Assembly (NCBI RefSeq): GCF_039831995.1
Contig: NZ_JBDOIO010000003.1
Coordinates: forward strand, 1-64,000
Reading direction: 5' to 3'
Source: Paenibacillus pabuli
Lineage (GTDB): Bacteria > Bacillota > Bacilli > Paenibacillales > Paenibacillaceae
Length of the DNA stretch: 64,000 nt
This document shows positions 1 through 64,000 of the stretch, piece after piece. Made by a program: the position numbers and the translations under genes. The notes below the pieces were generated by a model, which saw only the letters and a list, made by a program, of their open reading frames with translations, searched no databases and had not been told where the DNA came from. How positions within the stretch are numbered: the stretch's first letter is position 1; the number at the start of each line of letters is the position of its first letter.

Positions 1-34
1 AATCCCTTTGGGATATTTTCTAATTACATAATGT

Positions 35-111
35 GGCGGCGTAGCTCAGCTGGCTAGAGCGTACGGTTCATACCCGTGAGGTCGGGGGTTCGATCCCCTC
101 TGCCGCTACCA
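35..111 (+). tRNA. tRNA-Met (CAT)
   Basis: A full cloverleaf can be folded: the 7-bp acceptor stem GGCGGCG pairs with TGCCGCT (G-U at the first and last pairs), the D-arm contains AGCTCAGCTGG, the anticodon loop is TTCATAC (anticodon CAT), the T-arm contains GGTTCGATCC, and CCA is encoded at 109-111. The acceptor begins with a G1-U72 pair, not the unpaired first position typical of initiator tRNA, so this is probably the elongator. It is first of three closely spaced tRNAs that probably form the end of a longer tRNA operon. Confidence 0.95.
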
Positions 112-117
112 AAAAAC

Positions 118-193
<76 letters not shown>

Positions 194-204
194 TAATACG
201 ATAT

Positions 205-285
205 GCGCGTGTGGCGGAATTGGCAGACGCACTAGACTTAGGATCTAGCGTCTTTGACGTGGGGGTTCAAGTCCCTCCACGCGCA
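205..285 (+). tRNA. tRNA-Leu (TAG)
   Basis: Class II tRNA with a long variable arm (CGTCTTTGACG). Acceptor GCGCGTG pairs perfectly with CACGCGC. The anticodon loop CTTAGGA gives TAG. After the discriminator A at 285 the DNA reads TCCA, so CCA is not directly encoded, unlike the two tRNAs upstream; maturation by a CCA-adding enzyme is inferred. Confidence 0.93.
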
Positions 286-295
286 TCCAGGAATT

Positions 296-357
296 AACGG
301 ACAGGATCAAGAGTAAAGGAAGATTATTATACTTCTATACTCTTGATCCTGTCCGTT
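296..357. repeat. Perfect 20-bp inverted repeat downstream of tRNA genes
   Basis: Left arm 296-315 and right arm 338-357 are exact reverse complements (20 bp) around a 22-nt A/T-rich loop. It sits just after tRNA-Leu, so it may terminate the tRNA transcript, but the downstream tail is TTATATTTATAAC and not a clean T run. It is unusually long and perfect for a terminator. A miniature repeat element is possible, but no second copy is visible in this window. Confidence 0.7.
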
Positions 358-560
358 TATATTTATAACCCTTGAGTTTGAGTTCATTTCAAGGTTTTTT
401 TTGTTTTTTAAACTATATAGCAAGTGAAAATAAGATAAACCGGCAGATATGATTTTTTTTTTATGCAATTGGGATTCGTATCGCACGTTTATCATTGAAT
501 TCCATTTTGACCTGGGCCATTTGCCCTGAATCAGCTCCGGCAGAAATGGGCTCACGCATA

Positions 561-603
561 TATGCCCTGGGCATAAGCTGGCGTATAGGTTTATACCTAA
601 ACC
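561..603. promoter_or_regulatory. Overlapping palindromes upstream of cupin gene
   Basis: Two compact dyads lie 26-68 bp before the cupin start. TATGCCC-T-GGGCATA at 561-575 is a perfect 7+1+7 palindrome. At 586-603 two inverted repeats interlock: TAGGT-TTAT-ACCTA (586-599) and GGTTTA-TACC-TAAACC (588-603). They could be protein operators or alternative RNA hairpins; no regulator is identified. The rest of 358-628 shows no convincing gene. Confidence 0.45.
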
Positions 604-628
604 ATGAGCGAAGGGCAGGCGTTAACTT

Positions 629-1399
629 TTGGCAACCTCTTATATGGATTATACGTTACCCACCACCCAGTTCACGTATGATGTGAACCAGAATCAATTG
701 TTCAAAAAGGATGAAAATAACTACATTAACTCCCTATCCATCAAACAGTTAAATACATTGGGGAATGCATCCCTGCTGGATATTTATTTGAGTACTGGCA
801 ATGTAGTTGAACCTCATATACATCAAAACGCAACAGAATTGGTCTATTGTATCCGTGGTTCTGCTGTCGTTTCCCTGATCAATCCTTTTACCAACGAATT
901 GTTAAACTTCCGCATTAATCCTGGCCAGGTAGCGAATGTTCCCCAAGGCTGGTGGCATTATGAAATTGCAACTCTTGATAACACTCACCTGCTGGCCATT
1001 TTTGATGCTCCGGTTCCAGAAGCGATATTTGGTTCAGACATTCTGCGTCTTACGCCTGCAAATGTACTGGCCCATACGTATTGTCTGGACGAGAACAAGG
1101 TTAAAGAGACACTAGCCCCAATTCAAAAGACCGTATTCATTGGACCGCCTGCAGATTGTGCAACTCAAGTTTCGCCAGCTGCCGAAAACATGCCTAAACC
1201 AAATAGCCAGCCCAACGCCCAGCCGAATTCTCAGCCGTATGTACAAATGCAGTACGCACCAAGTCCGGAACATATTTATCCCGATCCAATGAATTCATCG
1301 TATGGACATACCCCGAATACGGCTTATTTGCCATCGGAGTCAGATTACACGCCGTACACTGTGCAGCGCCCTCTCATTGGTAACGGTTGGAGATACTAA
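629..1399 (+). CDS. Cupin domain protein with Pro/Asn/Gln/Tyr-rich tail
   Basis: A single-domain bicupin-like fold protein of the small germin/oxalate-decarboxylase-type cupins. Motif 1 is visible as HIHQNATE followed by a Gly (H-x-H-x4-E-x6-G), and motif 2 as G-x5-P-x-G-x2-H (PQGWWH), so the metal-binding His/His/Glu/His set is intact. The domain ends near residue 185. The last ~70 residues are low-complexity and rich in Pro, Asn, Gln and Tyr, reminiscent of coat or surface proteins. A shorter paralogue without the tail is at 10302-10874. The start is uncertain: TTG at 629 has a weak AGGCG-type RBS; ATG at 644 gives a length closer to the paralogue but has no RBS. Metal, substrate and role are not known. 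Confidence 0.8.
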   Translation: MATSYMDYTLPTTQFTYDVNQNQLFKKDENNYINSLSIKQLNTLGNASLLDIYLSTGNVVEPHIHQNATELVYCIRGSAVVSLINPFTNELLNFRINPGQVANVPQGWWHYEIATLDNTHLLAIFDAPVPEAIFGSDILRLTPANVLAHTYCLDENKVKETLAPIQKTVFIGPPADCATQVSPAAENMPKPNSQPNAQPNSQPYVQMQYAPSPEHIYPDPMNSSYGHTPNTAYLPSESDYTPYTVQRPLIGNGWRY

Positions 1400-1428
1400 T
1401 TATCCCCCATAACTTTTTTTGAAATGGA

Positions 1429-1455
1429 TGTCACAGATTCATCTGCTCATTTGTC
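1429..1455 (+). promoter_or_regulatory. Candidate ECF41 sigma-dependent promoter
   Basis: TGTCACA at 1429-1435 and TGTC at 1452-1455 are separated by exactly 16 bp, 37 bp before the decarboxylase-like gene. The described ECF41 target promoter, as I recall it, is TGTCACA-N16-CGTC, so only one base differs. The ECF41 factor is encoded 0.5 kb downstream, which suggests an autoregulated two-gene operon. Confidence 0.75.
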
Positions 1456-1491
1456 TTCAGTATGTACACTACAATACGGAGGCGATTTGAA

Positions 1492-1938
1492 ATGAGTTTG
1501 AGAATGAATCACAGAGCAGTAAATCCGGGAGCTTTCAAGGCATTAATGGCAATGGAGCAGTTTGTATCGGGTCAATTTGAAGATAAAGTATTATATGAGC
1601 TGTTAAAAATCAGAGTATCACAAATCAACGGCTGTGCTTTTTGTCTTGACATGCATGCCAAAGATCTGTTGAAGCTTGGCGATTATGCAGATCACATTTT
1701 AATGCTTAGCGTATGGCGCGAAGCTCCTTTGTTCACGGAAAAAGAACGTGTTATGCTTGAACTGGCTGAAGCCGTGACCCAAATCTCTGAGCAGGGGGTT
1801 CCTTTGGATTTATACAATAAGGTCCGGGAACACTTTAGTGAAGCGGAGGTCGTGGATTTGATCATGGCGATCAATACCATAAACAACTGGAACCGAATTG
1901 CAATTACTACAGGCATGTATCCCGGCTGTTTTAATTAA
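1492..1938 (+). CDS. Carboxymuconolactone decarboxylase / AhpD-like protein (ECF41 partner)
   Basis: 148 residues, all alpha-helical AhpD-like family. The redox-type motif C-A-F-C-x3-H (CAFCLDMH) is intact, so the protein could act as a peroxidase-like or disulfide-active enzyme; the physiological substrate is unknown. The ATG at 1492 was chosen because GGAGG lies 9 bp upstream (1479-1483); an in-frame ATG at 1462 lacks an RBS. It is 35 bp upstream of the ECF41 sigma gene. ECF41 factors are known to be linked to a carboxymuconolactone decarboxylase, oxidoreductase or epimerase gene that is their main target, so the pair forms a classical ECF41 module, and the promoter-like element at 1429-1455 supports this. 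Confidence 0.9.
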   Translation: MSLRMNHRAVNPGAFKALMAMEQFVSGQFEDKVLYELLKIRVSQINGCAFCLDMHAKDLLKLGDYADHILMLSVWREAPLFTEKERVMLELAEAVTQISEQGVPLDLYNKVREHFSEAEVVDLIMAINTINNWNRIAITTGMYPGCFN

Positions 1939-1973
1939 ACATCTAATATCCGCTCCCAGAGGAGGCTTTTCAA

Positions 1974-2903
1974 ATGAATCCTGATAAACTCACCAATGAA
2001 CCGGAAGAGTCTTCTCTGGAAGTTGGTGAACTGTATATCCGTTATAAAGCATATGCTTTCTCCATTGCTTATCGAATGCTTGGGAGTGTCGTGGAAGCGG
2101 AGGATATTGTTCAGGACTGTTTTGCAGGGCTGCAGAGCAGATCTGACGAAGTAATCCGTAATCCCAAATCCTATATTGCCAAACTTGTCGTAAATCGGAG
2201 TCTGAATCAGCTGAATTCCGCGCGCAATCAAAGAGAACATTATGTTGGTGAATGGCTTCCTGAACCGATTGGCGAGACAGTGAAGCTGCCAGAGGAAACT
2301 TATGAACAGAAAGAAATGATCTCTTATGCCTATCTGGTGCTGCTGGAACGACTGACACCCGTGGAACGGGCAGTATTTGTGCTTCGTGAAGCCTTCCAGT
2401 ACGAGTACCGGGAGATTGCCGATTGGCTTGGCAAAACGGAAAGCAATTGCCGGCAAATTTTTAGCCGGGCCAGACGCAACCTGCCGGATCAACTTCCGGA
2501 TAAGGATCAGACCACCGTGGATCAAGCGACCAAAGAAAAATTGCTCGCGCGTTTCACGACTGCCTTTCTTGCTTATGATGTGACTGCCATGCTCGATCTG
2601 CTCTCTGAACAACCTGTATTTACCGCAGATGGAGGTGGACGGGTACATACGGTCATGAGATCCATGAAGGTTCATAAGGGTGTTCTCGCTCTTCTGACGT
2701 CCCGGCGTGTGCTTACCCGATTAAGGGAACGCGAGTGGGTTCCAACCATGATCAACGGGGAGCTTCAGGTTGCTCTCCTGAATAATGGGGAGTTAAGCGA
2801 GGTATTATGCCTTCAGGCGGACTTGTCGGGTGAACGAATTGAGGCAGTCTATCTGGTCGTGAATCCAGATAAACTGACTGCAATTATCGCAGGAAGTCAT
2901 TGA
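1974..2903 (+). CDS. sigJ: ECF41-family RNA polymerase sigma factor (SigJ type)
   Basis: 309 residues, longer than ordinary ECF factors because of a fused SnoaL-like C-terminal domain. Region 2 lies at about residues 20-50 (AYRMLGSVVEAEDIVQD) and region 4 at about 125-165 (LTPVERAVFVLREAF, then a helix-turn-helix). All three ECF41 hallmark motifs can be read: WLPEP in the linker, DGGG in the extension, and NPDKL close to the C-terminus. In this family the extension acts as a built-in regulator instead of a separate anti-sigma factor. RBS GGAGG lies 8 bp before ATG 1974. It is co-directional with the decarboxylase-like gene and followed by a terminator. NPDKLT also occurs at the very N-terminus, probably by coincidence. 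The inducing signal is unknown. Confidence 0.93.
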   Translation: MNPDKLTNEPEESSLEVGELYIRYKAYAFSIAYRMLGSVVEAEDIVQDCFAGLQSRSDEVIRNPKSYIAKLVVNRSLNQLNSARNQREHYVGEWLPEPIGETVKLPEETYEQKEMISYAYLVLLERLTPVERAVFVLREAFQYEYREIADWLGKTESNCRQIFSRARRNLPDQLPDKDQTTVDQATKEKLLARFTTAFLAYDVTAMLDLLSEQPVFTADGGGRVHTVMRSMKVHKGVLALLTSRRVLTRLREREWVPTMINGELQVALLNNGELSEVLCLQADLSGERIEAVYLVVNPDKLTAIIAGSH

Positions 2904-2930
2904 ACAACTATGTAGAAAATGCGCATTTAA

Positions 2931-2972
2931 AGAAAGCGGCTTGTTCCTATTAACGGAACAGCCGCTTTTGTG
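2931..2972 (+). terminator. Rho-independent terminator after ECF41 module
   Basis: AAAGCGGCTTGTTCC pairs with GGAACAGCCGCTTT and is followed by TTGTGTT. It ends the decarboxylase-sigma transcript. The remaining ~190 bp before the next gene show nothing clear. Confidence 0.85.
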
Positions 2973-3160
2973 TTATGTAGGTGCAGATTGAGGTATTGGG
3001 ATAATGCTCTGCAACGGACTTAATGATGAATACCGGATTCAAGTAATTTGATTCTTATTGAGTACGTGGTATGATCCTAATGTGGTGTTTGTTTCAATTT
3101 TTAGGATGAGAATGGAAGCGATTATTCGGAATTTCCCGAAAATAAGTGAGGTAGGCACTA

Positions 3161-3889
3161 TTGAGACAGCTGAATTATTTTAATGTTTTTATTTTCCTTA
3201 GCGTAGTTACTGTGGTTACGGTAGGACTGTACTTTGCAGCTGCTGACTGGCTGGACCAACGATATTTCCGGTTTCTTATCTGGAATCTGTTTTTGGCCTG
3301 GATTCCGTTTGTTTTCTCTTTTATTTCATATGGATTCAGTGAAGCGAAGTGGAGAGTGGCTCCATGGCTTGCGGTGGCAAGTGGGCTCTTATGGCTGTTG
3401 TTTTTTCCGAATGCGTCCTATATCGTAACGGATCTTGTTCATCTGACGGCGCGGAGTTCGCGTTACTATGCTGAAAACGGTCTGGATTACAGGTACTGGT
3501 ACGATCTGATTGTAGTGCTGATGTTTGTATGGACAGGCTTGCTGCTTGGTTTTTTGTCCATGTATCAGCTCCAAGAGGTTATATATCGAAAAATGGGAAA
3601 TGTGGCGTCATGGGTCTTTGTACTGGCGGGCTGCGCTTTGGGGAGCTACGGTGTGCTGCTCGGGCGGGTCTACCGTCTGAACAGTTGGGATGCCTTAACT
3701 AACCGGGATACGCTGTTTAAATTGGTAGTTGAAAGTGTTAGTCGTCCATCGATTGCGTTTTGCCTGTTTTTTGGTCTATTTATACTCACCATCTACTTGA
3801 CGCTGCACTATCTCATGAATGCAAAATTGACGCGTGAAAAGAAGATGGATCCTAGGGGACTTGAGACAGATCAGCAAGCTTTCCGTTAA
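3161..3889 (+). CDS. DUF1361 integral membrane protein
   Basis: 242 residues with about six to seven hydrophobic segments and a conserved central block containing LLWLLFFPNASYIVTDLVHL, characteristic of DUF1361 membrane proteins. The translation starts with TTG at 3161, preceded by GTGAGG about 9 bp upstream. The C-terminus is short, cytoplasmic and charged. No function is established for the family. It stands alone between terminators and converges with the alpha/beta hydrolase gene. Confidence 0.85.
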   Translation: MRQLNYFNVFIFLSVVTVVTVGLYFAAADWLDQRYFRFLIWNLFLAWIPFVFSFISYGFSEAKWRVAPWLAVASGLLWLLFFPNASYIVTDLVHLTARSSRYYAENGLDYRYWYDLIVVLMFVWTGLLLGFLSMYQLQEVIYRKMGNVASWVFVLAGCALGSYGVLLGRVYRLNSWDALTNRDTLFKLVVESVSRPSIAFCLFFGLFILTIYLTLHYLMNAKLTREKKMDPRGLETDQQAFR

Positions 3890-3927
3890 ATCATAGGAAC
3901 GGAATTGAATTAGCAGATTTAATACGA

Positions 3928-3967
3928 AAAAGGCTGTCCCGTAGTGGTGCGCAAGGGGACAGCCTTT
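3928..3967. terminator. Bidirectional terminator
   Basis: AAAAAGGCTGTCCC pairs with GGGGACAGCCTTT between convergent genes. A runs on the left and T runs on the right make it usable from both sides. Confidence 0.85.
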
Positions 3968-3973
3968 AAACAT

Positions 3974-5008
3974 TTAGCGAATGGAGTGCGTCTTGTTGTT
4001 GTTCGAAAGCAATTGCAGGATGGTTTGGATAACGAGGTCGGGTTCGTCATGAATGACCATGTGTCCGCTTTTCGAAGCAACGATGAGCTCACTATCCTCC
4101 GATATGTTCAACATGTTGCGCTGTCCCGCTTGCCAGATGGATTCAAGTTCCTTTCCAATATCATCGGATATTCCTGCCTGAGCATAGTTTTGGGGGAGCC
4201 CGCGAGCAATGATTCGTACAGGGATGGATTCGAGGTTTTGGCCGCGAATGGCATCTTCTGTTTTATAGGCAAGAGCAGCTTCCTCTTCTTTGGCATGAAA
4301 AAAGGAAGGGGTTGCTATTACATTAACAAATGCATCCCGATCTTGTTTGGCAACCAATCCTTCAAGCATGAAGTCTGGAAACAGCCGGAAACTTCCGGAT
4401 AACTTCAAAACCGACAATAAGGAAGCAGGCGGATTACCTTGAAAGTGAGCCTGTTTCAGCAAATCCTTCGTATTTCGTTCATCATCCTCAGGTCTTGCAT
4501 CAATAAGGACCAAGCCTTCCACGTCGTTTCTGTAGGTTTGTGCGAACAGCCTGGCATACATTCCACCAAGAGAATGTCCTACCATAATATATGGCCCACC
4601 AATGCCTTCTTTCTCCAGAGCTGTATGTAACTCTTTAACAATATTTGCACCAGAACGTTCAGTGGGGGAGGGCTCACTCCACGCATACCCTGCGCGGTCG
4701 TAGGTAACCACTGTGGCGTATTTGGCCAGTTCATTAGGGATATCACGCCAGGATAGACTGGTTTCACCACTTCCTGCCTCCAAAATAATGGTAGGAGACC
4801 CGCTTCCTTGTTGATGAATGTGAAGCTGGTAACCTCCGGCTTCAACTAATTTTCCCGAAGGTGGATAGTCTCCTTTTGCCTTCACTGAGGCATACCATTC
4901 ATAGAGGAAACCTACGCTAATAACCAATAGCGCTGTACAGAACAGCAGGGTTATGAATTTTAACACTCTCCATTTTTTGCGTCGATTGCCTGAAATGCTA
5001 GTCTGCAT
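3974..5008 (-). CDS. Membrane-anchored alpha/beta hydrolase
   Basis: 344 residues. A single N-terminal membrane segment (about 17-38) anchors the protein, followed by an alpha/beta hydrolase domain. The nucleophile elbow is GHSLGG (Ser146), the likely acid Asp170 is in LVLIDARPED, and the His is in SKSGHMVIHDEP near the C-terminus, so the triad is complete. The substrate is unknown; the fold fits an esterase or lactonase. The gene is divergent from a TetR regulator with a 19-bp palindrome between them, so it is the likely target of that regulator. Confidence 0.85.
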   Translation of the reverse strand: MQTSISGNRRKKWRVLKFITLLFCTALLVISVGFLYEWYASVKAKGDYPPSGKLVEAGGYQLHIHQQGSGSPTIILEAGSGETSLSWRDIPNELAKYATVVTYDRAGYAWSEPSPTERSGANIVKELHTALEKEGIGGPYIMVGHSLGGMYARLFAQTYRNDVEGLVLIDARPEDDERNTKDLLKQAHFQGNPPASLLSVLKLSGSFRLFPDFMLEGLVAKQDRDAFVNVIATPSFFHAKEEEAALAYKTEDAIRGQNLESIPVRIIARGLPQNYAQAGISDDIGKELESIWQAGQRNMLNISEDSELIVASKSGHMVIHDEPDLVIQTILQLLSNNNKTHSIR

Positions 5009-5040
5009 CCTTAGTAATTCCTTTCTTTACAATCTTTTTA

Positions 5041-5059
5041 TTTAATACGATGTATTAAA
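5041..5059. promoter_or_regulatory. Perfect palindrome, probable TetR operator
   Basis: TTTAATAC-GAT-GTATTAAA: 8-bp arms, 3-bp spacer, located 33 bp from the hydrolase start and 55 bp from the TetR start. Position and symmetry fit a dimeric TetR binding site controlling both divergent genes. Confidence 0.7.
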
Positions 5060-5113
5060 AAGAATTATAACACAGTGTACTATAAAAAGAGAAGCTTGGT
5101 GTATAATGAAGCC

Positions 5114-5707
5114 ATGCCCAAAATTGTAGACCATGAAAAACAAAGATCAATTGTTGCTGCCGCAGCTATTCGCGTTATCCGGGATAATGGACTTGAACAC
5201 GCCACTGTTCGGACTATAGCGAAGGAAGCGGGCCTATCCGTAGGATCAATGAGGCATTATTTTGCCACACAGGCTGAGCTATTTGCATTTTGCATGAATC
5301 TGTTTGCGGAAAGGGTGAAACAGAGAGTAGAAGCGTTACAGATGAGTGGAACCGTGTTGGAGAATATGAAAAATCTCCTGCTGCAATTTCTTCCACTGGA
5401 TGAGGACAGGAAAATGGAAATGGAGGTCTGGTTTTCTTTTTCGGCCAAAGTGCTGATGTACCCTGAATTAAAAAAGTTAAGCGATCAAATGCATAACGGT
5501 ATGTATCTATCCGCTCAATTGGTTATCCAGGAGCTGCGCGAACATGGCATGGCACATCCGGATCTGGATGCCGAGATCGAAACAGAGAAGTTGTATGCTC
5601 TGGTAGATGGACTAGCCATTCATACGCTAATGCAACCCGAAAGGCTAAGTGTTCAACGGATGGAGCAGGTGATAGAACAACACTTAATCATGCTTTGTCA
5701 GCCGTAG
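5114..5707 (+). CDS. TetR family transcriptional regulator
   Basis: 197 residues from ATG 5114. The N-terminus PKIVDHEKQR and the helix-turn-helix (TIAKEAGLSVGSMRHYF, about residues 30-47) are typical of TetR. The C-terminal ligand-binding domain is not assignable to a subgroup. In-frame GTG codons upstream (5075, 5099) are possible starts, but homologous TetR proteins usually begin at MPKIVDH. No RBS lies close to ATG 5114; a TATAAT at 5102-5107 is only 6 bp upstream, so either the mRNA is leaderless or an upstream GTG is used. It probably represses itself and the divergent hydrolase through the palindrome at 5041-5059. Confidence 0.88.
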   Translation: MPKIVDHEKQRSIVAAAAIRVIRDNGLEHATVRTIAKEAGLSVGSMRHYFATQAELFAFCMNLFAERVKQRVEALQMSGTVLENMKNLLLQFLPLDEDRKMEMEVWFSFSAKVLMYPELKKLSDQMHNGMYLSAQLVIQELREHGMAHPDLDAEIETEKLYALVDGLAIHTLMQPERLSVQRMEQVIEQHLIMLCQP

Positions 5708-5773
5708 ATTACAGCACCATGTATGGTGGATGTAAGAACCGGGCGAGCAAAAGAAAAAAAGGTGAGTAAAACA

Positions 5774-6802
5774 ATGACATACGAAACGGATTTGATACGC
5801 AAGATAGATAAAGTCATGGAGAGTATCGATTTTTCTGGTGTGATTTTGTTAAAACAACGTGGCCAATTGCTTTTGAACAGGAGTCGTGGGTACGCCAATC
5901 GAAGCGAAGCAATCCCCAACCAGATGGATACCCGGTTTGGAATTGCTTCAGGATGCAAAATCTTCACGGCAGTAAGTGTATGCCAGCTAATTGAGCAGGG
6001 TAAACTGTCTGGCGATTCATTGCTGAAAGATGTGTTGAGTATTGACTTTCCATTATGGGACAAAAATGTTACGGTGCATCAATTACTAACGCATACTTCA
6101 GGCATTCCGGATTATTTTGACGAGGAAGTGATGGAGGACTTTGCCGATTTGTGGAAAGAGCGGCCTGTCTACTCGATGAGACAGCCAAGTGACTTTTTGC
6201 CGATGTTCCGGCATCTGCCAATGAAGTCAACACCCGGTGAACGTTTCCACTATAATAATGCGGCATTTATCGTGTTAGGCTTGATTGTGGAAGAACAATC
6301 GGGACAACCTTTCACCGAATATGTACAGGAACACATTTTTAAACGTTGCGGGATGACGAATTCAGGTTATTTTTTGACCGATCAGCTTCCACGAAACACA
6401 GCAATCGGATATATTGATCATGACGATGGAACATGGAACACCAATATATTCTCGATCCCAATCAAGGGTGGGGCCGATGGTGGGGCGTATACAACAGCAC
6501 CTGATATGATTCGTTTCTGGGATGGACTGTTAAATTATAAATTACTGAGTGAATCGACAACACAACATTTGACTACACCTCATGTACAAGAAGAAGGAGA
6601 GACCTACTATGGCCAGGGTGTTTGGGTTGATCAAAAAGGAGAAGATATTTTCAAAGTACATGTCATGGGATTTGATCCTGGGGTGTCGTTTATGTCTTCG
6701 CTATACCTAGAACATGCAGCACAACTGGTCGTGCTCTCCAATAAGGAATCAGGTCCATATCCCATAACACTTGCGATTGAAGAGACACTTTTTGAGGTGT
6801 AA
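5774..6802 (+). CDS. Serine hydrolase, class C beta-lactamase-like fold
   Basis: 342 residues from ATG 5774, chosen because AAAGGTGAG ends 8 bp upstream; GTG 5762 and ATG 5723 are in-frame alternatives. The catalytic S-x-x-K is SGCK (Ser59, Lys62) and Y-x-N is YNN (Tyr160). The third motif, usually HTG, appears as HVMG in KVHVMGFDPG, so it is altered. There is no signal peptide, which suggests a cytoplasmic esterase or peptidase rather than an antibiotic resistance enzyme. It starts 66 bp after tetR and could share its transcript. Confidence 0.85.
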   Translation: MTYETDLIRKIDKVMESIDFSGVILLKQRGQLLLNRSRGYANRSEAIPNQMDTRFGIASGCKIFTAVSVCQLIEQGKLSGDSLLKDVLSIDFPLWDKNVTVHQLLTHTSGIPDYFDEEVMEDFADLWKERPVYSMRQPSDFLPMFRHLPMKSTPGERFHYNNAAFIVLGLIVEEQSGQPFTEYVQEHIFKRCGMTNSGYFLTDQLPRNTAIGYIDHDDGTWNTNIFSIPIKGGADGGAYTTAPDMIRFWDGLLNYKLLSESTTQHLTTPHVQEEGETYYGQGVWVDQKGEDIFKVHVMGFDPGVSFMSSLYLEHAAQLVVLSNKESGPYPITLAIEETLFEV

Positions 6803-6833
6803 TGAAGTAAAACAATGTACGTCAATAACCCCA

Positions 6834-6871
6834 ACCGATCGGGAAGTACCCGGTCATGGTTGGGGTAATAT
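6834..6871. terminator. Bidirectional terminator
   Basis: ACCCCAACC pairs with GGTTGGGGT with an inner CGGG/CCCG step, between two convergent serine hydrolase genes. Confidence 0.8.
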
Positions 6872-6900
6872 TGTGTTTTACATAAACCGATAGATGCGGT

Positions 6901-7929
6901 TTACAATAGTTTAAGTAACTGTGGAGCAATCAATCTAGGGAAAACATCCAGAGGAGGTTTTTCCTTCTTTCGTTTGTCGTTCGTCAAGACCGTAACAAGC
7001 TCAAGCTCAGGAACAACGTACACAAACTGACCGCCATATCCACGGGCGTAATAATAGTGAAGTACAGACTTACTCTGCTCAGCGGTGTTTATGGAGGTGT
7101 ACTCAGACCCATACCCCGACGATTGTTTACGTTCTCCACTAAATTCAGATGATTCATCAGTCTTGCAAGTATCGACCCACCAGTGCCAGCCGTAGCTTCC
7201 ACGGTTCGGTGGAGTCACGGTAATGAATGCTTCTGTAGAACGGGCAACGAGAGCACTTGAAATCAAACGTTCACCATGCCACGTACCTTTCTGCAAAAAG
7301 AGCTGACCGAATTTCAGCAAATCCACTGGCAGCATCTTTAACCCAAATCCCCCTGTATGTACACCCTGAGGATCACTCTCCCACTGATACTCCGTAATCC
7401 CCAATGGACCAAACAAATAACGTTCAGCGAACTCCGCTACGCTCATTCCAGTTTGTTGCATAAGGATGGCCGCAAGTATTTGCGATACCCCCGAATTGTA
7501 TTCCATATGGGTTCCTGGTGAATGACTAAGACGTTGCTCCAACGCAAAGTTCACCCAATGATCCGTGCGTGTCATACGTGGAAACGAATTTTGTCCGCCA
7601 AACTCATCCCAGTTGAAACCGGCTGTCATGGTGAGCAGCTGTTCCAGAGTGATTTGCGGTTTCCGGGGGTCAGGATCTGAAGCTAGCTTCGGGAAAAAGG
7701 TAGAGAGTGGAGTGGATGCATCAGGCAGCCACCCGTGATCCATCGCGATACAGATAAGTGCAGACAGCACACTTTTGGTGCACGAATTGACTTTGGCGAT
7801 CTGATTAGCTGCTTCTTGATTGCGATAATGCTGGTATATGTGCTCCCCTTGCATGCTGACGAGGCAGCTTCGAAGATCTAATGAAGGAATCTGTTGTTGA
7901 AATATGGATTGTACGGATAAAGGATTCAT
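6901..7929 (-). CDS. Serine hydrolase, beta-lactamase family
   Basis: 342 residues, the same broad family as the convergent neighbour but a different branch. S-x-x-K is SCTK (Ser49, Lys52); the tyrosine motif reads YNSG (Tyr144) instead of Y-x-N; a glycine-rich RGYGGQ segment near residue 300 replaces the classical K-T-G. This pattern resembles 6-aminohexanoate-dimer hydrolase/EstB-type esterases. No signal peptide. GGGAC precedes the ATG. Substrate unknown. Confidence 0.85.
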   Translation of the reverse strand: MNPLSVQSIFQQQIPSLDLRSCLVSMQGEHIYQHYRNQEAANQIAKVNSCTKSVLSALICIAMDHGWLPDASTPLSTFFPKLASDPDPRKPQITLEQLLTMTAGFNWDEFGGQNSFPRMTRTDHWVNFALEQRLSHSPGTHMEYNSGVSQILAAILMQQTGMSVAEFAERYLFGPLGITEYQWESDPQGVHTGGFGLKMLPVDLLKFGQLFLQKGTWHGERLISSALVARSTEAFITVTPPNRGSYGWHWWVDTCKTDESSEFSGERKQSSGYGSEYTSINTAEQSKSVLHYYYARGYGGQFVYVVPELELVTVLTNDKRKKEKPPLDVFPRLIAPQLLKLL

Positions 7930-8161
7930 AATGTCCCTTTCTAAGGTTGTTGTTTATGAAATAGGTGTTCATAATATTAGCATAGGAATGTGCAGAGCTC
8001 AAATGTGATACATGACCGTGGACATCGTTCTGGTGTTCTGCGAATATTTCTATCTTTTCATATTTCAAGAAATGGTAAGATAGAGAATCAGTTTAGGTAT
8101 AATAGAATGGACTAATAAGAGTAGTTTTCATATGCATATAAACCAGGGGGAGGGTACATCT

Positions 8162-9238
8162 TTGTTCAAAATCGGAAACCAAGGAACGTTTGAAACGCTG
8201 CCTGATTTCGCCATGGCGATCTATAAGGGAGATACTGCTGCTGTAGAGGAATGGATCAGAGAGGGTGTGGACTTGGAAGCACCCATCACACTCAGCAAAT
8301 ACATAGCTTTGACACCAATAGAGCTTGCTTTAATCACCAATCAACAGAAGATGATAGAGCTATTCGTAGAGCATGGCGTCAATCTCAATATGAAAGGTAA
8401 CCCGTCTATTCTTACTGCAGCCAGATATGGCGGAGAAGAGGTCCTTCGCTATCTGCATGAGAAGGGTGCGAAATTGACTGGTTTAAACAAGGTGAAATCG
8501 AGTGCGTACGATGAAGCATATTACGGCAACAAAAAGAATATAGCTGTGCTGAACGAGCTTGGACTGGATATACGGAAATATGGTGGGAAAACATTGCGGA
8601 AAGCTGTGTCTGACCATGATATGCAAACGATACAGTATTTGCTGAATGAAGGGACAGACATTAACTATAATGAACCGGATATGGTGTACCCTTATAGAGC
8701 AACCCCGCTTACTGTCGCTGCTCGCAACAATAATATGAAGATGGTTCAGTATCTCGTGGAACAGGGTGCAGATGTGACCATTCAGGAAAAGGATGGGGAA
8801 CGGGCTTACACGATTGCGGTTAGTCAGAAAAATGACGAGATGGCCGATTACCTGAAGGCTCACGAACCGAAGGAGTTCCATGACTTAAGTAACAAATTGC
8901 ATGCATTAAAGCCATACAAGCTGCCGAAGGAACTTGTTCATTTTCTGAACGAAGGGCCACGGCGAGTGGAATTGCCGGATAACGAATCAGGTATCCAATA
9001 TGTAGATTTCTTTAATCTGTTGAATACTGTGGAGATGAAGATGGGGAGGCAGAAACTGCTTCGTTTATCCGCCGATTTGGATCAATACTCACATATTCAT
9101 CTGGTCTGGAATCCCAGTAAAAAGCTCATCGGTTACGTTGATTTAGAACACCAGGAATATGGCGATATTTCTTCTACGCATCTTGATTTTCTGGCTGATC
9201 CGGGGAAGACCATAGCAGATTTTTTTGATCAAATATAA
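8162..9238 (+). CDS. Ankyrin-repeat protein with SMI1/KNR4 (SUKH)-like C-terminus
   Basis: 358 residues from TTG 8162, chosen because GGGGGAGGG ends 8 bp upstream (8146-8153); the ATG at 8132 has no RBS. Residues ~15-245 form six to seven ankyrin-type repeats with recurring helix-turn signatures such as TPIELALITNQQKMIELFVE and TPLTVAARNNNMKMVQYLVE. The last ~110 residues (KELVHFLNEGPRRVELP to the end) look like a SUKH/SMI1 domain, a superfamily rich in immunity proteins for polymorphic toxins. The domain call at the C-terminus is less certain than the ankyrin call. No toxin gene lies nearby. Confidence 0.8.
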   Translation: MFKIGNQGTFETLPDFAMAIYKGDTAAVEEWIREGVDLEAPITLSKYIALTPIELALITNQQKMIELFVEHGVNLNMKGNPSILTAARYGGEEVLRYLHEKGAKLTGLNKVKSSAYDEAYYGNKKNIAVLNELGLDIRKYGGKTLRKAVSDHDMQTIQYLLNEGTDINYNEPDMVYPYRATPLTVAARNNNMKMVQYLVEQGADVTIQEKDGERAYTIAVSQKNDEMADYLKAHEPKEFHDLSNKLHALKPYKLPKELVHFLNEGPRRVELPDNESGIQYVDFFNLLNTVEMKMGRQKLLRLSADLDQYSHIHLVWNPSKKLIGYVDLEHQEYGDISSTHLDFLADPGKTIADFFDQI

Positions 9239-9248
9239 ATTAGATATA

Positions 9249-9284
9249 AAGCTTGATTCTCTTTCGATATAGTCAGGCTTTTTT
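9249..9284 (+). terminator. Rho-independent terminator after ankyrin gene
   Basis: AAGCTTGA pairs with TCAGGCTT (one G-T pair) and is followed by a T run. Confidence 0.65.
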
Positions 9285-9329
9285 GTCATTCACTGAGTTG
9301 AACATAAAGAACAAATCTCTATGAAATGA

Positions 9330-9368
9330 AAAGCCTCAGACCTGATTGTATTCAGGCCTGAGGCTTTG
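9330..9368 (-). terminator. Terminator for the convergent lipoprotein gene
   Basis: AAAGCCTCAG-ACCTGA pairs with TCAGG-CCTGAGGCTTT; A run on the left gives the U tail for the minus-strand transcript. Confidence 0.8.
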
Positions 9369-9418
9369 ATTTTATACATCCCGAGTGTCTCTGTTGAGCT
9401 TGTTGGACATGAGACTTA

Positions 9419-10126
9419 TCATGGAGTCCATTGATCGTGGACAATACCGACAAGGGTGTGGTCCTCACCAATTTTTTCGAATACCAGACGCAAAGTATGC
9501 CAGTCTCTTTCGTCGTCACCTGCGCCTTTTACATGAAATTCAACAAAATCATGATTGGCTTCCGGGTATACCTCGTGCAAATTGCCGAGATGAGCATTCT
9601 CGCCAATGACGGCGTTTACCGCATTTTCACCGTCATGTATGAAGTCTTTGTTATACACATAGTTTTGATGATAATCCGCATAAGTCAGTTCAATTTGATC
9701 ATTATTGCCGGGTGTGGAACGCCATACGTATCGGGTGGTATCTTTCATTAGCCCACTAATTTCATCCGGTGTGAACACCAGATCATTTTCTGGATCAATG
9801 TTGGCAAAAGGAGAGAAGCGGACTCCACCCTGTGAGGCCCAAGAAGCTACCGTCTCCATGTCTCCTTCTTGAAGGGCTTTGATAATGGTAGTGGATGCTT
9901 CAGTAACAGTCGGGGGCTGTCCCTCGACCGGTTCGTGGGCTTCCTTGCCTAATTCGGTATTTTCTTTTTCAGTACCCGTCTTGTTGTCCATCTGAGAATC
10001 CGGCTGCTCCTGTACGGTCTCTGTGGTTTGAGGCTCTGCACTCTCACCAGGAGTTGAGCTGCAGGCTGATAGAGTCGAAGCGACAAGGATGCCAAGTGCG
10101 AGTAGCATTATTTTGTTCCAGTGCAA
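9419..10126 (-). CDS. Lipoprotein of unknown function
   Basis: 235 residues from TTG at 10126. This start gives a textbook lipoprotein signal peptide (HWNKIMLLALGILVASTLSAC) with lipobox LSAC and an RBS, AAAGGTGG, 8 bp upstream; a longer reading to 10219 would put 31 extra residues before it. A Glu/Thr/Pro-rich linker (about 25-80) precedes a globular domain rich in Trp, Asp and His. The domain resembles bacterial nuclear-transport-factor-2-like outer-surface domains, but I cannot name a family. Likely anchored to the outer face of the cytoplasmic membrane. Confidence 0.8.
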   Translation of the reverse strand: MHWNKIMLLALGILVASTLSACSSTPGESAEPQTTETVQEQPDSQMDNKTGTEKENTELGKEAHEPVEGQPPTVTEASTTIIKALQEGDMETVASWASQGGVRFSPFANIDPENDLVFTPDEISGLMKDTTRYVWRSTPGNNDQIELTYADYHQNYVYNKDFIHDGENAVNAVIGENAHLGNLHEVYPEANHDFVEFHVKGAGDDERDWHTLRLVFEKIGEDHTLVGIVHDQWTP

Positions 10127-10250
10127 TATAAATTCCACCTTTCCGTTCTTCCATGTTTTTACCCGTATAGACGTCATTTTAACGCAAGAAGTTACAGAGC
10201 AGGAAATAAGGATGGCCATGACTTCCCCTTAAGCATGATCTGAATTTATT

Positions 10251-10280
10251 GCGCATACAGTACAACAATGAGGTATGCGC
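10251..10280 (+). promoter_or_regulatory. Inverted repeat in 5' region of second cupin gene
   Basis: GCGCATAC (10251-10258) and GTATGCGC (10273-10280) are exact reverse complements with a 14-nt loop. The right arm ends 7 bp before the AAGGAGG RBS of the cupin gene, so it may act as an operator or as an mRNA hairpin affecting translation. Confidence 0.5.
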
Positions 10281-10301
10281 CCATAAGGAGGAAACATTAG
10301 C

Positions 10302-10874
10302 ATGATCAATCCGATTTTGCAAATCCCGAATATTCAGCTCGCGGGTGATTCCACTGCTGTACTGAACTATCAGCGAGATCCGCGTAATTATGTTACGCAA
10401 TTATTCGGGGAGCAACTGCCAAGCATTCAGAATGGCTTTTTCAATATACACATGAGCAAGGGGATCATTGTTCAGCCTCACTGGCATACCAACACGACGG
10501 AAATGATTGTTTTGATTAGTGGGGAGATTACAACTTCGGTGTTTGATCCCTTTGCCCGGAGACGGATTAATTATCATTTGAAACCCGGTCAAGTCTCCAT
10601 TTTCCCCAAAGGATGGTTTCATTGGTTTGTGGCGGATACGGATGATGTTCATTTGCTGACCATCTTTGATCAGCCGACGCCTGATATTGTGTTGGGAGCA
10701 GACTTCCTGGCTGCAACACCTCCTGAAGTAGCACATAGAGCCTACTGTATTGACGAAGAAGCCTATGCCCAAGCGGTTGCATCCATCCAAAATGATGCGA
10801 TCTTGGGACCGCCAATTGGTTGTGTGGACTCCGTTTCGGACCAAGTAAACCAAGCATCCAAAACCAAAGGCTGA
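10302..10874 (+). CDS. Cupin domain protein (paralogue)
   Basis: 190 residues with a single cupin domain. Motif 1 is HWHTNTTE-x6-G and motif 2 is G-x5-P-x-G-x2-H (PKGWFH), so all metal ligands are present. It aligns along its length with the cupin at 629-1399 (shared PGQV, FD-P-P, G-D-L-TP and AYC-DE blocks and a final ILGPPIGC/IGPPADC), but lacks that protein's low-complexity tail. RBS AAGGAGG lies 9 bp before ATG 10302. Function unknown; spore or stress association is only a guess. Confidence 0.85.
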   Translation: MINPILQIPNIQLAGDSTAVLNYQRDPRNYVTQLFGEQLPSIQNGFFNIHMSKGIIVQPHWHTNTTEMIVLISGEITTSVFDPFARRRINYHLKPGQVSIFPKGWFHWFVADTDDVHLLTIFDQPTPDIVLGADFLAATPPEVAHRAYCIDEEAYAQAVASIQNDAILGPPIGCVDSVSDQVNQASKTKG

Positions 10875-10903
10875 CTTAAGTTTTCATTTCAGATCATGTC
10901 GAT

Positions 10904-10942
10904 GCCCGTGACCAGTAAACGTGTCTGGTTTCGGGCTTTTAT
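10904..10942 (+). terminator. Terminator after second cupin gene
   Basis: GCCCGTGACCAG pairs with CTGGTTTCGGGC and is followed by TTTTATTTT. Confidence 0.85.
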
Positions 10943-11026
10943 TTTGCACAAATATACATCTACAAGTTTCTTGGTTAATATAAATTTAGCGTTTGTTTGA
11001 ACACATGATTATGGAGGGGAATATCC

Positions 11027-11707
11027 ATGACGATTACGGGTACGGAATTGCTGGAAACAGCGATGAGTTATGCGCCCATTTTGATGTTTGATCTGAACGA
11101 ACCGTTTTATCCGGATCTGGTTGGTATTTCAATACTCGAGAAACCTGGACCTTCACCCTCGTTTAAACGGGAAATCCTTTTTCCGGTTGAGGCCGTGCAA
11201 TTTGTAGTGGAGTATGCGATATGGTGGGATTATGAGATTGGGCACCTGTATGAAATGGAACATGTTTGGATCTATGTGGGCCATGAAGGCGAGGTCGTGG
11301 ATTGTGAAGCCAGTTTTCACGGTAAAGTGCTGAGGGGGATGCTGAAGGATCGGATGAATATGGTTGATCGTCACGTCTGTCTCTATTCACAGCCAGGTAA
11401 ACATGCTTTCTCGCCGCTGCCTGTCGTGTTCGAGTTGCTGCCCGATTTGTATTCCGCTGCAGGTATCCAAGCCGGATGTGACGGCCTGCTAGTGAACGAC
11501 TTGTTCAAAAATTATTATAAGACCAATGAGGAGATTGATGCTCGGGTGAGGAACTATCTACAGACCAAAGCCTTTGTACCGACAATGCAATTTGAAGAGT
11601 ACTTACTAGAGCAGGAAAAGTTTGTAACATGGGACAGGCTGTTTGAGATGATTCCACAGCGAATCAGGAGCCGTCTAATAGAACTGGAGCAAATGGATGG
11701 AGTGTAA
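11027..11707 (+). CDS. Conserved hypothetical protein
   Basis: 226 residues, no signal peptide or membrane segment. I do not recognise the family. It is rich in aromatic and acidic residues, with a notable block EYAIWWDYEIGHLYEMEHVW followed by YVGHEGEVVDCEASFHGK, which suggests a soluble beta-rich domain. GGAGGGG precedes ATG 11027 by about 9 bp. It stands alone between two terminators, and its neighbours give no hint of function. Confidence 0.7.
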   Translation: MTITGTELLETAMSYAPILMFDLNEPFYPDLVGISILEKPGPSPSFKREILFPVEAVQFVVEYAIWWDYEIGHLYEMEHVWIYVGHEGEVVDCEASFHGKVLRGMLKDRMNMVDRHVCLYSQPGKHAFSPLPVVFELLPDLYSAAGIQAGCDGLLVNDLFKNYYKTNEEIDARVRNYLQTKAFVPTMQFEEYLLEQEKFVTWDRLFEMIPQRIRSRLIELEQMDGV

Positions 11708-11784
11708 TGAGCATTCAGCAGTGTAACGTTCTACACGAGTAAAAATGGAAATTTATCATTAGTCGCTAAACAGTCGTCAATTAA

Positions 11785-11823
11785 CAAGTGCTTCTTTTTC
11801 CTAATCAGGGGTAGAAGCACTTG
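11785..11823. terminator. Bidirectional terminator
   Basis: CAAGTGCTTCT pairs exactly with AGAAGCACTTG; located between two convergent genes. Confidence 0.85.
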
Positions 11824-11841
11824 TTTGTGTTAAGGAGTGAT

Positions 11842-12726
11842 TTAACTTTTAAAAATAAGATCCATAATTCGGTTTGCCGCCAGGGAAATAGGCATATTTC
11901 GTTTGGTCATAATCCCCACATGTGAAGGGGGAAGAGGGACATCGAGCTGAATTTCAAACAGTGAACCTTCCTCCAGCTCCTTGGAAATAAATTCACGGGT
12001 TACATAGGAAATACCCAATCCCCGCCTTGCAAATTCAATGAGCAGATCCACGCTTCCGACCTCGATCCCAGGCTTCAATGTGTATCCATAGCTGTTAAAC
12101 AACTCCGTAATAGCCATGCGAACCCGGCTGTTCCGCGAGAAGAGAATAAGCTCGTGTTCAAGCAGCATATCCAGTGTCATGACCTTGCCCTTCAACTGGG
12201 CGTAACGTTCGCCAGCGACGAAGCAATCTTTGAGCTGAATGCTCTCACGGACCTCCAGCTGCGGATCCACAATTGGCATCCGTACAACACCGAGATCAAT
12301 TTTGCCCTCTTTCAAAAACGTTATGACTTCAGGCGTTGTTCCATGACTTAGATGCAGCTTAATGTTGGGATACAGGATATGGAATTCTTCCAGGTACGCA
12401 AGCATGTAATGCTTGAACAAGGAGTCACTGCCTCCGATTCGAAGCTCTCCACTGTCCAGACTTTTCAATGCAGCCATTTTCTCTTCCGCGAGTGAAATCA
12501 GAATCTGGGATTGTTCGATATAGGAATATAGGCTGACGCCTTCTTGAGTCAATGCCACACCTTTGGAGTTCCGATAAAACAACGTCAGGCCAAAACTCTC
12601 TTCCAGCTGCTTGATGGCATGGCTGACGCTGGGTTGGGTGATATAAAGCGCCTTGGCGGCTTGAGTCAAACTTCCTGTTTTGGCAGCCCAGTAAAAGACT
12701 TTATATAACTCATAATTTGTTGTCAT
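11842..12726 (-). CDS. LysR family transcriptional regulator
   Basis: 294 residues. An N-terminal winged helix-turn-helix (residues ~5-60; SLTQAAKALYITQPSVSHAI) is followed by a type 2 periplasmic-binding-like effector domain. It is divergent from zwf with a 112-bp intergenic region holding dyads at 12725-12739 and 12773-12790, the first of which overlaps its own start codon. LysR proteins usually control the divergent gene and themselves, so it is the likely regulator of the zwf-fsa-gnd operon; the co-inducer is unknown. Confidence 0.9.
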   Translation of the reverse strand: MTTNYELYKVFYWAAKTGSLTQAAKALYITQPSVSHAIKQLEESFGLTLFYRNSKGVALTQEGVSLYSYIEQSQILISLAEEKMAALKSLDSGELRIGGSDSLFKHYMLAYLEEFHILYPNIKLHLSHGTTPEVITFLKEGKIDLGVVRMPIVDPQLEVRESIQLKDCFVAGERYAQLKGKVMTLDMLLEHELILFSRNSRVRMAITELFNSYGYTLKPGIEVGSVDLLIEFARRGLGISYVTREFISKELEEGSLFEIQLDVPLPPSHVGIMTKRNMPISLAANRIMDLIFKS

Positions 12727-12790
12727 AGATATTGTCTATAGCTCCTGTGAAATATATTAATTACTTGTATGGCTATAAAACGTATTATAG
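12725..12790. promoter_or_regulatory. Candidate LysR binding sites in the lysR-zwf intergenic region
   Basis: ATAGA-TATTG-TCTAT at 12725-12739 contains the ATAG-N7-CTAT arrangement of LysR boxes and covers the lysR start codon. A second dyad, CTATAA-N6-TTATAG, is at 12773-12790, close to the expected zwf promoter (TATTAT/TATAGT). The two-site layout fits a LysR recognition site plus an activation site. Confidence 0.55.
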
Positions 12791-12838
12791 TGTAACTACA
12801 GCAAAGAAACCAGAGTTACTTGGAAGGAGAACGGTGAT

Positions 12839-14362
12839 ATGGAACCGACGAGCATTATTTTATTTGGTGCTACTGGCGATTTAGCCAAAAGAAAAATATA
12901 TCCTGCCTTATACAATTTATACATTGAGCAGAAACTTCCTGAAACCTTCTCGCTGATTGGCCTGGGCCGTAGAGAATGGTCTGATGAATTCTTTCAGGCA
13001 CAAGTTGAAAAGTCACTGAATGAATTCTCCAGACGGCAGGCGGATCCTGAACGTGTGAAGTCATTCGTGCAGGCTTTTCGTTACAATGTATTGAATATTA
13101 GTCATAAGGAAGATTATATACAGCTGTTAAAATTGGTTGAACAGAGAGAAGCAGAGCTGGACATTCCGTCCAATCGTCTGTTCTATCTGTCTGTCGGACC
13201 AGAATTCTTCGAACCGATCGCAGAAAACATCCAAAACAGCGGACTGGGATCCACCGAAGGCTGGAAGCGCCTCGTGATTGAGAAACCGTTCGGTCATGAT
13301 CTGCAATCGGCCCGAGATCTTAACCGCAAACTGAGTGAGGCGTTCACGGAAGAAGAGATTTATCGGATTGACCATTATCTTGGCAAACCGATGGTACAGC
13401 GTTTGGAAACCTTGCATCAGAGCAATCCGATTATGAAAGCATTGTGGAACAACCGTTACATCTCCAATGTGCAAATCACGGCCAACGAGACCGTTGGTGT
13501 GGAGGAACGTGCTTCCTATTATGATCATGTAGGTGCCGTGCGAGATATGTTCCAGAATCACATGCTGCAATTGCTCATGATGATGGCCATCCAGCTTCCA
13601 TACAACAGCACAACCGAAAAAGTTGGGCTGAAGAAAAAGCATATTATGGAATCGATCGAGCCGCTGCAGAAACACAATGTGGGCGCAAGCGTGATTCGGG
13701 GACAATATGCTGAAGGATCCATTCAAGGCAAAGCTGTGAGTGCGTATGCTGCCGAGCCGGGTGTGGCCGAAAATACAATGAACGATACGTTTATCGCTGC
13801 AAAATTGCAGATCGATGACTTCTTCTGGCGCGGGGTTCCATTCTACATCCGCACAGGTAAACGAATGAAGGAGAAATCAACACGTATCGTTATTGAATTC
13901 AAGGAACCATCTGGTCAGTCAAATGCAGCGAAGAGCAATGGTTCCAAGCCGAACCTGCTTGTCATTGAAATGAGTCCTGATCAAAGCATGACGCTTCAGC
14001 TCAATGCGAGCGACCCTCAGCACAAAGGGGAGTTCAAGCCGGTTCACATTGATTTGGCACCTGATCGGGAAGATCTTGCCGAAGCTTATGAGAACCTGAT
14101 TCGTGATGCCCTGCAGGGGGATCCAACGTTCTTCGCTCATTGGGATGAAGTTGAATTGTCTTGGGCTTGGGTACAGCCGATTTTGGAGGCGTTCGAAGAA
14201 AATCTGCTGCCACTTCACCTCTACCCGGCAGGTAGCTACGGTCCTGCGGAATCAGACGAGATGCTAGCTGCTGAAGGTCATCACTGGTGGTTTGATGAGC
14301 CGTCAGATCAGTCTGCTGAAGATGCACTGGCTGCACCTTTGGCTGTGAATTCAAACTTGTAA
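12839..14362 (+). CDS. zwf: Glucose-6-phosphate 1-dehydrogenase
   Basis: 507 residues, normal length. It oxidises glucose 6-phosphate to 6-phosphogluconolactone with NADP+ in the cytoplasm, the first step of the oxidative pentose phosphate pathway. The N-terminal nucleotide-binding motif is GATGDLAKRK (residues 10-19). The active-site signature RIDHYLGK is at 176-183, with the catalytic-base region downstream (NVQITANETVGVEERASYYD). RBS AAGGAG lies 9 bp before ATG 12839. It is first in a three-gene operon, 31 bp upstream of fsa. Confidence 0.97.
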   Translation: MEPTSIILFGATGDLAKRKIYPALYNLYIEQKLPETFSLIGLGRREWSDEFFQAQVEKSLNEFSRRQADPERVKSFVQAFRYNVLNISHKEDYIQLLKLVEQREAELDIPSNRLFYLSVGPEFFEPIAENIQNSGLGSTEGWKRLVIEKPFGHDLQSARDLNRKLSEAFTEEEIYRIDHYLGKPMVQRLETLHQSNPIMKALWNNRYISNVQITANETVGVEERASYYDHVGAVRDMFQNHMLQLLMMMAIQLPYNSTTEKVGLKKKHIMESIEPLQKHNVGASVIRGQYAEGSIQGKAVSAYAAEPGVAENTMNDTFIAAKLQIDDFFWRGVPFYIRTGKRMKEKSTRIVIEFKEPSGQSNAAKSNGSKPNLLVIEMSPDQSMTLQLNASDPQHKGEFKPVHIDLAPDREDLAEAYENLIRDALQGDPTFFAHWDEVELSWAWVQPILEAFEENLLPLHLYPAGSYGPAESDEMLAAEGHHWWFDEPSDQSAEDALAAPLAVNSNL

Positions 14363-14393
14363 TAAAAAAACAAATTAACTGGAGGGTTTTAAC

Positions 14394-15059
14394 ATGAAAT
14401 TTTTCATCGACACAGCAAACTTGGAAGACATCAAAAAAGCGTATAAAATCGGCGTCCTGTCCGGTGTAACAACTAACCCATCACTAGTAGCCAAAGAAGG
14501 CATTAAGTTTGAAGATCGCATTGAGGAAATTTTGCGCGAAGTACCTGAAGTTGAATCCGTATCTGCAGAAGTAACACCAGATGCTCTTACAGCTGAAGAA
14601 ATGATCGCTCAAGCGAATGAATTGATCAAAATCAACAATAACGACAAAAACATTACAATCAAGCTGCCAATGACACTTGCAGGACTTGAAGCTTGCCGTT
14701 ACCTGACCAAAAAAGGCGTGAAAACGAACGTAACGTTGATCTTCACTGTGAATCAGGCACTGCTGGCAGCACGCGCAGGTGCTACTTATGTATCTCCATT
14801 CCTCGGACGCCTTGATGATATTTCGGAAGATGGTGTTCAATTGGTTGCCAAAGTAGCTGAATTGTTCCGTACACATAACCTGGATGCGCAAATTATCGCG
14901 GCTTCCGTAAGACATCCGGACCACGTTACACGTGTAGCGATGGCAGGAGCACATATTGCTACGGTTCCATTCTCTGTCATTGAACAAATTTCCAAACACC
15001 CACTGACAGATCAAGGCATGGACAAATTCGCAGCGGACTGGAAAAAAACAGTTCAATAA
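14394..15059 (+). CDS. fsa: Transaldolase-like fructose-6-phosphate aldolase
   Basis: 221 residues, the short single-domain transaldolase subfamily. The N-terminus [12 protein letters not shown], the GVTTNPSL motif and the Schiff-base lysine in ITIKLP (Lys90) are clear. The family includes both fructose-6-phosphate aldolases and true transaldolases (in Bacillus, often transaldolase); position between zwf and gnd favours transaldolase in the pentose phosphate pathway. RBS GGAGG lies 9-10 bp upstream; gnd follows after 68 bp. Confidence 0.93.
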
Positions 15060-15127
15060 GAATCTTCCAAAGAGCGAATTCAATCAGATTAAACGTTTCT
15101 TAAAACAAGGAGCATGGGGAGGACATA

Positions 15128-16546
15128 ATGAGTAAACAACAGATTGGTGTTATTGGACTTGCAGTAATGGGCAAAAACTTGGCCCTTAATATTGAAAGCA
15201 AAGGATTCTCGGTATCGGTGTTCAACCGTTCCCCGGAGAAAACAAACGATCTTTTGAAAGAAGCTGAGGGTAAAAACCTGATTGGTGCGTTCTCCATTGA
15301 AGAGTTCGTGGCATCCCTGGAATCCCCGCGCAAAATTTTGATCATGGTTCAAGCCGGTAAAGCGACTGATGCAACCATCGAGCAACTGCTTCCACATCTG
15401 GATCAAGGCGACATCATTATTGACGGAGGTAACGCCTACTTCCCTGACACGCAACGCCGCAGCAAAGAGCTGGAAGAAAAAGGTTTCCGTTTCATCGGAG
15501 CCGGTGTATCCGGTGGCGAAGAAGGCGCACTTAAAGGTCCGGCAATCATGCCAGGCGGTCAAGAAAGTGCATACGAATTGGTTGAACCGATTCTGACAGC
15601 CATTTCAGCAAAAGTTGGCGATGATGCCTGCAGCACGTACATTGGACCGGATGGTGCCGGACACTACGTCAAAATGGTGCACAACGGTATTGAATACGGA
15701 GATATGCAGTTGATTGGTGAAGCTTACCACCTGCTCAAATCCGTTCTGAATGTTTCCGTTGAGGAATTGCACGAAATCTTCACGGAGTGGAATCAAGGTG
15801 AACTGGACAGCTATCTGATCGAAATTACGGCAGATATCTTCTCCAAATACGATCCGGAAACCGGCAAACCCATGGTTGACGTTATTCTGGATGCGGCCGG
15901 ACAAAAAGGAACAGGCAAATGGACAAGCCAAAGTGCGCTGGATCTCGGCGTGCCACTGTCCATGATTACGGAATCCGTATTCTCCCGTTTCCTGTCCGCG
16001 ATGAAGGACGAGCGTGTAGCTGCGAGCAAAATCCTGAACGGACCGAAGACTGAAGCGTTCTCCGGAGATAAAAAAGCGTTTATCGAGAGCGTACGTAAAG
16101 CTTTGTTCGCAAGTAAAATCGTATCCTACGCACAAGGCTTCGCCCAAATGCGTGCGGCTTCCGACGAATATGGATGGGATCTAAAATACGGCAACATCGC
16201 GATGATCTTCCGCGGCGGCTGCATTATCCGTTCACAGTTCCTGCAAAACATCAAAGAAGCCTATGACAAAGATGCAGAACTCAAAAACCTGCTTCTGGAT
16301 CCATACTTCCAAAACATCGTTGAATCCTACCAGGATGCTTGGCGTGAAGTTGTAGCTGCTGCTGTAAAACAAGGTATTCCGGTACCTGGTTTCTCCAGCG
16401 CCCTGTCCTACTATGACAGTTACCGTACAGAGCGTTTGCCTGCAAACCTGCTGCAAGCGCAACGTGACTACTTCGGTGCTCACACGTTCAAACGTGTGGA
16501 CAAAGAAGGTTCATTCCACTTCCAATGGATGGATACAAACGAGTAA
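15128..16546 (+). CDS. gnd: 6-phosphogluconate dehydrogenase, decarboxylating
   Basis: 472 residues, normal length. It converts 6-phosphogluconate to ribulose 5-phosphate and CO2 with NADP+. The N-terminal Rossmann motif is [15 protein letters not shown]; the substrate-binding signature [11 protein letters not shown] and the catalytic K-M-V-H-N-G-I-E-Y segment (about residue 183) are intact. GGGGAGG precedes ATG. It is the last gene of the zwf operon, followed by a terminator. Confidence 0.97.
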
Positions 16547-16582
16547 TATATGTTAAGTCACTTTACTGAAAATTAACATGCG

Positions 16583-16643
16583 AGCATGCTTGCATCCGTT
16601 TATGAGTGGTAATACTCCTAAGCGAATGCAGGTATGCTTTTTT
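16583..16643 (+). terminator. Terminator of zwf-fsa-gnd operon
   Basis: AGCATGCTTGCAT pairs imperfectly with ATGCAGGTATGCT, with an inner GAGT/ACTC hairpin, followed by a T run. Confidence 0.75.
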
Positions 16644-16856
16644 ATTTATTTACTACACGGTTACTCTATAACACCGATTTCAATTGGCTGGAATTTAAGT
16701 ATCACCAAATTGTAATAAAATGTACGTATCTAAGCTGGTGAAGGAGATGCCTCGACCCTGCATACTGCGTTATACTGGTTCAGACAGGCAATTATTTTAT
16801 GGTTTGTTAGGTGTAAATTCAGCAATCAACTTATTGACGTGGAGGTTAACCGGAGC

Positions 16857-17960
16857 ATGTTCGTATTGGCAGGCATTTTGTTTTTGGTTGTATACGGTTT
16901 ATTGGTGTTCTACATAGGTTGGAGCGGCTGGAGCTGGATGAAGCCCGTCGTGTCAGCCAGGTTTCGATGGTTCTACATTGCAGCACTTGTATTTCTTGCG
17001 GTTTCATTCATTCTGGCCCGGCTGTTTGGAAGTATATCCTTCTTAAGTGTAATTGGTTCTTACTGGCTGGCTATTTTTTCACTGCTGCTGCTGATCTTGC
17101 CAGTAATCCATCTAACATTGTGGTTACTCCGTTTAACACGGATTCCCAGACATCACACACAGAAGTGGGCGGGTGTCGTTACTCTGGTGTTACTTCTCTC
17201 TACGATGGCTTATGGGATCTATAATGCGTATAGTCCGGTAGTAAGGGAGTACAGCATTCAAATTGATAAAAAGGTGGAAGGGATCGACAGTCTCAACATT
17301 GTTATGGCTGCGGATATGCATTTTGGACTTCTATCAGGTCCGGCACACGCCAAGCGCATGGTGGAGGAAATCAACGCGTTGAAGCCGGATCTGGTCCTCT
17401 ATCCCGGTGACCTTATTGATGACAATCTGGACATGTATCTGGGTAGTGGCATTGCAGATATTATCAGTGGTATTCAGGCGCCATACGGAGTCTATGCTTC
17501 ACTGGGCAATCATGACAAGTTCGACGGACCGATTGAAGATCTGATTGCTGCGCTGGAGAAGAGCAATATGCAAGTGCTTTACGATGACAAGGTCATGCTG
17601 GATGACAAAATTACCCTGATTGGACGCAAAGACAGGACGGAAAACGATCGTGCCGAAGTAGCAACGCTGATGCAGGATACCGATCTCAGCAAGCCGGTGC
17701 TGATGATGGATCATCAGCCGTATGATCTGGATATAGCGGAGCAGAATCGTGTGGATCTGGTTGTATCCGGTCACACCCACCGTGGCCAGATTGCACCTGC
17801 TCAGTTCATCACGCAGGCGATCTACGAGAACGATTGGGGTTACCTGCAAAAAGGTTCCATGCACTCCATTGTGACCTCTGGATATGGCTTCTGGGGACCA
17901 CCAATCCGCACGAGCAGTCGCTCCGAAATCGTTCAGATTCATGTGACATTCCAACAATAA
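16857..17960 (+). CDS. Membrane metallophosphoesterase (YkuE/YaeI-like)
   Basis: 367 residues from ATG 16857; GGAGG is 11 bp upstream, and an in-frame GTG at 16839 sits on the RBS side and is less likely. The N-terminal ~125 residues hold four hydrophobic segments. The calcineurin-like domain follows with the metal motifs in order: D-M-H (ADMHFG), GD (YPGDLIDDN), GNHD, H (DHQPYD) and GHTHRGQ, so the two-metal site is complete. Members act on phosphodiester bonds, some on lipid headgroups; the substrate here is unknown. Monocistronic. Confidence 0.9.
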   Translation: MFVLAGILFLVVYGLLVFYIGWSGWSWMKPVVSARFRWFYIAALVFLAVSFILARLFGSISFLSVIGSYWLAIFSLLLLILPVIHLTLWLLRLTRIPRHHTQKWAGVVTLVLLLSTMAYGIYNAYSPVVREYSIQIDKKVEGIDSLNIVMAADMHFGLLSGPAHAKRMVEEINALKPDLVLYPGDLIDDNLDMYLGSGIADIISGIQAPYGVYASLGNHDKFDGPIEDLIAALEKSNMQVLYDDKVMLDDKITLIGRKDRTENDRAEVATLMQDTDLSKPVLMMDHQPYDLDIAEQNRVDLVVSGHTHRGQIAPAQFITQAIYENDWGYLQKGSMHSIVTSGYGFWGPPIRTSSRSEIVQIHVTFQQ

Positions 17961-17964
17961 TAGT

Positions 17965-17997
17965 AAAAGGCCCTTCAAACGAAGGGTCTTTTTTTAT
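17965..17997 (+). terminator. Terminator after metallophosphoesterase
   Basis: AAGGCCCTTC-AAAC-GAAGGGTCTT with a run of seven T. Confidence 0.85.
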
Positions 17998-18124
17998 GGA
18001 AGTTTGTCTGCTTCAATAATTTAAACCAACCATAACCATCTAACCTGTGTTTATGTAAATAGAGCTTGTTTACTTTTAAAAAAGGACATTAACAAATGAA
18101 TACTTATAAGAAAGAGATGATCCA

Positions 18125-18550
18125 TTGAACACAAAAAGACATTCCCGAAAGCGAAGACGATTAGTGCCTATTATCGGTTTTATACTAGTTATGTTGGCGG
18201 GCTATCTTTACTGGACTAGAGTCCAGTTGCAGATTACTCAGGTTGCTTTTGAAACGATTGAACTTGCTCAGGCACCACCAGAGGTGGTGGAGTTATTTGA
18301 AGAAAAAGCTAGAAAATTTGAAGTTTTATCTGCTGAGCATGAGGGGTGGACTTACATCTATTATGGAATTGACGAAGGTGACTATTCTACTATAGATGTG
18401 AAGTTAACGGAGTTGAAGGAACAGTACCACGCAGAAATAAAGGTTCGACATGCAGCAAGTGAAGAATGGATTAAAAGTTATAAGCTCATACGATTTCAAC
18501 CGTTAAGTAGCAAGTCCTTGCTTACCGAAGTAAAAGATGAAACCGATTGA
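18125..18550 (+). CDS. Hypothetical protein with N-terminal membrane anchor
   Basis: 141 residues from TTG 18125. A strongly basic N-terminus (KRHSRKRRR) precedes one transmembrane segment (about 13-30); the rest is an acidic soluble domain, probably outside the membrane. I do not recognise a family. The RBS is weak (AAGAGATG). The following 18551-18728 contains no gene; a small GCCCT/AGGGC hairpin lies at about 18664-18680. Confidence 0.6.
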   Translation: MNTKRHSRKRRRLVPIIGFILVMLAGYLYWTRVQLQITQVAFETIELAQAPPEVVELFEEKARKFEVLSAEHEGWTYIYYGIDEGDYSTIDVKLTELKEQYHAEIKVRHAASEEWIKSYKLIRFQPLSSKSLLTEVKDETD

Positions 18551-18728
18551 ATTAGAATGACCAGTATCTATTAGTAAGGTTTCACACAACCGTTCGATGG
18601 CAATACTCTAGAGGGACAAACTGAAGAAATACTTGAACTGATGTGAGATTGTTAAGATTAAAGCCCTATTTAAAGGGCATAAACGGTATAAAGCATTCAT
18701 GTAAATAAGACAGTGGTAGCATTTTTGG

Positions 18729-18757
18729 TTGACACCGTTTTCAGGTTGTGATAAATT
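18729..18757 (+). promoter_or_regulatory. Sigma-A promoter with overlapping cre-like site
   Basis: -35 TTGACA (18729-18734), 17-bp spacer, -10 TAAATT (18752-18757). TGACACCGTTTTCA at 18730-18743 matches the CcpA operator consensus TGWAANCGNTNWCA at all but one position and covers the -35 element, so glucose repression of the antiterminator operon is likely. Confidence 0.7.
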
Positions 18758-18765
18758 ATACCCGA

Positions 18766-18794
18766 GGCTTGTTACCGGTAATGCGGGCAAAACC
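18766..18794 (+). promoter_or_regulatory. RAT site in leader of first antiterminator gene
   Basis: A 29-nt stretch starting GGCTTGTTACCGG and ending GGGCAAAACC fits the LicT/SacY RAT consensus. Its last ten bases are also the left arm of the terminator at 18785-18840, so binding of the antiterminator would prevent terminator formation. This predicts positive autoregulation. Confidence 0.85.
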
Positions 18795-18840
18795 ACTATG
18801 GAAATGATTTATTATTTCTATTTTGGTTTTGCCCTTTTTT
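18785..18840 (+). terminator. Conditional leader terminator before licT
   Basis: GGGCAAAACCA (18785-18795) pairs exactly with TGGTTTTGCCC (18824-18834), followed by seven or more T. It ends 29 bp before the antiterminator ATG. Confidence 0.88.
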
Positions 18841-18869
18841 TAATCCTCAAAAAAAACGGGTGGTCCAAA

Positions 18870-19712
18870 ATGATTATTAAACAGATATTTAATAACAATA
18901 TTGTCAGTACCGTGGATGACAAAAATCAGGAGCTGCTGATCCTCGGCCGGGGTATCGGGTTTAAGTTCAAAGTCGGTGATGAGATTGATGAGGAACGGAT
19001 CGAAAAAGTATTCCGTCTTCAGGATGCATCGATCTACGAGAAGTTCAAGTCCATCGTCACAGAAGTGCCGATTGAAATCCTGCAGGCAACGGATGATATC
19101 GTAACGCTAGCACGGACGCAATTGAACAAAACCATCAGTGACGGGATCTATGTCTCGTTGTCGGATCACATTCATTTTGCCTTGCAGCGTATGGAAAAGG
19201 GCATGATCACGAGGAATCCGCTTTCCTGGGAAGTTCAGCATTTTTACAAGGCGGAGTACGATGTCGCCCGAGAAGCGCTCACGTTGCTGAAGGAAAGACT
19301 GGATATTGATTTTCCCAAGGATGAGATTTGCAACATTGCTCTGCATTTCATCAATGCGGAAGTCAATGATTCCATGAATGATGTGACCCATCTCATGCAG
19401 CTGCTTCAGGAAATCATGAATATTATCAAATATCACTTCAATGTCGAATTGGATGAAGATAGCGTCAATTATTTCCGCTTCATCACACATTTGAAATACT
19501 TCTGCCAGAGAGTCATTACGCATTCAACTCATGATGATGCAGAGGAGTATTTATACGAGGTGGTTCGGAAAAACTATCCCGAAACCTTCAAATGTATCGG
19601 CAAGATCGAAACCTTTATCCATAAGAATTATCAATACGACATGACTCACTCGGAACAGTTATATCTTACGCTCCATCTGGAGCGGTTAATGAAAACCAAG
19701 CGAGAAAATTAG
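18870..19712 (+). CDS. licT: BglG/LicT family transcription antiterminator
   Basis: 280 residues from ATG 18870 (GGGTGG 7 bp upstream; N-terminus MIIKQIFNNNIV is the usual family start; an upstream reading from 18729 runs through the promoter and terminator). The CAT RNA-binding domain occupies residues 1-55. Two PRDs follow, with the four regulatory histidines visible in DHIHF, ALHFINAE, FITHLKYF and LTLHLERL. Such proteins bind RAT RNA to stop termination, are inhibited by EII-dependent phosphorylation and are activated by HPr. Its targets are the RAT sites in its own leader and in front of the PTS gene at 19841, and possibly the second cassette. Confidence 0.95.
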   Translation: MIIKQIFNNNIVSTVDDKNQELLILGRGIGFKFKVGDEIDEERIEKVFRLQDASIYEKFKSIVTEVPIEILQATDDIVTLARTQLNKTISDGIYVSLSDHIHFALQRMEKGMITRNPLSWEVQHFYKAEYDVAREALTLLKERLDIDFPKDEICNIALHFINAEVNDSMNDVTHLMQLLQEIMNIIKYHFNVELDEDSVNYFRFITHLKYFCQRVITHSTHDDAEEYLYEVVRKNYPETFKCIGKIETFIHKNYQYDMTHSEQLYLTLHLERLMKTKREN

Positions 19713-19734
19713 GTGTTAATTAAATATTCCCATG

Positions 19735-19763
19735 GGCTTGTTACTGTTCAATCAGGCAATACC
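19735..19763 (+). promoter_or_regulatory. RAT site before first PTS gene
   Basis: 29 nt beginning GGCTTGTTACTGTTCA and ending CAGGCAATACC. It fits the RAT consensus and overlaps the left arm of the following terminator. It differs at only three positions from the RAT at 32163-32191 of the second cassette. Confidence 0.85.
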
Positions 19764-19814
19764 CGAATGAAATGACGCGCACATGACGTGTCGTATTCGT
19801 TCGGGTATTTTTTA
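19759..19814 (+). terminator. Conditional terminator before first PTS gene
   Basis: AATACCCGAA pairs with TTCGGGTATT, followed by six T. It lies between licT and bglP and is gated by the overlapping RAT. Confidence 0.83.
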
Positions 19815-19840
19815 TTGGAAAATACGAGGAGGAAAACATC

Positions 19841-23255
<3,415 letters not shown>

Positions 23256-23263
23256 TTCAAGAG

Positions 23264-23313
23264 GGCAGCCCCAGGCGCAGCATATGAGCGGCGCAGGGGC
23301 GCCTTTTTTTATC
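23264..23313 (+). terminator. Terminator of first beta-glucoside cassette
   Basis: A GC-rich stepped stem: GGC, GCCCC and GCGC pair with GCGC, GGGGC and GCC, followed by seven T. Confidence 0.8.
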
Positions 23314-23390
23314 TAATGGATGTGACTGTAAAAAGAATAGCTTCATGACACCCGGGGTGATATACTGTGTTCGTACTGGGGAGGGATAAC

Positions 23391-23957
23391 ATGAAGAAAC
23401 CAATCATTGCTGTAGACATGGATGATACGATCTGTCATCTGGTCAGGCGAGCCATTTATCACAACAACATCAACTTCCCGACCCATCCGCTGCGTTATGA
23501 GGATATGACTCATTGGGATACGTCTCACTTGCGTCATCCGGACAGCACTCATGATGTTTTTTATGGTCGGCCGGGACTGTTTGAGGAATTGGAGCTGTAC
23601 GACGAGTACGTTGTGGACGAAATGCAAAAGCTGAATGAAGCTTATGATGTTATTATTGTGACGGCAGCAGACCCGAAGACTGTGGTGGAAAAGTGGAACT
23701 GGCTTCAGCGGCATATGCCCTTTATTAAGGCGGAGCAGTTTATCACATGTAAACGAAAAAATCTGATTAACTTTGACTTGTTAATTGATGACGGGGCACA
23801 TAATTTGATTCCTGCCTGGAAAGAGGGAAAGAAAGTCATTTGCATACCTCATCCGTGGAATGGGAGTGAACGTGAACAATATCCGTTTCCCTTGATGTCC
23901 AGCTGGAGAGGTGCCAAGGCGTACATAGATGATTTGTTTGAGACTGCGAGTCGATAG
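23391..23957 (+). CDS. HAD-family 5'(3')-deoxyribonucleotidase-like protein
   Basis: 188 residues from ATG 23391 (GGGGAGGG 6 bp upstream). HAD motif I is DMDDT (Asp10 and Asp12), motif II is in VTAAD, a lysine lies in CKRKN and motif IV is LIDDGAHN. The family (NT5C-type) dephosphorylates nucleoside monophosphates; many bacterial members are uncharacterised. It shares a terminator region with the convergent AraC gene. Confidence 0.85.
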   Translation: MKKPIIAVDMDDTICHLVRRAIYHNNINFPTHPLRYEDMTHWDTSHLRHPDSTHDVFYGRPGLFEELELYDEYVVDEMQKLNEAYDVIIVTAADPKTVVEKWNWLQRHMPFIKAEQFITCKRKNLINFDLLIDDGAHNLIPAWKEGKKVICIPHPWNGSEREQYPFPLMSSWRGAKAYIDDLFETASR

Positions 23958-23967
23958 TGGAAGTTCC

Positions 23968-23999
23968 AAAAGTCCAGGACGTCAGGTTCTGGACTTTTT
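23968..23999. terminator. Bidirectional terminator
   Basis: AAAAGTCCAG pairs with CTGGACTTTT between convergent genes; it overlaps the last codons of the AraC gene. Confidence 0.8.
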
Positions 24000-24851
24000 G
24001 CGGTATGCTAGTGGGGTTTCCCCTGTAATTCGTTTGAAGACGGCGTAGAATGTATCCACATCCCGATATCCGACCAGCTCAGCGATCAGGCTGACTTTAT
24101 GCTGTGAATTCTTCAGGAGTTCACGGCTTTTTTGTATGCGCAGATGCTGCAGATACGAGCTGAATGTCTGTCCGGTATAGCTCAGGAACATGCGGCCAAT
24201 CTGTTTTTCGCTCCAACCCGATTGGTGAGATAGATCGCTCATTCGAATGCGCATGCCAAGATGCTGATCCAGATAATAAAGGATATGTTCAAAATCGGAA
24301 GCAGGCCCTTGTTCGCCGTGCTTTTTCTGGTGCAGCTGCCTGAAGGTCGTTACGATGAGCTGGCTAACGAGTGTATATAACATGGTGGAAGAACCGATTC
24401 CCGCAACCGAGGTTTCGCGATAGAGCTTCACCATCAATTCTTCAATCTGTCGATTCTGATCGGAGATGGATACATAAGAGACCTTATTGTTGGCCAAATC
24501 GATCAGGTGTCTTCGAATGTCTTCTTCCTGAATGGTGACAGACAGTTTATGTATCAGTTCCGTATGGAACAGACAGTTATATATGATGAGCGGATGCTGT
24601 GAGATATTGGACGATGATGGACGGAATACATGGGGTACTCCAACGGGGATGACGAACAGCATGCCTTTTTGAACCGGGACTATGTCCTGATCAATGTGAT
24701 GGAACCCTGCGCCTTCCGCAACATAACTGTATTCCAAGAAATCATGGGCATGGAAAGGGAGGTTAAAATCCTCGGTACATCGATTGACAAAGAGCTGCAG
24801 ATCAGAGTTGAAGAAGAATTCACTTTTTAACAGATGTACAGATGAATTCAC
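23982..24851 (-). CDS. AraC family regulator with N-terminal cupin sensor
   Basis: 289 residues. The N-terminal arabinose-binding-like cupin (LPFHAHDFLEYSYVAEG, about residues 30-100) senses a ligand; the C-terminal ~100 residues carry two helix-turn-helix motifs ending in the AraC signature (LVGYRDVDTFYAVFKRITGETPLAYR). Divergent from an alpha-L-rhamnosidase gene, with two direct repeats between them, so it is probably a rhamnose- or rhamnoside-responsive activator. Confidence 0.9.
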   Translation of the reverse strand: MNSSVHLLKSEFFFNSDLQLFVNRCTEDFNLPFHAHDFLEYSYVAEGAGFHHIDQDIVPVQKGMLFVIPVGVPHVFRPSSSNISQHPLIIYNCLFHTELIHKLSVTIQEEDIRRHLIDLANNKVSYVSISDQNRQIEELMVKLYRETSVAGIGSSTMLYTLVSQLIVTTFRQLHQKKHGEQGPASDFEHILYYLDQHLGMRIRMSDLSHQSGWSEKQIGRMFLSYTGQTFSSYLQHLRIQKSRELLKNSQHKVSLIAELVGYRDVDTFYAVFKRITGETPLAYRKKSRT

Positions 24852-24879
24852 GTCTTAACCTCCTTATGGTCATGGCCGA

Positions 24880-24911
24880 ATTACCGGGTTAAACTGTCCT
24901 CATTACCGGGT
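24880..24911 (+). promoter_or_regulatory. Direct repeats, probable AraC-type activator site
   Basis: ATTACCGGGT occurs at 24880-24889 and again at 24902-24911: period 22 bp, about two helix turns, as in AraC half-sites. The second repeat abuts the expected -35 region of a promoter whose -10 is TATAAT at 24932-24937, the class II activator position for the rhamnosidase gene. Confidence 0.7.
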
Positions 24912-24986
24912 ATTTTCGAGAGCAGGATCAGTATAATTATAGCGTAAGCCTGTGTTGGAAACCACGATGGAAAGGATGTTTACCCC

Positions 24987-27683
24987 ATGTTGACCGTCAG
25001 TCATCTTCGTTGCGAATATAGAGTTAATCCGATTGGACTGGATGTAAAGTCACCCAGATTAAGCTGGAAATTACAGTCGGACCAGCGGAACTGTGTTCAA
25101 TCAGCCTATCAAATTCAGTTATCTCTAACGGAAGGTCATGACCAGACCGAATGGGATTCCGGGAAAGTCATCTCTGATCAGTCCATCCATGTGGAACTGG
25201 CTGGTTGGCTGCCCAAGGCACGAACCCGTTATTATTATCGCATTTGTGTCTGGGACGCTGCGGAAGAGCAATCTGCCTGGTCAGAAACAGCATTTTTCGA
25301 AATGGGACTGATGGACAGCAGGAATGCCTGGCAGGCTAATTGGATTACGTCAAGACCGGAAGACGAGAACGATACAGCTTGTCCTCGTCTTCGTACCACT
25401 TTTGAACTGAAACAAGAAATAACCTCTGCGAGAATTTATGTGACGGCTCTTGGATTGTATGAGCTGCATCTGAATAACAAGAGAGTGGGACAGGATTATT
25501 TTACGCCCGGCTGGACCAGTTATGGAAAGCGGTTGCAATACCAGGTTTATGATGTCACAGATCTTCTTCAAGCAGGGGGGAATATTCTTGGTGCAACCCT
25601 TGGAGACGGTTGGTATAGAGGTCATTTGGGATGGAATAAGGAAAAAGGAATTTTTGGCGAACATACAGCCTTACTGCTGGAACTCCATATGCACTATGCG
25701 GATGGAACGGAAGAAACCATTCTGTCCAATGGGGACTGGATGACTGCGAGTAGTGCCATCCGCATGTCGGATATCTACATGGGGGAGACATATGATGCAC
25801 GCTTGGAGAGGGATTGGACAGATGACACTTCAACGCTTTGGGTACCTGTGGAGATACTTGAATATACAAAAGACATTATCGTCGCTCAGGAGAATGTACC
25901 TGTTACCCAAGTGCAGGAGCTCGAGCCTATCGCCTTACTCACTACCCCGCAGGGAGACCGCGTGCTGGACATGGGGCAAAATATGGTGGGATGGGTGAAA
26001 TTCAACATCGAGGGTGAGCAAGGGCATACCGTTGAGTTAAGACACGCCGAGATTTTGGACCATGAGGGCAATTTTTATACCGAGAATCTGCGAAGAGCAA
26101 CACAGTCTATTCGATATATCTTAAAAGGTGAAGGGGTGGAGACGTACGAACCTCATTTCACATTTCAGGGGTTCCGTTACGTTAAGCTCATTGGCTTCGC
26201 GGAACCGATAAATCTGGAGGACTTTAGAGGAGTGGTACTGCACTCCGATATGGAGCGAACAAGTGATTTCAAATGCTCCAGCCCGCTTGTAAACCAGCTT
26301 CATCACAACATCCTATGGGGACAAAAGGGGAATTTTCTTGACGTGCCGACTGACTGTCCACAGCGGGATGAACGTCTAGGTTGGACGGGCGACGCGCAGA
26401 TGTTTATTCGGACAGCTTCATATCTAATGAACACGGGCCCCTTCTTCACGAAATGGCTGCGGGATCTTCAGGCAGATCAGGGCGAGGATGGTGGTGTTCC
26501 CTTTTTCGTTCCGGATCTAAGAAGTTCAACGTCCGAGGGCTGGGGGGACACCAGTCATTCTTCGGCTGCCTGGGGCGATGCAGCGGTCATCTGTCCCTGG
26601 ACCATTTACGAGATGTATGGAGATGTCAGACTGCTTGCCGAGCAATATGATAGCATGAAACGTTGGGTTCATTATATTCATGATCAAGGTGATCATCCGT
26701 ACTTGTGGAACACGGGCTTTCACTTTGGGGACTGGCTGGGACTCGACTCCAAGCCGGACAGCTACATTGGTGCAACGGACAAGGATTTTGTGGCAACCGC
26801 GTTCTATGCCTATTCGGTCTCACTCGTGAGAAAGGCGGCCGCAGTTCTTGGAAACGAAGAAGATGAAGCATACTATGAAAAGTTGCATGATCAAATTGTA
26901 ACTGCATTCCGAGAGGAGTTTGTTACGCCTGCGGGGAAAATTGCGGTTCCTACACAGACAGCTCATGTTCTTGCCCTGCATTTTGAATTACTGGATTCTA
27001 AGGCAAGACAGCGGGCCATCGAGCAACTGGGAAAACTGGTTGCAGATGCAGGAAATCATCTGACAACCGGCTTCGTGGGCACACCATATCTGAATCCAGT
27101 ACTTAGCGATACAGGTCATCATGATCTGGCGTATACGCTGCTCTTTCAGGAAGACTACCCGTCCTGGCTGTATCAGGTAACGAAAGGGGCGACGACCGTC
27201 TGGGAACATTGGGACGGGATAAAAGAAGATGGAAGCCTATGGAGTGCAGATATGAATTCATTCAACCATTATGCGTACGGTGCCATTGGAGAGTGGCTAT
27301 ACCGTAATGTTGCAGGCATTCGTTCCGATGAGAAATCTCCGGGCTTTCATGTTGTGCATATCGAGCCGGAGCCTGGTCCGGGTCTGGATTGGGTGGAAGC
27401 AAGTCTCGATACGATGTATGGACGTGTGGTATCAAGATGGTATCGCCGGGAACAAAATGAGATGGAAGTGCACGTAACCATTCCCGCCAATGTAACAGGA
27501 ACCGTTGTTTTGCCGGGTGCAAGCCTTCAGACAGTTATGGAGAGTGGTCTTCCTTTGCATAAGGTGCCTCATCTTCAGGGAGTTCAAACGCCAGAATCTC
27601 ACGTTAAGATCGCTTTGGGATCAGGCAGCTATCAGTTCACGTATCAATGTATGGAGGAATTGGAAGGCAGGATCGTGAAGTAA
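24987..27683 (+). CDS. Alpha-L-rhamnosidase, GH78
   Basis: 898 residues, typical length. The N-terminal beta-sandwich (VSHLRCEYRVNPIGLD) and further beta domains precede an (alpha/alpha)6 catalytic barrel. The family core DCPQRDERLGWTGDAQ (about residue 455) contains the acidic catalytic residues; a conserved WEHWDG block lies near residue 742. It releases terminal alpha-L-rhamnose from plant glycosides or polysaccharides. There is no signal peptide, so the substrate must be imported. It is divergent from and probably activated by the AraC regulator. Confidence 0.95.
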   Translation: MLTVSHLRCEYRVNPIGLDVKSPRLSWKLQSDQRNCVQSAYQIQLSLTEGHDQTEWDSGKVISDQSIHVELAGWLPKARTRYYYRICVWDAAEEQSAWSETAFFEMGLMDSRNAWQANWITSRPEDENDTACPRLRTTFELKQEITSARIYVTALGLYELHLNNKRVGQDYFTPGWTSYGKRLQYQVYDVTDLLQAGGNILGATLGDGWYRGHLGWNKEKGIFGEHTALLLELHMHYADGTEETILSNGDWMTASSAIRMSDIYMGETYDARLERDWTDDTSTLWVPVEILEYTKDIIVAQENVPVTQVQELEPIALLTTPQGDRVLDMGQNMVGWVKFNIEGEQGHTVELRHAEILDHEGNFYTENLRRATQSIRYILKGEGVETYEPHFTFQGFRYVKLIGFAEPINLEDFRGVVLHSDMERTSDFKCSSPLVNQLHHNILWGQKGNFLDVPTDCPQRDERLGWTGDAQMFIRTASYLMNTGPFFTKWLRDLQADQGEDGGVPFFVPDLRSSTSEGWGDTSHSSAAWGDAAVICPWTIYEMYGDVRLLAEQYDSMKRWVHYIHDQGDHPYLWNTGFHFGDWLGLDSKPDSYIGATDKDFVATAFYAYSVSLVRKAAAVLGNEEDEAYYEKLHDQIVTAFREEFVTPAGKIAVPTQTAHVLALHFELLDSKARQRAIEQLGKLVADAGNHLTTGFVGTPYLNPVLSDTGHHDLAYTLLFQEDYPSWLYQVTKGATTVWEHWDGIKEDGSLWSADMNSFNHYAYGAIGEWLYRNVAGIRSDEKSPGFHVVHIEPEPGPGLDWVEASLDTMYGRVVSRWYRREQNEMEVHVTIPANVTGTVVLPGASLQTVMESGLPLHKVPHLQGVQTPESHVKIALGSGSYQFTYQCMEELEGRIVK

Positions 27684-27709
27684 TACACAGAGCAAAGCAT
27701 TAGACCTAT

Positions 27710-27741
27710 AAAAAGGATCTGCAAACGCGGATTCTTTTTTC
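27710..27741 (+). terminator. Terminator after rhamnosidase
   Basis: AAAAAGGATCTGC-AAAC-GCGGATTCTTTTTT, with a T run. Confidence 0.75.
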
Positions 27742-27763
27742 TTTTTATATTAGGGAGATAAGG

Positions 27764-27889
27764 ATGAGGAATTCCCGCAATACCGCTTCCCAAAAGGTCA
27801 TTCTTCGTAATGGGGGGATCCAGGATCAGGATTATGTGGAGCCGGACGGTAACGTGGTGGAGCCATTCTGGATCGATGTTGTCGAATAA
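27764..27889 (+). CDS. Small ORF, 41 residues, unknown
   Basis: ATG 27764 is preceded by AGGGAG at 6 bp. The predicted peptide is acidic, ends in PFWIDVVE and contains RNGGIQDQDYVEPDGNVVEP. It lies directly after the rhamnosidase terminator in a 344-bp gap otherwise without genes. No family recognised; it could be a real small protein or a chance frame. Confidence 0.45.
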   Translation: MRNSRNTASQKVILRNGGIQDQDYVEPDGNVVEPFWIDVVE

Positions 27890-28027
27890 TGTTGAATATA
27901 CAGGAAAAATGACGAAATAATATGGATATCGATTGAATAACCCTCGCAGGCTGATTACAATGAAGCTTAGAATCTGGATTGCGGCCGGAAACTATCATCC
28001 CATATCAGTCATAAGTGAGGTTTTATT

Positions 28028-29116
28028 ATGAATCAACCGGTTAATCGGCCCCGGCGTATTGAGTATCTGGATCTTTTTCGTGCTTTTGCCATCATGGCTG
28101 TGGTTGCCATCCATGCAACATCCACAGCAGTTGCGCATTATCCCAAGCATTCGCAGGGTCATGATTTTTATTATTTCTGGAACAGTTTTCTGCAATTTGC
28201 GGTGCCTGCATTTCTGTTTCTGTCCTCCCTTGTCTTGTTCTATAACTATAGTGCCAGGGTGAAGGATAAGGGTTGGATGTTCGGATTTTATAAAAAGCGT
28301 CTGTTATATGTTTTTGTGCCTTATGTGATTTGGTCATTGATATATTTTGGGGTCAAACAGCTGCTGGCAAGTCATGATCCAATGTCTCATTATACGCTTT
28401 TCCTTAAACAATTGCTCACAGGAACAGCGCATACGCACTTATACTTTTTTCTTATTATTCTTCAGTTTTATGCGGTGTTTCCGCTGCTCTTATTACTAAC
28501 CCGGTTTCGTCTATTCAAGCGTTATTTGCCCGTGTTCTTTATTGCAGCGCAAGCTGGCTTCTATGCATTACATCTTCAGTTCCACTTCGAGCGAATGGGG
28601 AGTCTTCTGCCGAGTTACCTGATTGTCATTGGGTTTGGCGCGTGGATTGGCATGAACTTTAACATTTCGTTGGAGAAGCTGCGTTCATACCGCAATGTGT
28701 TGATCATGGCCTTTTTAAGTGGAGGTTTTATCTTTGTATATGGCAGTGTTTACATAAAAACGTCCTTAGGTGCATCTCCGATCATAACGTATACCTTGCT
28801 GTTTTTGTTCCGCAATTTGTTTACACTTTCTGCATGTTTGCTATTGTTGATGGGATGTGAACGAGCAGCGGCCAAAAAAAGGGATCGAGCCCGTCTAATC
28901 ACTCGCCTCCTGGACTCGCTGGGAACAGTAGCCTTCGGGATATTCTTGATGCATCCATTAGTATTGTTGTTCTGGAGAAGGGAGTTCTCATTGGAACTGG
29001 CACAGCATTTTAGTCTTGGCATTATCCTGTCTTATGTCGTTGCCCTGCTGCTTTCATGGGGGATAGCAATTGGATTACGGCGAATGAAATGGGGATGGGC
29101 GCTGATTGGACGATAA
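28028..29116 (+). CDS. Acyltransferase 3 family membrane protein
   Basis: 362 residues with about ten transmembrane segments. The N-terminus RRIEYLDLFRAFAIMAVVAIH carries the R-x10-H type catalytic motif of acyltransferase 3 proteins. Such enzymes acylate carbohydrates, peptidoglycan or antibiotics at the membrane. RBS AAGTGAGG. No neighbouring pathway reveals the acceptor. Confidence 0.88.
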   Translation: MNQPVNRPRRIEYLDLFRAFAIMAVVAIHATSTAVAHYPKHSQGHDFYYFWNSFLQFAVPAFLFLSSLVLFYNYSARVKDKGWMFGFYKKRLLYVFVPYVIWSLIYFGVKQLLASHDPMSHYTLFLKQLLTGTAHTHLYFFLIILQFYAVFPLLLLLTRFRLFKRYLPVFFIAAQAGFYALHLQFHFERMGSLLPSYLIVIGFGAWIGMNFNISLEKLRSYRNVLIMAFLSGGFIFVYGSVYIKTSLGASPIITYTLLFLFRNLFTLSACLLLLMGCERAAAKKRDRARLITRLLDSLGTVAFGIFLMHPLVLLFWRREFSLELAQHFSLGIILSYVVALLLSWGIAIGLRRMKWGWALIGR

Positions 29117-29273
29117 CTTTAGTTTGTATATGTAATAATATGAATAAGAGGTTTTAAGACTCCTGATGAAAAGGGAAGGCTTGAAATCTCTTTTTAATTT
29201 GCTTTTAAAGAGGTATTATGGAGAATGCCCAGAAAATTCAAATGGGATAGATCTCCAAATAAGGAGTGGTTGG

Positions 29274-29834
29274 ATGAAGTTTGTCATCATTTTTGGTCCA
29301 CAAGCTGTCGGGAAAATGACCGTCGGGCAGGAACTGGAGAAGATCACGGATCTGAAGTTGTTTCACAATCACATGACGATTGAACTGGTATCTCCCTATT
29401 TCAGTTATGGCACAGCTCAAGGAAAAAGACTTGTGAGTCTGTTTCGCCAGGAAATTTTTGAAGAAGTGGCGAAGAGCGATCTTCCGGGCTTGATATTTAC
29501 ATACGTGTGGGCATTCGATCTGGAACAGGATACAGAATATATCCGTAATATCAGTGAGCTGTTTACCTCTCAAGGCGGGCAGGTGTGTTATGTTGAATTG
29601 GAGGCAGATTTGACAGAACGATTGGATCGTAACCGGAGTCCTCATCGGCTGCTGCACAAGGCAACGAAGCGAAATGTAGAATGGTCTGAGCAGGATTTGC
29701 TTAATAGCATGCAGAAATATCGACTGAATTCAGCGCCGGGAGAGATCATGCACGAGCACTATATTCGGATTAATAATTCGCACCAGAGCCCTGAAGAGGC
29801 AGCGGAAGTAATAAAGAAAAGATTTGAGCTATAA
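29274..29834 (+). CDS. P-loop nucleoside/shikimate kinase-like protein
   Basis: 186 residues from ATG 29274, chosen because AAGGAGTGG lies about 5-8 bp upstream; a longer frame from 29166 has no RBS. Walker A is GPQAVGKMT (residues 9-17) right at the start, followed by kinase-like features: an Arg-rich lid segment (RLDRNRSPHR) and an acidic Walker B-type strand. The substrate is unknown. It is followed 38 bp later by a PNPOx-type gene. Confidence 0.75.
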   Translation: MKFVIIFGPQAVGKMTVGQELEKITDLKLFHNHMTIELVSPYFSYGTAQGKRLVSLFRQEIFEEVAKSDLPGLIFTYVWAFDLEQDTEYIRNISELFTSQGGQVCYVELEADLTERLDRNRSPHRLLHKATKRNVEWSEQDLLNSMQKYRLNSAPGEIMHEHYIRINNSHQSPEEAAEVIKKRFEL

Positions 29835-29872
29835 TCACATAACTGGTCAGGTCGGATAGAAAGGATGTGGTC

Positions 29873-30511
29873 ATGTTGACCAAAAACATATTTAAAGACA
29901 TCGTTGAATCGGAAGACGTTCTAAGAGAGATTTGCGGCACCCCCGGAGAACTGGTTAAAAACAAAACGATTACGTATCTGGATGAGCATTGTCAACAATT
30001 CATTGCCCGTTCCGGGCTGCTCTTTATGTCAACCAGTGATCGTTCAGGCTCTTGTGATGTATCTCCCCGTGGTGACGGAGAAGGATTTGTACATGTCGTG
30101 GATCAGCATCATCTGGTCATTCCGGAACGGCCGGGCAACAGACGATTTGACTCGCTGTTAAACATTTTGTCCAATCCGCATATTGGATTGATTTTTGTTA
30201 TTCCTGGTCTTGAAGAGACACTGCGTATCAATGGCAGAGCGATGATTATTCGGGATATCGATATGATGAAGCAAATGCAGGCACAGGGCAAAACACCCAA
30301 ATTAGGTATCGCTGTGATGGTAGAAGAATGTTATATGCATTGTGGCAAAGCGTTTAAACGTTCGCATACCTGGGAACCTGAGAACTGGATCGCCAAGGAG
30401 GAATTACCCAAACCAGCACGTATTATCGCTGCGCACGCTGGCAAATTGGGTGTTACGGAGGACGATGTCGTCCGTTCGTTACAAGAATCGTATGAGAAAC
30501 GATTGTATTAA
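29873..30511 (+). CDS. Pyridoxamine 5'-phosphate oxidase-like flavoprotein
   Basis: 212 residues from ATG 29873 (AAAGGA 7 bp upstream). Belongs to the MSMEG_1061-like PNPOx branch: FMSTSDRSGSCDVSPRGD and the following NRRFDSLLNILSNPHIGLIF block are typical of an FMN-binding split barrel. It is probably an FMN- or F420-type oxidoreductase and not a vitamin B6 enzyme. Followed after 28 bp by a small membrane-protein gene. Confidence 0.85.
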   Translation: MLTKNIFKDIVESEDVLREICGTPGELVKNKTITYLDEHCQQFIARSGLLFMSTSDRSGSCDVSPRGDGEGFVHVVDQHHLVIPERPGNRRFDSLLNILSNPHIGLIFVIPGLEETLRINGRAMIIRDIDMMKQMQAQGKTPKLGIAVMVEECYMHCGKAFKRSHTWEPENWIAKEELPKPARIIAAHAGKLGVTEDDVVRSLQESYEKRLY

Positions 30512-30539
30512 TGTTTACAGTCAAAGGAGTTGAATCATT

Positions 30540-30845
30540 TTGTTTGTATTCGTCTTGATGATTGCAGGAGCCATTATTAGTATTATGTTTCCGTATGGCA
30601 CTGTGATCGTCATTGGAATTATTCTCGGTCTTGTGGTGGATAATTATCGGAATACCTTATATATTCGTGAAGATATTCGTTCGATTAAAGAGCATCTGGG
30701 GCTCATGAACAACAAGGAAGCAGAAGAATACGAATTCGACAAACAACTGAATCAAGTGGATCAACTCAGTTCTGATGAGATCCGAGTGATCAACAAGCGG
30801 ATTGAAGCTGAACTGGAGAATGAAAATAGAAATAAAAGAAACTAG
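30540..30845 (+). CDS. Small membrane protein with charged helical tail
   Basis: 101 residues from TTG 30540 (AAAGGAG 10 bp upstream). Residues 1-35 are hydrophobic (one to two membrane segments); the remainder is highly charged and helical, likely cytoplasmic. Function unknown; probably translated from the PNPOx transcript. Confidence 0.65.
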   Translation: MFVFVLMIAGAIISIMFPYGTVIVIGIILGLVVDNYRNTLYIREDIRSIKEHLGLMNNKEAEEYEFDKQLNQVDQLSSDEIRVINKRIEAELENENRNKRN

Positions 30846-31228
30846 GGTAATAAGTCGGTTTCGTACTGCAATTTAATGCAAAAGAAGAGATGGACCACCT
30901 TGGGCGGGCAATTTATATGAAGATCCCTCCTTAACCATGAATGGTATGCGAGATTGGCTATAGAACTCGGACACTTAGGTGAGTGGTGATCTTCATTTTT
31001 GGAAGTGTTTTTTCAATTCAAGAGGAAATAATGCAAATGCTTTAAGAACATATGAGACAGGCTGAATAAAATATAACAGAACAAACCAAATTAAATTTAT
31101 TGTTGCACATTGTAGAAAATTGTAATACCATGAACGCACATATCGTTGATATTGAAGTTGAAAAGGGCAGGACCTATTACCTTCTTGAAGGTGTGGCTTG
31201 TCTTTTTCTGTATATTGGGGTGGATAAA
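30846..31228 (+). promoter_or_regulatory. Leader of second antiterminator gene with terminator-like hairpin
   Basis: No gene is visible in these 383 bp. GAAGATC/GATCTTC at 30919-30996 may terminate the preceding operon. At 31161-31207 an imperfect stem (AAAAGGGCAGGACC with GGCTTGTCTTTTT, inner ACCTTC/GAAGGT) ends in a T run 22 bp before the start codon, the same place as the conditional terminator of the first cassette. The first half of a RAT is not recognisable, so this attenuator is degenerate or different. Confidence 0.45.
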
Positions 31229-32068
31229 GTGAAAATCGAGAAGGTGCTGAACAATAACGCTGTGGTTGCCATTCAGGATGAGCGCGAAGTCATCGTCATT
31301 GGCCGAGGAATTGCTTTTCAGAAGCGGGCAGGTGATAGAGTCTCCGAGGAGCATATTGACAAGATCTTTACTTTACAAAATGAAGATATTCAGGAAAACT
31401 TCAAAACATTAATCTCCAGCATACCGCTGGAATACATGAAAGTTTCCGAAGAGATCATCGCTTATGCCAAACTGAAATTGGGCAAAAAATTGAATGACAG
31501 CATCTATCTCCATCTTACAGACCACATTCATTTCGCTATTGAGCGTTATCGCAAAAATCTGCCTATCCGTAATGGATTACTGTGGGAAACGAAGCAGTTG
31601 TACAAGGATGAGTACGAAGTGGGACTAGAGGGCCTTAACATGATCTGTGAACAGTTTGGTATCCTATTACCGGAAGATGAAGCCGGATTTATGGCATTGC
31701 ATTTCGTAAATGCAGCGCTTAACGAAGAAATGCCGAATATTCGAAGCATGACGCAGGTGATGCAAGAGGTGCTGACCATCATCAAGTACCATTTCAAAAT
31801 GGATTTTGACGAGAACTCGCTGAACTATTACCGATTTGTGACGCATCTGAAATTTTTCGCCCAGCGTCTGGTCAAAGGGAAGCACTATAAAAATAACAAT
31901 GATGATGAATTGTTTGAACTGATTCAGAAAAAATATCCCGAAGCACACAAGTGCTCAGAGAAAATCAAAAAATTCATCGAAAATAACTACACATATCAAC
32001 TCACTAACGAGGAAATGATGTATCTATCGATTCATATTGAACGTGTGGTGCACGCCACTTCAGAGTAG
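31229..32068 (+). CDS. licT: BglG/LicT family transcription antiterminator (second copy)
   Basis: 279 residues from GTG 31229 (GGGGTGG 5 bp upstream; N-terminus KIEKVLNNNAVVA matches the family; an earlier frame from 31100 crosses the leader hairpin). CAT domain residues 1-55, then PRD1 and PRD2 with the four histidines in DHIHF, ALHFVNAA, FVTHLKFF and LSIHIERV. Paralogous to the protein at 18870-19712. It probably controls the PTS gene downstream through the RAT at 32163. Confidence 0.94.
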   Translation: MKIEKVLNNNAVVAIQDEREVIVIGRGIAFQKRAGDRVSEEHIDKIFTLQNEDIQENFKTLISSIPLEYMKVSEEIIAYAKLKLGKKLNDSIYLHLTDHIHFAIERYRKNLPIRNGLLWETKQLYKDEYEVGLEGLNMICEQFGILLPEDEAGFMALHFVNAALNEEMPNIRSMTQVMQEVLTIIKYHFKMDFDENSLNYYRFVTHLKFFAQRLVKGKHYKNNNDDELFELIQKKYPEAHKCSEKIKKFIENNYTYQLTNEEMMYLSIHIERVVHATSE

Positions 32069-32103
32069 CTCAATCGAATCCAAATATTCTCTTAAAAAAA
32101 CGC

Positions 32104-32132
32104 TTGCAAAAGATCAGAAGTTATACTATTAT
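32104..32132 (+). promoter_or_regulatory. Candidate promoter of second PTS-glucosidase operon
   Basis: TTGCAA (32104-32109), 17-bp spacer, TATTAT (32127-32132). The sequence AACGCTTGCA over the -35 retains part of a cre site but has about three mismatches to the consensus. Confidence 0.55.
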
Positions 32133-32162
32133 TTATCCATAAAGTAAGCGCATACAAAAATC

Positions 32163-32191
32163 GGATTGTAACTGTTCAATCAGGCAATGCC
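32163..32191 (+). promoter_or_regulatory. RAT site of second cassette
   Basis: 29 nt beginning GGATTGTAACTGTTCA and ending CAGGCAATGCC, differing at three positions from the RAT at 19735-19763. The adjoining hairpin (CCGGTC with GACTGG, 32190-32217) has no T run, so it cannot by itself be a normal terminator. Confidence 0.8.
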
Positions 32192-32215
32192 GGTCACTCC
32201 AGGTCAGTAAAGACT

Positions 32216-32379
32216 GGTTGCAACTTACTTTAAGATGAAGTTGTTGAACGAACAACCGAATATCGCTGTGTACAGCCTTACAGGGTTGCAACCATTAAGG
32301 GCAAAACCTGAATTGCTGAATAACACGACTTGTTTCCGGATCATCCGGCACGTTGTGTATGTTCAGTAGTTCAGGTTTT
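32216..32379 (+). promoter_or_regulatory. Branched leader with second RAT-like segment and terminator
   Basis: GGTTGCAAC (32216-32224) can pair with GTTGCAACC (32285-32293), enclosing a GTTGTT/AACAAC hairpin (32240-32256). GGGTTGCAACC to GGGCAAAACC (32283-32308) resembles a shortened RAT and runs into a long terminator: AACCTGAA/TTCAGGTT (32305-32312 with 32370-32377), an apex CCGGA/TCCGG, and a TTTTCTTT tail. The outer stem and the RAT-like fold are mutually exclusive, suggesting a switch. Confidence 0.55.
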
Positions 32380-32426
32380 CTTTGTTTCACAAGCATGGGG
32401 AGTCTACTTAGAGAGGGAGAATTACT

Positions 32427-34349
32427 ATGAATTATGATCAACTGGCCAAAGACATCCTATCCCGTGTAGGTGGCACTGGAAACGTGAACAGCGTCTTCCA
32501 CTGTGTAACCAGATTACGTTTTAAACTGAAAAATGAAAGCGTTGCTAAAACAGAAGAGATTAAAAATCTGCCTGGCGTCATTACGGTTATGCAGAGTGGT
32601 GGACAGTATCAGGTCGTCATCGGCAATGAAGTACCGGATGTATATAAAGCGATTGTGAAGGTAGGCAACTTGCCGACAGAGGGTCAGGTTGAAGAGACGA
32701 AGGAAGAATCGGGGAAAAAAGTAGGCCTGTTCAGCCGATTTATCGACATGATTTCGGGAGTCTTCACTCCGCTGCTCGGTTTGCTTGCTGCAACAGGGAT
32801 GATCAAAGGTTTTACAGCCATGTTTTTATCCTTCGGGTGGTTGACGAATACGTCAGGAACCTACCATCTGTTGAATGCAACGGGTGACTGTCTGTTCTAC
32901 TTCTTCCCGGTATTCCTTGGTTATACGGCAATCAAGAAGTTTGGCGGCTCACCATTCCTGGGTATGGCCATCGGTGCGACGCTCGTATATCCGACGCTAT
33001 CCGGTTTGACTGCAGGAGATCCATTATACACGTTGTTCGCAGGTACATTGTTTGAGTCACCGATTCATATAACATTCCTGGGTATTCCTGTTATCTTGAT
33101 GAACTATTCATCGTCGGTTATTCCAATTATTATCGCTACATTCTTTGCCGTGAAGATCGAAAGATTCTTCAAAAATGTCATCCCTAAAGTGGTTAGTACA
33201 TTCCTTGTTCCATTCTTTACCCTGCTTGTTATCGTTCCGGCAACGTTCCTTGTTATTGGTCCAGTATCCACTTGGGCAGGACAGTTGATCGGTGCAGGAG
33301 CAACAGGTATCTATGAACTGAGCCCACTTCTTACAGGACTCGTGATTGGCGGTTTGTGGCAAGTGTTCGTCCTGTTCGGTCTCCACTGGGGCCTGGTTCC
33401 AGTCATGCTGCTGAACCTCAGTACGTCCGGAGCTGATCCGGTGGTTGCCATGTCGTTCGCTGCTTCCTTTGCTCAAATTGGTGCGGTACTTGCAGTCATG
33501 TTGAAAACTAAAAATGCCAAACTGAAATCATTGAGTATTCCGGCCTTCATTTCAGGCATCTTCGGTGTAACCGAGCCGGCGATCTATGGTGTGACGCTTC
33601 CACTCAAAAAACCGTTTATCATGAGCTGTGTTGCAGGTGGTATTGGCGGCGCCATTCTGGGATTCTTCGGTTCGAAAATGTACATGTTCGGCGGACTCGG
33701 CGTATTCGGTTATCCGACGTTCATTAACCCGGCCACAGGTGTTGATTCGGCATTCTATATGGCACTTGTAGCAACAGCCGTTGCGTTCGTACTTGGTTTC
33801 GTTCTTACGTATGTCGTTGGTTTCAAGGAAGCTGCAGCACCAGCATCTGCTCCGGCAGCTGCGCCAGCACCTGCACTGGATCCGAATCCGAACAGCAAAT
33901 ACGAAATTTTCAGCCCAATGGCAGGCGAAGTCGTTCCATTGAAGGAAATTAACGACATTACGTTTGCTGGTGAGCACATGGGTAAAGGGATTGCGATTCG
34001 ACCAACAAGTGGCCGAGTGGTATCGCCAATCACTGGTGTCGTACAAACGGTGTACCGCACGAAGCATGCCATTGGACTGGTGACAGATGACGGTGTAGAA
34101 ATGCTGATCCATATTGGACAAGATACGGTACAACTGAAAGGTCAACATTTCAATGCTCATGTGAAAGATGGAGACCGCGTTAACGCAGGTGATCTGATTA
34201 TGGAATTTGATCTGCAGGCCATCAAGGATGCCGGTTATGAGACGGTTACCCCGATTATTATTACGAATACTTCAAATTACCTGGATGTTGTGGGCACCGA
34301 AAATGCATCGGTGAACGAAAAAGACAAATTGCTGACCGTGCTTGGTTAA
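32427..34349 (+). CDS. bglP: Beta-glucoside PTS permease, EIIBCA (second copy)
   Basis: 640 residues, the same EIIB-EIIC-EIIA order as the permease at 19841. Cys26 is in FHCVTRLRF; the EIIC has GVTEPAIYG and LFGLHWGLVP; a poly-Ala/Pro linker (about 470-485) precedes EIIA with the active His in LIHIGQDTV. RBS GAGAGGGAG. Substitutions in EIIC (for example HWGLVP versus HYALVP) suggest a somewhat different glycoside range. The GH1 gene follows after 33 bp. Confidence 0.95.
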   Translation: MNYDQLAKDILSRVGGTGNVNSVFHCVTRLRFKLKNESVAKTEEIKNLPGVITVMQSGGQYQVVIGNEVPDVYKAIVKVGNLPTEGQVEETKEESGKKVGLFSRFIDMISGVFTPLLGLLAATGMIKGFTAMFLSFGWLTNTSGTYHLLNATGDCLFYFFPVFLGYTAIKKFGGSPFLGMAIGATLVYPTLSGLTAGDPLYTLFAGTLFESPIHITFLGIPVILMNYSSSVIPIIIATFFAVKIERFFKNVIPKVVSTFLVPFFTLLVIVPATFLVIGPVSTWAGQLIGAGATGIYELSPLLTGLVIGGLWQVFVLFGLHWGLVPVMLLNLSTSGADPVVAMSFAASFAQIGAVLAVMLKTKNAKLKSLSIPAFISGIFGVTEPAIYGVTLPLKKPFIMSCVAGGIGGAILGFFGSKMYMFGGLGVFGYPTFINPATGVDSAFYMALVATAVAFVLGFVLTYVVGFKEAAAPASAPAAAPAPALDPNPNSKYEIFSPMAGEVVPLKEINDITFAGEHMGKGIAIRPTSGRVVSPITGVVQTVYRTKHAIGLVTDDGVEMLIHIGQDTVQLKGQHFNAHVKDGDRVNAGDLIMEFDLQAIKDAGYETVTPIIITNTSNYLDVVGTENASVNEKDKLLTVLG

Positions 34350-35825
<1,476 letters not shown>

Positions 35826-35856
35826 GCGCTGTCCTGTAAATGAAATTCATAAAAAA

Positions 35857-35897
35857 AGGAGGAGCAATCTCGTGTTACACACGGATTTGCTCCTCTT
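35857..35897. terminator. Terminator of second beta-glucoside cassette
   Basis: AGGAGGAGCAA pairs with TTGCTCCTCTT, with an inner CGTGT/ACACG step; T-rich tail. It can serve both convergent genes. Confidence 0.75.
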
Positions 35898-35958
35898 CTG
35901 TTCCAACGAAACAGGATCTTGGAAAATTGACCTATAAATGTTCATATAAGAGAATTAA

Positions 35959-37119
35959 TTAAGGGACTTGCAGACTCCGTTGTGCATTTAGCCTGCCATA
36001 CTGCCAATAGACCCCGGAACCGGATACGGGATCGGAGGCAAAGCACAATGCATCGCGGATCTGGGCATTGGTTTTGCCTTGGGCAGCAAGCAAGGCAGCC
36101 GCACCTGCGACCTGTGGGGCAGCCATTGATGTACCGCTCATATATGCGTACGAGCTGCCGAGGTATGTGGACAATATGCTGTCTCCGGGAGCAGCCATGT
36201 CAACCCATGCACCGTAATTGGAGAAATTCGATTTCAGATCGGAAGCATTGGTGGAAGCGACCGCGATGACGTTGGGATAGGAAGCGGGTACGATTGGATA
36301 CGAAGTGTTGTCATTTCCGGCAGCGGCAATAATGACTGCTCCGCGGTCCCAGGCATACTGTACTGCAGCCTGCAAAAAGGCATCGCTGACAGGTCCGCCT
36401 AGGCTCAAATTGACAACTTGTATACCATTGTTGGCAGCATAGACCAGCCCGTTTCCGACATTGCCCATGGTTCCCATTCCGCTATCATCCAGAACACGAA
36501 TGGGTACGATGGACGCAAGCGGAGCAACGCCAGCGATGCCAGCTCCATTATTCGTGACGGAAGCCGCAATTCCGGCCACATGTGTGCCGTGTCCGTTTCC
36601 ATCCTCGGGAATGGCGTCATAGCTGACATAGTCATAACCTGGAAGGAGCTTGCTGGCAAGCTCGGGGTGGTTTAGCTGCACTCCGGTATCAATAATGGCA
36701 ATTTTGATGGAGCTGTTGCTTTGGCTAATATCCCAAGCCGCAGGTGCGTTAATCTTTTGCAGGTTATTCTGATAAGGGAAGTAGGGGTCATTCGGGGTAT
36801 AGGATGCCTGAACGAAGTAATTGGGTTCTACATGTTCAATGAGTTCATGATCCTTATAGTTCTTGAGCATGCGATGCATGATTCTGTTTGATTCTACCCG
36901 ATACCAGCCGAGATCCTCATAAGTTTCGGCAACTTTGCATCTTCCTTTTTTATGCAGAGTGTGCATTTGATCTGCCGTGGTGCCGTCTTTAAATTTGATC
37001 AAGAGCTGCTTGGGAGCATGGGGATGAAACTTTCGCGTTTCAAGGATATCTTCTACGTAACGATATACAAATCCCAGCATGAGCAGAAATGCAGCAGAGA
37101 TACCCAGCCATAGCCACAT
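35959..37119 (-). CDS. Membrane-anchored S8 (subtilisin-like) serine protease
   Basis: 386 residues from ATG 37119, with GGGGG about 9 bp upstream; a longer frame to 37155 lacks an RBS. One hydrophobic N-terminal segment (3-22) is a membrane anchor or uncleaved signal. Residues ~35-105 form a propeptide-like domain, then the catalytic triad Asp144 (IIDTGV), His177 (GNGHGTHVAG) and Ser331 (SGTSMAAPQ) with oxyanion Asn269. Resembles fervidolysin/thermitase-type subtilases acting outside the membrane. Substrate unknown. Confidence 0.93.
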   Translation of the reverse strand: MWLWLGISAAFLLMLGFVYRYVEDILETRKFHPHAPKQLLIKFKDGTTADQMHTLHKKGRCKVAETYEDLGWYRVESNRIMHRMLKNYKDHELIEHVEPNYFVQASYTPNDPYFPYQNNLQKINAPAAWDISQSNSSIKIAIIDTGVQLNHPELASKLLPGYDYVSYDAIPEDGNGHGTHVAGIAASVTNNGAGIAGVAPLASIVPIRVLDDSGMGTMGNVGNGLVYAANNGIQVVNLSLGGPVSDAFLQAAVQYAWDRGAVIIAAAGNDNTSYPIVPASYPNVIAVASTNASDLKSNFSNYGAWVDMAAPGDSILSTYLGSSYAYMSGTSMAAPQVAGAAALLAAQGKTNAQIRDALCFASDPVSGSGVYWQYGRLNAQRSLQVP

Positions 37120-37341
37120 CGCTTTTTCCCCCTTGTGAGTTTGATTTGGTAACACGTCTTATCGTATGCAGAGTCTCTCAAATCGCGCGGGCTTTCTATC
37201 ATTTTGGATAGGAGTGCAGCTAGATTGATAGAAGAAATTAAATTAGGTAAGATGATGGAAGAGAGCGAGCTCACCAAGAATGCGGGTTCGGGTAGTTGCT
37301 ATAAGCCAAGCTCTAATCTATAGGATAGGAATGAAAATATT

Positions 37342-37863
37342 GTGACACAGCTTCAGACGGTGCCCAAAATAATGAAGGTTCAGCTCCATCAGATTGAGCA
37401 AGCAGTTGATTTTGCCATGCGTGTCCGCAGAGAAGTATTCCCAATGATGAATCATGAACAGATACCTGTGGATCTGGCGCAATTTAGAGAACATTATATG
37501 GAGACAGCGGGTGCGGTCTTTCTGGTAGCTGTAACGGAGGAAGCGGGCATTGTAGGCTCCATCGGTACTTTGCCATATGATGGTCGGATTCAGGTGATCG
37601 AAGGTCGGTATCCGGATCAATCCGCAGCTGAAATTGTAAAATGTTATGTCGATCCTGTCTATCGCAGATACGGTATTGGTTCACTTTTGATAAAAGAGCT
37701 GGAGCGTGTGGTAAGAGAAATGCCGTACACCATGTTATATCTACATACCCACCGTTTCTTGCCTGGGGCCGTGGATTTCTGGGAACGTCAAGGATTTACA
37801 ATTGTGACCGAAGAGCATAATGAGTGGCAAATTGTGCATATGGAGAAGCCAGCTGAGAAGTGA
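37342..37863 (+). CDS. GNAT family N-acetyltransferase
   Basis: 173 residues from GTG 37342. The acetyl-CoA-binding motif A is visible as VDPVYRRYGIGSLLIKELE (R-x-x-G-x-G form), preceded by a strand AAEIVKCYV and followed by YLHTHRFLPGAVDFWERQGF. Acceptor unknown. RBS weak (AGGA, ~11 bp). Confidence 0.88.
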   Translation: MTQLQTVPKIMKVQLHQIEQAVDFAMRVRREVFPMMNHEQIPVDLAQFREHYMETAGAVFLVAVTEEAGIVGSIGTLPYDGRIQVIEGRYPDQSAAEIVKCYVDPVYRRYGIGSLLIKELERVVREMPYTMLYLHTHRFLPGAVDFWERQGFTIVTEEHNEWQIVHMEKPAEK

Positions 37864-37965
37864 TCTTTACTGTAAAGAAGCTAGCAATGATCAAGTCAAA
37901 GCAAGCAAACGAGCACAGTTGGTAACGCTCAAATCGAAAACGCCTGAGATCGGAGAGATGTATCT

Positions 37966-38424
37966 ATGTTGACAAGTCTGATTGAAAAACTGAAGCATAC
38001 CGAGGCTATACGCTGGTTCCCCAATCATCAGGTTCAGGAGAGCTGGATTATCGAAGTAGAACAGGAACTAGGCTTCGCATTGCCTCCTTCCTATCGCTGG
38101 TGGCTCCTGAATTATGGCCAGGCGATGTTAAGCGGCACAGAAATTCTAACCGTTGCGCCTCCAGAGGACCGAGAATATGCAGACACGGATATTCTGTACA
38201 TATACCGGCTTGCTGATGAACAGGCGAAGCAGGAAGGCAAGTTGGAACTGTTTATTCCGGATGAGGACGAGTATTACTACTTTGATACACGAATCGCTGA
38301 TGACCGTGGGGAATACAAGGTTATGCGGCTGGATTATTTTAATGGCGAGCCTGAAGTGTATGCGGACTCCTTCGCCGAATTTTTGGAGAAATTAATTGAT
38401 CAACGAACCCCTCGGAATCCGTAA
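37966..38424 (+). CDS. SMI1/KNR4 (SUKH) family protein
   Basis: 152 residues. The N-terminal helix-plus-motif ESWIIEVEQELGFALPPSYR-WWLLNYG is the classic SUKH signature (E-x-x-L-G-x-x-LP-x-x-Y). SUKH proteins often serve as immunity proteins against polymorphic or contact-dependent toxins. No toxin gene is adjacent; it may be an orphan immunity gene. The RBS is GGAGAG. Confidence 0.85.
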   Translation: MLTSLIEKLKHTEAIRWFPNHQVQESWIIEVEQELGFALPPSYRWWLLNYGQAMLSGTEILTVAPPEDREYADTDILYIYRLADEQAKQEGKLELFIPDEDEYYYFDTRIADDRGEYKVMRLDYFNGEPEVYADSFAEFLEKLIDQRTPRNP

Positions 38425-38542
38425 TTTCACTATGCTGTTTATGTGCTAAGACCGGCTCGTTGGGAAATCATAAAGGAATAAGTATTTTGGCATGAATGGA
38501 TGGATACAACATGGCTTGAGACATAATGGGGGGCAGATTCAG

Positions 38543-39403
38543 ATGAACACACGGACACGTAAGATAGTCTTTATCGATATTGATGGCACACTTGTGGATG
38601 ATGATGGGAACATACCTGTTTCAGCTCAGAAGGCTTGCAGGCAGGCACGTGCCAATGGACATCTGCTTTATTTGTGCACAGGGCGTTCCAAGGCGGAGAT
38701 CTATGATTCCATCTGGGACGTCGGATTCGACGGACTGATTGGTGCAGGTGGCGGATACGTGGAATTTGGCAATGACGTACTATATCATAAAAAGGTAACG
38801 GCTGAAGATGTTCGGCATATGGTCGATTTTTTCAATGAACATGAGATTGATTTCTATCTGGAATCGAATTCGGCTTTATATGCCAGTGCCAAGCTTCAGC
38901 CTCATCTGGAACGTCGTATTTATGGTGATGTGGAGAATGATCCGACAGCCAGAGCGAAAAAGGAACAGAAGCCACATCCCTTTATTGCGGGACTGACTTA
39001 CGGTGAAACTGACTTATATAAGGATGATGTCAATAAGGTTTGTTTTCTGGAAAGTGCTGTGGTTCCATTCGATCGGATCAAGCAGGAGTTTCAGGGCAAA
39101 TTCGAGGTTATCCAATGCACCGTACCCATCTTTGGTGAGGGAAGCGGGGAACTTATGATTCCTGGCATACACAAAGCGATTGCGATTGCAGATCTGTTGG
39201 AACATCTGGGCATGTCTCGTGAAGACACATTGGCCATCGGGGACGGCATGAATGACGCGGAGATGCTGGAGTTTTGCAATGTGGGTATTGCCATGGGTAA
39301 TGCAAAGCCGGGTCTGAAAGCCATTGCCGATGACATGACTGGGACCATTGAGGAGGACGGGCTGTATCACAGTTTTGTGAAGTATGGCTTGATTCAGTTT
39401 TAA
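38543..39403 (+). CDS. Cof-type HAD hydrolase
   Basis: 286 residues from ATG 38543 (GGGGGG 9 bp upstream; earlier in-frame ATG at 38492 has none). HAD motif I IDIDGTLVDDDG, motif II CTGRS, motif III Lys in IPGIHKAIA and motif IV GDGMNDAEML are all present, with a type IIB cap in between. Family members dephosphorylate sugar phosphates, FMN, pyridoxal phosphate and similar metabolites. Confidence 0.92.
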   Translation: MNTRTRKIVFIDIDGTLVDDDGNIPVSAQKACRQARANGHLLYLCTGRSKAEIYDSIWDVGFDGLIGAGGGYVEFGNDVLYHKKVTAEDVRHMVDFFNEHEIDFYLESNSALYASAKLQPHLERRIYGDVENDPTARAKKEQKPHPFIAGLTYGETDLYKDDVNKVCFLESAVVPFDRIKQEFQGKFEVIQCTVPIFGEGSGELMIPGIHKAIAIADLLEHLGMSREDTLAIGDGMNDAEMLEFCNVGIAMGNAKPGLKAIADDMTGTIEEDGLYHSFVKYGLIQF

Positions 39404-39471
39404 CCTTCTTGAGATCCTCCCTCCTGAATCGGATCATGGCGTGCGTTAGATTACATAATTCATGTGCAATA

Positions 39472-39479
39472 TCCGATAT
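39472..39479 (+). promoter_or_regulatory. Possible sigma-D -10 element
   Basis: TCCGATAT resembles the sigma-D -10 box GCCGATAT and lies 45 bp before a yjfB-like gene, a family I recall as sigma-D controlled in Bacillus subtilis. No good TAAA -35 is seen at 15 bp, so this is tentative. Confidence 0.35.
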
Positions 39480-39524
39480 ATATTAGGTACGCTCATTTAC
39501 TAGATACATAAAGGAGTGCAGAAC

Positions 39525-39707
39525 ATGGATATTGCAGCATTATCAATGGCCATGAGTCAAACGTCGCTGGCGCAGTCAGCGAGTTTACAGGTGATGTCAT
39601 TGTCGAAAAACATGGCAGAACAACAAGGTCAACAGCTTACGGAAATGTTAAAATCAGTTCCAGCCCCACATCCGAATCTGGGAAGTAGTCTGGATATTTC
39701 AGTTTAG
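39525..39707 (+). CDS. yjfB: YjfB family small protein
   Basis: 60 residues from ATG 39525 (AAGGAG 8-9 bp upstream). MDIAALSMAMSQTSLAQSAS and the central VMSLSKNMAEQQGQQLTEML match the YjfB family of small, helical, motility-associated proteins of unknown function. Confidence 0.85.
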   Translation: MDIAALSMAMSQTSLAQSASLQVMSLSKNMAEQQGQQLTEMLKSVPAPHPNLGSSLDISV

Positions 39708-39751
39708 ACATTTTCTAAGAAATGCATGTTCAAAAACAATTGCAGCAAGCG

Positions 39752-39800
39752 AACCCAAACGGTTTCAATTCATCGAATTGAAGCTGTTTGGGTTGTTTTT
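39752..39800. terminator. Bidirectional terminator
   Basis: AACCCAAACGGTTTCAATTC pairs with GAATTGAAGCTGTTTGGGTT, with T-rich right flank and a convergent gene on the left arm side. Confidence 0.85.
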
Positions 39801-39805
39801 TACGA

Positions 39806-40693
39806 TTAGGAATGATGTAAGATCATATTTCCAAAAAGCTGACGGGCCTTGTCCCAATCAACGCCAAGTTTACCCTGCCACCCGGCCCATGGCATCTCCA
39901 TGTCGGAGCGGCCTTTCGTATTGTTGAGCAGTAACTCGGCATTCAGCAGCTCTTCTATATTGGTCCAGTGATCGGGACTAAGGGAGAGAATCTGGTTCGG
40001 CAGAACACCTACTCTGGATAAAGATTTCAATATGCCGCGGCGGATGCCAGCCTGTCCTTTGATCAATTTCTCGGCTGTGAGCCGTTTCTCGTATTTTCCC
40101 GGAGATTCCTCGCTCTCTGCCTGATCCAAACTATGAAGCAGTTGATTGAAGGTGTGAATGTCCTCTTCACTCGGTGTAATGGATTCATGTTCAAGTAGGG
40201 AAACTAGCTCTGTCAAATCAGCATATGTCCCTAAACTATTCGAGCTGTAATCGTGTCCCAAGTGAACGGCATAGCGAATAAAGGACAAATTATCCCATGC
40301 GTCATTGCTGCTACGGCTTAAACCGCAGTATTTACAACAATGGAATTGTTTCGCTTCTTCATAAGCATGGTGCTGCATGTGAATCATCATATGATAGCTT
40401 CCTAGTGTAGTTATGCCTCGAGGGTAACTTCCACCTACACCCGCCACAAATGCATTGGTGATTGTGGTCCAGGATAGATGTTCATTTTGCTGCAAATCGA
40501 TTAATTTTTGAATGATCTCATCATGGGTAATCAACTCCAGATCATTCGGTACCCAGCCGTGCGTAAGTAATACTTCTTGTTCGGCAGCAGTGAGTGTATC
40601 GGTTTGATATACCATCACTTGACGCTCCCTGTCGTACTTGCCATTGGCATGCAGATACAGCTTTTTAAGTACTCTCATGCATTTTTTGTCCAT
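39806..40693 (-). CDS. Hypothetical protein with CCxxC motif
   Basis: 295 residues, soluble. The region HCCKYCG (about residue 117) may bind a metal. The N-terminus looks like a short helical domain; a histidine-rich segment SYHMMIHMQHHAYEEA precedes the cysteines. No family recognised. Monocistronic, convergent with yjfB. Confidence 0.7.
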   Translation of the reverse strand: MDKKCMRVLKKLYLHANGKYDRERQVMVYQTDTLTAAEQEVLLTHGWVPNDLELITHDEIIQKLIDLQQNEHLSWTTITNAFVAGVGGSYPRGITTLGSYHMMIHMQHHAYEEAKQFHCCKYCGLSRSSNDAWDNLSFIRYAVHLGHDYSSNSLGTYADLTELVSLLEHESITPSEEDIHTFNQLLHSLDQAESEESPGKYEKRLTAEKLIKGQAGIRRGILKSLSRVGVLPNQILSLSPDHWTNIEELLNAELLLNNTKGRSDMEMPWAGWQGKLGVDWDKARQLFGNMILHHS

Positions 40694-40806
40694 GAGTCTC
40701 TCCCCAAAGTTTAGTTGCTTGTCCTAAGTACTTTCGCATAAACTTCATTGCTTCATTTCATTATAAGTGAGATGATGGCAATATTACAGATGAGAAGCGG
40801 TGGAAC

Positions 40807-41499
40807 ATGCGAATTAATAAATACATAAGTGAAACGGGTTTCTGCTCACGGAGGGAGACTGACCGCTTCATTGCAGCCGGACGTATTACGATTAATGGTA
40901 AGGTATGTGTAAAAGGGGCCGAGGTTGAATCAGAAGATATCGTTCTGATTGATGGTAAGGACATTCCTCAGGTTGATCGTCAACCTGTATACCTGGTTTT
41001 GAACAAACCGATAGGTATTGTATGTACGGCAGCACAACAGGTCGAGGGGAATATTATACAGTATGTAAATTATCCATCACGCATTTTTGCCGTAGGAAGG
41101 CTGGATAAAGCCTCGGAGGGGTTGATTTTGCTTACGAACGATGGAGAGATTGTCAACAAAATGATGCGTTCAGAGCATAATCATGAGAAAGAGTACGTGG
41201 TGACCGTGGATAAACCTGTGACAGACGAATTCTTAAGAGCCATGTCCCAAGGGGTGGAGATTCTGGGCGTGGTAACCAAACCATGCGAGGTCGTTCGCCA
41301 CAGCGAGAATGTGTTTCGAATCATTCTGACTCAGGGGCTTAACCTGCAAATTCGCAGAATGTGCAAAGCCCTGGGATACAGAGTACTGAAACTCGAGCGC
41401 ATCCGAATTATGAATTTAACGCTGGATCAGCTGGAACGAGGACAATGGAGACATTTGGAGAAGCATGAACTGAATACGCTGCTAGCCAGGCTGAAATAG
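40807..41499 (+). CDS. rluF: 23S rRNA pseudouridine synthase RluF
   Basis: 230 residues. An N-terminal S4 RNA-binding domain (residues 1-50, RINKYISETGFCSRRETD) is followed by the RsuA/RluE/RluF-type synthase domain with catalytic Asp100 in GRLDKASEGL and the LQIRRM motif near residue 180. RluF modifies U2604 of 23S rRNA in E. coli. GCGGTGG precedes ATG. Confidence 0.92.
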   Translation: MRINKYISETGFCSRRETDRFIAAGRITINGKVCVKGAEVESEDIVLIDGKDIPQVDRQPVYLVLNKPIGIVCTAAQQVEGNIIQYVNYPSRIFAVGRLDKASEGLILLTNDGEIVNKMMRSEHNHEKEYVVTVDKPVTDEFLRAMSQGVEILGVVTKPCEVVRHSENVFRIILTQGLNLQIRRMCKALGYRVLKLERIRIMNLTLDQLERGQWRHLEKHELNTLLARLK

Positions 41500-41554
41500 G
41501 CAATTCCCCCTAGTTAGAGGGAATAACATTTTTGCGCAAAAGAGATAAGTCATT

Positions 41555-41596
41555 GCAAAGAAGGCACCAATCCTGAATGGATGTGCCTTTCTTTGC
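41555..41596. terminator. Bidirectional terminator
   Basis: GCAAAGAAGGCAC pairs with GTGCCTTTCTTTGC (one bulge) between rluF and the convergent transporter. Confidence 0.8.
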
Positions 41597-41613
41597 GTCC
41601 CAATGACAAGAGT

Positions 41614-42534
41614 TTAATGGATCTCGGACAACTTCGACCCGCGGACACGCTTGCGAACTTTTCGTTCTGAGAGGGTTGAACCCAGGAGCGTTAACACAGC
41701 ACCAAGCATGGTGATCCAAGTGATGGGTTCATGCAGCAGCAGTGCAGAGGCCAGCAATGTGATGACAGGCACCAAATAAATGTAAACGCTAGTTTTGACC
41801 GCACCCAGCAGGCTTACCGCCCTATTCCAGGTTACAAAACACAACGCAGAGGCGCCTACCCCGAGAAAAAGCAGATTGGAAAGGTTGGTCAGGTCGGCTA
41901 ACCGCTCCAGGTTGAAACGGAAGTCGAACAGGAACAAGGCAGGGAGCATGAATAAAAGCCCGTAAAAGAATATTTTGCGTGTCGCACCAATGGTGTGATA
42001 GCGAAGCTCGCCTATTTTACGCATAAGAACGGAATAGATCGCCCATACGGCAGGGGCTACAAAAGCAAGCAGATCGCCCAGCGGATTCAGCTGCAGCTTG
42101 AAAGTCCCATTAAACGCGATAAGTACAATCCCTGTCATAGCAACACCAAAACCGATGATAAAACGCTGGGATAACGGCTCATCCTTCAGGAAGAAATGCG
42201 CAAGCAGCGCGGTGAAGAAAGGGGCGATAGAAACAATGACACCTGCGTTGGAAGCCAGTGTGTATACAAGCGCGATATTTTCAATCAAAAAATACAAGGT
42301 GACTCCACACAGTCCGGCCGCCATAAAAAGGATCTCTTCCCGAATCGATGATACCCGCATCACACGTGGGTAGATCAGGAACAACACCACATATCCAATC
42401 AAAAAACGGAAAAACAAAATTTCCACAGGTGTAAAGTCGATGAGCAGAATTTTAGTGGAGATAAAGGTGGTCCCCCAGATTAAAATGGTACACAAGGCGA
42501 GCAGGTGACCAACCGTATTTTGGTTTTGAGTCAT
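41614..42534 (-). CDS. EamA/DMT family transporter
   Basis: 306 residues with ten predicted transmembrane segments in two EamA repeats (first from LALCTILIWGTTFISTK, second from ALCFVTWNRAVSLLGAVK). Drug/metabolite exporter; substrate unknown. Its ATG overlaps the stop of the upstream AraC gene (ATGA, 42531-42534), so the two are translationally coupled. Confidence 0.92.
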   Translation of the reverse strand: MTQNQNTVGHLLALCTILIWGTTFISTKILLIDFTPVEILFFRFLIGYVVLFLIYPRVMRVSSIREEILFMAAGLCGVTLYFLIENIALVYTLASNAGVIVSIAPFFTALLAHFFLKDEPLSQRFIIGFGVAMTGIVLIAFNGTFKLQLNPLGDLLAFVAPAVWAIYSVLMRKIGELRYHTIGATRKIFFYGLLFMLPALFLFDFRFNLERLADLTNLSNLLFLGVGASALCFVTWNRAVSLLGAVKTSVYIYLVPVITLLASALLLHEPITWITMLGAVLTLLGSTLSERKVRKRVRGSKLSEIH

Positions 42535-43385
42535 CGTAAAACACGGTCCTGCAGCCGATTGGAGTCAACTTCGTGGTTAAAGATCCGGCGATATTGTTTG
42601 GGCGTCAAGCCGATAAGTTTTTTGAAAAAGTTCGTAAAATGGCTTTGATCGCTGAATCCTGTCCTGGCGGATACGTCAATCGGCAGCTGTCCTTGTTCCA
42701 ATAAGCGCTTGGCCTGGTTAATACGAATGGTTTCCAGATAACGATAAGGTGAGATGCCTTTTTGGTGAGTAAATACACGAACCAGGTGATATTTGCTCAT
42801 TCCACTTAACTCGGCTAACTCATTCAGCGATATACTTTCCATGTAGTGAGACTCTATGTATTCGCAAATACGCTTGATCTCGGTCGTGACATCCTGAGAA
42901 GAGATGGGCGATTCAGCATCCGCATAATCCCGAAGCAGCTGTTCCAACAGCAAGAGCAACAGTTCTTCTTTGCCAAAATCGGATTGCTCCTCCAAAATCA
43001 TCAAATGAAGGTCATGCAAAGAGCCAACAAGTTCGTGTTGATAGAGAACCGGTGCCGTGAAGCGCGGCAAATAATCTTGTGCGGTAATTTCTCGTGTGTA
43101 TTCTCTCATGACCTCAGGCTGGATGTTAATACAGCGATAATCGAGCGTTCTTCCGTCAATCTGTTCACAGGCATGAGGGTCATGAGGATTAAAAACGATC
43201 ATGTCACCTGTATTCAGCACATACTCCTGATTATTACATACCAGATGTCGTTTGCCCTGCTCAATAAAACCAATGACATAATAGTCATGAAAGTGATTGG
43301 GGAATTTCTGCATGATTCCTTGGAATTGATAAGCTTCAAGCCGTAGATCGGTATCAAATACAACGGTTCTTACTTCGCGGTTCAT
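42531..43385 (-). CDS. AraC family regulator
   Basis: 284 residues from ATG 43385 (AAGAAGGTG upstream); a frame reaching 43466 lacks a signal. The N-terminal cupin contains FPNHFHDYYVIGFIEQG; the C-terminal double helix-turn-helix ends in TGFSDQSHFTNFFKKLIGLTPKQYR. Coupled to the EamA exporter by a 4-bp overlap, so it probably regulates that exporter. Confidence 0.92.
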   Translation of the reverse strand: MNREVRTVVFDTDLRLEAYQFQGIMQKFPNHFHDYYVIGFIEQGKRHLVCNNQEYVLNTGDMIVFNPHDPHACEQIDGRTLDYRCINIQPEVMREYTREITAQDYLPRFTAPVLYQHELVGSLHDLHLMILEEQSDFGKEELLLLLLEQLLRDYADAESPISSQDVTTEIKRICEYIESHYMESISLNELAELSGMSKYHLVRVFTHQKGISPYRYLETIRINQAKRLLEQGQLPIDVSARTGFSDQSHFTNFFKKLIGLTPKQYRRIFNHEVDSNRLQDRVLR

Positions 43386-43491
43386 GGTGCACCTTCTTTC
43401 TCGTAAGTTCTTGTCATTATAATATGAAAAGAAGGAAGGTTCTTGGACGATATTGCTCCTTCGCATGCCATAAATAGCAGGGCAGCAGCAG

Positions 43492-43518
43492 AAAAAAGAG
43501 CAGATTCCCTGCTCTTTT
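43492..43518 (-). terminator. Terminator of P450 gene
   Basis: AAAAGAGCAG pairs exactly with CTGCTCTTTT; the A run at 43492-43497 gives the U tail on the minus strand. Confidence 0.85.
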
Positions 43519-43540
43519 ACGGTTGTCCATCTATAGAGTA

Positions 43541-44794
43541 CTACGTATATAACTTCATGGGAAGGCTTGTCAGAGATTGACCTGCTGCAGATGGGGTCAG
43601 GTGATCTTCCAGAATAAATCCGCTGACTGGTTCAATGCTTGTGAAGGTTTGCAGAAACGTTGTCAATACAATTTTGGCTTCCAGCCTAGCCAGAGGTGCA
43701 CCCAGGCAGAAGTGTGTGCCAAAGCCAAAAGCGAGCTGTTTATTATTGTTCGGACGATGGATATTCAATGTGAACGGATCCTCGAACATGTCCTCATCCA
43801 TATTGGCTGCACTCATCCAGGCCACGATTGCGTCTCCTTTTTTGAGTTCAACACCAAGCAGATTATTATTCGCCTTGACCATGCGGTCCATTTTACTGAT
43901 ATGGAAACGATAGCGCAGCATTTCTTCCACTGCATTTCCAACAAGCTCTGGATTGTTTCTAAGCTCCGTGTACAGTTCAGGCTTATCATAGAGCAGTGCA
44001 TAGAACGAGTTGGCGAGCAGGTTGCTTGTCGTTTCTATTCCTGCCCCCAGAATAAACATGGTTGTGCGTACAATCTCCTCATCCGTGAAATGCTCACCAT
44101 CCACCTCGACCTGAATCAGGTCCGAAATAATATCCTCGGCAAGATTAGTCCGTTTGGACACAACAAAAGGATAAAGGTATTCAAAATATTGCTGACCAGC
44201 AATTTTCTTCATTTCATTGATTCGGTTAAAGGTTGCATCCGTTGTTGGCATGAAGAGGATATCTACCCATTCCTTGAACAAGAGCCGGTCTTTGGAAGGG
44301 ATGCCGAGCAGATCAGACATGATGATCACTGGAAACATACTTGTGTAGGCTTTTACAATATCCACCTCGGGAAGCTGGGAGAATTCCGCGACTAATTCGT
44401 CGGCTACTGCCTGAATACGCGGTTCCCAAAGTTTGAGACTTCTTGGTGTAAATGCACTTGCCAATAGTGATCTTCTCTTGCGGTGTTCCGGAGGATCCAC
44501 GTTGTGAATATCCAGCTTGTCCGGAATGTGATGCTCGTTATCTGCGCCTTCTCCCTCACTCGAATATCCCACGTTAACAATCGATCTTTTTCGTACACTG
44601 GAGAAATGTTCATGATCGTTCAACACGGTTTTGACCAAGTCATACTTGAACACATGCCAGGAATCCGTCTCCTCATTGTAGACGACAGGTTCCTGCTTGA
44701 GCATGTGGCGATACCAACGATAGGGGCTAAACTCTTCTTCTTTCGATTGGAATTTCGTGATTTCAGACAGAGAAATGATGGTGCTCTTCTTCAT
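43541..44794 (-). CDS. Cytochrome P450
   Basis: 417 residues, soluble bacterial P450 (CYP107/CYP109-like). The I-helix oxygen-binding motif GAGIETTSN (about residue 255) has Glu-Thr in place; the K-helix ExxR is EMLR; the heme loop AFGFGTHFCLGAPLARLE carries the axial Cys (about residue 355). It hydroxylates an unknown substrate and needs ferredoxin partners encoded elsewhere. Divergent from a YhgE-like exporter and a PadR gene. Confidence 0.95.
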   Translation of the reverse strand: MKKSTIISLSEITKFQSKEEEFSPYRWYRHMLKQEPVVYNEETDSWHVFKYDLVKTVLNDHEHFSSVRKRSIVNVGYSSEGEGADNEHHIPDKLDIHNVDPPEHRKRRSLLASAFTPRSLKLWEPRIQAVADELVAEFSQLPEVDIVKAYTSMFPVIIMSDLLGIPSKDRLLFKEWVDILFMPTTDATFNRINEMKKIAGQQYFEYLYPFVVSKRTNLAEDIISDLIQVEVDGEHFTDEEIVRTTMFILGAGIETTSNLLANSFYALLYDKPELYTELRNNPELVGNAVEEMLRYRFHISKMDRMVKANNNLLGVELKKGDAIVAWMSAANMDEDMFEDPFTLNIHRPNNNKQLAFGFGTHFCLGAPLARLEAKIVLTTFLQTFTSIEPVSGFILEDHLTPSAAGQSLTSLPMKLYT

Positions 44795-44841
44795 TCATCT
44801 TACCTCCTTAGTTGGGGTCATTGACAAATATAACAAACAAG

Positions 44842-44861
44842 AGTACTTTAATTCAAGTAGT
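44842..44861. promoter_or_regulatory. Imperfect palindrome between P450 and exporter genes
   Basis: AGTACTT-TAATTC-AAGTAGT (6 of 7 arm positions match). TTGACA at 44821 and a TACTTT or TATAAT (44868) -10 for the exporter lie around it, so a repressor bound here would block that promoter. The PadR encoded at 46125 is the obvious candidate. Confidence 0.5.
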
Positions 44862-44891
44862 TTAAATTATAATGATTAGGTGGAGTAGTGA

Positions 44892-46049
44892 GTGAAAAGC
44901 ATGCTAAAGCATAAAGGAGTCAAAGCGGGGATATTCATGATTGTGTTTTATCAGATTGTGATGCTGACCGTTTTCATGTCCGGATATAGCGCCATCCCCA
45001 AAAATGTAACGAATCTTACCGTGGCCATCGTGAATGAGGACCCACAATCGGGTACTGAATTCGTTCAGAAGCTGCAGGAGCAGCTTCCGTTCCATATCGT
45101 TACCGATGAGTCGCTGGAACAGGCGAAGACGGGGCTGGAGGACCGCGATATTCATATGGTTATACGTATACCTGGTGATTTTACGGAGAAACTGTCTGAA
45201 CAGAACGGCAAAGCGCAGCTGGAATATTTGATTAATGAATCTAACCCAACCACGATTACCAGTTCGATGAAAAATGTAGCAACAGAAATAACCGCCCAGA
45301 TCAGCGCCCAGGTTCAGGCTCAAAGCTTCGAAGCGGTATTAAACGGAATGCAGGTTCCAGAAGAGCAATCCAAGCAGATTGTGGAATCAACCACTGGCAA
45401 GGTCTCGTCCAATATCGTCATGAGTAATCCGCAGCCTGCCGGCATGCAAAATCAGATGGCACCGATGTTCATTACGATGGCGCTGTACGTTGGAGCCATG
45501 ATCTATGCCATGCAGAGCGTTGGCGGGATGCAGCAGCTGCGTGCCCAAATGGGAAAATGGAAAGCTTTTTTTGCCCTGCGAGGTACGAACCTGCTCATTT
45601 CTCTGATTGCTCCTCTGGTTGGAATAGGCATCTACTTCATGGTTCAAGGATATGGTATGGAAGTGTTTCTGAAAATGTGGCTTGTCCACAGCCTGCAATT
45701 GTTCGTGTCGATTGAGTTTACAAGTATCTTCATCATGCTTCTTGGCCAAGGAGGTATGCTGATCAACATGGTGTTTGTACTCAGTCAGTCCATTGCCAAT
45801 GGTACGTCCATGTCACCGGAGATGATGCCGGGATATTTCAAATTTGTCAGCCAAATCACGCCGATGTTCTATTCCACGCATTTGGATTACAATATTCTCT
45901 TTGGCGGTGGCAGAACGGCCCATTATGCGATTGGACTAGCGTTGGTTGGACTGGCAGCCTTCGTTCTCAATGCAGCTATTCACCATTTCAAAAACGCCAA
46001 GCAAACAGAACTTGTGCAAGAGTCTTCACAACAGCCCGCTATCGTTTAA
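44892..46049 (+). CDS. YhgE/Pip-like ABC-2 type membrane exporter
   Basis: 385 residues from GTG 44892 (GGTGGAG 5 bp upstream). One N-terminal membrane segment, an extracellular domain (about 40-190; VAIVNEDPQSG is the family hallmark) and five to six C-terminal segments. Related to phage-infection proteins and SNG1-type permeases that export lipids or drugs. In an operon with the padR gene 75 bp downstream. Confidence 0.85.
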   Translation: MKSMLKHKGVKAGIFMIVFYQIVMLTVFMSGYSAIPKNVTNLTVAIVNEDPQSGTEFVQKLQEQLPFHIVTDESLEQAKTGLEDRDIHMVIRIPGDFTEKLSEQNGKAQLEYLINESNPTTITSSMKNVATEITAQISAQVQAQSFEAVLNGMQVPEEQSKQIVESTTGKVSSNIVMSNPQPAGMQNQMAPMFITMALYVGAMIYAMQSVGGMQQLRAQMGKWKAFFALRGTNLLISLIAPLVGIGIYFMVQGYGMEVFLKMWLVHSLQLFVSIEFTSIFIMLLGQGGMLINMVFVLSQSIANGTSMSPEMMPGYFKFVSQITPMFYSTHLDYNILFGGGRTAHYAIGLALVGLAAFVLNAAIHHFKNAKQTELVQESSQQPAIV

Positions 46050-46060
46050 AATAAGAAATA

Positions 46061-46099
46061 AAAGGGCCTGGCGACTTTCGGCAAGAAGCTTTGCCCTTT
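46061..46099 (+). terminator. Hairpin between exporter and padR
   Basis: AAAGGGC pairs with GCCCTTT around a 25-nt loop. There is no clear T run, so it may attenuate or process the transcript and not stop it. Confidence 0.4.
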
Positions 46100-46124
46100 G
46101 TAAGAGCAGAATGGGGGCAGTCAC

Positions 46125-46670
46125 ATGTCGATTCAAATATTTATTCTCGGTGCATTAAGTGAGGGGAATTGTTATCCCTATGATATTAAGAAGCAAATAG
46201 GCAAACATTTGGATCAGACCGAGGCCAGAATTACGGAAGGCACGATCTATTACAATTTTGAAGTTTTGCATAAGAAGGGTCTAATCAAGAAGATTGAAAC
46301 GATCCAGAGTGAGAATAGACCAGACAAGACGATGTATGGGATAACTGATCAAGGACGCATCGCACTGGAAGAGAGTATTTATAAAGTGTTTCAGAAGTTT
46401 ACGACCATCCAGTCCCTATATACGGCCCTGGTTAATCTGGATAAAGTGGATAATCAGAAGATCGCTTACCTTATTGAAGATATTATTGTGAAACAGAGAA
46501 AGAAAATCGAGTATATCGAACAGCAGAAGCCAGAGGAAATCGATGTAAGTGAGGATCTAATGGATGCGCTGTGGTTGATGAGGGATCACGCTTATCACAC
46601 GATTGAGAGCAATATTGCATGGTTGCAGAAGCTCCTTCACCATGTTCAAAGCAGAGCGTTAAAGCACTAG
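46125..46670 (+). CDS. PadR family transcriptional regulator
   Basis: 181 residues. An N-terminal winged helix (residues 1-80; ITEGTIYYNFEVLHKKGLI and RPDKTMYGITDQGR) is followed by a helical dimerisation domain. RBS GGGGG. It probably represses the exporter gene upstream and perhaps the divergent P450, via the palindrome at 44842-44861. Confidence 0.92.
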   Translation: MSIQIFILGALSEGNCYPYDIKKQIGKHLDQTEARITEGTIYYNFEVLHKKGLIKKIETIQSENRPDKTMYGITDQGRIALEESIYKVFQKFTTIQSLYTALVNLDKVDNQKIAYLIEDIIVKQRKKIEYIEQQKPEEIDVSEDLMDALWLMRDHAYHTIESNIAWLQKLLHHVQSRALKH

Positions 46671-46690
46671 ACCTCATTGTGGTTTGCAAA

Positions 46691-46735
46691 GAGGCGCGTC
46701 ATGTCAGACCAAGTCTGACTTTGGACGCGTCTTTT
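46691..46735 (+). terminator. Terminator after padR
   Basis: GGCGCGTC-TGTCAGAC pairs with GTCTGAC-GACGCGTC, followed by TTTT. Confidence 0.75.
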
Positions 46736-46848
46736 CTGCGTTTGAAGGAAAAGCGATATAGGTATGCGAATTGCAACGTGTAGAATAAACATATAAAATT
46801 TGAGATGAGTCGCAGATCAACATTTTGTAACGAGGGAGATGGAATCTC

Positions 46849-47157
46849 ATGTTCGAACATCTGGTCGTATTCAAATTCAACGATAAAATTACACCGTCAA
46901 AACAACAGGAGTTTGTCTCGCAACTGCTCGCTTTGCAGGACAAAATTCCCGGGATCATCGATCTCACTGCTGGAATCAATGTAACGGAAGAAACAGATCG
47001 TATTCAGGGATTCACACTTGGATTAAGGGTGACGTTTGAAAGTCAGGAAGCATTGCGTGCATATGGTCCGCATCCCGCCCATCAGGCATTTGTAGCTTCT
47101 CTTGACGGATGGATAGAAAATGTCATTGTAACGGACTTCCCGATCCCTTCGAAATAA
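46849..47157 (+). CDS. Dabb-domain stress-responsive A/B barrel protein
   Basis: 102 residues, one dimeric alpha/beta barrel domain: FEHLVVFKFND at the start, the GIIDLTAGINV strand, and FTLGLRVTF...YGPHPAHQAFV. These proteins can be cyclases or monooxygenases, but most small ones are uncharacterised. RBS GAGGGAG. Confidence 0.9.
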   Translation: MFEHLVVFKFNDKITPSKQQEFVSQLLALQDKIPGIIDLTAGINVTEETDRIQGFTLGLRVTFESQEALRAYGPHPAHQAFVASLDGWIENVIVTDFPIPSK

Positions 47158-47257
47158 GATGGGAATGAAGCGGAAGACAGGAGTATGGATATAAATAAGA
47201 TCATGAATTTGAAAACAAAAGTATCTACGGATTTAACCGTAATAACGAATGCGAATC

Positions 47258-47292
47258 AGGCTGGCACAATGCGTGCTGGCTTTTTAATTTTT
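47258..47292 (+). terminator. Terminator upstream of nucleobase permease
   Basis: AGGCTGGCAC pairs with GTGCTGGCTT through three G-U pairs, followed by TTTAATTTTTT. Downstream, 47293-47510 holds a 7-bp hairpin TTGGGTG/CGCCCAA (47346-47371) without a T run and no gene. Confidence 0.65.
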
Positions 47293-47510
47293 TCCTACAA
47301 TTCACCACAAAAGGCAGTTGTGTTAGGTATTGTTACATATATAATTGGGTGTTTTGTTTAAAGCGCCCAAAACGATGCGATTTCTTTATCTCCTATAACA
47401 ATTATCGTTCATGAATCATGGAACTTCCCGAAATAGTTTATATAATGTGAATCAACATAACATGATTATTGAACGTCTTAGCTTGATTCTAATTTCGGGG
47501 GGCAGTGCGG

Positions 47511-48830
47511 ATGAACGAAACGAAAAAGATGAGAATTTTTTCACTGGGAATTCAACATGTATTGGCAATGTATGCCGGGGCAATTCTGGTACCTTTGCTT
47601 GTGGGAAGAGCATTAAATCTGACTGCAGAGCAGCTGGCGTATCTGGTGTCCATTGACCTGCTAACATGTGGTGTGGCGACATGGCTGCAGGCTCGAAAAG
47701 GGAAGTATCTGGGCATTGGTTTGCCGGCGGTACTTGGAAGTTCTTTCGTAGCCGTTACACCCATGATTGCCATCGGATCGCAATATGGCATTCCAGCCAT
47801 TTATGGGTCTATCATAACAGCCGGGTTATTTATCGTCATCTGTGCTGTATTTTTCAGCAAAATCGTTAAATTGTTCCCTCCCGTTGTGATCGGTACCGTT
47901 GTAACCATTATTGGTCTTGCGCTTATCCCTACCGGAATCAAGAATATGGCTGGCGGGGCTAACAGTGAGAATTTCGGAAGCTTGGACAATCTGGCCCTTT
48001 CATTCGGGGTACTGCTCTTTATTTTGGTGCTGAACCGATATGCTCGTGGTTTCGTTAAATCGCTTGCCGTCCTGATCGGCATTATCATGGGAACACTCAT
48101 TGCCGCTCTTATGGGAAAAGTGAATTTCTCCCCTGTACAGGAAGCGTCATGGTTCCACTTGCCACAACCCTTTTATTTTGGAATGCCAACATTCGAGCTT
48201 GGCCCGATTATTACCATGATTATTGTAGGAACCGTTGTGATTATAGAGTCGACGGGTGTGTTTATGGCTTTGAGCAAGATATGCGATCAGCCCATAAATG
48301 AGAAGGATCTGGCGCGCGGTTATCGCGCAGAGGGCTTGGCTTTTGTACTTGGAGGTATATTCAATGCCTTTCCGTACAACACATTTGCTCAGAATGTCGG
48401 GCTCGTTCAACTGTCCAAGGTGAAAACAACGAATGTTGTCGTTGCAGCCGGAGGCATTCTGGTCTTCCTCGGACTCATACCGAAGGTAGCTGCTTTTGCA
48501 ACCATTATTCCAAGTGCTGTATTAGGCGGAGCGACGGTCGTTCTGTTCGGCATGGTCGTGTCATCCGGGATCAAAATGCTGCAAACCGTCGATTTTGGCA
48601 AGCAATCCAACCTGTTAATCGTCGCTTGTTCGGTTTCGCTCGGGCTTGGTGTTACAGCCGTACCAGACCTGTTTGCCCAGCTGCCTCAAAGCGTTCGGAT
48701 TATTGTGAGCGATGGGATTATCACGGGAAGTCTGTCAGCCATACTGCTTAATGTCTTTTTCAACCTCGGTTTCAAAAAAGAAAGTCTGCCTGTTCAGCCC
48801 GTAGCGGGAACACAAGAGGCACATACCTGA
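47511..48830 (+). CDS. Nucleobase:cation symporter-2 (xanthine/uracil permease)
   Basis: 439 residues from ATG 47511 (GGGGGG 8 bp upstream; GTG 47505 is too close to it). About 12-14 membrane segments. The NCS2 signature QNVGLVQLSKV is in AFAQNVGLV; GLPAVLGSSFVAVTPMIAIG is the first conserved block. Most similar in pattern to xanthine permeases (PbuX type). No purine riboswitch is seen upstream. Confidence 0.92.
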   Translation: MNETKKMRIFSLGIQHVLAMYAGAILVPLLVGRALNLTAEQLAYLVSIDLLTCGVATWLQARKGKYLGIGLPAVLGSSFVAVTPMIAIGSQYGIPAIYGSIITAGLFIVICAVFFSKIVKLFPPVVIGTVVTIIGLALIPTGIKNMAGGANSENFGSLDNLALSFGVLLFILVLNRYARGFVKSLAVLIGIIMGTLIAALMGKVNFSPVQEASWFHLPQPFYFGMPTFELGPIITMIIVGTVVIIESTGVFMALSKICDQPINEKDLARGYRAEGLAFVLGGIFNAFPYNTFAQNVGLVQLSKVKTTNVVVAAGGILVFLGLIPKVAAFATIIPSAVLGGATVVLFGMVVSSGIKMLQTVDFGKQSNLLIVACSVSLGLGVTAVPDLFAQLPQSVRIIVSDGIITGSLSAILLNVFFNLGFKKESLPVQPVAGTQEAHT

Positions 48831-48866
48831 TTCAATCTTAACCGGATTATAACGGATTAAATGAAT

Positions 48867-48942
48867 AAGCCCACGTTGAATTCATTGGTAGGAAGGGATG
48901 GGAACCATCATTCTTCTTCCTGATGAATCAACGGGGCTTTTT
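48867..48942 (+). terminator. Terminator after nucleobase permease
   Basis: Long stem: AAGCCC-CGTTGA-TTCAT pairs with ATGAA-TCAACG-GGGCTT with mismatches, followed by TTTTT. The remaining 180 bp before selO show no gene. Confidence 0.7.
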
Positions 48943-49123
48943 GGTTATAGGACGTCATGAAACATGCAAACACCGTATAAATATGCTAAAGTTTCATTAT
49001 GAACAGATGGCATGTTCTTCATTTCGAAATTCCATGCGACTACATAAATGAGCATTGGTTCACACAGGCTACATGAATACAAACAGAGGAATTCCTTTGT
49101 TAAGGAGAAGGAGTGGAGTTCAC

Positions 49124-50593
49124 ATGGAAAAGGCTAAGCTAAGCGCAGGCTGGAATCTGGACAATAGTTATGCACGGCTGCCGCAGACTTTTTATACGAG
49201 TCAGGGCGCAGTACCGGTGCAATCACCTGAGCTCGTCATCTTAAATGAAGCACTTGCTGCCAGCTTAGGATTGAATGCTGAAGCGCTGAACAGCAAGGAA
49301 GGGGCAGCTATTTTTGCAGGCAATGAAACTCCTCCTGGAGCCGAGCCTCTTGCTCAAGCTTATGCAGGTCATCAATTTGGCAATTTTAATATGCTTGGTG
49401 ATGGACGAGCATTGCTGCTGGGTGAACAGATTACACCACAGGGCGAGCGGGTGGACATTCAGCTCAAAGGTTCGGGAAGAACGCCATACTCCCGAGGAGG
49501 GGATGGTCGTGCGGCGATTGGACCGATGCTGCGCGAATATATTATCAGTGAAGCCATGGAAGCACTGGGTATTCCAACAACCCGAAGTTTGGCAGTTGTG
49601 ACTACTGGAGAACATATTATTCGCGAAACGGAACGGCCAGGTGCCATATTAACCCGTGTCGCCTCCAGTCACATCCGCGTGGCAACCTTTCAGTATGCAG
49701 CTCGGTGGGGTTCTGTAGATGAACTAAGAGCACTGGCGGACTACACGCTGGAAAGGCATTTTCCAAACATTCCTGCAGATGATAACCGATACTTGAACTT
49801 CCTACGGGAGGTCATCAAGCGTCAGGCTTCTCTGGTAGCGAAATGGCAAAATGTTGGGTTTATACACGGCGTGATGAATACAGATAATATGGCCATCAGT
49901 GGAGAAACGATAGATTATGGACCTTGTGCATTTATGGATGCTTATAACCCGGCCACAGTATTTAGTTCAATCGATACACAAGGTCGTTATGCTTACGGTA
50001 ATCAGCCCTATATTGCGGGTTGGAATTTGGCTCGTCTTGCGGAGACACTGCTTCCGCTATTGCATGACAATGAAGATGTGGCCATACAGATTGCACAGGA
50101 TGCCATTTCCCAGTTTTCGGAACAGTATCATCATGACTGGTTGTCCGGCATGCGTGCCAAGCTGGGATTATTGACGGAAGAGGCAGAAGATGAAACGCTG
50201 ATTAAAGATCTTCTGGAACTTATGGAAAAGCATTCGGCAGACTATACAAATACGTTCTTAGCTTTAACTTTTGATAAGTGGGAAAACTCGAATCTGAACG
50301 AAGCACCGGAATTTGCGGAATGGAACGAGCGCTGGAAAGCCAGACTGGGCCAGCAGTCTGAATCAAAAGAAACTGTGGAGCAACGGATGAAGAGCAGCAA
50401 TCCTGCAATAATTCCTCGGAATCATAGAGTGGAAGAGGCGCTCGAACGGGCAGAGAATGATGGGGATTATAGCCTGATGAATCAGCTGCTTGCCGTTCTC
50501 CAGAAACCATATGCTCATACAGCGGAGCAGGAAGAATACGCTACATTGCCTACGACGTGTGATCCAACCTATCGGACATTTTGCGGAACCTGA
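49124..50593 (+). CDS. selO: Protein adenylyltransferase SelO (YdiU/UPF0061)
   Basis: 489 residues from ATG 49124 (AAGGAGAAGGAG upstream). A pseudokinase-fold AMPylase that transfers AMP from ATP to Ser/Thr/Tyr of redox-related proteins. Conserved blocks include [40 protein letters not shown], the [12 protein letters not shown] region, and the metal-binding HGVMNTDNM. The common C-terminal selenocysteine/Cys motif region ends here in RTFCGT, with one Cys. Confidence 0.95.
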
Positions 50594-50670
50594 TGGGTGA
50601 TGCTGATAAAGAATCAATCAAGAGTTATGATAGGTACATTGTGATGAGTAAGAGCACCCTTGTGATTGTG

Positions 50671-50696
50671 AAGAAGCTGCCACGGGCAGCTTTTTC
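50671..50696 (+). terminator. Terminator after selO
   Basis: GAAGCTGCC-ACG-GGCAGCTTTTTC. Confidence 0.85.
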
Positions 50697-50749
50697 ATGT
50701 TCATGCCATGTGGAATACAAATTAGATGAATAGCAGGTGGTGAGTTGCC

Positions 50750-51199
50750 ATGTCGGCTGTTTTAACGAAGCAGGAATTAACGGTAAAACTGCTTGAACTT
50801 TTATCACGAACAGACTTTGCCCAAGAACAGAGCAATAAATATGTTAACCGTCTATTGGACCCATTCAAATGGGAAGGTGTACCTTATGTTGAAATGGAAG
50901 ATGGAATATATATCGTCACTATCTATGAACGTGGAATGCCCATGTTGGAGAAAAAGTTGAAGCAGACTGAGATGGTTATCTACTGGCTGCTGGAAGATAT
51001 CATTTTTACCGCAGTGCATGTGGAGATGTTGAGGAAATACAATGTTGATAATATCAACACACACTTGAAATACACAAACGAAGTGAACCAGGAAATGGAC
51101 CAAAATGTAACGAACGCTTTTCAACAAGTGGGAGAACCCTATTTGCATTGGCACCAAACCGGTAAACGTCACGTACTGGAGAGCATGAAGCATAAGTGA
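50750..51199 (+). CDS. Small hypothetical protein, possible immunity protein
   Basis: 149 residues, acidic, soluble. RBS AGGTGGTGAG. The core reads IYIVTIYERGMPMLEKKLKQT and MVIYWLLEDIIFTAVHVEML, which resembles Imm63-type immunity proteins, but I could not confirm the family. It is 13 bp upstream of a DMP19-family gene, so the two probably form an operon. Confidence 0.6.
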   Translation: MSAVLTKQELTVKLLELLSRTDFAQEQSNKYVNRLLDPFKWEGVPYVEMEDGIYIVTIYERGMPMLEKKLKQTEMVIYWLLEDIIFTAVHVEMLRKYNVDNINTHLKYTNEVNQEMDQNVTNAFQQVGEPYLHWHQTGKRHVLESMKHK

Positions 51200-51212
51200 G
51201 GGGATTAAGGGC

Positions 51213-51659
51213 ATGACTAATCAAGATATCAATGATGTATGGTATGAATATGCGTTGAATTTTGTCGACAAAAAGAACAACCATGAACAGGGATGGTCTG
51301 GCTTAACACCACAGGAGCAGGAGATAGCTGCCTTATGGGTGTTAGAAGTGGATGTTTATAACGGTGGATTCATTTCATTTTTCTGCAACTGGGGAGAAGA
51401 GGCATACCTTCATGTTTTGCGGGCATTACATACGATTGATGCGAACGAGGTGCTGAAAAATATTCAGGAACAGTATAGCTGCATAGAGCATTTGGCAGAT
51501 GATGAAAGGCTGACTGCATTATGGGACATTCCCCGTTTACTTACGGCAGAAGACGAACAAAGGTTAGATACACTGGATCAGCGATTATGGGACAACGAGG
51601 ATCAGCTTGCGGAGAAGGCATATACGTATTATCATGGAAAGCTGCATATTCAGGCATAG
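51213..51659 (+). CDS. DMP19 (DUF4375) family protein
   Basis: 148 residues, strongly acidic. The conserved core is LWVLEVDVYNGGFISFFCNWGEE and the following AHTIDANEVLKNI-type helix. DMP19 of Neisseria is a DNA mimic that binds a transcription factor; many Bacillota homologues sit with immunity genes. RBS AGGGG; directly after the small gene at 50750. Confidence 0.85.
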   Translation: MTNQDINDVWYEYALNFVDKKNNHEQGWSGLTPQEQEIAALWVLEVDVYNGGFISFFCNWGEEAYLHVLRALHTIDANEVLKNIQEQYSCIEHLADDERLTALWDIPRLLTAEDEQRLDTLDQRLWDNEDQLAEKAYTYYHGKLHIQA

Positions 51660-51724
51660 TAAAAGGGATCGAAGTCTCCTTCGCTGTTTTTATCTGTAGT
51701 TTGAATACAGGCTCTTGCAATGGC

Positions 51725-51752
51725 TTGAACGTTCGGCTATACTGGCTATAAT
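51725..51752 (+). promoter_or_regulatory. Promoter of tyrS leader
   Basis: TTGAAC (51725-51730), 16-bp spacer, TATAAT (51747-51752). Confidence 0.7.
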
Positions 51753-51758
51753 CTAAAT

Positions 51759-52014
51759 ACATGAATTACGTTGATGGAGCGCAGTAGCGGCTTTGTCCCT
51801 GTTACAGAAAGTCAGGGGTTGATGGAACCTGATACATACAAGGGCTGCGAATTACACTCTGGAGTACTTGGGTAATGCCAAGCGGAACAGGCAAACGATA
51901 TATTGCCAAAAGCGGTATGGACAATGCGTAAGCATCTGTTCATGCAAGTTGGGTGGTACCACGGTTATGATAATCGTCCCTATGTCTAATGAAGACAAGG
52001 AGGCGATTTTTTTG
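51759..52014 (+). promoter_or_regulatory. T-box leader (tyrosine)
   Basis: The T-box core GGGTGGTACCACGG (51951-51964) is clear. Stem I has an AGTA motif near 51782 on the 5' side and GAATTACAC on the 3' side, giving a UAC tyrosine specifier at 51853-51855 followed by A. The terminator pairs AATCGTCC-type bases at 51972 with GGAGGCGATT before a run of seven T (to 52014). Uncharged tRNA-Tyr should favour the antiterminator and tyrS expression. Confidence 0.93.
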
Positions 52015-52094
52015 TGTCCAAAAAAGCTGCTCCAATCTGTATTTTTCACCATTAACGTAGACCATGACTGTAGAACGAAAAGGAGAGAAAGGGG

Positions 52095-53363
52095 TTGTTT
52101 GGGTTGAATATTATTGATGAACTTGAGTGGCGCGACGCCATTAACCAACAGACGGATGCGGAGGGACTGCGTGAGCTGACCGAAACGAAGTCGATATCCT
52201 TGTACTGTGGGGTTGATCCTACTGGAGACAGTATGCACATCGGTCACCTGATTCCGTTCATGATGCTGAAACGTTTTCAACTTGCGGGACATCGTCCGGT
52301 GATCCTGATTGGGGGAGCAACAGGTACAATTGGTGATCCAAGTGGACGTCAATCCGAGCGTTCGCTGCAAACGCTGGAACAAGTACAAGAGAACGTCAAT
52401 AAGTTGACGGCTCAGATGAAAAAATTGTTTGTAACCAAAGGCGACAACCAGGTTCGCATGGTAAACAACTACGACTGGACACATCAAATTAATGTTATCG
52501 AGTTTTTGCGTGATTACGGCAAAAACTTTAACCTTAACACGATGCTGGCAAAGGATGTTGTGGCGAGCAGACTGGAAGGCGGAATCTCATTCACCGAGTT
52601 TTCCTACCAGATCCTGCAATCTCTTGATTACCTGCACCTGTTCCAAAACGAGGATGTACAGCTGCAAATCGGTGGCTCCGATCAATGGGGCAACATCACG
52701 AGCGGTCTGGATCTCATCCGCAAGAAAGAGGGATCTGAAGCAAGAGCATACGGTCTGACGATCCCGCTGATGCTCAAAGCCGATGGTACGAAATTTGGTA
52801 AAACGGCTGGCGGGGCAATCTGGCTGGATCCGGAAAAAACGACACCATTCGAATTCTACCAGTTCTGGGCCAACACCGATGACCGCGATGTCATTAAATA
52901 CCTGAAATACTTCACGTTCCTGAGCAAAGAGGAAATCGAAGCTTTGGCTGACAAGGTGGAGACAGAGCCGCACAAACGTGAAGCACAGAAGGCACTCGCC
53001 GAAGAAATGACAAAATTCGTTCACGGTGACGACATGCTGGAGCAGGCTAAACGCATTACCGCAGCGCTCTTCAGTGGAGATATCCGTTCCCTGACAGCCG
53101 ATGAGATCGAGCAGGGCTTCAAGGAAATGCCAACGTTTGAAACCGACGGCGAAGCCAAAAACATCGTGGACTGGCTTGTGGATCTTGGTCTCGAGCCATC
53201 CAAACGCCAAGCGCGTGAGGATGTTACCAAAGGTGCTATCTCCATGAACGGAGAGAAGATTACGGAACTGGAATTCACAGTCTCTGCGGAGCATGCCATT
53301 GGCGGCAAGTTCATCATTATTCGTAAAGGCAAGAAAAATTACAGTCTGGTTAAACTGAAATAG
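52095..53363 (+). CDS. tyrS: Tyrosyl-tRNA synthetase
   Basis: 422 residues, the bacterial TyrRS length. It charges tRNA-Tyr with tyrosine in the cytoplasm. The class I HIGH motif is HIGHL (about residue 51), the KMSKS loop is KFGKT (about 235), and a C-terminal S4 domain carries KRQAREDVTKGAI. TTG 52095 with AGGAGA 9 bp upstream and TTG 52104 are both possible starts. Regulated by the T-box in front. Confidence 0.97.
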   Translation: MFGLNIIDELEWRDAINQQTDAEGLRELTETKSISLYCGVDPTGDSMHIGHLIPFMMLKRFQLAGHRPVILIGGATGTIGDPSGRQSERSLQTLEQVQENVNKLTAQMKKLFVTKGDNQVRMVNNYDWTHQINVIEFLRDYGKNFNLNTMLAKDVVASRLEGGISFTEFSYQILQSLDYLHLFQNEDVQLQIGGSDQWGNITSGLDLIRKKEGSEARAYGLTIPLMLKADGTKFGKTAGGAIWLDPEKTTPFEFYQFWANTDDRDVIKYLKYFTFLSKEEIEALADKVETEPHKREAQKALAEEMTKFVHGDDMLEQAKRITAALFSGDIRSLTADEIEQGFKEMPTFETDGEAKNIVDWLVDLGLEPSKRQAREDVTKGAISMNGEKITELEFTVSAEHAIGGKFIIIRKGKKNYSLVKLK

Positions 53364-53377
53364 AAACGTACAATTTC

Positions 53378-53427
53378 TTTAATATCTTGGGAAGGACAAC
53401 GAATGTTTGAATTCCCAAGATATTAAA
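53378..53427. repeat. Perfect 16-bp inverted repeat
   Basis: TTTAATATCTTGGGAA (53378-53393) and its exact reverse complement (53412-53427) flank an 18-nt loop just after tyrS. There is no T run; a normal terminator follows at 53442, so this is an additional structure. Confidence 0.65.
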
Positions 53428-53441
53428 TTTCCAAGGTACAC

Positions 53442-53492
53442 AAAAGGGCCGTCTCCACTTATGTCAATGACATTAGGGAGACGGCCCTTTTA
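53442..53492. terminator. Bidirectional terminator after tyrS
   Basis: AAAAGGGCCGTCTCC pairs with GGAGACGGCCCTTTT; inner ATGTCA/TGACAT. Confidence 0.88.
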
Positions 53493-53519
53493 ATAATTCA
53501 TCCGCAAATGCTGTATTAA

Positions 53520-53798
53520 TTATTGATTCACAATAGCTGTAATCTCTTCGTCCAGATCGAGTCGGACGTTCTCACGGTAAGCCCGGATGTTGTATTCGCT
53601 GTGCAGATAGCGCAGGATCGCTTCAATCATATTGGATTCAACCAGGTATTGACTACGGCCTTGAATCCAGACTTCAGCGGAGTATCCCGTATCTTCTTCC
53701 CAGCTCAGTTCAACATTGACATCGGTCGGACGTACACCTTTGCGTTCAGCCATGTGAAGACAGATCGCGTTAACAATCTCATCCATGCTTAGAACCAT
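53520..53798 (-). CDS. YxcD family protein (DUF2653)
   Basis: 92 residues. The pattern MDEIVNAICLHMAERKGVRP, then VELSWEEDTGYSAEVW, with a strand-helix-strand ending, matches the small YxcD/DUF2653 family of unknown function. It starts 5 bp after the stop of the Gly-rich membrane protein and is co-transcribed with it. Confidence 0.8.
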   Translation of the reverse strand: MVLSMDEIVNAICLHMAERKGVRPTDVNVELSWEEDTGYSAEVWIQGRSQYLVESNMIEAILRYLHSEYNIRAYRENVRLDLDEEITAIVNQ

Positions 53799-53803
53799 AA
53801 CGA

Positions 53804-54304
53804 TTAGTACCGTCCGTTTCTGTTGCGGTCATCATCATCACGATCATTGCGGCGGTCATAACGACCATCTGCAGCCGGTTTACGGCGATTCGTGATCTTT
53901 CTGAAGAGTGTCATTGCCAGCATAACGATCAGCATGATTGCAGCCACGTTTACAAGCAATCCAAGAATGTTACCGAGGGCGCCCATGCCGCCGAACAATC
54001 CGCCGAACAGCATACCTGCCAGACCACCCAGCATCATGCCTTTCATAAATCCGCCGCCACCACCGAAGAATCCGCCACGGTTAGTTGCAGCTGTGCCTGT
54101 ACCCGAGTTTTTCGAGTTCGACTGGCTCACATTATTGTTGTCGGTTTTCTTAGGTGTATTGGTATAACTTTTTGTGCCTGATTTGAAACCGCCACCACGT
54201 CTTGCGTCAGCAGAATCCGGATTTGCTACGCCAACTGTTGCAAACAACAGAGTGAAAGCCATGAAAACCATCATCAGATGTTTAATTCCAAATTTTTTCT
54301 TCAT
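53804..54304 (-). CDS. Gly-rich secreted/membrane protein
   Basis: 166 residues from ATG 54304; a longer frame to 54343 adds an unlikely leader. Signal peptide (residues 1-33, cut near DSADA), a Ser/Thr/Asn linker, a Gly-rich segment (GGFFGGGGGFMKGMML), one membrane span (about 115-135), and an Arg/Asp-rich tail. This looks like the N-terminal part of Tim44-like bacterial proteins without the Tim44 domain. Confidence 0.75.
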   Translation of the reverse strand: MKKKFGIKHLMMVFMAFTLLFATVGVANPDSADARRGGGFKSGTKSYTNTPKKTDNNNVSQSNSKNSGTGTAATNRGGFFGGGGGFMKGMMLGGLAGMLFGGLFGGMGALGNILGLLVNVAAIMLIVMLAMTLFRKITNRRKPAADGRYDRRNDRDDDDRNRNGRY

Positions 54305-54403
54305 TGTAAAGATCGTAACCCCCCGATTAAATTGTGTGATCAACCCTAAAAATGGGCCTTACTCATGTAATACGGTCTACAAGCAGGAACGTTTCAAATT
54401 TTA

Positions 54404-54970
54404 TTAATTTTCCGAAATAATCGGACAAGGGTCCTGAATGGCTGCCTGACCATCCAGCAGCTGAGTCACCCAGTTGCACCATTCCAAGCCGGTCTGGGCA
54501 TTCATTAATCCCTTTTGAACCAAAATGTAGCTTCCGAATTCCCGGCTGCCTACACGGAGGTTATCCTGAGGGATGCGGGACTTCAGATCCTCGAAATAAC
54601 GGATGCGCTCCATAAACCAGTTCTTGCGCTCATTCAGAATGCGTCTCATGCTTCCATCTTCGGCAATGCCGACACACAAAATACGCAGATTGAATTCGTC
54701 ACGCGTCACTGGAGCTGTAACCGGAGTAATCATCCAGCCGAGCAGCTTCTCAATACCTTTTTCCGTGACTGCATACATTTTTTTGTCCGGTTTGTCAGAC
54801 TGTTGCACCCAGCGGGAAGATAATAGTTCATCATTTTCCATCTTGGACAGGAGCGGGTAGATCTGACTGTGTTTGGCTTGCCAATGAGGCTGGATTTTCA
54901 GCATCAGATCGTAACCAGACGACTCCTCGCGGGTAAGCAGCCCGAGCAATCCGTAGGAAAGTATGTTCAT
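54404..54970 (-). CDS. PadR family transcriptional regulator
   Basis: 188 residues from ATG 54970 (AAGGAG 8 bp upstream; the ATG at 54976 is only 2 bp away). The N-terminal winged helix (LGLLTREESSGYDLMLKIQ, HSQIYPLLSKMENDELL and KKMYAVTEKGIEKL) and the C-terminal Vir-family helical domain are clear. Target unknown. Confidence 0.92.
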   Translation of the reverse strand: MNILSYGLLGLLTREESSGYDLMLKIQPHWQAKHSQIYPLLSKMENDELLSSRWVQQSDKPDKKMYAVTEKGIEKLLGWMITPVTAPVTRDEFNLRILCVGIAEDGSMRRILNERKNWFMERIRYFEDLKSRIPQDNLRVGSREFGSYILVQKGLMNAQTGLEWCNWVTQLLDGQAAIQDPCPIISEN

Positions 54971-55103
54971 GCACATGTCTCCTTAATATTAGGGCTGGGC
55001 CAGTGAAAACAATGGATATTGCTATCAATGACCGCTTTCATAAAAGTGTACACTGAAACTGTATGGTTTGACAACCTGACAGCATAACTGCCTCAATTTA
55101 GAC

Positions 55104-55134
55104 AAAAAAAGAGTGCGGACCATGAGGTCCGCAC
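55104..55134 (-). terminator. Terminator of carbonic anhydrase gene
   Basis: GTGCGGACC-ATGA-GGTCCGCAC with an A run (T run on the minus strand) at 55104-55110. Confidence 0.85.
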
Positions 55135-55159
55135 CCAAAACCATTTAGAGAGATGCCTG

Positions 55160-55720
55160 TTACTCGTACCCTTCAACTACAAGCTCAAGCTCGCCTGTGG
55201 AGGAATCGATAATCATGCCGTGAACGGGTACTCCCTGTGGAAACAGGGGATGATTTTTGATGACTCCTACAGTATGTTTTACCCCTTCATCAACACTGTT
55301 AAACCCTCGAAGCCAATTGTTCAAATTGATTCCGGAGTTGTCCAGAGCATTGATGACTTCCTTGGACACACCGCGGTCAAGCATGTGACCAATCATTGTG
55401 TCTGCTTGCAAAGATGCCATACCGCACTCGGTGTGACCGACAACAACAACTTCGTCTGCCCCGAGCTCATAAATAGCTACAAGCACGCTTCGCATAACAG
55501 AACCGAAAGGTTGAGAGATAATGGCGCCCGCAGTTTTAAGGATTTTAACCTCACCATTCTTCAAATTCATCGCTTTAGGCAGCAGTTCTACCAGGCGAGT
55601 GTCCATGCATGTGATAATTGCCATTTTTTTGGTTGGAAACTTACCGGCCGTATACTTTTCGTATTCTTTCGTCTCGACAAATGATTTGTTGTACGCCAAA
55701 ATCTCTTGAATGTTGTTCAT
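55160..55720 (-). CDS. Beta-class carbonic anhydrase
   Basis: 186 residues from ATG 55720 (GGAGG 8 bp upstream; ATG 55726 is too close). It interconverts CO2 and bicarbonate. The zinc ligands are Cys38 (CMDTR, with Asp40 and Arg42), His96 and Cys99 (GHTECGM). Cytoplasmic. Monocistronic. Confidence 0.95.
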   Translation of the reverse strand: MNNIQEILAYNKSFVETKEYEKYTAGKFPTKKMAIITCMDTRLVELLPKAMNLKNGEVKILKTAGAIISQPFGSVMRSVLVAIYELGADEVVVVGHTECGMASLQADTMIGHMLDRGVSKEVINALDNSGINLNNWLRGFNSVDEGVKHTVGVIKNHPLFPQGVPVHGMIIDSSTGELELVVEGYE

Positions 55721-55941
55721 GTCCATTGCCTCCTGTTATCCAATACGATGAGCCCGGCTGCTTGCATCGGTATGCAGCTTGTCCTACGCCCTATTCTTGA
55801 TTATATCACGGTCGGCAAACGACATGATATCTTATAAATGAGAATCAAGCCATTTACCTCTGTTAAAAGTTGATTATACGCATTGCAAAAAGTATCATCA
55901 ATAGGGAGTCTAAACTTTTTTTGGAGAGGTGAACGATAACA

Positions 55942-57456
55942 ATGGAACAACAAACGCAGAAACATCTGGAATCATTCCTTAATTTGGCCAGCAAAATCAA
56001 AAGTTATCACGAAGCCATTGGTTTGCTTCATTGGGATCTGCGCACAGGTGCGCCGAAGAAAGGCGTTCCGACTCGTTCGGAAACGATCGGTATGTTATCT
56101 ACCGAAGCGTTCAAGCTTCAAACGTCGGATGAGATGAAGACCTATTTGGACACGCTGACAAACCCTGAGGTGTTGAAACAGCTGGATGATACAGACCGTC
56201 GCCTGGTAGAAGAATGCAAAAAGGAATACGATCGCAGCCAGTCTGTCCCGCCTGAGAAGGTACAAGCATATACAGTGCTTACGGCCAAATCCGAAACGGC
56301 ATGGGAAGATGCCAAGCATAACAGCGATTTTGAAGGCTTTTCCCCTTATTTAACTGAAATTGTGAAACTCAAACAGGAGTTCATCGACTACTGGGGTGTG
56401 AAAGATACGCGTTATGATACCCTGCTTGATATGTACGAGCCAGACCTGACGGTTGAGAAAGTCGATGCGGTATTTGCCCGGTTAAAAGCACGCTTGGTGC
56501 CGCTGCAGGAAAAAATTAATGCTTCTGAAAACAAGCCGAACACGGAGTTCCTGAACCAGCTGTTTGATACGGATCAACAGGAAAAATTCAGTTTGTTCAT
56601 TTTGGGACAGATGGGTTATGACTTCGATGCTGGCAGACTGGATGAGAGTGTTCATCCCTTCGCAACAGGACTTAACCCGGGGGATGTGCGAATCACGACG
56701 AATTATTTGCAGGATGATGTGACGAGCGCCGTATTCAGTTCATTGCACGAAGGCGGACACGCTTTATATGAGCAAAATATTGACGAAAGTCTGGCCGGTA
56801 CCCTTCTGGCTGAAGGGACGTCGATGGGCATTCATGAATCCCAGTCCCGTCTCTGGGAAAATATGATTGGCCGCAGCCGTCCGTTCTGGACACGTTACTA
56901 CAAAGATTTGCAGCAGCATTTCCCGCAATTAAGCGAAGTAGCACTGGAAGACTTCTACCGGGCAATCAACCGTGTTGAAAGTTCATTAATCCGTATTGAA
57001 GCAGATGAACTGACGTACAATCTGCATATTATTATTCGTTATGAGATTGAGAAAATGCTGTTTAACGAAGGGCTGGAAGTCAAGGATTTGCCGGAGACCT
57101 GGAATGCCAAATACAAAGAATATCTTGGCATTGTACCTCCAAACGATGGTTTAGGCGTGCTTCAGGATGTACACTGGTCCGGTGGTGATTTTGGTTATTT
57201 TGCTTCGTATTCCCTTGGCAACATGTACGCAGCACAGATTCTACATACATTGCGTAAGGAACTGCCGGAGTTTGATTCTTATATTGCTGCAGGCAACCTG
57301 ATTCCCATCAAAGAATGGTTAACGGACAAGATTTATCGTTACGGCAAGAGCCGTACGCCATCCGAATTGATTCTCGCTGTGACAGGTGAAGAGCTAAACC
57401 CGGATTATCTGGCTGACTATCTAGAAGCAAAATATACCGAGATTTATAAACTGTAG
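55942..57456 (+). CDS. M32 family carboxypeptidase (thermostable carboxypeptidase 1-like)
   Basis: 504 residues, typical length. A zinc metallocarboxypeptidase: HEGGH (residues 269-273) is the HExxH site, with Glu299 (IHESQSRLWEN) as third ligand. The conserved DxRxT-like DPHSQ is represented by the surrounding core; GMHESQSR-type sequence IHESQSR is present. Cytoplasmic peptide turnover. GGAGAGGTG precedes ATG. Confidence 0.95.
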   Translation: MEQQTQKHLESFLNLASKIKSYHEAIGLLHWDLRTGAPKKGVPTRSETIGMLSTEAFKLQTSDEMKTYLDTLTNPEVLKQLDDTDRRLVEECKKEYDRSQSVPPEKVQAYTVLTAKSETAWEDAKHNSDFEGFSPYLTEIVKLKQEFIDYWGVKDTRYDTLLDMYEPDLTVEKVDAVFARLKARLVPLQEKINASENKPNTEFLNQLFDTDQQEKFSLFILGQMGYDFDAGRLDESVHPFATGLNPGDVRITTNYLQDDVTSAVFSSLHEGGHALYEQNIDESLAGTLLAEGTSMGIHESQSRLWENMIGRSRPFWTRYYKDLQQHFPQLSEVALEDFYRAINRVESSLIRIEADELTYNLHIIIRYEIEKMLFNEGLEVKDLPETWNAKYKEYLGIVPPNDGLGVLQDVHWSGGDFGYFASYSLGNMYAAQILHTLRKELPEFDSYIAAGNLIPIKEWLTDKIYRYGKSRTPSELILAVTGEELNPDYLADYLEAKYTEIYKL

Positions 57457-57488
57457 TAGCACAATCACATCACACAAATAGGCACTTG

Positions 57489-57519
57489 AGAGAGCCGGGC
57501 ATAAGCCCGGCTCTTTTTT
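57489..57519 (+). terminator. Terminator after M32 carboxypeptidase
   Basis: GAGAGCCGGGC-ATAA-GCCCGGCTC followed by six T. Confidence 0.9.
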
Positions 57520-57605
57520 GGTGTGCAAGTTCTTAACCTTTTGGTGGGCAGCGGCATATTCATAGTAGAGAGAAACTGCTGAAACCAGCGAAGGAGGGAA
57601 ACAAC

Positions 57606-58610
57606 ATGAAGTACACTCCCTGGTTTATCCGGGCCATCGTTATTTTACTGATTATTATTGTGGCACTCACGAGCTGCAATGAAGAGAAAAATGAAGCGAA
57701 AATTACGATTGGTGAGGTGACCCGTTCTGTATTTTATGCACCGGAGTATGTAGCCGTGGCCCAAGGATTTTTTGAAGAAGAGGGGCTGGAGGTCGAGATC
57801 CAGACAACTGCTGGTGGTGACAAAACGATGGCTGCCTTGCTCGCAGGCTCTGTAGATATCGCTCTGGTCGGAGCGGAGACATCCATCTACGTCTATCAGC
57901 AGGGAGCGGAAGATCCGGTCATTAACTTTGCTCAGCTAACCCAGACAGACGGAACATTTTTGTTTGCACGCAACGCGGAGGGCAGCTTCGATTGGGATCA
58001 GCTCAAACAAAGTACGTTCCTTGGTCAACGCAAAGGCGGGATGCCGCAAATGGCTGGAGAGTTCACGTTGAACAAACATGGCATTGATCCACAGAGTGAT
58101 CTGGAATTGATTCAAAATATCGATTTTGCCAACATTGCATCTGCATTTGCGTCGGGTACAGGGGATTATGTACAGCTGTTTGAACCACAGGCTTCCATCT
58201 TTGAACAGGAGGGTCGCGGGAAGGTTGTTGCATCTTTTGGAACAGAGAGCGGACATCTGCCTTACACGGTGTTCATGACGAAACAAAGTTACATCAACGA
58301 CAACAAGGAAATGGTACAGAAATTTACAAACGGGCTGCATAAAGCACAGGTCTGGGTAAATTCCCATTCAGCTGAAGAGATTGCCGAGGTCATCCTCCCT
58401 TACTTTAAAGACATCGACCAATCTATTCTCGTAAGTAGTATTAATCGCTATAAGGAACAGGGAACGTATGCAACAGATCCGATTATTGATGATGAAGAAT
58501 GGAACAATCTGCTTGACGTCATGAGTGCGGCTGGTGAACTTGAACAACGGGTAGATTCCCAAGCGATTGTTGATAACACCTATGCGGAACAAGCGGCATC
58601 TGCGAAGTAA
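57606..58610 (+). CDS. ABC transporter substrate-binding lipoprotein (SsuA/THI5-like)
   Basis: 334 residues. Signal peptide with lipobox LTSC (cleavage before Cys at about residue 24), then a type 2 periplasmic-binding fold: EVTRSVFYAPEYVAVAQGFFEEEG, DIALVGAETSIY and QQGAEDPVINFAQ are typical of the NMT1/THI5/SsuA group that binds sulfonates, nitrate or pyrimidine precursors. Anchored outside. First gene of a three-gene ABC operon; RBS GGAGGG. Confidence 0.92.
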   Translation: MKYTPWFIRAIVILLIIIVALTSCNEEKNEAKITIGEVTRSVFYAPEYVAVAQGFFEEEGLEVEIQTTAGGDKTMAALLAGSVDIALVGAETSIYVYQQGAEDPVINFAQLTQTDGTFLFARNAEGSFDWDQLKQSTFLGQRKGGMPQMAGEFTLNKHGIDPQSDLELIQNIDFANIASAFASGTGDYVQLFEPQASIFEQEGRGKVVASFGTESGHLPYTVFMTKQSYINDNKEMVQKFTNGLHKAQVWVNSHSAEEIAEVILPYFKDIDQSILVSSINRYKEQGTYATDPIIDDEEWNNLLDVMSAAGELEQRVDSQAIVDNTYAEQAASAK

Positions 58611-58639
58611 CCAGGCATTCAGGAAAGGGAGTGATCGCC

Positions 58640-59434
58640 ATGCCTGAATCCGATACGGTGATTAGACTGGAAGGCATCTCGCAAGTTTATGTCAATGAGC
58701 GTGAAGCCTCATTGGTCATAGAAGACCTGAGTCTTCAGGTTAAACAAGGAGAATTTGTCAGTCTTGTTGGTCCGAGCGGGTGTGGCAAAACGACATTGTT
58801 GTCCATCATCGCCGGACTGCTGACTCCGACCGCAGGAGAAGTGAAAATTAAAGGGAAACTGGTTGAAGGTCCTTCCGCCCAGATTGGCTATATGCTGCAG
58901 CAGGACTATCTGTTTCCATGGCGCACCATTCTGGATAATGCGCTGATTGGACTTGAATTGACAGGCAGGCTGGATGAACGGAGTCGTAAGCGAACACGCG
59001 AGCTGCTTGCAGGAATGGGGCTTGCTGAAACAGAGAATTTATACCCTTCGGAACTATCCGGAGGCATGAGACAGCGTGTCGCGCTTGTGCGAACACTCGC
59101 AACCGATCCGTCCTTGCTGCTCCTGGATGAACCGTTCTCTGCACTGGATTACCAGACCAAACTGCAGCTGGAAGATCTGATTTCGGATACACTCAAGGAA
59201 TCGGGAAAAACCTCGGTGCTGGTCACACATGACCTGTCCGAAGCCATTGCGGTAAGTGACCGAGTTATCGTGCTGGATCGTAATCCTGGCCGAATCCGGA
59301 AAGAGTTCATCATTCCAGAAGAAATCCGAAAGTCTCAGCCCTTTTACGCGAGGGAACAGGAAGGTTTTAATGAGCTTTTTCAGGCGCTATGGAGCGAACT
59401 GGAACAGTCCGGAGGAGGTGAGAAGAACGGGTGA
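58640..59434 (+). CDS. ABC transporter ATP-binding protein (SsuB/TauB-like)
   Basis: 264 residues from ATG 58640 (GGGAG 8 bp upstream). Walker A GPSGCGKTT (about 42-50), Q-loop LQQDYLFPWRTI, signature LSGGMRQR, Walker B LLLLDEPFSAL and H-loop VTHD. It drives uptake with the membrane subunit, whose GTG start overlaps the TGA stop by 4 bp. Confidence 0.95.
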   Translation: MPESDTVIRLEGISQVYVNEREASLVIEDLSLQVKQGEFVSLVGPSGCGKTTLLSIIAGLLTPTAGEVKIKGKLVEGPSAQIGYMLQQDYLFPWRTILDNALIGLELTGRLDERSRKRTRELLAGMGLAETENLYPSELSGGMRQRVALVRTLATDPSLLLLDEPFSALDYQTKLQLEDLISDTLKESGKTSVLVTHDLSEAIAVSDRVIVLDRNPGRIRKEFIIPEEIRKSQPFYAREQEGFNELFQALWSELEQSGGGEKNG

Positions 59435-60267
59435 ATCAGACGAGAGAGAAGCAGGAAATGCGCCGTGATGAATGGATGCAGAAGCTGCACCAGGGCCACA
59501 TGAAGCAGGTCGCTGAGTGGCGCCGCAAGGTACTTGCGGTTCAGCTGTCCCTGCTGGTCTTCATGTTTTTGTTATGGGAACTGGCTGGAAGGCTGCGCTG
59601 GATTGATGTGCTGCTGTTCAGTTATCCAAGCAAAGTTTTTGCCCAGATCGGCAAGGACATCGCCAGTGGAGAACTGTGGGCACATGTCGCAGTCACCGTT
59701 GGGGAGACGGCAGTTGGCTTTTTGCTGGGGACGCTTGTCGGAACGCTGCTTGCGGTCCTGATCTGGTGGTCTCCTTTTTTGTCCAAAGTGCTGGATCCCT
59801 ACATGGTCGTATTCAACAGTATGCCAAAGGTGGCGCTAGGCCCTATCTTTATCGTCATGTTTGGTGCAGGTTTTACAGCTATTGTCATGACAACGTTGTC
59901 CATTACGGTGATTATTACTACCCTTGTCGTATACAACAGTTTCAACGAAGTGGACAGCAATTATATTAAGGTCATTCGTACGTTCGGTGGAGACCGGTCC
60001 GTGATTTTTACCAAAGTTGTACTTCCAGCTTCCTTTCCCGCTATTGTTTCTACATTGAAAGTCAATGTGGGCATGGCCTGGGTCGGCGTGATTGTGGGTG
60101 AGTTTCTGGTCGCCAAACAGGGACTCGGGTATTTGATTATCTACGGATTTCAGGTCTTCAATTTTACGCTGGTCTTATCGAGTCTGCTCATTATCGCGGC
60201 CGTAGCTACAGCAATGTATCAGCTTGTGGTGTACGTGGAACGAAAACTGCTGGCAGGTCGCAGGTAG
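59431..60267 (+). CDS. ABC transporter permease (SsuC/TauC-like)
   Basis: 278 residues from GTG 59431. About six membrane segments; the EAA loop with conserved Gly is in the cytoplasmic turn RTFGGDRSVIFTKVVLPASFPAI. Overlaps the ATPase gene by 4 bp, so they are translationally coupled. Substrate not determined. Confidence 0.93.
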   Translation: MNQTREKQEMRRDEWMQKLHQGHMKQVAEWRRKVLAVQLSLLVFMFLLWELAGRLRWIDVLLFSYPSKVFAQIGKDIASGELWAHVAVTVGETAVGFLLGTLVGTLLAVLIWWSPFLSKVLDPYMVVFNSMPKVALGPIFIVMFGAGFTAIVMTTLSITVIITTLVVYNSFNEVDSNYIKVIRTFGGDRSVIFTKVVLPASFPAIVSTLKVNVGMAWVGVIVGEFLVAKQGLGYLIIYGFQVFNFTLVLSSLLIIAAVATAMYQLVVYVERKLLAGRR

Positions 60268-60735
60268 TGTCACAAGCGGGATTAATAGAACAGGATAAAT
60301 CCTGCTATGTATACAATTTCACAAGGGGTGTCACGTTGCCCGATAACCAAAAATCAAGTACCATACTAATACGAATATTCCGTGCAGTCTCTCATGTATG
60401 CGATGATTGGAGAGTAGGGCCCTATGGCTTGCGCCCGCATGGATCAAAATGGCCAGCGTCCCTCATCCGGGACGCGATGTTGTAACCGGCATGCATGGGC
60501 ATGTCGGTTGATGCCGTTTATTGCTTCTGATATGACTGCATATACTTGTGCATCCCTTCAATAGCTTCTTTTTCATGAAACGGGAAATGGTTTGCCTTAG
60601 GGTGTGTAATACTAAGTATTGCGGAACCAGGCTAACACAGATTTATTAGAGGTATGAAACAGGACATGCGTTCAACCGGATGGGACGAAGAGCTGGCTTG
60701 GACATATAAGCAGCTTAGAGGAGAGGTCATGAGAA
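60268..60735 (+). other. 468-bp gap with tandem GC hairpins, no gene
   Basis: GCGTCCC-TCATCC-GGGACGC (60458-60476) is a perfect 7-bp hairpin, followed by AACCGGCATGC/GGCATGTCGGTT (60485-60511). Neither has a T run. The minus strand 60518-60631 has a 37-codon open frame ending at TTA 60520 but no start codon; it may be a gene remnant. No known riboswitch class fits. Confidence 0.4.
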
Positions 60736-61713
60736 ATGGGTTTTAGGGTAATCAAAACCGCAATTGCTGCGCTGATGGCTGTACTGATTGCGGACTGGTG
60801 CGGCTTGCCCGGGCCAACATCGGCAGGCTTGCTGGCCATTCTGGGTGTCGATGTTACGAGAAAAAGAAGCATTCGCACGATTTCGGCGCGATTTTTTGCT
60901 TCTGTGGTAGGTCTTTTGTTTGCAAGTGTACTTTTTCACTTTCTAGGCTTCCATTATTGGGTTCTGGCCGTGTACATACTGATTGCGTTTCCGGTAATTG
61001 TTCGGGCCGGATTCAAGGAAGGCATTGTGACGGGGTCTGTCGTGGTCTTTCGTGTCTTCAGTGGCGGGGAAATGGACGTTCAGGTCATTTTGGTACAAAT
61101 CGGGTTACTGCTGATTGGTCTTGGATCTGCAATGGTCGTTAATCTGGCTTACATGCCAGCAGCGGATCCGCAAATGCTTCAGATTCGCAAAAGGATCGAC
61201 GAACTGTTCTCCGTGATCTTCAAGGAATTTGCTGCGACTCTTCGTAATCCGAATGAGGTATGGGCAGGGAAGGAGCTGATCGAAGCGGACAAGGCTGTTC
61301 TGGGCGGCATTGAAGCAGCCAAGCGTTCACTTGAGAATCAGGTCATTCATCCGAACGAAGAATGGAGCGTATACTTTTACATGCGAAAAACGCAGCTGGA
61401 CTCCATTCAGCATATGATGCATCTGGTATCCCAGATTTATCAGAAGATGCCGCACGCCGAGATGGTGTCGGAGCTGTTTGACCAGCTCAGTCAGGATGTG
61501 CTTACAGAGTCTTACACTGGACGAACCGAAAAACTTCTCGCAGATGTGCAGGAAGAATTCAGGCGAATGGAGCTGCCAGATACAAGGGAAGAATTCGAGA
61601 TTCGTTCCGCGATTCTCCAGCTGTGCCGGGAACTCGCGCTGTATCTGAAAATTGCGAAGAAGGACAAAGCGCCTTCTCCGATTACGGACCGGTCCCAATC
61701 TACAAACGAATAA
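60736..61713 (+). CDS. Aromatic acid exporter family (ArAE_1/DUF939) protein
   Basis: 325 residues. About five to six N-terminal membrane segments (residues 1-145; KTAIAALMAVLIADWCGLPGPTSAGLLAILGVDVT is the signature region) and a cytoplasmic helical domain. Family members are related to FUSC-type exporters; substrate unknown. RBS GGAGAGG about 8 bp upstream. Confidence 0.88.
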   Translation: MGFRVIKTAIAALMAVLIADWCGLPGPTSAGLLAILGVDVTRKRSIRTISARFFASVVGLLFASVLFHFLGFHYWVLAVYILIAFPVIVRAGFKEGIVTGSVVVFRVFSGGEMDVQVILVQIGLLLIGLGSAMVVNLAYMPAADPQMLQIRKRIDELFSVIFKEFAATLRNPNEVWAGKELIEADKAVLGGIEAAKRSLENQVIHPNEEWSVYFYMRKTQLDSIQHMMHLVSQIYQKMPHAEMVSELFDQLSQDVLTESYTGRTEKLLADVQEEFRRMELPDTREEFEIRSAILQLCRELALYLKIAKKDKAPSPITDRSQSTNE

Positions 61714-61788
61714 TAGAAAATAGTTGTCACCCTAGACGGATGCCCTGCATACACTTGTAGTGAATGATTGTATGGAGGAGGTTTAAAG

Positions 61789-62349
61789 ATGTCATTGAGT
61801 CATAAACATCAATGTAGAGAGATCATCACGAAGGCGATCTGCGGCAAGGGTCGTAAGTTCTCTACCGTAACACATACCGTGACTCCGCCTAATGGTCCGA
61901 CCAGTATTTTGGGGGCTTGGATTATCAACCACCAATATGAAGCCGTATCAGCGGGGGACGGAATTGAAGTTATTGGTACTTACGATATCAACATCTGGTA
62001 TTCCTATGACAAAAATTCACAGACAGATGTAGCCAAAGAAACGGTGTCGTATGTAGAACATGTGCCTTTGTCTTACCTGGATCCGAAACACCGGGCTTCC
62101 ACAGTAGAGGTATCTGCGGATGCAACGCAGGAACCAAGCTGTGTGGAAGCCACAGTATCCGCAGGCGGAGGCAGCGTAATTATCCGGGTAGAACGGGAAT
62201 TCGCTGTAGAACTGGTTGCCGAAACCAAAGTTTGCGTGAAGGTATGCACAGATGGCTGCGGAGACTACGAAGATAAGGATTATGACTTTGGCAGCACAGA
62301 TGAAGATTATGATGATCTTGATCCGGACCTGCTTGACGAGGAACTGTAA
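61789..62349 (+). CDS. cotE: Outer spore coat protein CotE
   Basis: 186 residues from ATG 61789 (GGAGG 8 bp upstream). It matches CotE from Bacillales: CREIITKAICGKGRKFS at the N-terminus, the GAWIINHQYEAVSAGDGIEV block, DINIWYSYDKNSQTDVA, and an acidic C-terminal tail (residues ~160-186). CotE assembles the outer coat of the endospore and is expressed in the mother cell. It sits upstream of a putative amidoligase and mutS. Confidence 0.95.
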   Translation: MSLSHKHQCREIITKAICGKGRKFSTVTHTVTPPNGPTSILGAWIINHQYEAVSAGDGIEVIGTYDINIWYSYDKNSQTDVAKETVSYVEHVPLSYLDPKHRASTVEVSADATQEPSCVEATVSAGGGSVIIRVEREFAVELVAETKVCVKVCTDGCGDYEDKDYDFGSTDEDYDDLDPDLLDEEL

Positions 62350-62405
62350 GTTCTTCGTCTCTTGTATCCTTAGCTAAGGTATCATATGCGCCGCAAGCGG
62401 CAGTG

Positions 62406-62430
62406 AAGAGGGCGCAAGCCCTCTTTTTTC
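62406..62430 (+). terminator. Terminator after cotE
   Basis: GAGGGC-GCAA-GCCCTC followed by six T; a GCCGC/GCGGC hairpin at 62390-62401 precedes it. Confidence 0.88.
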
Positions 62431-62458
62431 TTTTTGGGCGATGGAAAGGAGGGGCCGA

Positions 62459-63709
62459 ATGAATGTGATGGAGGAGGCAGAGCAAGCGGCAAGGCGTTAC
62501 GAACGCATGCTGGCAGGAGAACGGGCAGGACGATTGGAACGAGCTGGTATCGAAGTGCTTGCCTCACGTGAAAGGCAAAAACGGAAGCCTGGGCTTCGAG
62601 TACGTTATGATGTAGAGATATGCTGCCTGTACGCGCTTAGAATTAAACGGCGGGATACCAGCGGCATGGGCGGTACACAGGAAAGCGTGCTGGACCGGGA
62701 AATGGCCTCGACGCTGTTCAAACGAATTGAGCGGCTCGCCGTCAAAACATTATATACCCTTGGATTGGATCACGGTGCCGTACGGTTGGAAGCCTCGGGG
62801 AAAAATGGGTGTGCTGTTGTATCGATTGACCCCCGACCTTGGAAGGGCATGACAGATCTATCCGTCATGTACCGGGAAGGCTGGAAGCAGCTGCAGTCTC
62901 AACTGGATGAGGAAGGTCAGAACAAAGTAACACCTGTGCTCGGGATGGACCCGGAGTTTTTGCTCGTTCAGATGCCAGAATCGAAAATTGTACCTGCCTC
63001 AAGATTTCTGGGGCGTACGGGAATAGTAGGCTGTGATTCCGTGACTATTGGGGGCAGACGGATCTATCCAGTTGCTGAACTTCGCCCTGAGCCCAGCTCC
63101 GAACCGCGCGAGCTGCTAACGCACTTACTTAGGGCGTTTGACCTTGCATCCCGCAGCATAACGGATCATTCGCTCATTTGGCAGGCCGGGGGAATGCCGC
63201 AGCGAGGATTGCCGCTTGGAGGACATGTGCATTTCAGCGGAGTAACTCTTAATGGGGATCTGCTGCGTGCGCTGGACAATTATCTGGCCCTCCCGCTAGC
63301 GTTTCTGCAGGATCCGCGTGGGTCGGGCAGGCGTCCAAGGTACGGAGCACTGGGTGATTTTCGACTGAAGAACTATGGCGGATTCGAGTATCGTACACTT
63401 CCCAGTTTTCTGATCTCTCCACTCGTTGCCAAAGGAGTCGTCGCTCTCGCCGGTCTTATCGCCGCCTCCTACCCGAGTCTTCATCTACGTCCTTTGATGA
63501 ACACATCCGTGCACACAGCCTTTTATGAAGGAGACCGGGAACGAATGAAGGAATACATCCCAGCGCTTCTGGATGATCTGGTCGGCTTGGAAGACTACGC
63601 AAGATATGAAAAGTATGCTGCCCCGCTGATACGCCACCTGAGAGAGGGTAGAACGTGGGATGAGAGCCGGGACATTCGCAAAGTCTGGAATATTCGTGCA
63701 GGTTCATGA
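62459..63709 (+). CDS. Putative COOH-NH2 ligase-type 2 (amidoligase)
   Basis: 416 residues from ATG 62459 (AAAGGAGGGG 8 bp upstream). The phiEco32-like amidoligase / glutamine-synthetase-like ATP-dependent fold is suggested by GMDPEFLLV (about 163), AELRPEPSSEPREL (about 205), GGHVHFSG (about 252) and RTLPSFLISP near 305, which place acidic and His residues as in the ATP/Mg site. Such enzymes ligate amines to carboxyl groups of peptides or amino acids. It lies between cotE and mutS, but a terminator separates it from cotE. Physiological substrate unknown. Confidence 0.8.
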   Translation: MNVMEEAEQAARRYERMLAGERAGRLERAGIEVLASRERQKRKPGLRVRYDVEICCLYALRIKRRDTSGMGGTQESVLDREMASTLFKRIERLAVKTLYTLGLDHGAVRLEASGKNGCAVVSIDPRPWKGMTDLSVMYREGWKQLQSQLDEEGQNKVTPVLGMDPEFLLVQMPESKIVPASRFLGRTGIVGCDSVTIGGRRIYPVAELRPEPSSEPRELLTHLLRAFDLASRSITDHSLIWQAGGMPQRGLPLGGHVHFSGVTLNGDLLRALDNYLALPLAFLQDPRGSGRRPRYGALGDFRLKNYGGFEYRTLPSFLISPLVAKGVVALAGLIAASYPSLHLRPLMNTSVHTAFYEGDRERMKEYIPALLDDLVGLEDYARYEKYAAPLIRHLREGRTWDESRDIRKVWNIRAGS

Positions 63710-63822
63710 AGAGTGGATGTTTTTTTGTTATAATAGGAATCAAGTCAATTTTGGATCTGATTACAGCTATGGAAGACATGCAAACAGCGGTCTGAAGGAT
63801 GCGGCAGATGGCCGAAACATGA

Positions 63823-63852
63823 GGCGGAGGCACGCAGATGTGCCTGACCGCC
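63823..63852 (+). promoter_or_regulatory. Hairpin in mutS upstream region
   Basis: GGCGG-AGGCAC-GCAGAT-GTGCCT-CCGCC type stem, 62 bp before the mutS start. A TATAAT at 63729-63734 may be the mutS promoter -10. Confidence 0.5.
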
Positions 63853-63913
63853 TTATTGTTCCTTCTAGGGCAGGGACTCTTCCTGACAACATAGGAACGG
63901 ATGGAGGATATTC

Positions 63914-64000
63914 ATGGCTCAGTATACGCCAATGATTCAACAATATTTGCAAGTGAAGGCCGAAGCGCAAGACGCTTTTCTTTTTTTTAGATTAGGTGAT
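63914..64000 (+). CDS. mutS: DNA mismatch repair protein MutS (5' end only)
   Basis: The last 87 bp encode 29 residues starting [19 protein letters not shown] and ending FFRLGD, the conserved N-terminus of MutS, where the mismatch-binding domain begins. GGAGG lies 6-7 bp upstream. The gene is cut by the window edge. MutS recognises replication mismatches in the cytoplasm with MutL. Confidence 0.93.

Follow-up and report, generated by a model that had tools for sequence, protein, structure and literature searches.

A conserved tandem-RAT leader before a PTS gene of Paenibacillus

A leader on the forward strand of a 64,000-nt stretch of Paenibacillus pabuli DNA (the window) carries two RATs in series in front of a PTS gene. 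Its anatomy is plain: both RATs are conserved, the first module has no U tract, and the two RATs resemble those of a sister operon in related genomes. The tandem-RAT leader is a conserved element, real, selected and recurrent. We assign a probability of roughly 0.62 to the reading that it is a LicT-family antitermination leader in which the second RAT (RAT2) and its terminator (T2) form the switch, the first RAT (RAT1) provides an extra site, and the arrangement originated through gene loss.

Locus and anatomy of the leader

The leader lies between a licT/bglG-type antiterminator gene (31229..32068, + strand; Pfam CAT_RBD 79.8 bits and PRD 145 bits, that is, a CAT RNA-binding domain with two PRDs) and a beta-glucoside-type PTS EIIBCA gene (32427..34349, +; Pfam EIIA, EIIC and EIIB), which is followed by a glycosyl hydrolase family 1 gene (34362..35825, +; Pfam) whose product would be of the 6-phospho-beta-glucosidase type. 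A CAT-PRD gene nearby and a PTS gene 3' of the leader, both identified by Pfam, are the neighbors that a RAT leader calls for. The adjacent CAT-PRD protein is the likely cognate antiterminator, beta-glucoside is the putative substrate of the PTS gene judging from gene context, and the leader presumably controls this gene. From 5' to 3' the elements are a promoter-like sequence, a cre-like site, RAT1, a hairpin without a T run, a closing arm, a spacer, RAT2 and a terminator. The promoter-like sequence, TTGCAA-17-TATTAT (32104..32132, +; 9/12 in a consensus scan), is a candidate only, because promoter-like sites in the leader region do not exceed the number found in shuffles in the same scan. 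The cre-like palindrome GTAAGCGCATAC (32144..32155, +), which we take to be a CcpA site, is exact in 43 of 48 leaders and has at most one mismatch in all 48. An earlier sequence-only reading had described a good RAT, a hairpin without a T run, two closing arms and a shortened RAT over a long terminator, and all of these were found where it had placed them. Elsewhere in the window, the other PTS gene (19841-21760) has the ordinary layout by sequence reading, with a RAT at 19734-19735 over one terminator, and another RAT-terminator at 18766 precedes the antiterminator gene belonging to that PTS gene. The whole genome G000 contains nine CAT-domain antiterminator matches and seven matches to the RAT pattern (control: one).

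A DNA search of 75 genomes of the genus with the RAT2-terminator part detected the leader in 48, and every one of these 48 leaders keeps both RATs together with a cre-like site, a spacer and a terminator. A two-stem RAT hairpin with the conserved internal loops of the RAT consensus (GGNUUGNNA...GGCAANNCC) can be formed by RAT1 and by RAT2 in all 48 leaders. RAT1 (GGATTGTAACTGTTCAATCAGGCAATGCC; 32163..32191, +) is a canonical 29-nt RAT that is present throughout the 48 leaders in 14 versions, which differ only at positions 3, 8, 15, 26 and 27. All five variable positions are unpaired in the RAT fold, the paired positions are identical in every leader, and the mean probability of RAT1 formation in full-length folds is 0.86. 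The spacer between the RATs is the least conserved part of the leader (21 aligned leaders). RAT2 is, if anything, better conserved than RAT1 in the aligned sequences, and both RATs look to be under selection because they are nearly invariant while the spacer between them diverges. Conservation of the first RAT only was the outcome named beforehand as adverse to the sequence-only reading, and the retention of RAT2 in all 48 leaders favors it on this point.

RAT1 is not accompanied by a convincing terminator. Folding gives a hairpin (T1; 32184..32221, +, a span that assumes participation of the RAT1 3' strand) that would compete with RAT1 and is followed by AACUUACUUU, with no U tract. In the window genome T1 pairing does not exceed 0.27 at the sampled prefixes, so the hairpin noticed earlier does exist but as a minor conformer; across the genus, one of the 46 distinct leaders shows T1 pairing above 0.5 when folded at full length, compared with 2/46 and 4/46 at two earlier prefixes. 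In none of the 48 leaders does the module-1 spacer have a T run longer than four, whereas in tandem leaders outside the genus a T run of at least five follows the first module in 14 of 15. Hairpins over the RAT1 3' strand are near chance, only slightly stronger than with shuffled spacers: z averages −1.05 and falls below −1 for 18 of the 42 distinct spacers. With T runs this short in 48/48 and T1 minor in 45/46, the RAT1 3' strand was not found to be part of an intrinsic terminator, and module 1 resembles a terminator-less RAT.

RAT2 (GGGTTGCAACCATTAAGGGCAAAACC; 32283..32308, +) is a shortened RAT of 26 nt, with an upper stem of 2 bp and with variation confined to the loop in the 48 leaders. 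Its 3' part overlaps T2, a long intrinsic terminator with a T-rich tail (32303..32387, +; stem 32303-32379); AAAACC is common to both, which places the RAT 3' strand within the terminator. The folding energy of T2 lies between −37.8 and −46.0 kcal/mol in the 46 distinct leaders; of its 29 consensus pairs, 2 show changes on both sides when the 30 distinct T2 sequences are compared. The whole leader folds at −85.2 kcal/mol against a shuffle mean of −57.0 (z −6.8; none of 200 shuffles as good), and T2 alone, at −43.1 kcal/mol, accounts for much of this excess. The completed terminator beats RAT2 in the window genome (−85.8 kcal/mol, vs −74.6 with RAT2 forced). A short RAT of the same form (GGGTTGCAACC, ACTA or ACAA, GGGCAAAACC) is found in twelve relatives, those that keep the sister operon and whose licT ends were read, where it stands alone between licT and another PTS gene, over a terminator. 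In a further relative, G017, the upper stem of the short RAT is CU/AG instead of CC/GG, both sides having changed with the pair kept. We regard RAT2, as judged from these sequences, as a short but genuine RAT, because a short RAT of the same form stands alone over a terminator in sister operons and because the G017 pair is preserved. Its overlap with T2 suggests from anatomy that RAT2 would control the terminator.

Sister operon and probable origin of the leader

The sister operon has the layout long RAT-T1-licT-short RAT-T2-bglP1. The 30 licT regions examined fall into 14 of class I, in which the sister operon has a canonical RAT before licT (including G088 and G061, whose licT frames look broken), and 14 of class II, in which licT stands directly before the leader with no canonical RAT in front of it (including the window genome), together with G078, which is intermediate, and G017, which has the sister operon only. 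In G088 and G061 (loci L071 and L080) the licT frame is apparently disrupted close to its start and bglP1 matches in two pieces; the leader is intact in both. The class II licT leader (31070-31228 in the window) keeps a promoter and a terminator, with a related GTTNACATTGAAG-type sequence at the place of the canonical RAT of class I, and has no Rfam match up to E 10. This suggests that class II licT has escaped control by a RAT of its own or has switched regulator.

Compared as one representative string each, leader RAT1 scores 23 against the first RAT of the sister operon and 6 against the second, and leader RAT2 scores 19 against the second and 13 against the first. Since each leader RAT best matches one of the two sister RATs, the comparison suggests that the leader represents two licT-flanking modules fused after loss of the antiterminator gene. 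The leader probably arose by the joining of two RAT modules, with the first terminator presumably decaying later. Direct duplication of a module is a possible alternative origin. Against the RATs of G017, leader RAT1 still prefers the first (21, vs 10 with the second), but leader RAT2 scores almost equally with the first (15) and the second (14) and so does not discriminate; moreover, the motifs behind the gene-loss origin are short. Class I forms a nested clade on the licT tree, so either arrangement may have come first. In G078 no bglP1 is present within the 8.5 kb examined and the RATs beside licT are damaged, including the short RAT after licT, indicating that unused RATs do decay; the leader under study is intact in this genome.

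Closing stem, proposed mechanism and rival explanations

The spacer measures 72-100 nt across the 48 leaders. It includes the 5' arm of the closing stem (GGTTGCAAC; 32216..32224, +), which takes the form GGTTGCAACTTACTT in 18 of 48 leaders, and, 3' of this arm, a variable part (32225..32266, +) in which neither length nor sequence is conserved. Just 5' of RAT2 stands TGTGTACAGCCTTACA (32267..32282, +), exact in 46 of 48 leaders and with at most one mismatch in all 48, a near-invariance for which the folds offer no explanation. The spacer is not a conserved domain, since its length and sequence diverge while both RATs hold. The 70-nt domain proposed earlier is indeed closed by two arms (32216-32224 and 32285-32293, the latter lying within RAT2) and measures 78 nt with them, but it does not persist as a domain across the genus. 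Coding capacity of the spacer was ruled out, as its length changes break the frame, and GAATGCAACTT, common to some genomes, is too short to count as a vestige of the licT 3' end.

The closing stem comprises 9-11 bp. Among 300 mononucleotide shuffles of the spacer in the window, no more than one attained its ungapped complement of 11 bp, with G-U pairs counted (fraction 0.00). Across the genus, 18 of the 46 distinct leaders give stem pairing above 0.5. Of 42 distinct spacers, 7 have no complement longer than 6 bp, which is no better than in shuffles. The closing stem and RAT2 occupy common bases, and in an RNA of the window genome ending at 32312 their minimum free energies are nearly equal (−44.9 vs −44.8 kcal/mol), so the two folds are mutually exclusive there, as had been proposed, and a bound protein could shift the balance. 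An alternative anti-RAT2 stem, GCCUUA/UAAGGGC, can be drawn but is unfavorable (−37.9 vs −44.9 kcal/mol). On the licT tree of 28 genomes, which omits two whose licT frames are broken and scores G017, a genome with no leader, as lacking the stem, the closing stem requires at least two changes; 19% of bootstrap trees need one. The deep pair G064/G065 carries it.

These observations can be assembled into the following scheme. Without inducer, RAT2 would lose to T2, and in the window genome also to the closing stem, giving a putative default OFF state in which transcription would stop before the PTS gene. Upon induction, the PTS would leave the LicT-type protein in its active state. The active protein would bind RAT2 and block T2, and would also bind RAT1, which has no working terminator. 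RAT1 would most likely serve as an extra upstream LicT site, through capture or local concentration.

An RNA in which T1, aided by NusA, NusG or Rho, still halts polymerase even though its U tract is poor, so that LicT must act twice, would fit the long T run after the first module of 14 of the 15 other tandem loci; many leaders also allow a hairpin with the RAT1 3' strand, which dominates in some partial transcripts (the 2/46 and 4/46 above). The T runs of at most four in all 48 leaders, the hairpin strength near chance (z −1.05) and the single full-length fold among 46 in which T1 exceeds 0.5 make such a double lock rather unlikely. RAT1 could also be a fossil upstream of an ordinary single RAT2-terminator switch, as its lack of a terminator and the tolerance of the long spacer for indels might suggest; we consider this unlikely in view of paired positions that have stayed constant in 48/48 beside a diverged spacer and of the damage to the RATs beside licT in G078.

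The sequence-only reading had favored a two-step or allosteric switch, in which RAT1, T1, the closing stem, RAT2 and T2 form a chain of exclusive folds. In the window genome the isoenergetic closing stem and RAT2, the complementarity beyond chance, and the bases that the T1 3' arm shares with the closing-stem 5' arm are in keeping with it. However, the closing stem is lacking as a prevalent fold in most distinct leaders (above 0.5 in 18/46), and constrained ensemble energies in the window genome gave couplings of −0.2 kcal/mol between RAT1 and RAT2, +0.1 between RAT1 and the closing stem and −0.6 between T1 and RAT2, so that meaningful allostery between the RATs is not supported by the model. 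The chain also predicts the wrong sign, because LicT bound to RAT1 would free GGTTGC, the arm that blocks RAT2. A branched allosteric domain thus did not hold up as a conserved principle, and we judge the chain to be quite unlikely. That the spacer is a riboswitch or other aptamer is highly improbable: the fold is branched in the window genome, but the spacer varies between 72 and 100 nt with an interior that is not conserved, and a search of the leader region against Rfam up to E 10 returned three matches far below the cut-off (two microRNA families and RydC).

We return to the reading with RAT2 and T2 as the switch and RAT1 as an extra site. A doubtful but more specific version of it holds that a selected, terminator-less RAT acts as a loading site for the antiterminator; that some lineages add a closing stem which catches the 5' half of RAT2 co-transcriptionally and sets how much active LicT is needed; and that the whole grew out of the scar left when an antiterminator gene was lost. 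If true, this would be a thresholded two-site antitermination leader. Natural sequence variants of the tandem leader are at hand across dozens of species, and conserved tandem leaders, some having a first terminator and others not, provide a natural test of whether occupancy of the first site alters the response of the second.

Tandem RATs elsewhere and comparison with known systems

The usual account of RAT control pairs each terminator with a single RAT, and the layout had been taken to lie outside that model; leaders with at least two serial RATs nevertheless occur in other bacteria. A pattern scan of genome contigs, in which exact RAT patterns undercount tandem leaders, found 12 stretches with 41-71 nt between RATs; a distance of 71-101 nt occurred in 20 of 398 genomes of the class, 3 of them outside the genus, and in 25 of 245 genomes of the family, all within the genus. 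At least two complete RATs are present in 14 of 15 loci outside the genus, the second RAT of L106 being off consensus. Brevibacillus (L108), Peribacillus (L111) and Salinicoccus (L115) each have complete double modules, preceded by an antiterminator gene and followed by a PTS gene according to Pfam. The L111 leader has three RATs, and L105 (Neobacillus) has three at 43-bp spacing with one terminator and no T run of at least five after the first. Seven of the 15 loci were searched with Rfam at gathering scores and gave no match.

Five Klebsiella loci (L107, L112, L113, L114 and L116) have the arrangement RAT-terminator-RAT-terminator with no antiterminator gene between and with phoU upstream. 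The downstream gene, where found, encodes a LamB-type porin or is a PTS gene; L116 has no downstream frame above 120 aa. Pfam supports the L112 porin and, in L114, both phoU and the PTS gene; the remaining assignments come from reading the sequence. E. coli K-12 has phoU, a RAT with a CTG/CAG stem, bglG, a RAT with a CCG/CGG stem and bglF, so that the same two RAT types stand in the same order beside phoU in both. A BLAST search of one Klebsiella leader against E. coli gave no match. By analogy, bglG may have been lost from the Klebsiella phoU site. According to PMC2646131, the Klebsiella bglGFB homologs lie at another chromosomal place, with bglH, yieL and yieK at the E. coli place, and hence bglG may never have stood between the two Klebsiella RATs. 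Together, the Paenibacillus and the Klebsiella/E. coli comparisons suggest that tandem leaders may be made when an antiterminator gene vanishes between its RATs.

At gathering scores, Rfam reported one T-box and three tRNAs in the whole window, none of them inside the leader; the T-box leader is at 51762-51984 (107.5 bits). RF03530 (bglG-cis-reg), described in PMC11477304 as a Bacillota leader upstream of bglG/licT, likewise concerns a Bacillota leader, but its covariance model has no match in the leader or in the licT leader. Over the 75 genus genomes none reaches its cut-off; 25 have a weak match elsewhere, and none of the 28 places listed is the leader. We found no description of two RATs per leader without an intervening gene in the literature searched, which largely excludes subscription journals, so that absence is unproven.

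Leaders of the LicT/SacY/BglG kind are known as RAT-terminator switches; S. mutans bglP (PMC1489936) is one example. The leader under study has in common with them a hairpin with conserved internal loops, the 3' strand of which doubles as the 5' strand of a terminator, an adjacent CAT-PRD gene and a downstream beta-glucoside PTS gene, but it differs in having two RATs, a RAT1 without a terminator, for which the classic RAT-terminator overlap fails, and a RAT2 with an upper stem of 2 bp. E. coli bglGFB and C. acetobutylicum bglGTH also have two RATs per operon; in PMC12628678, two RAT-terminators with terminators above 20 bp surround bglG in the latter, a length that T2 resembles. Unlike these operons, the leader has no U tract in module 1 and no antiterminator gene between its RATs: licT lies 5' of both, and an operon of the bgl type stands beside the leader in class I relatives. 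RAT motifs with no terminator link are cited for BglG targets and B. subtilis in PMC12502629; RAT1 is like these, and differs from them as described there in lying 5' of a terminator-linked RAT within one leader. The leader is novel in arrangement, not in kind.
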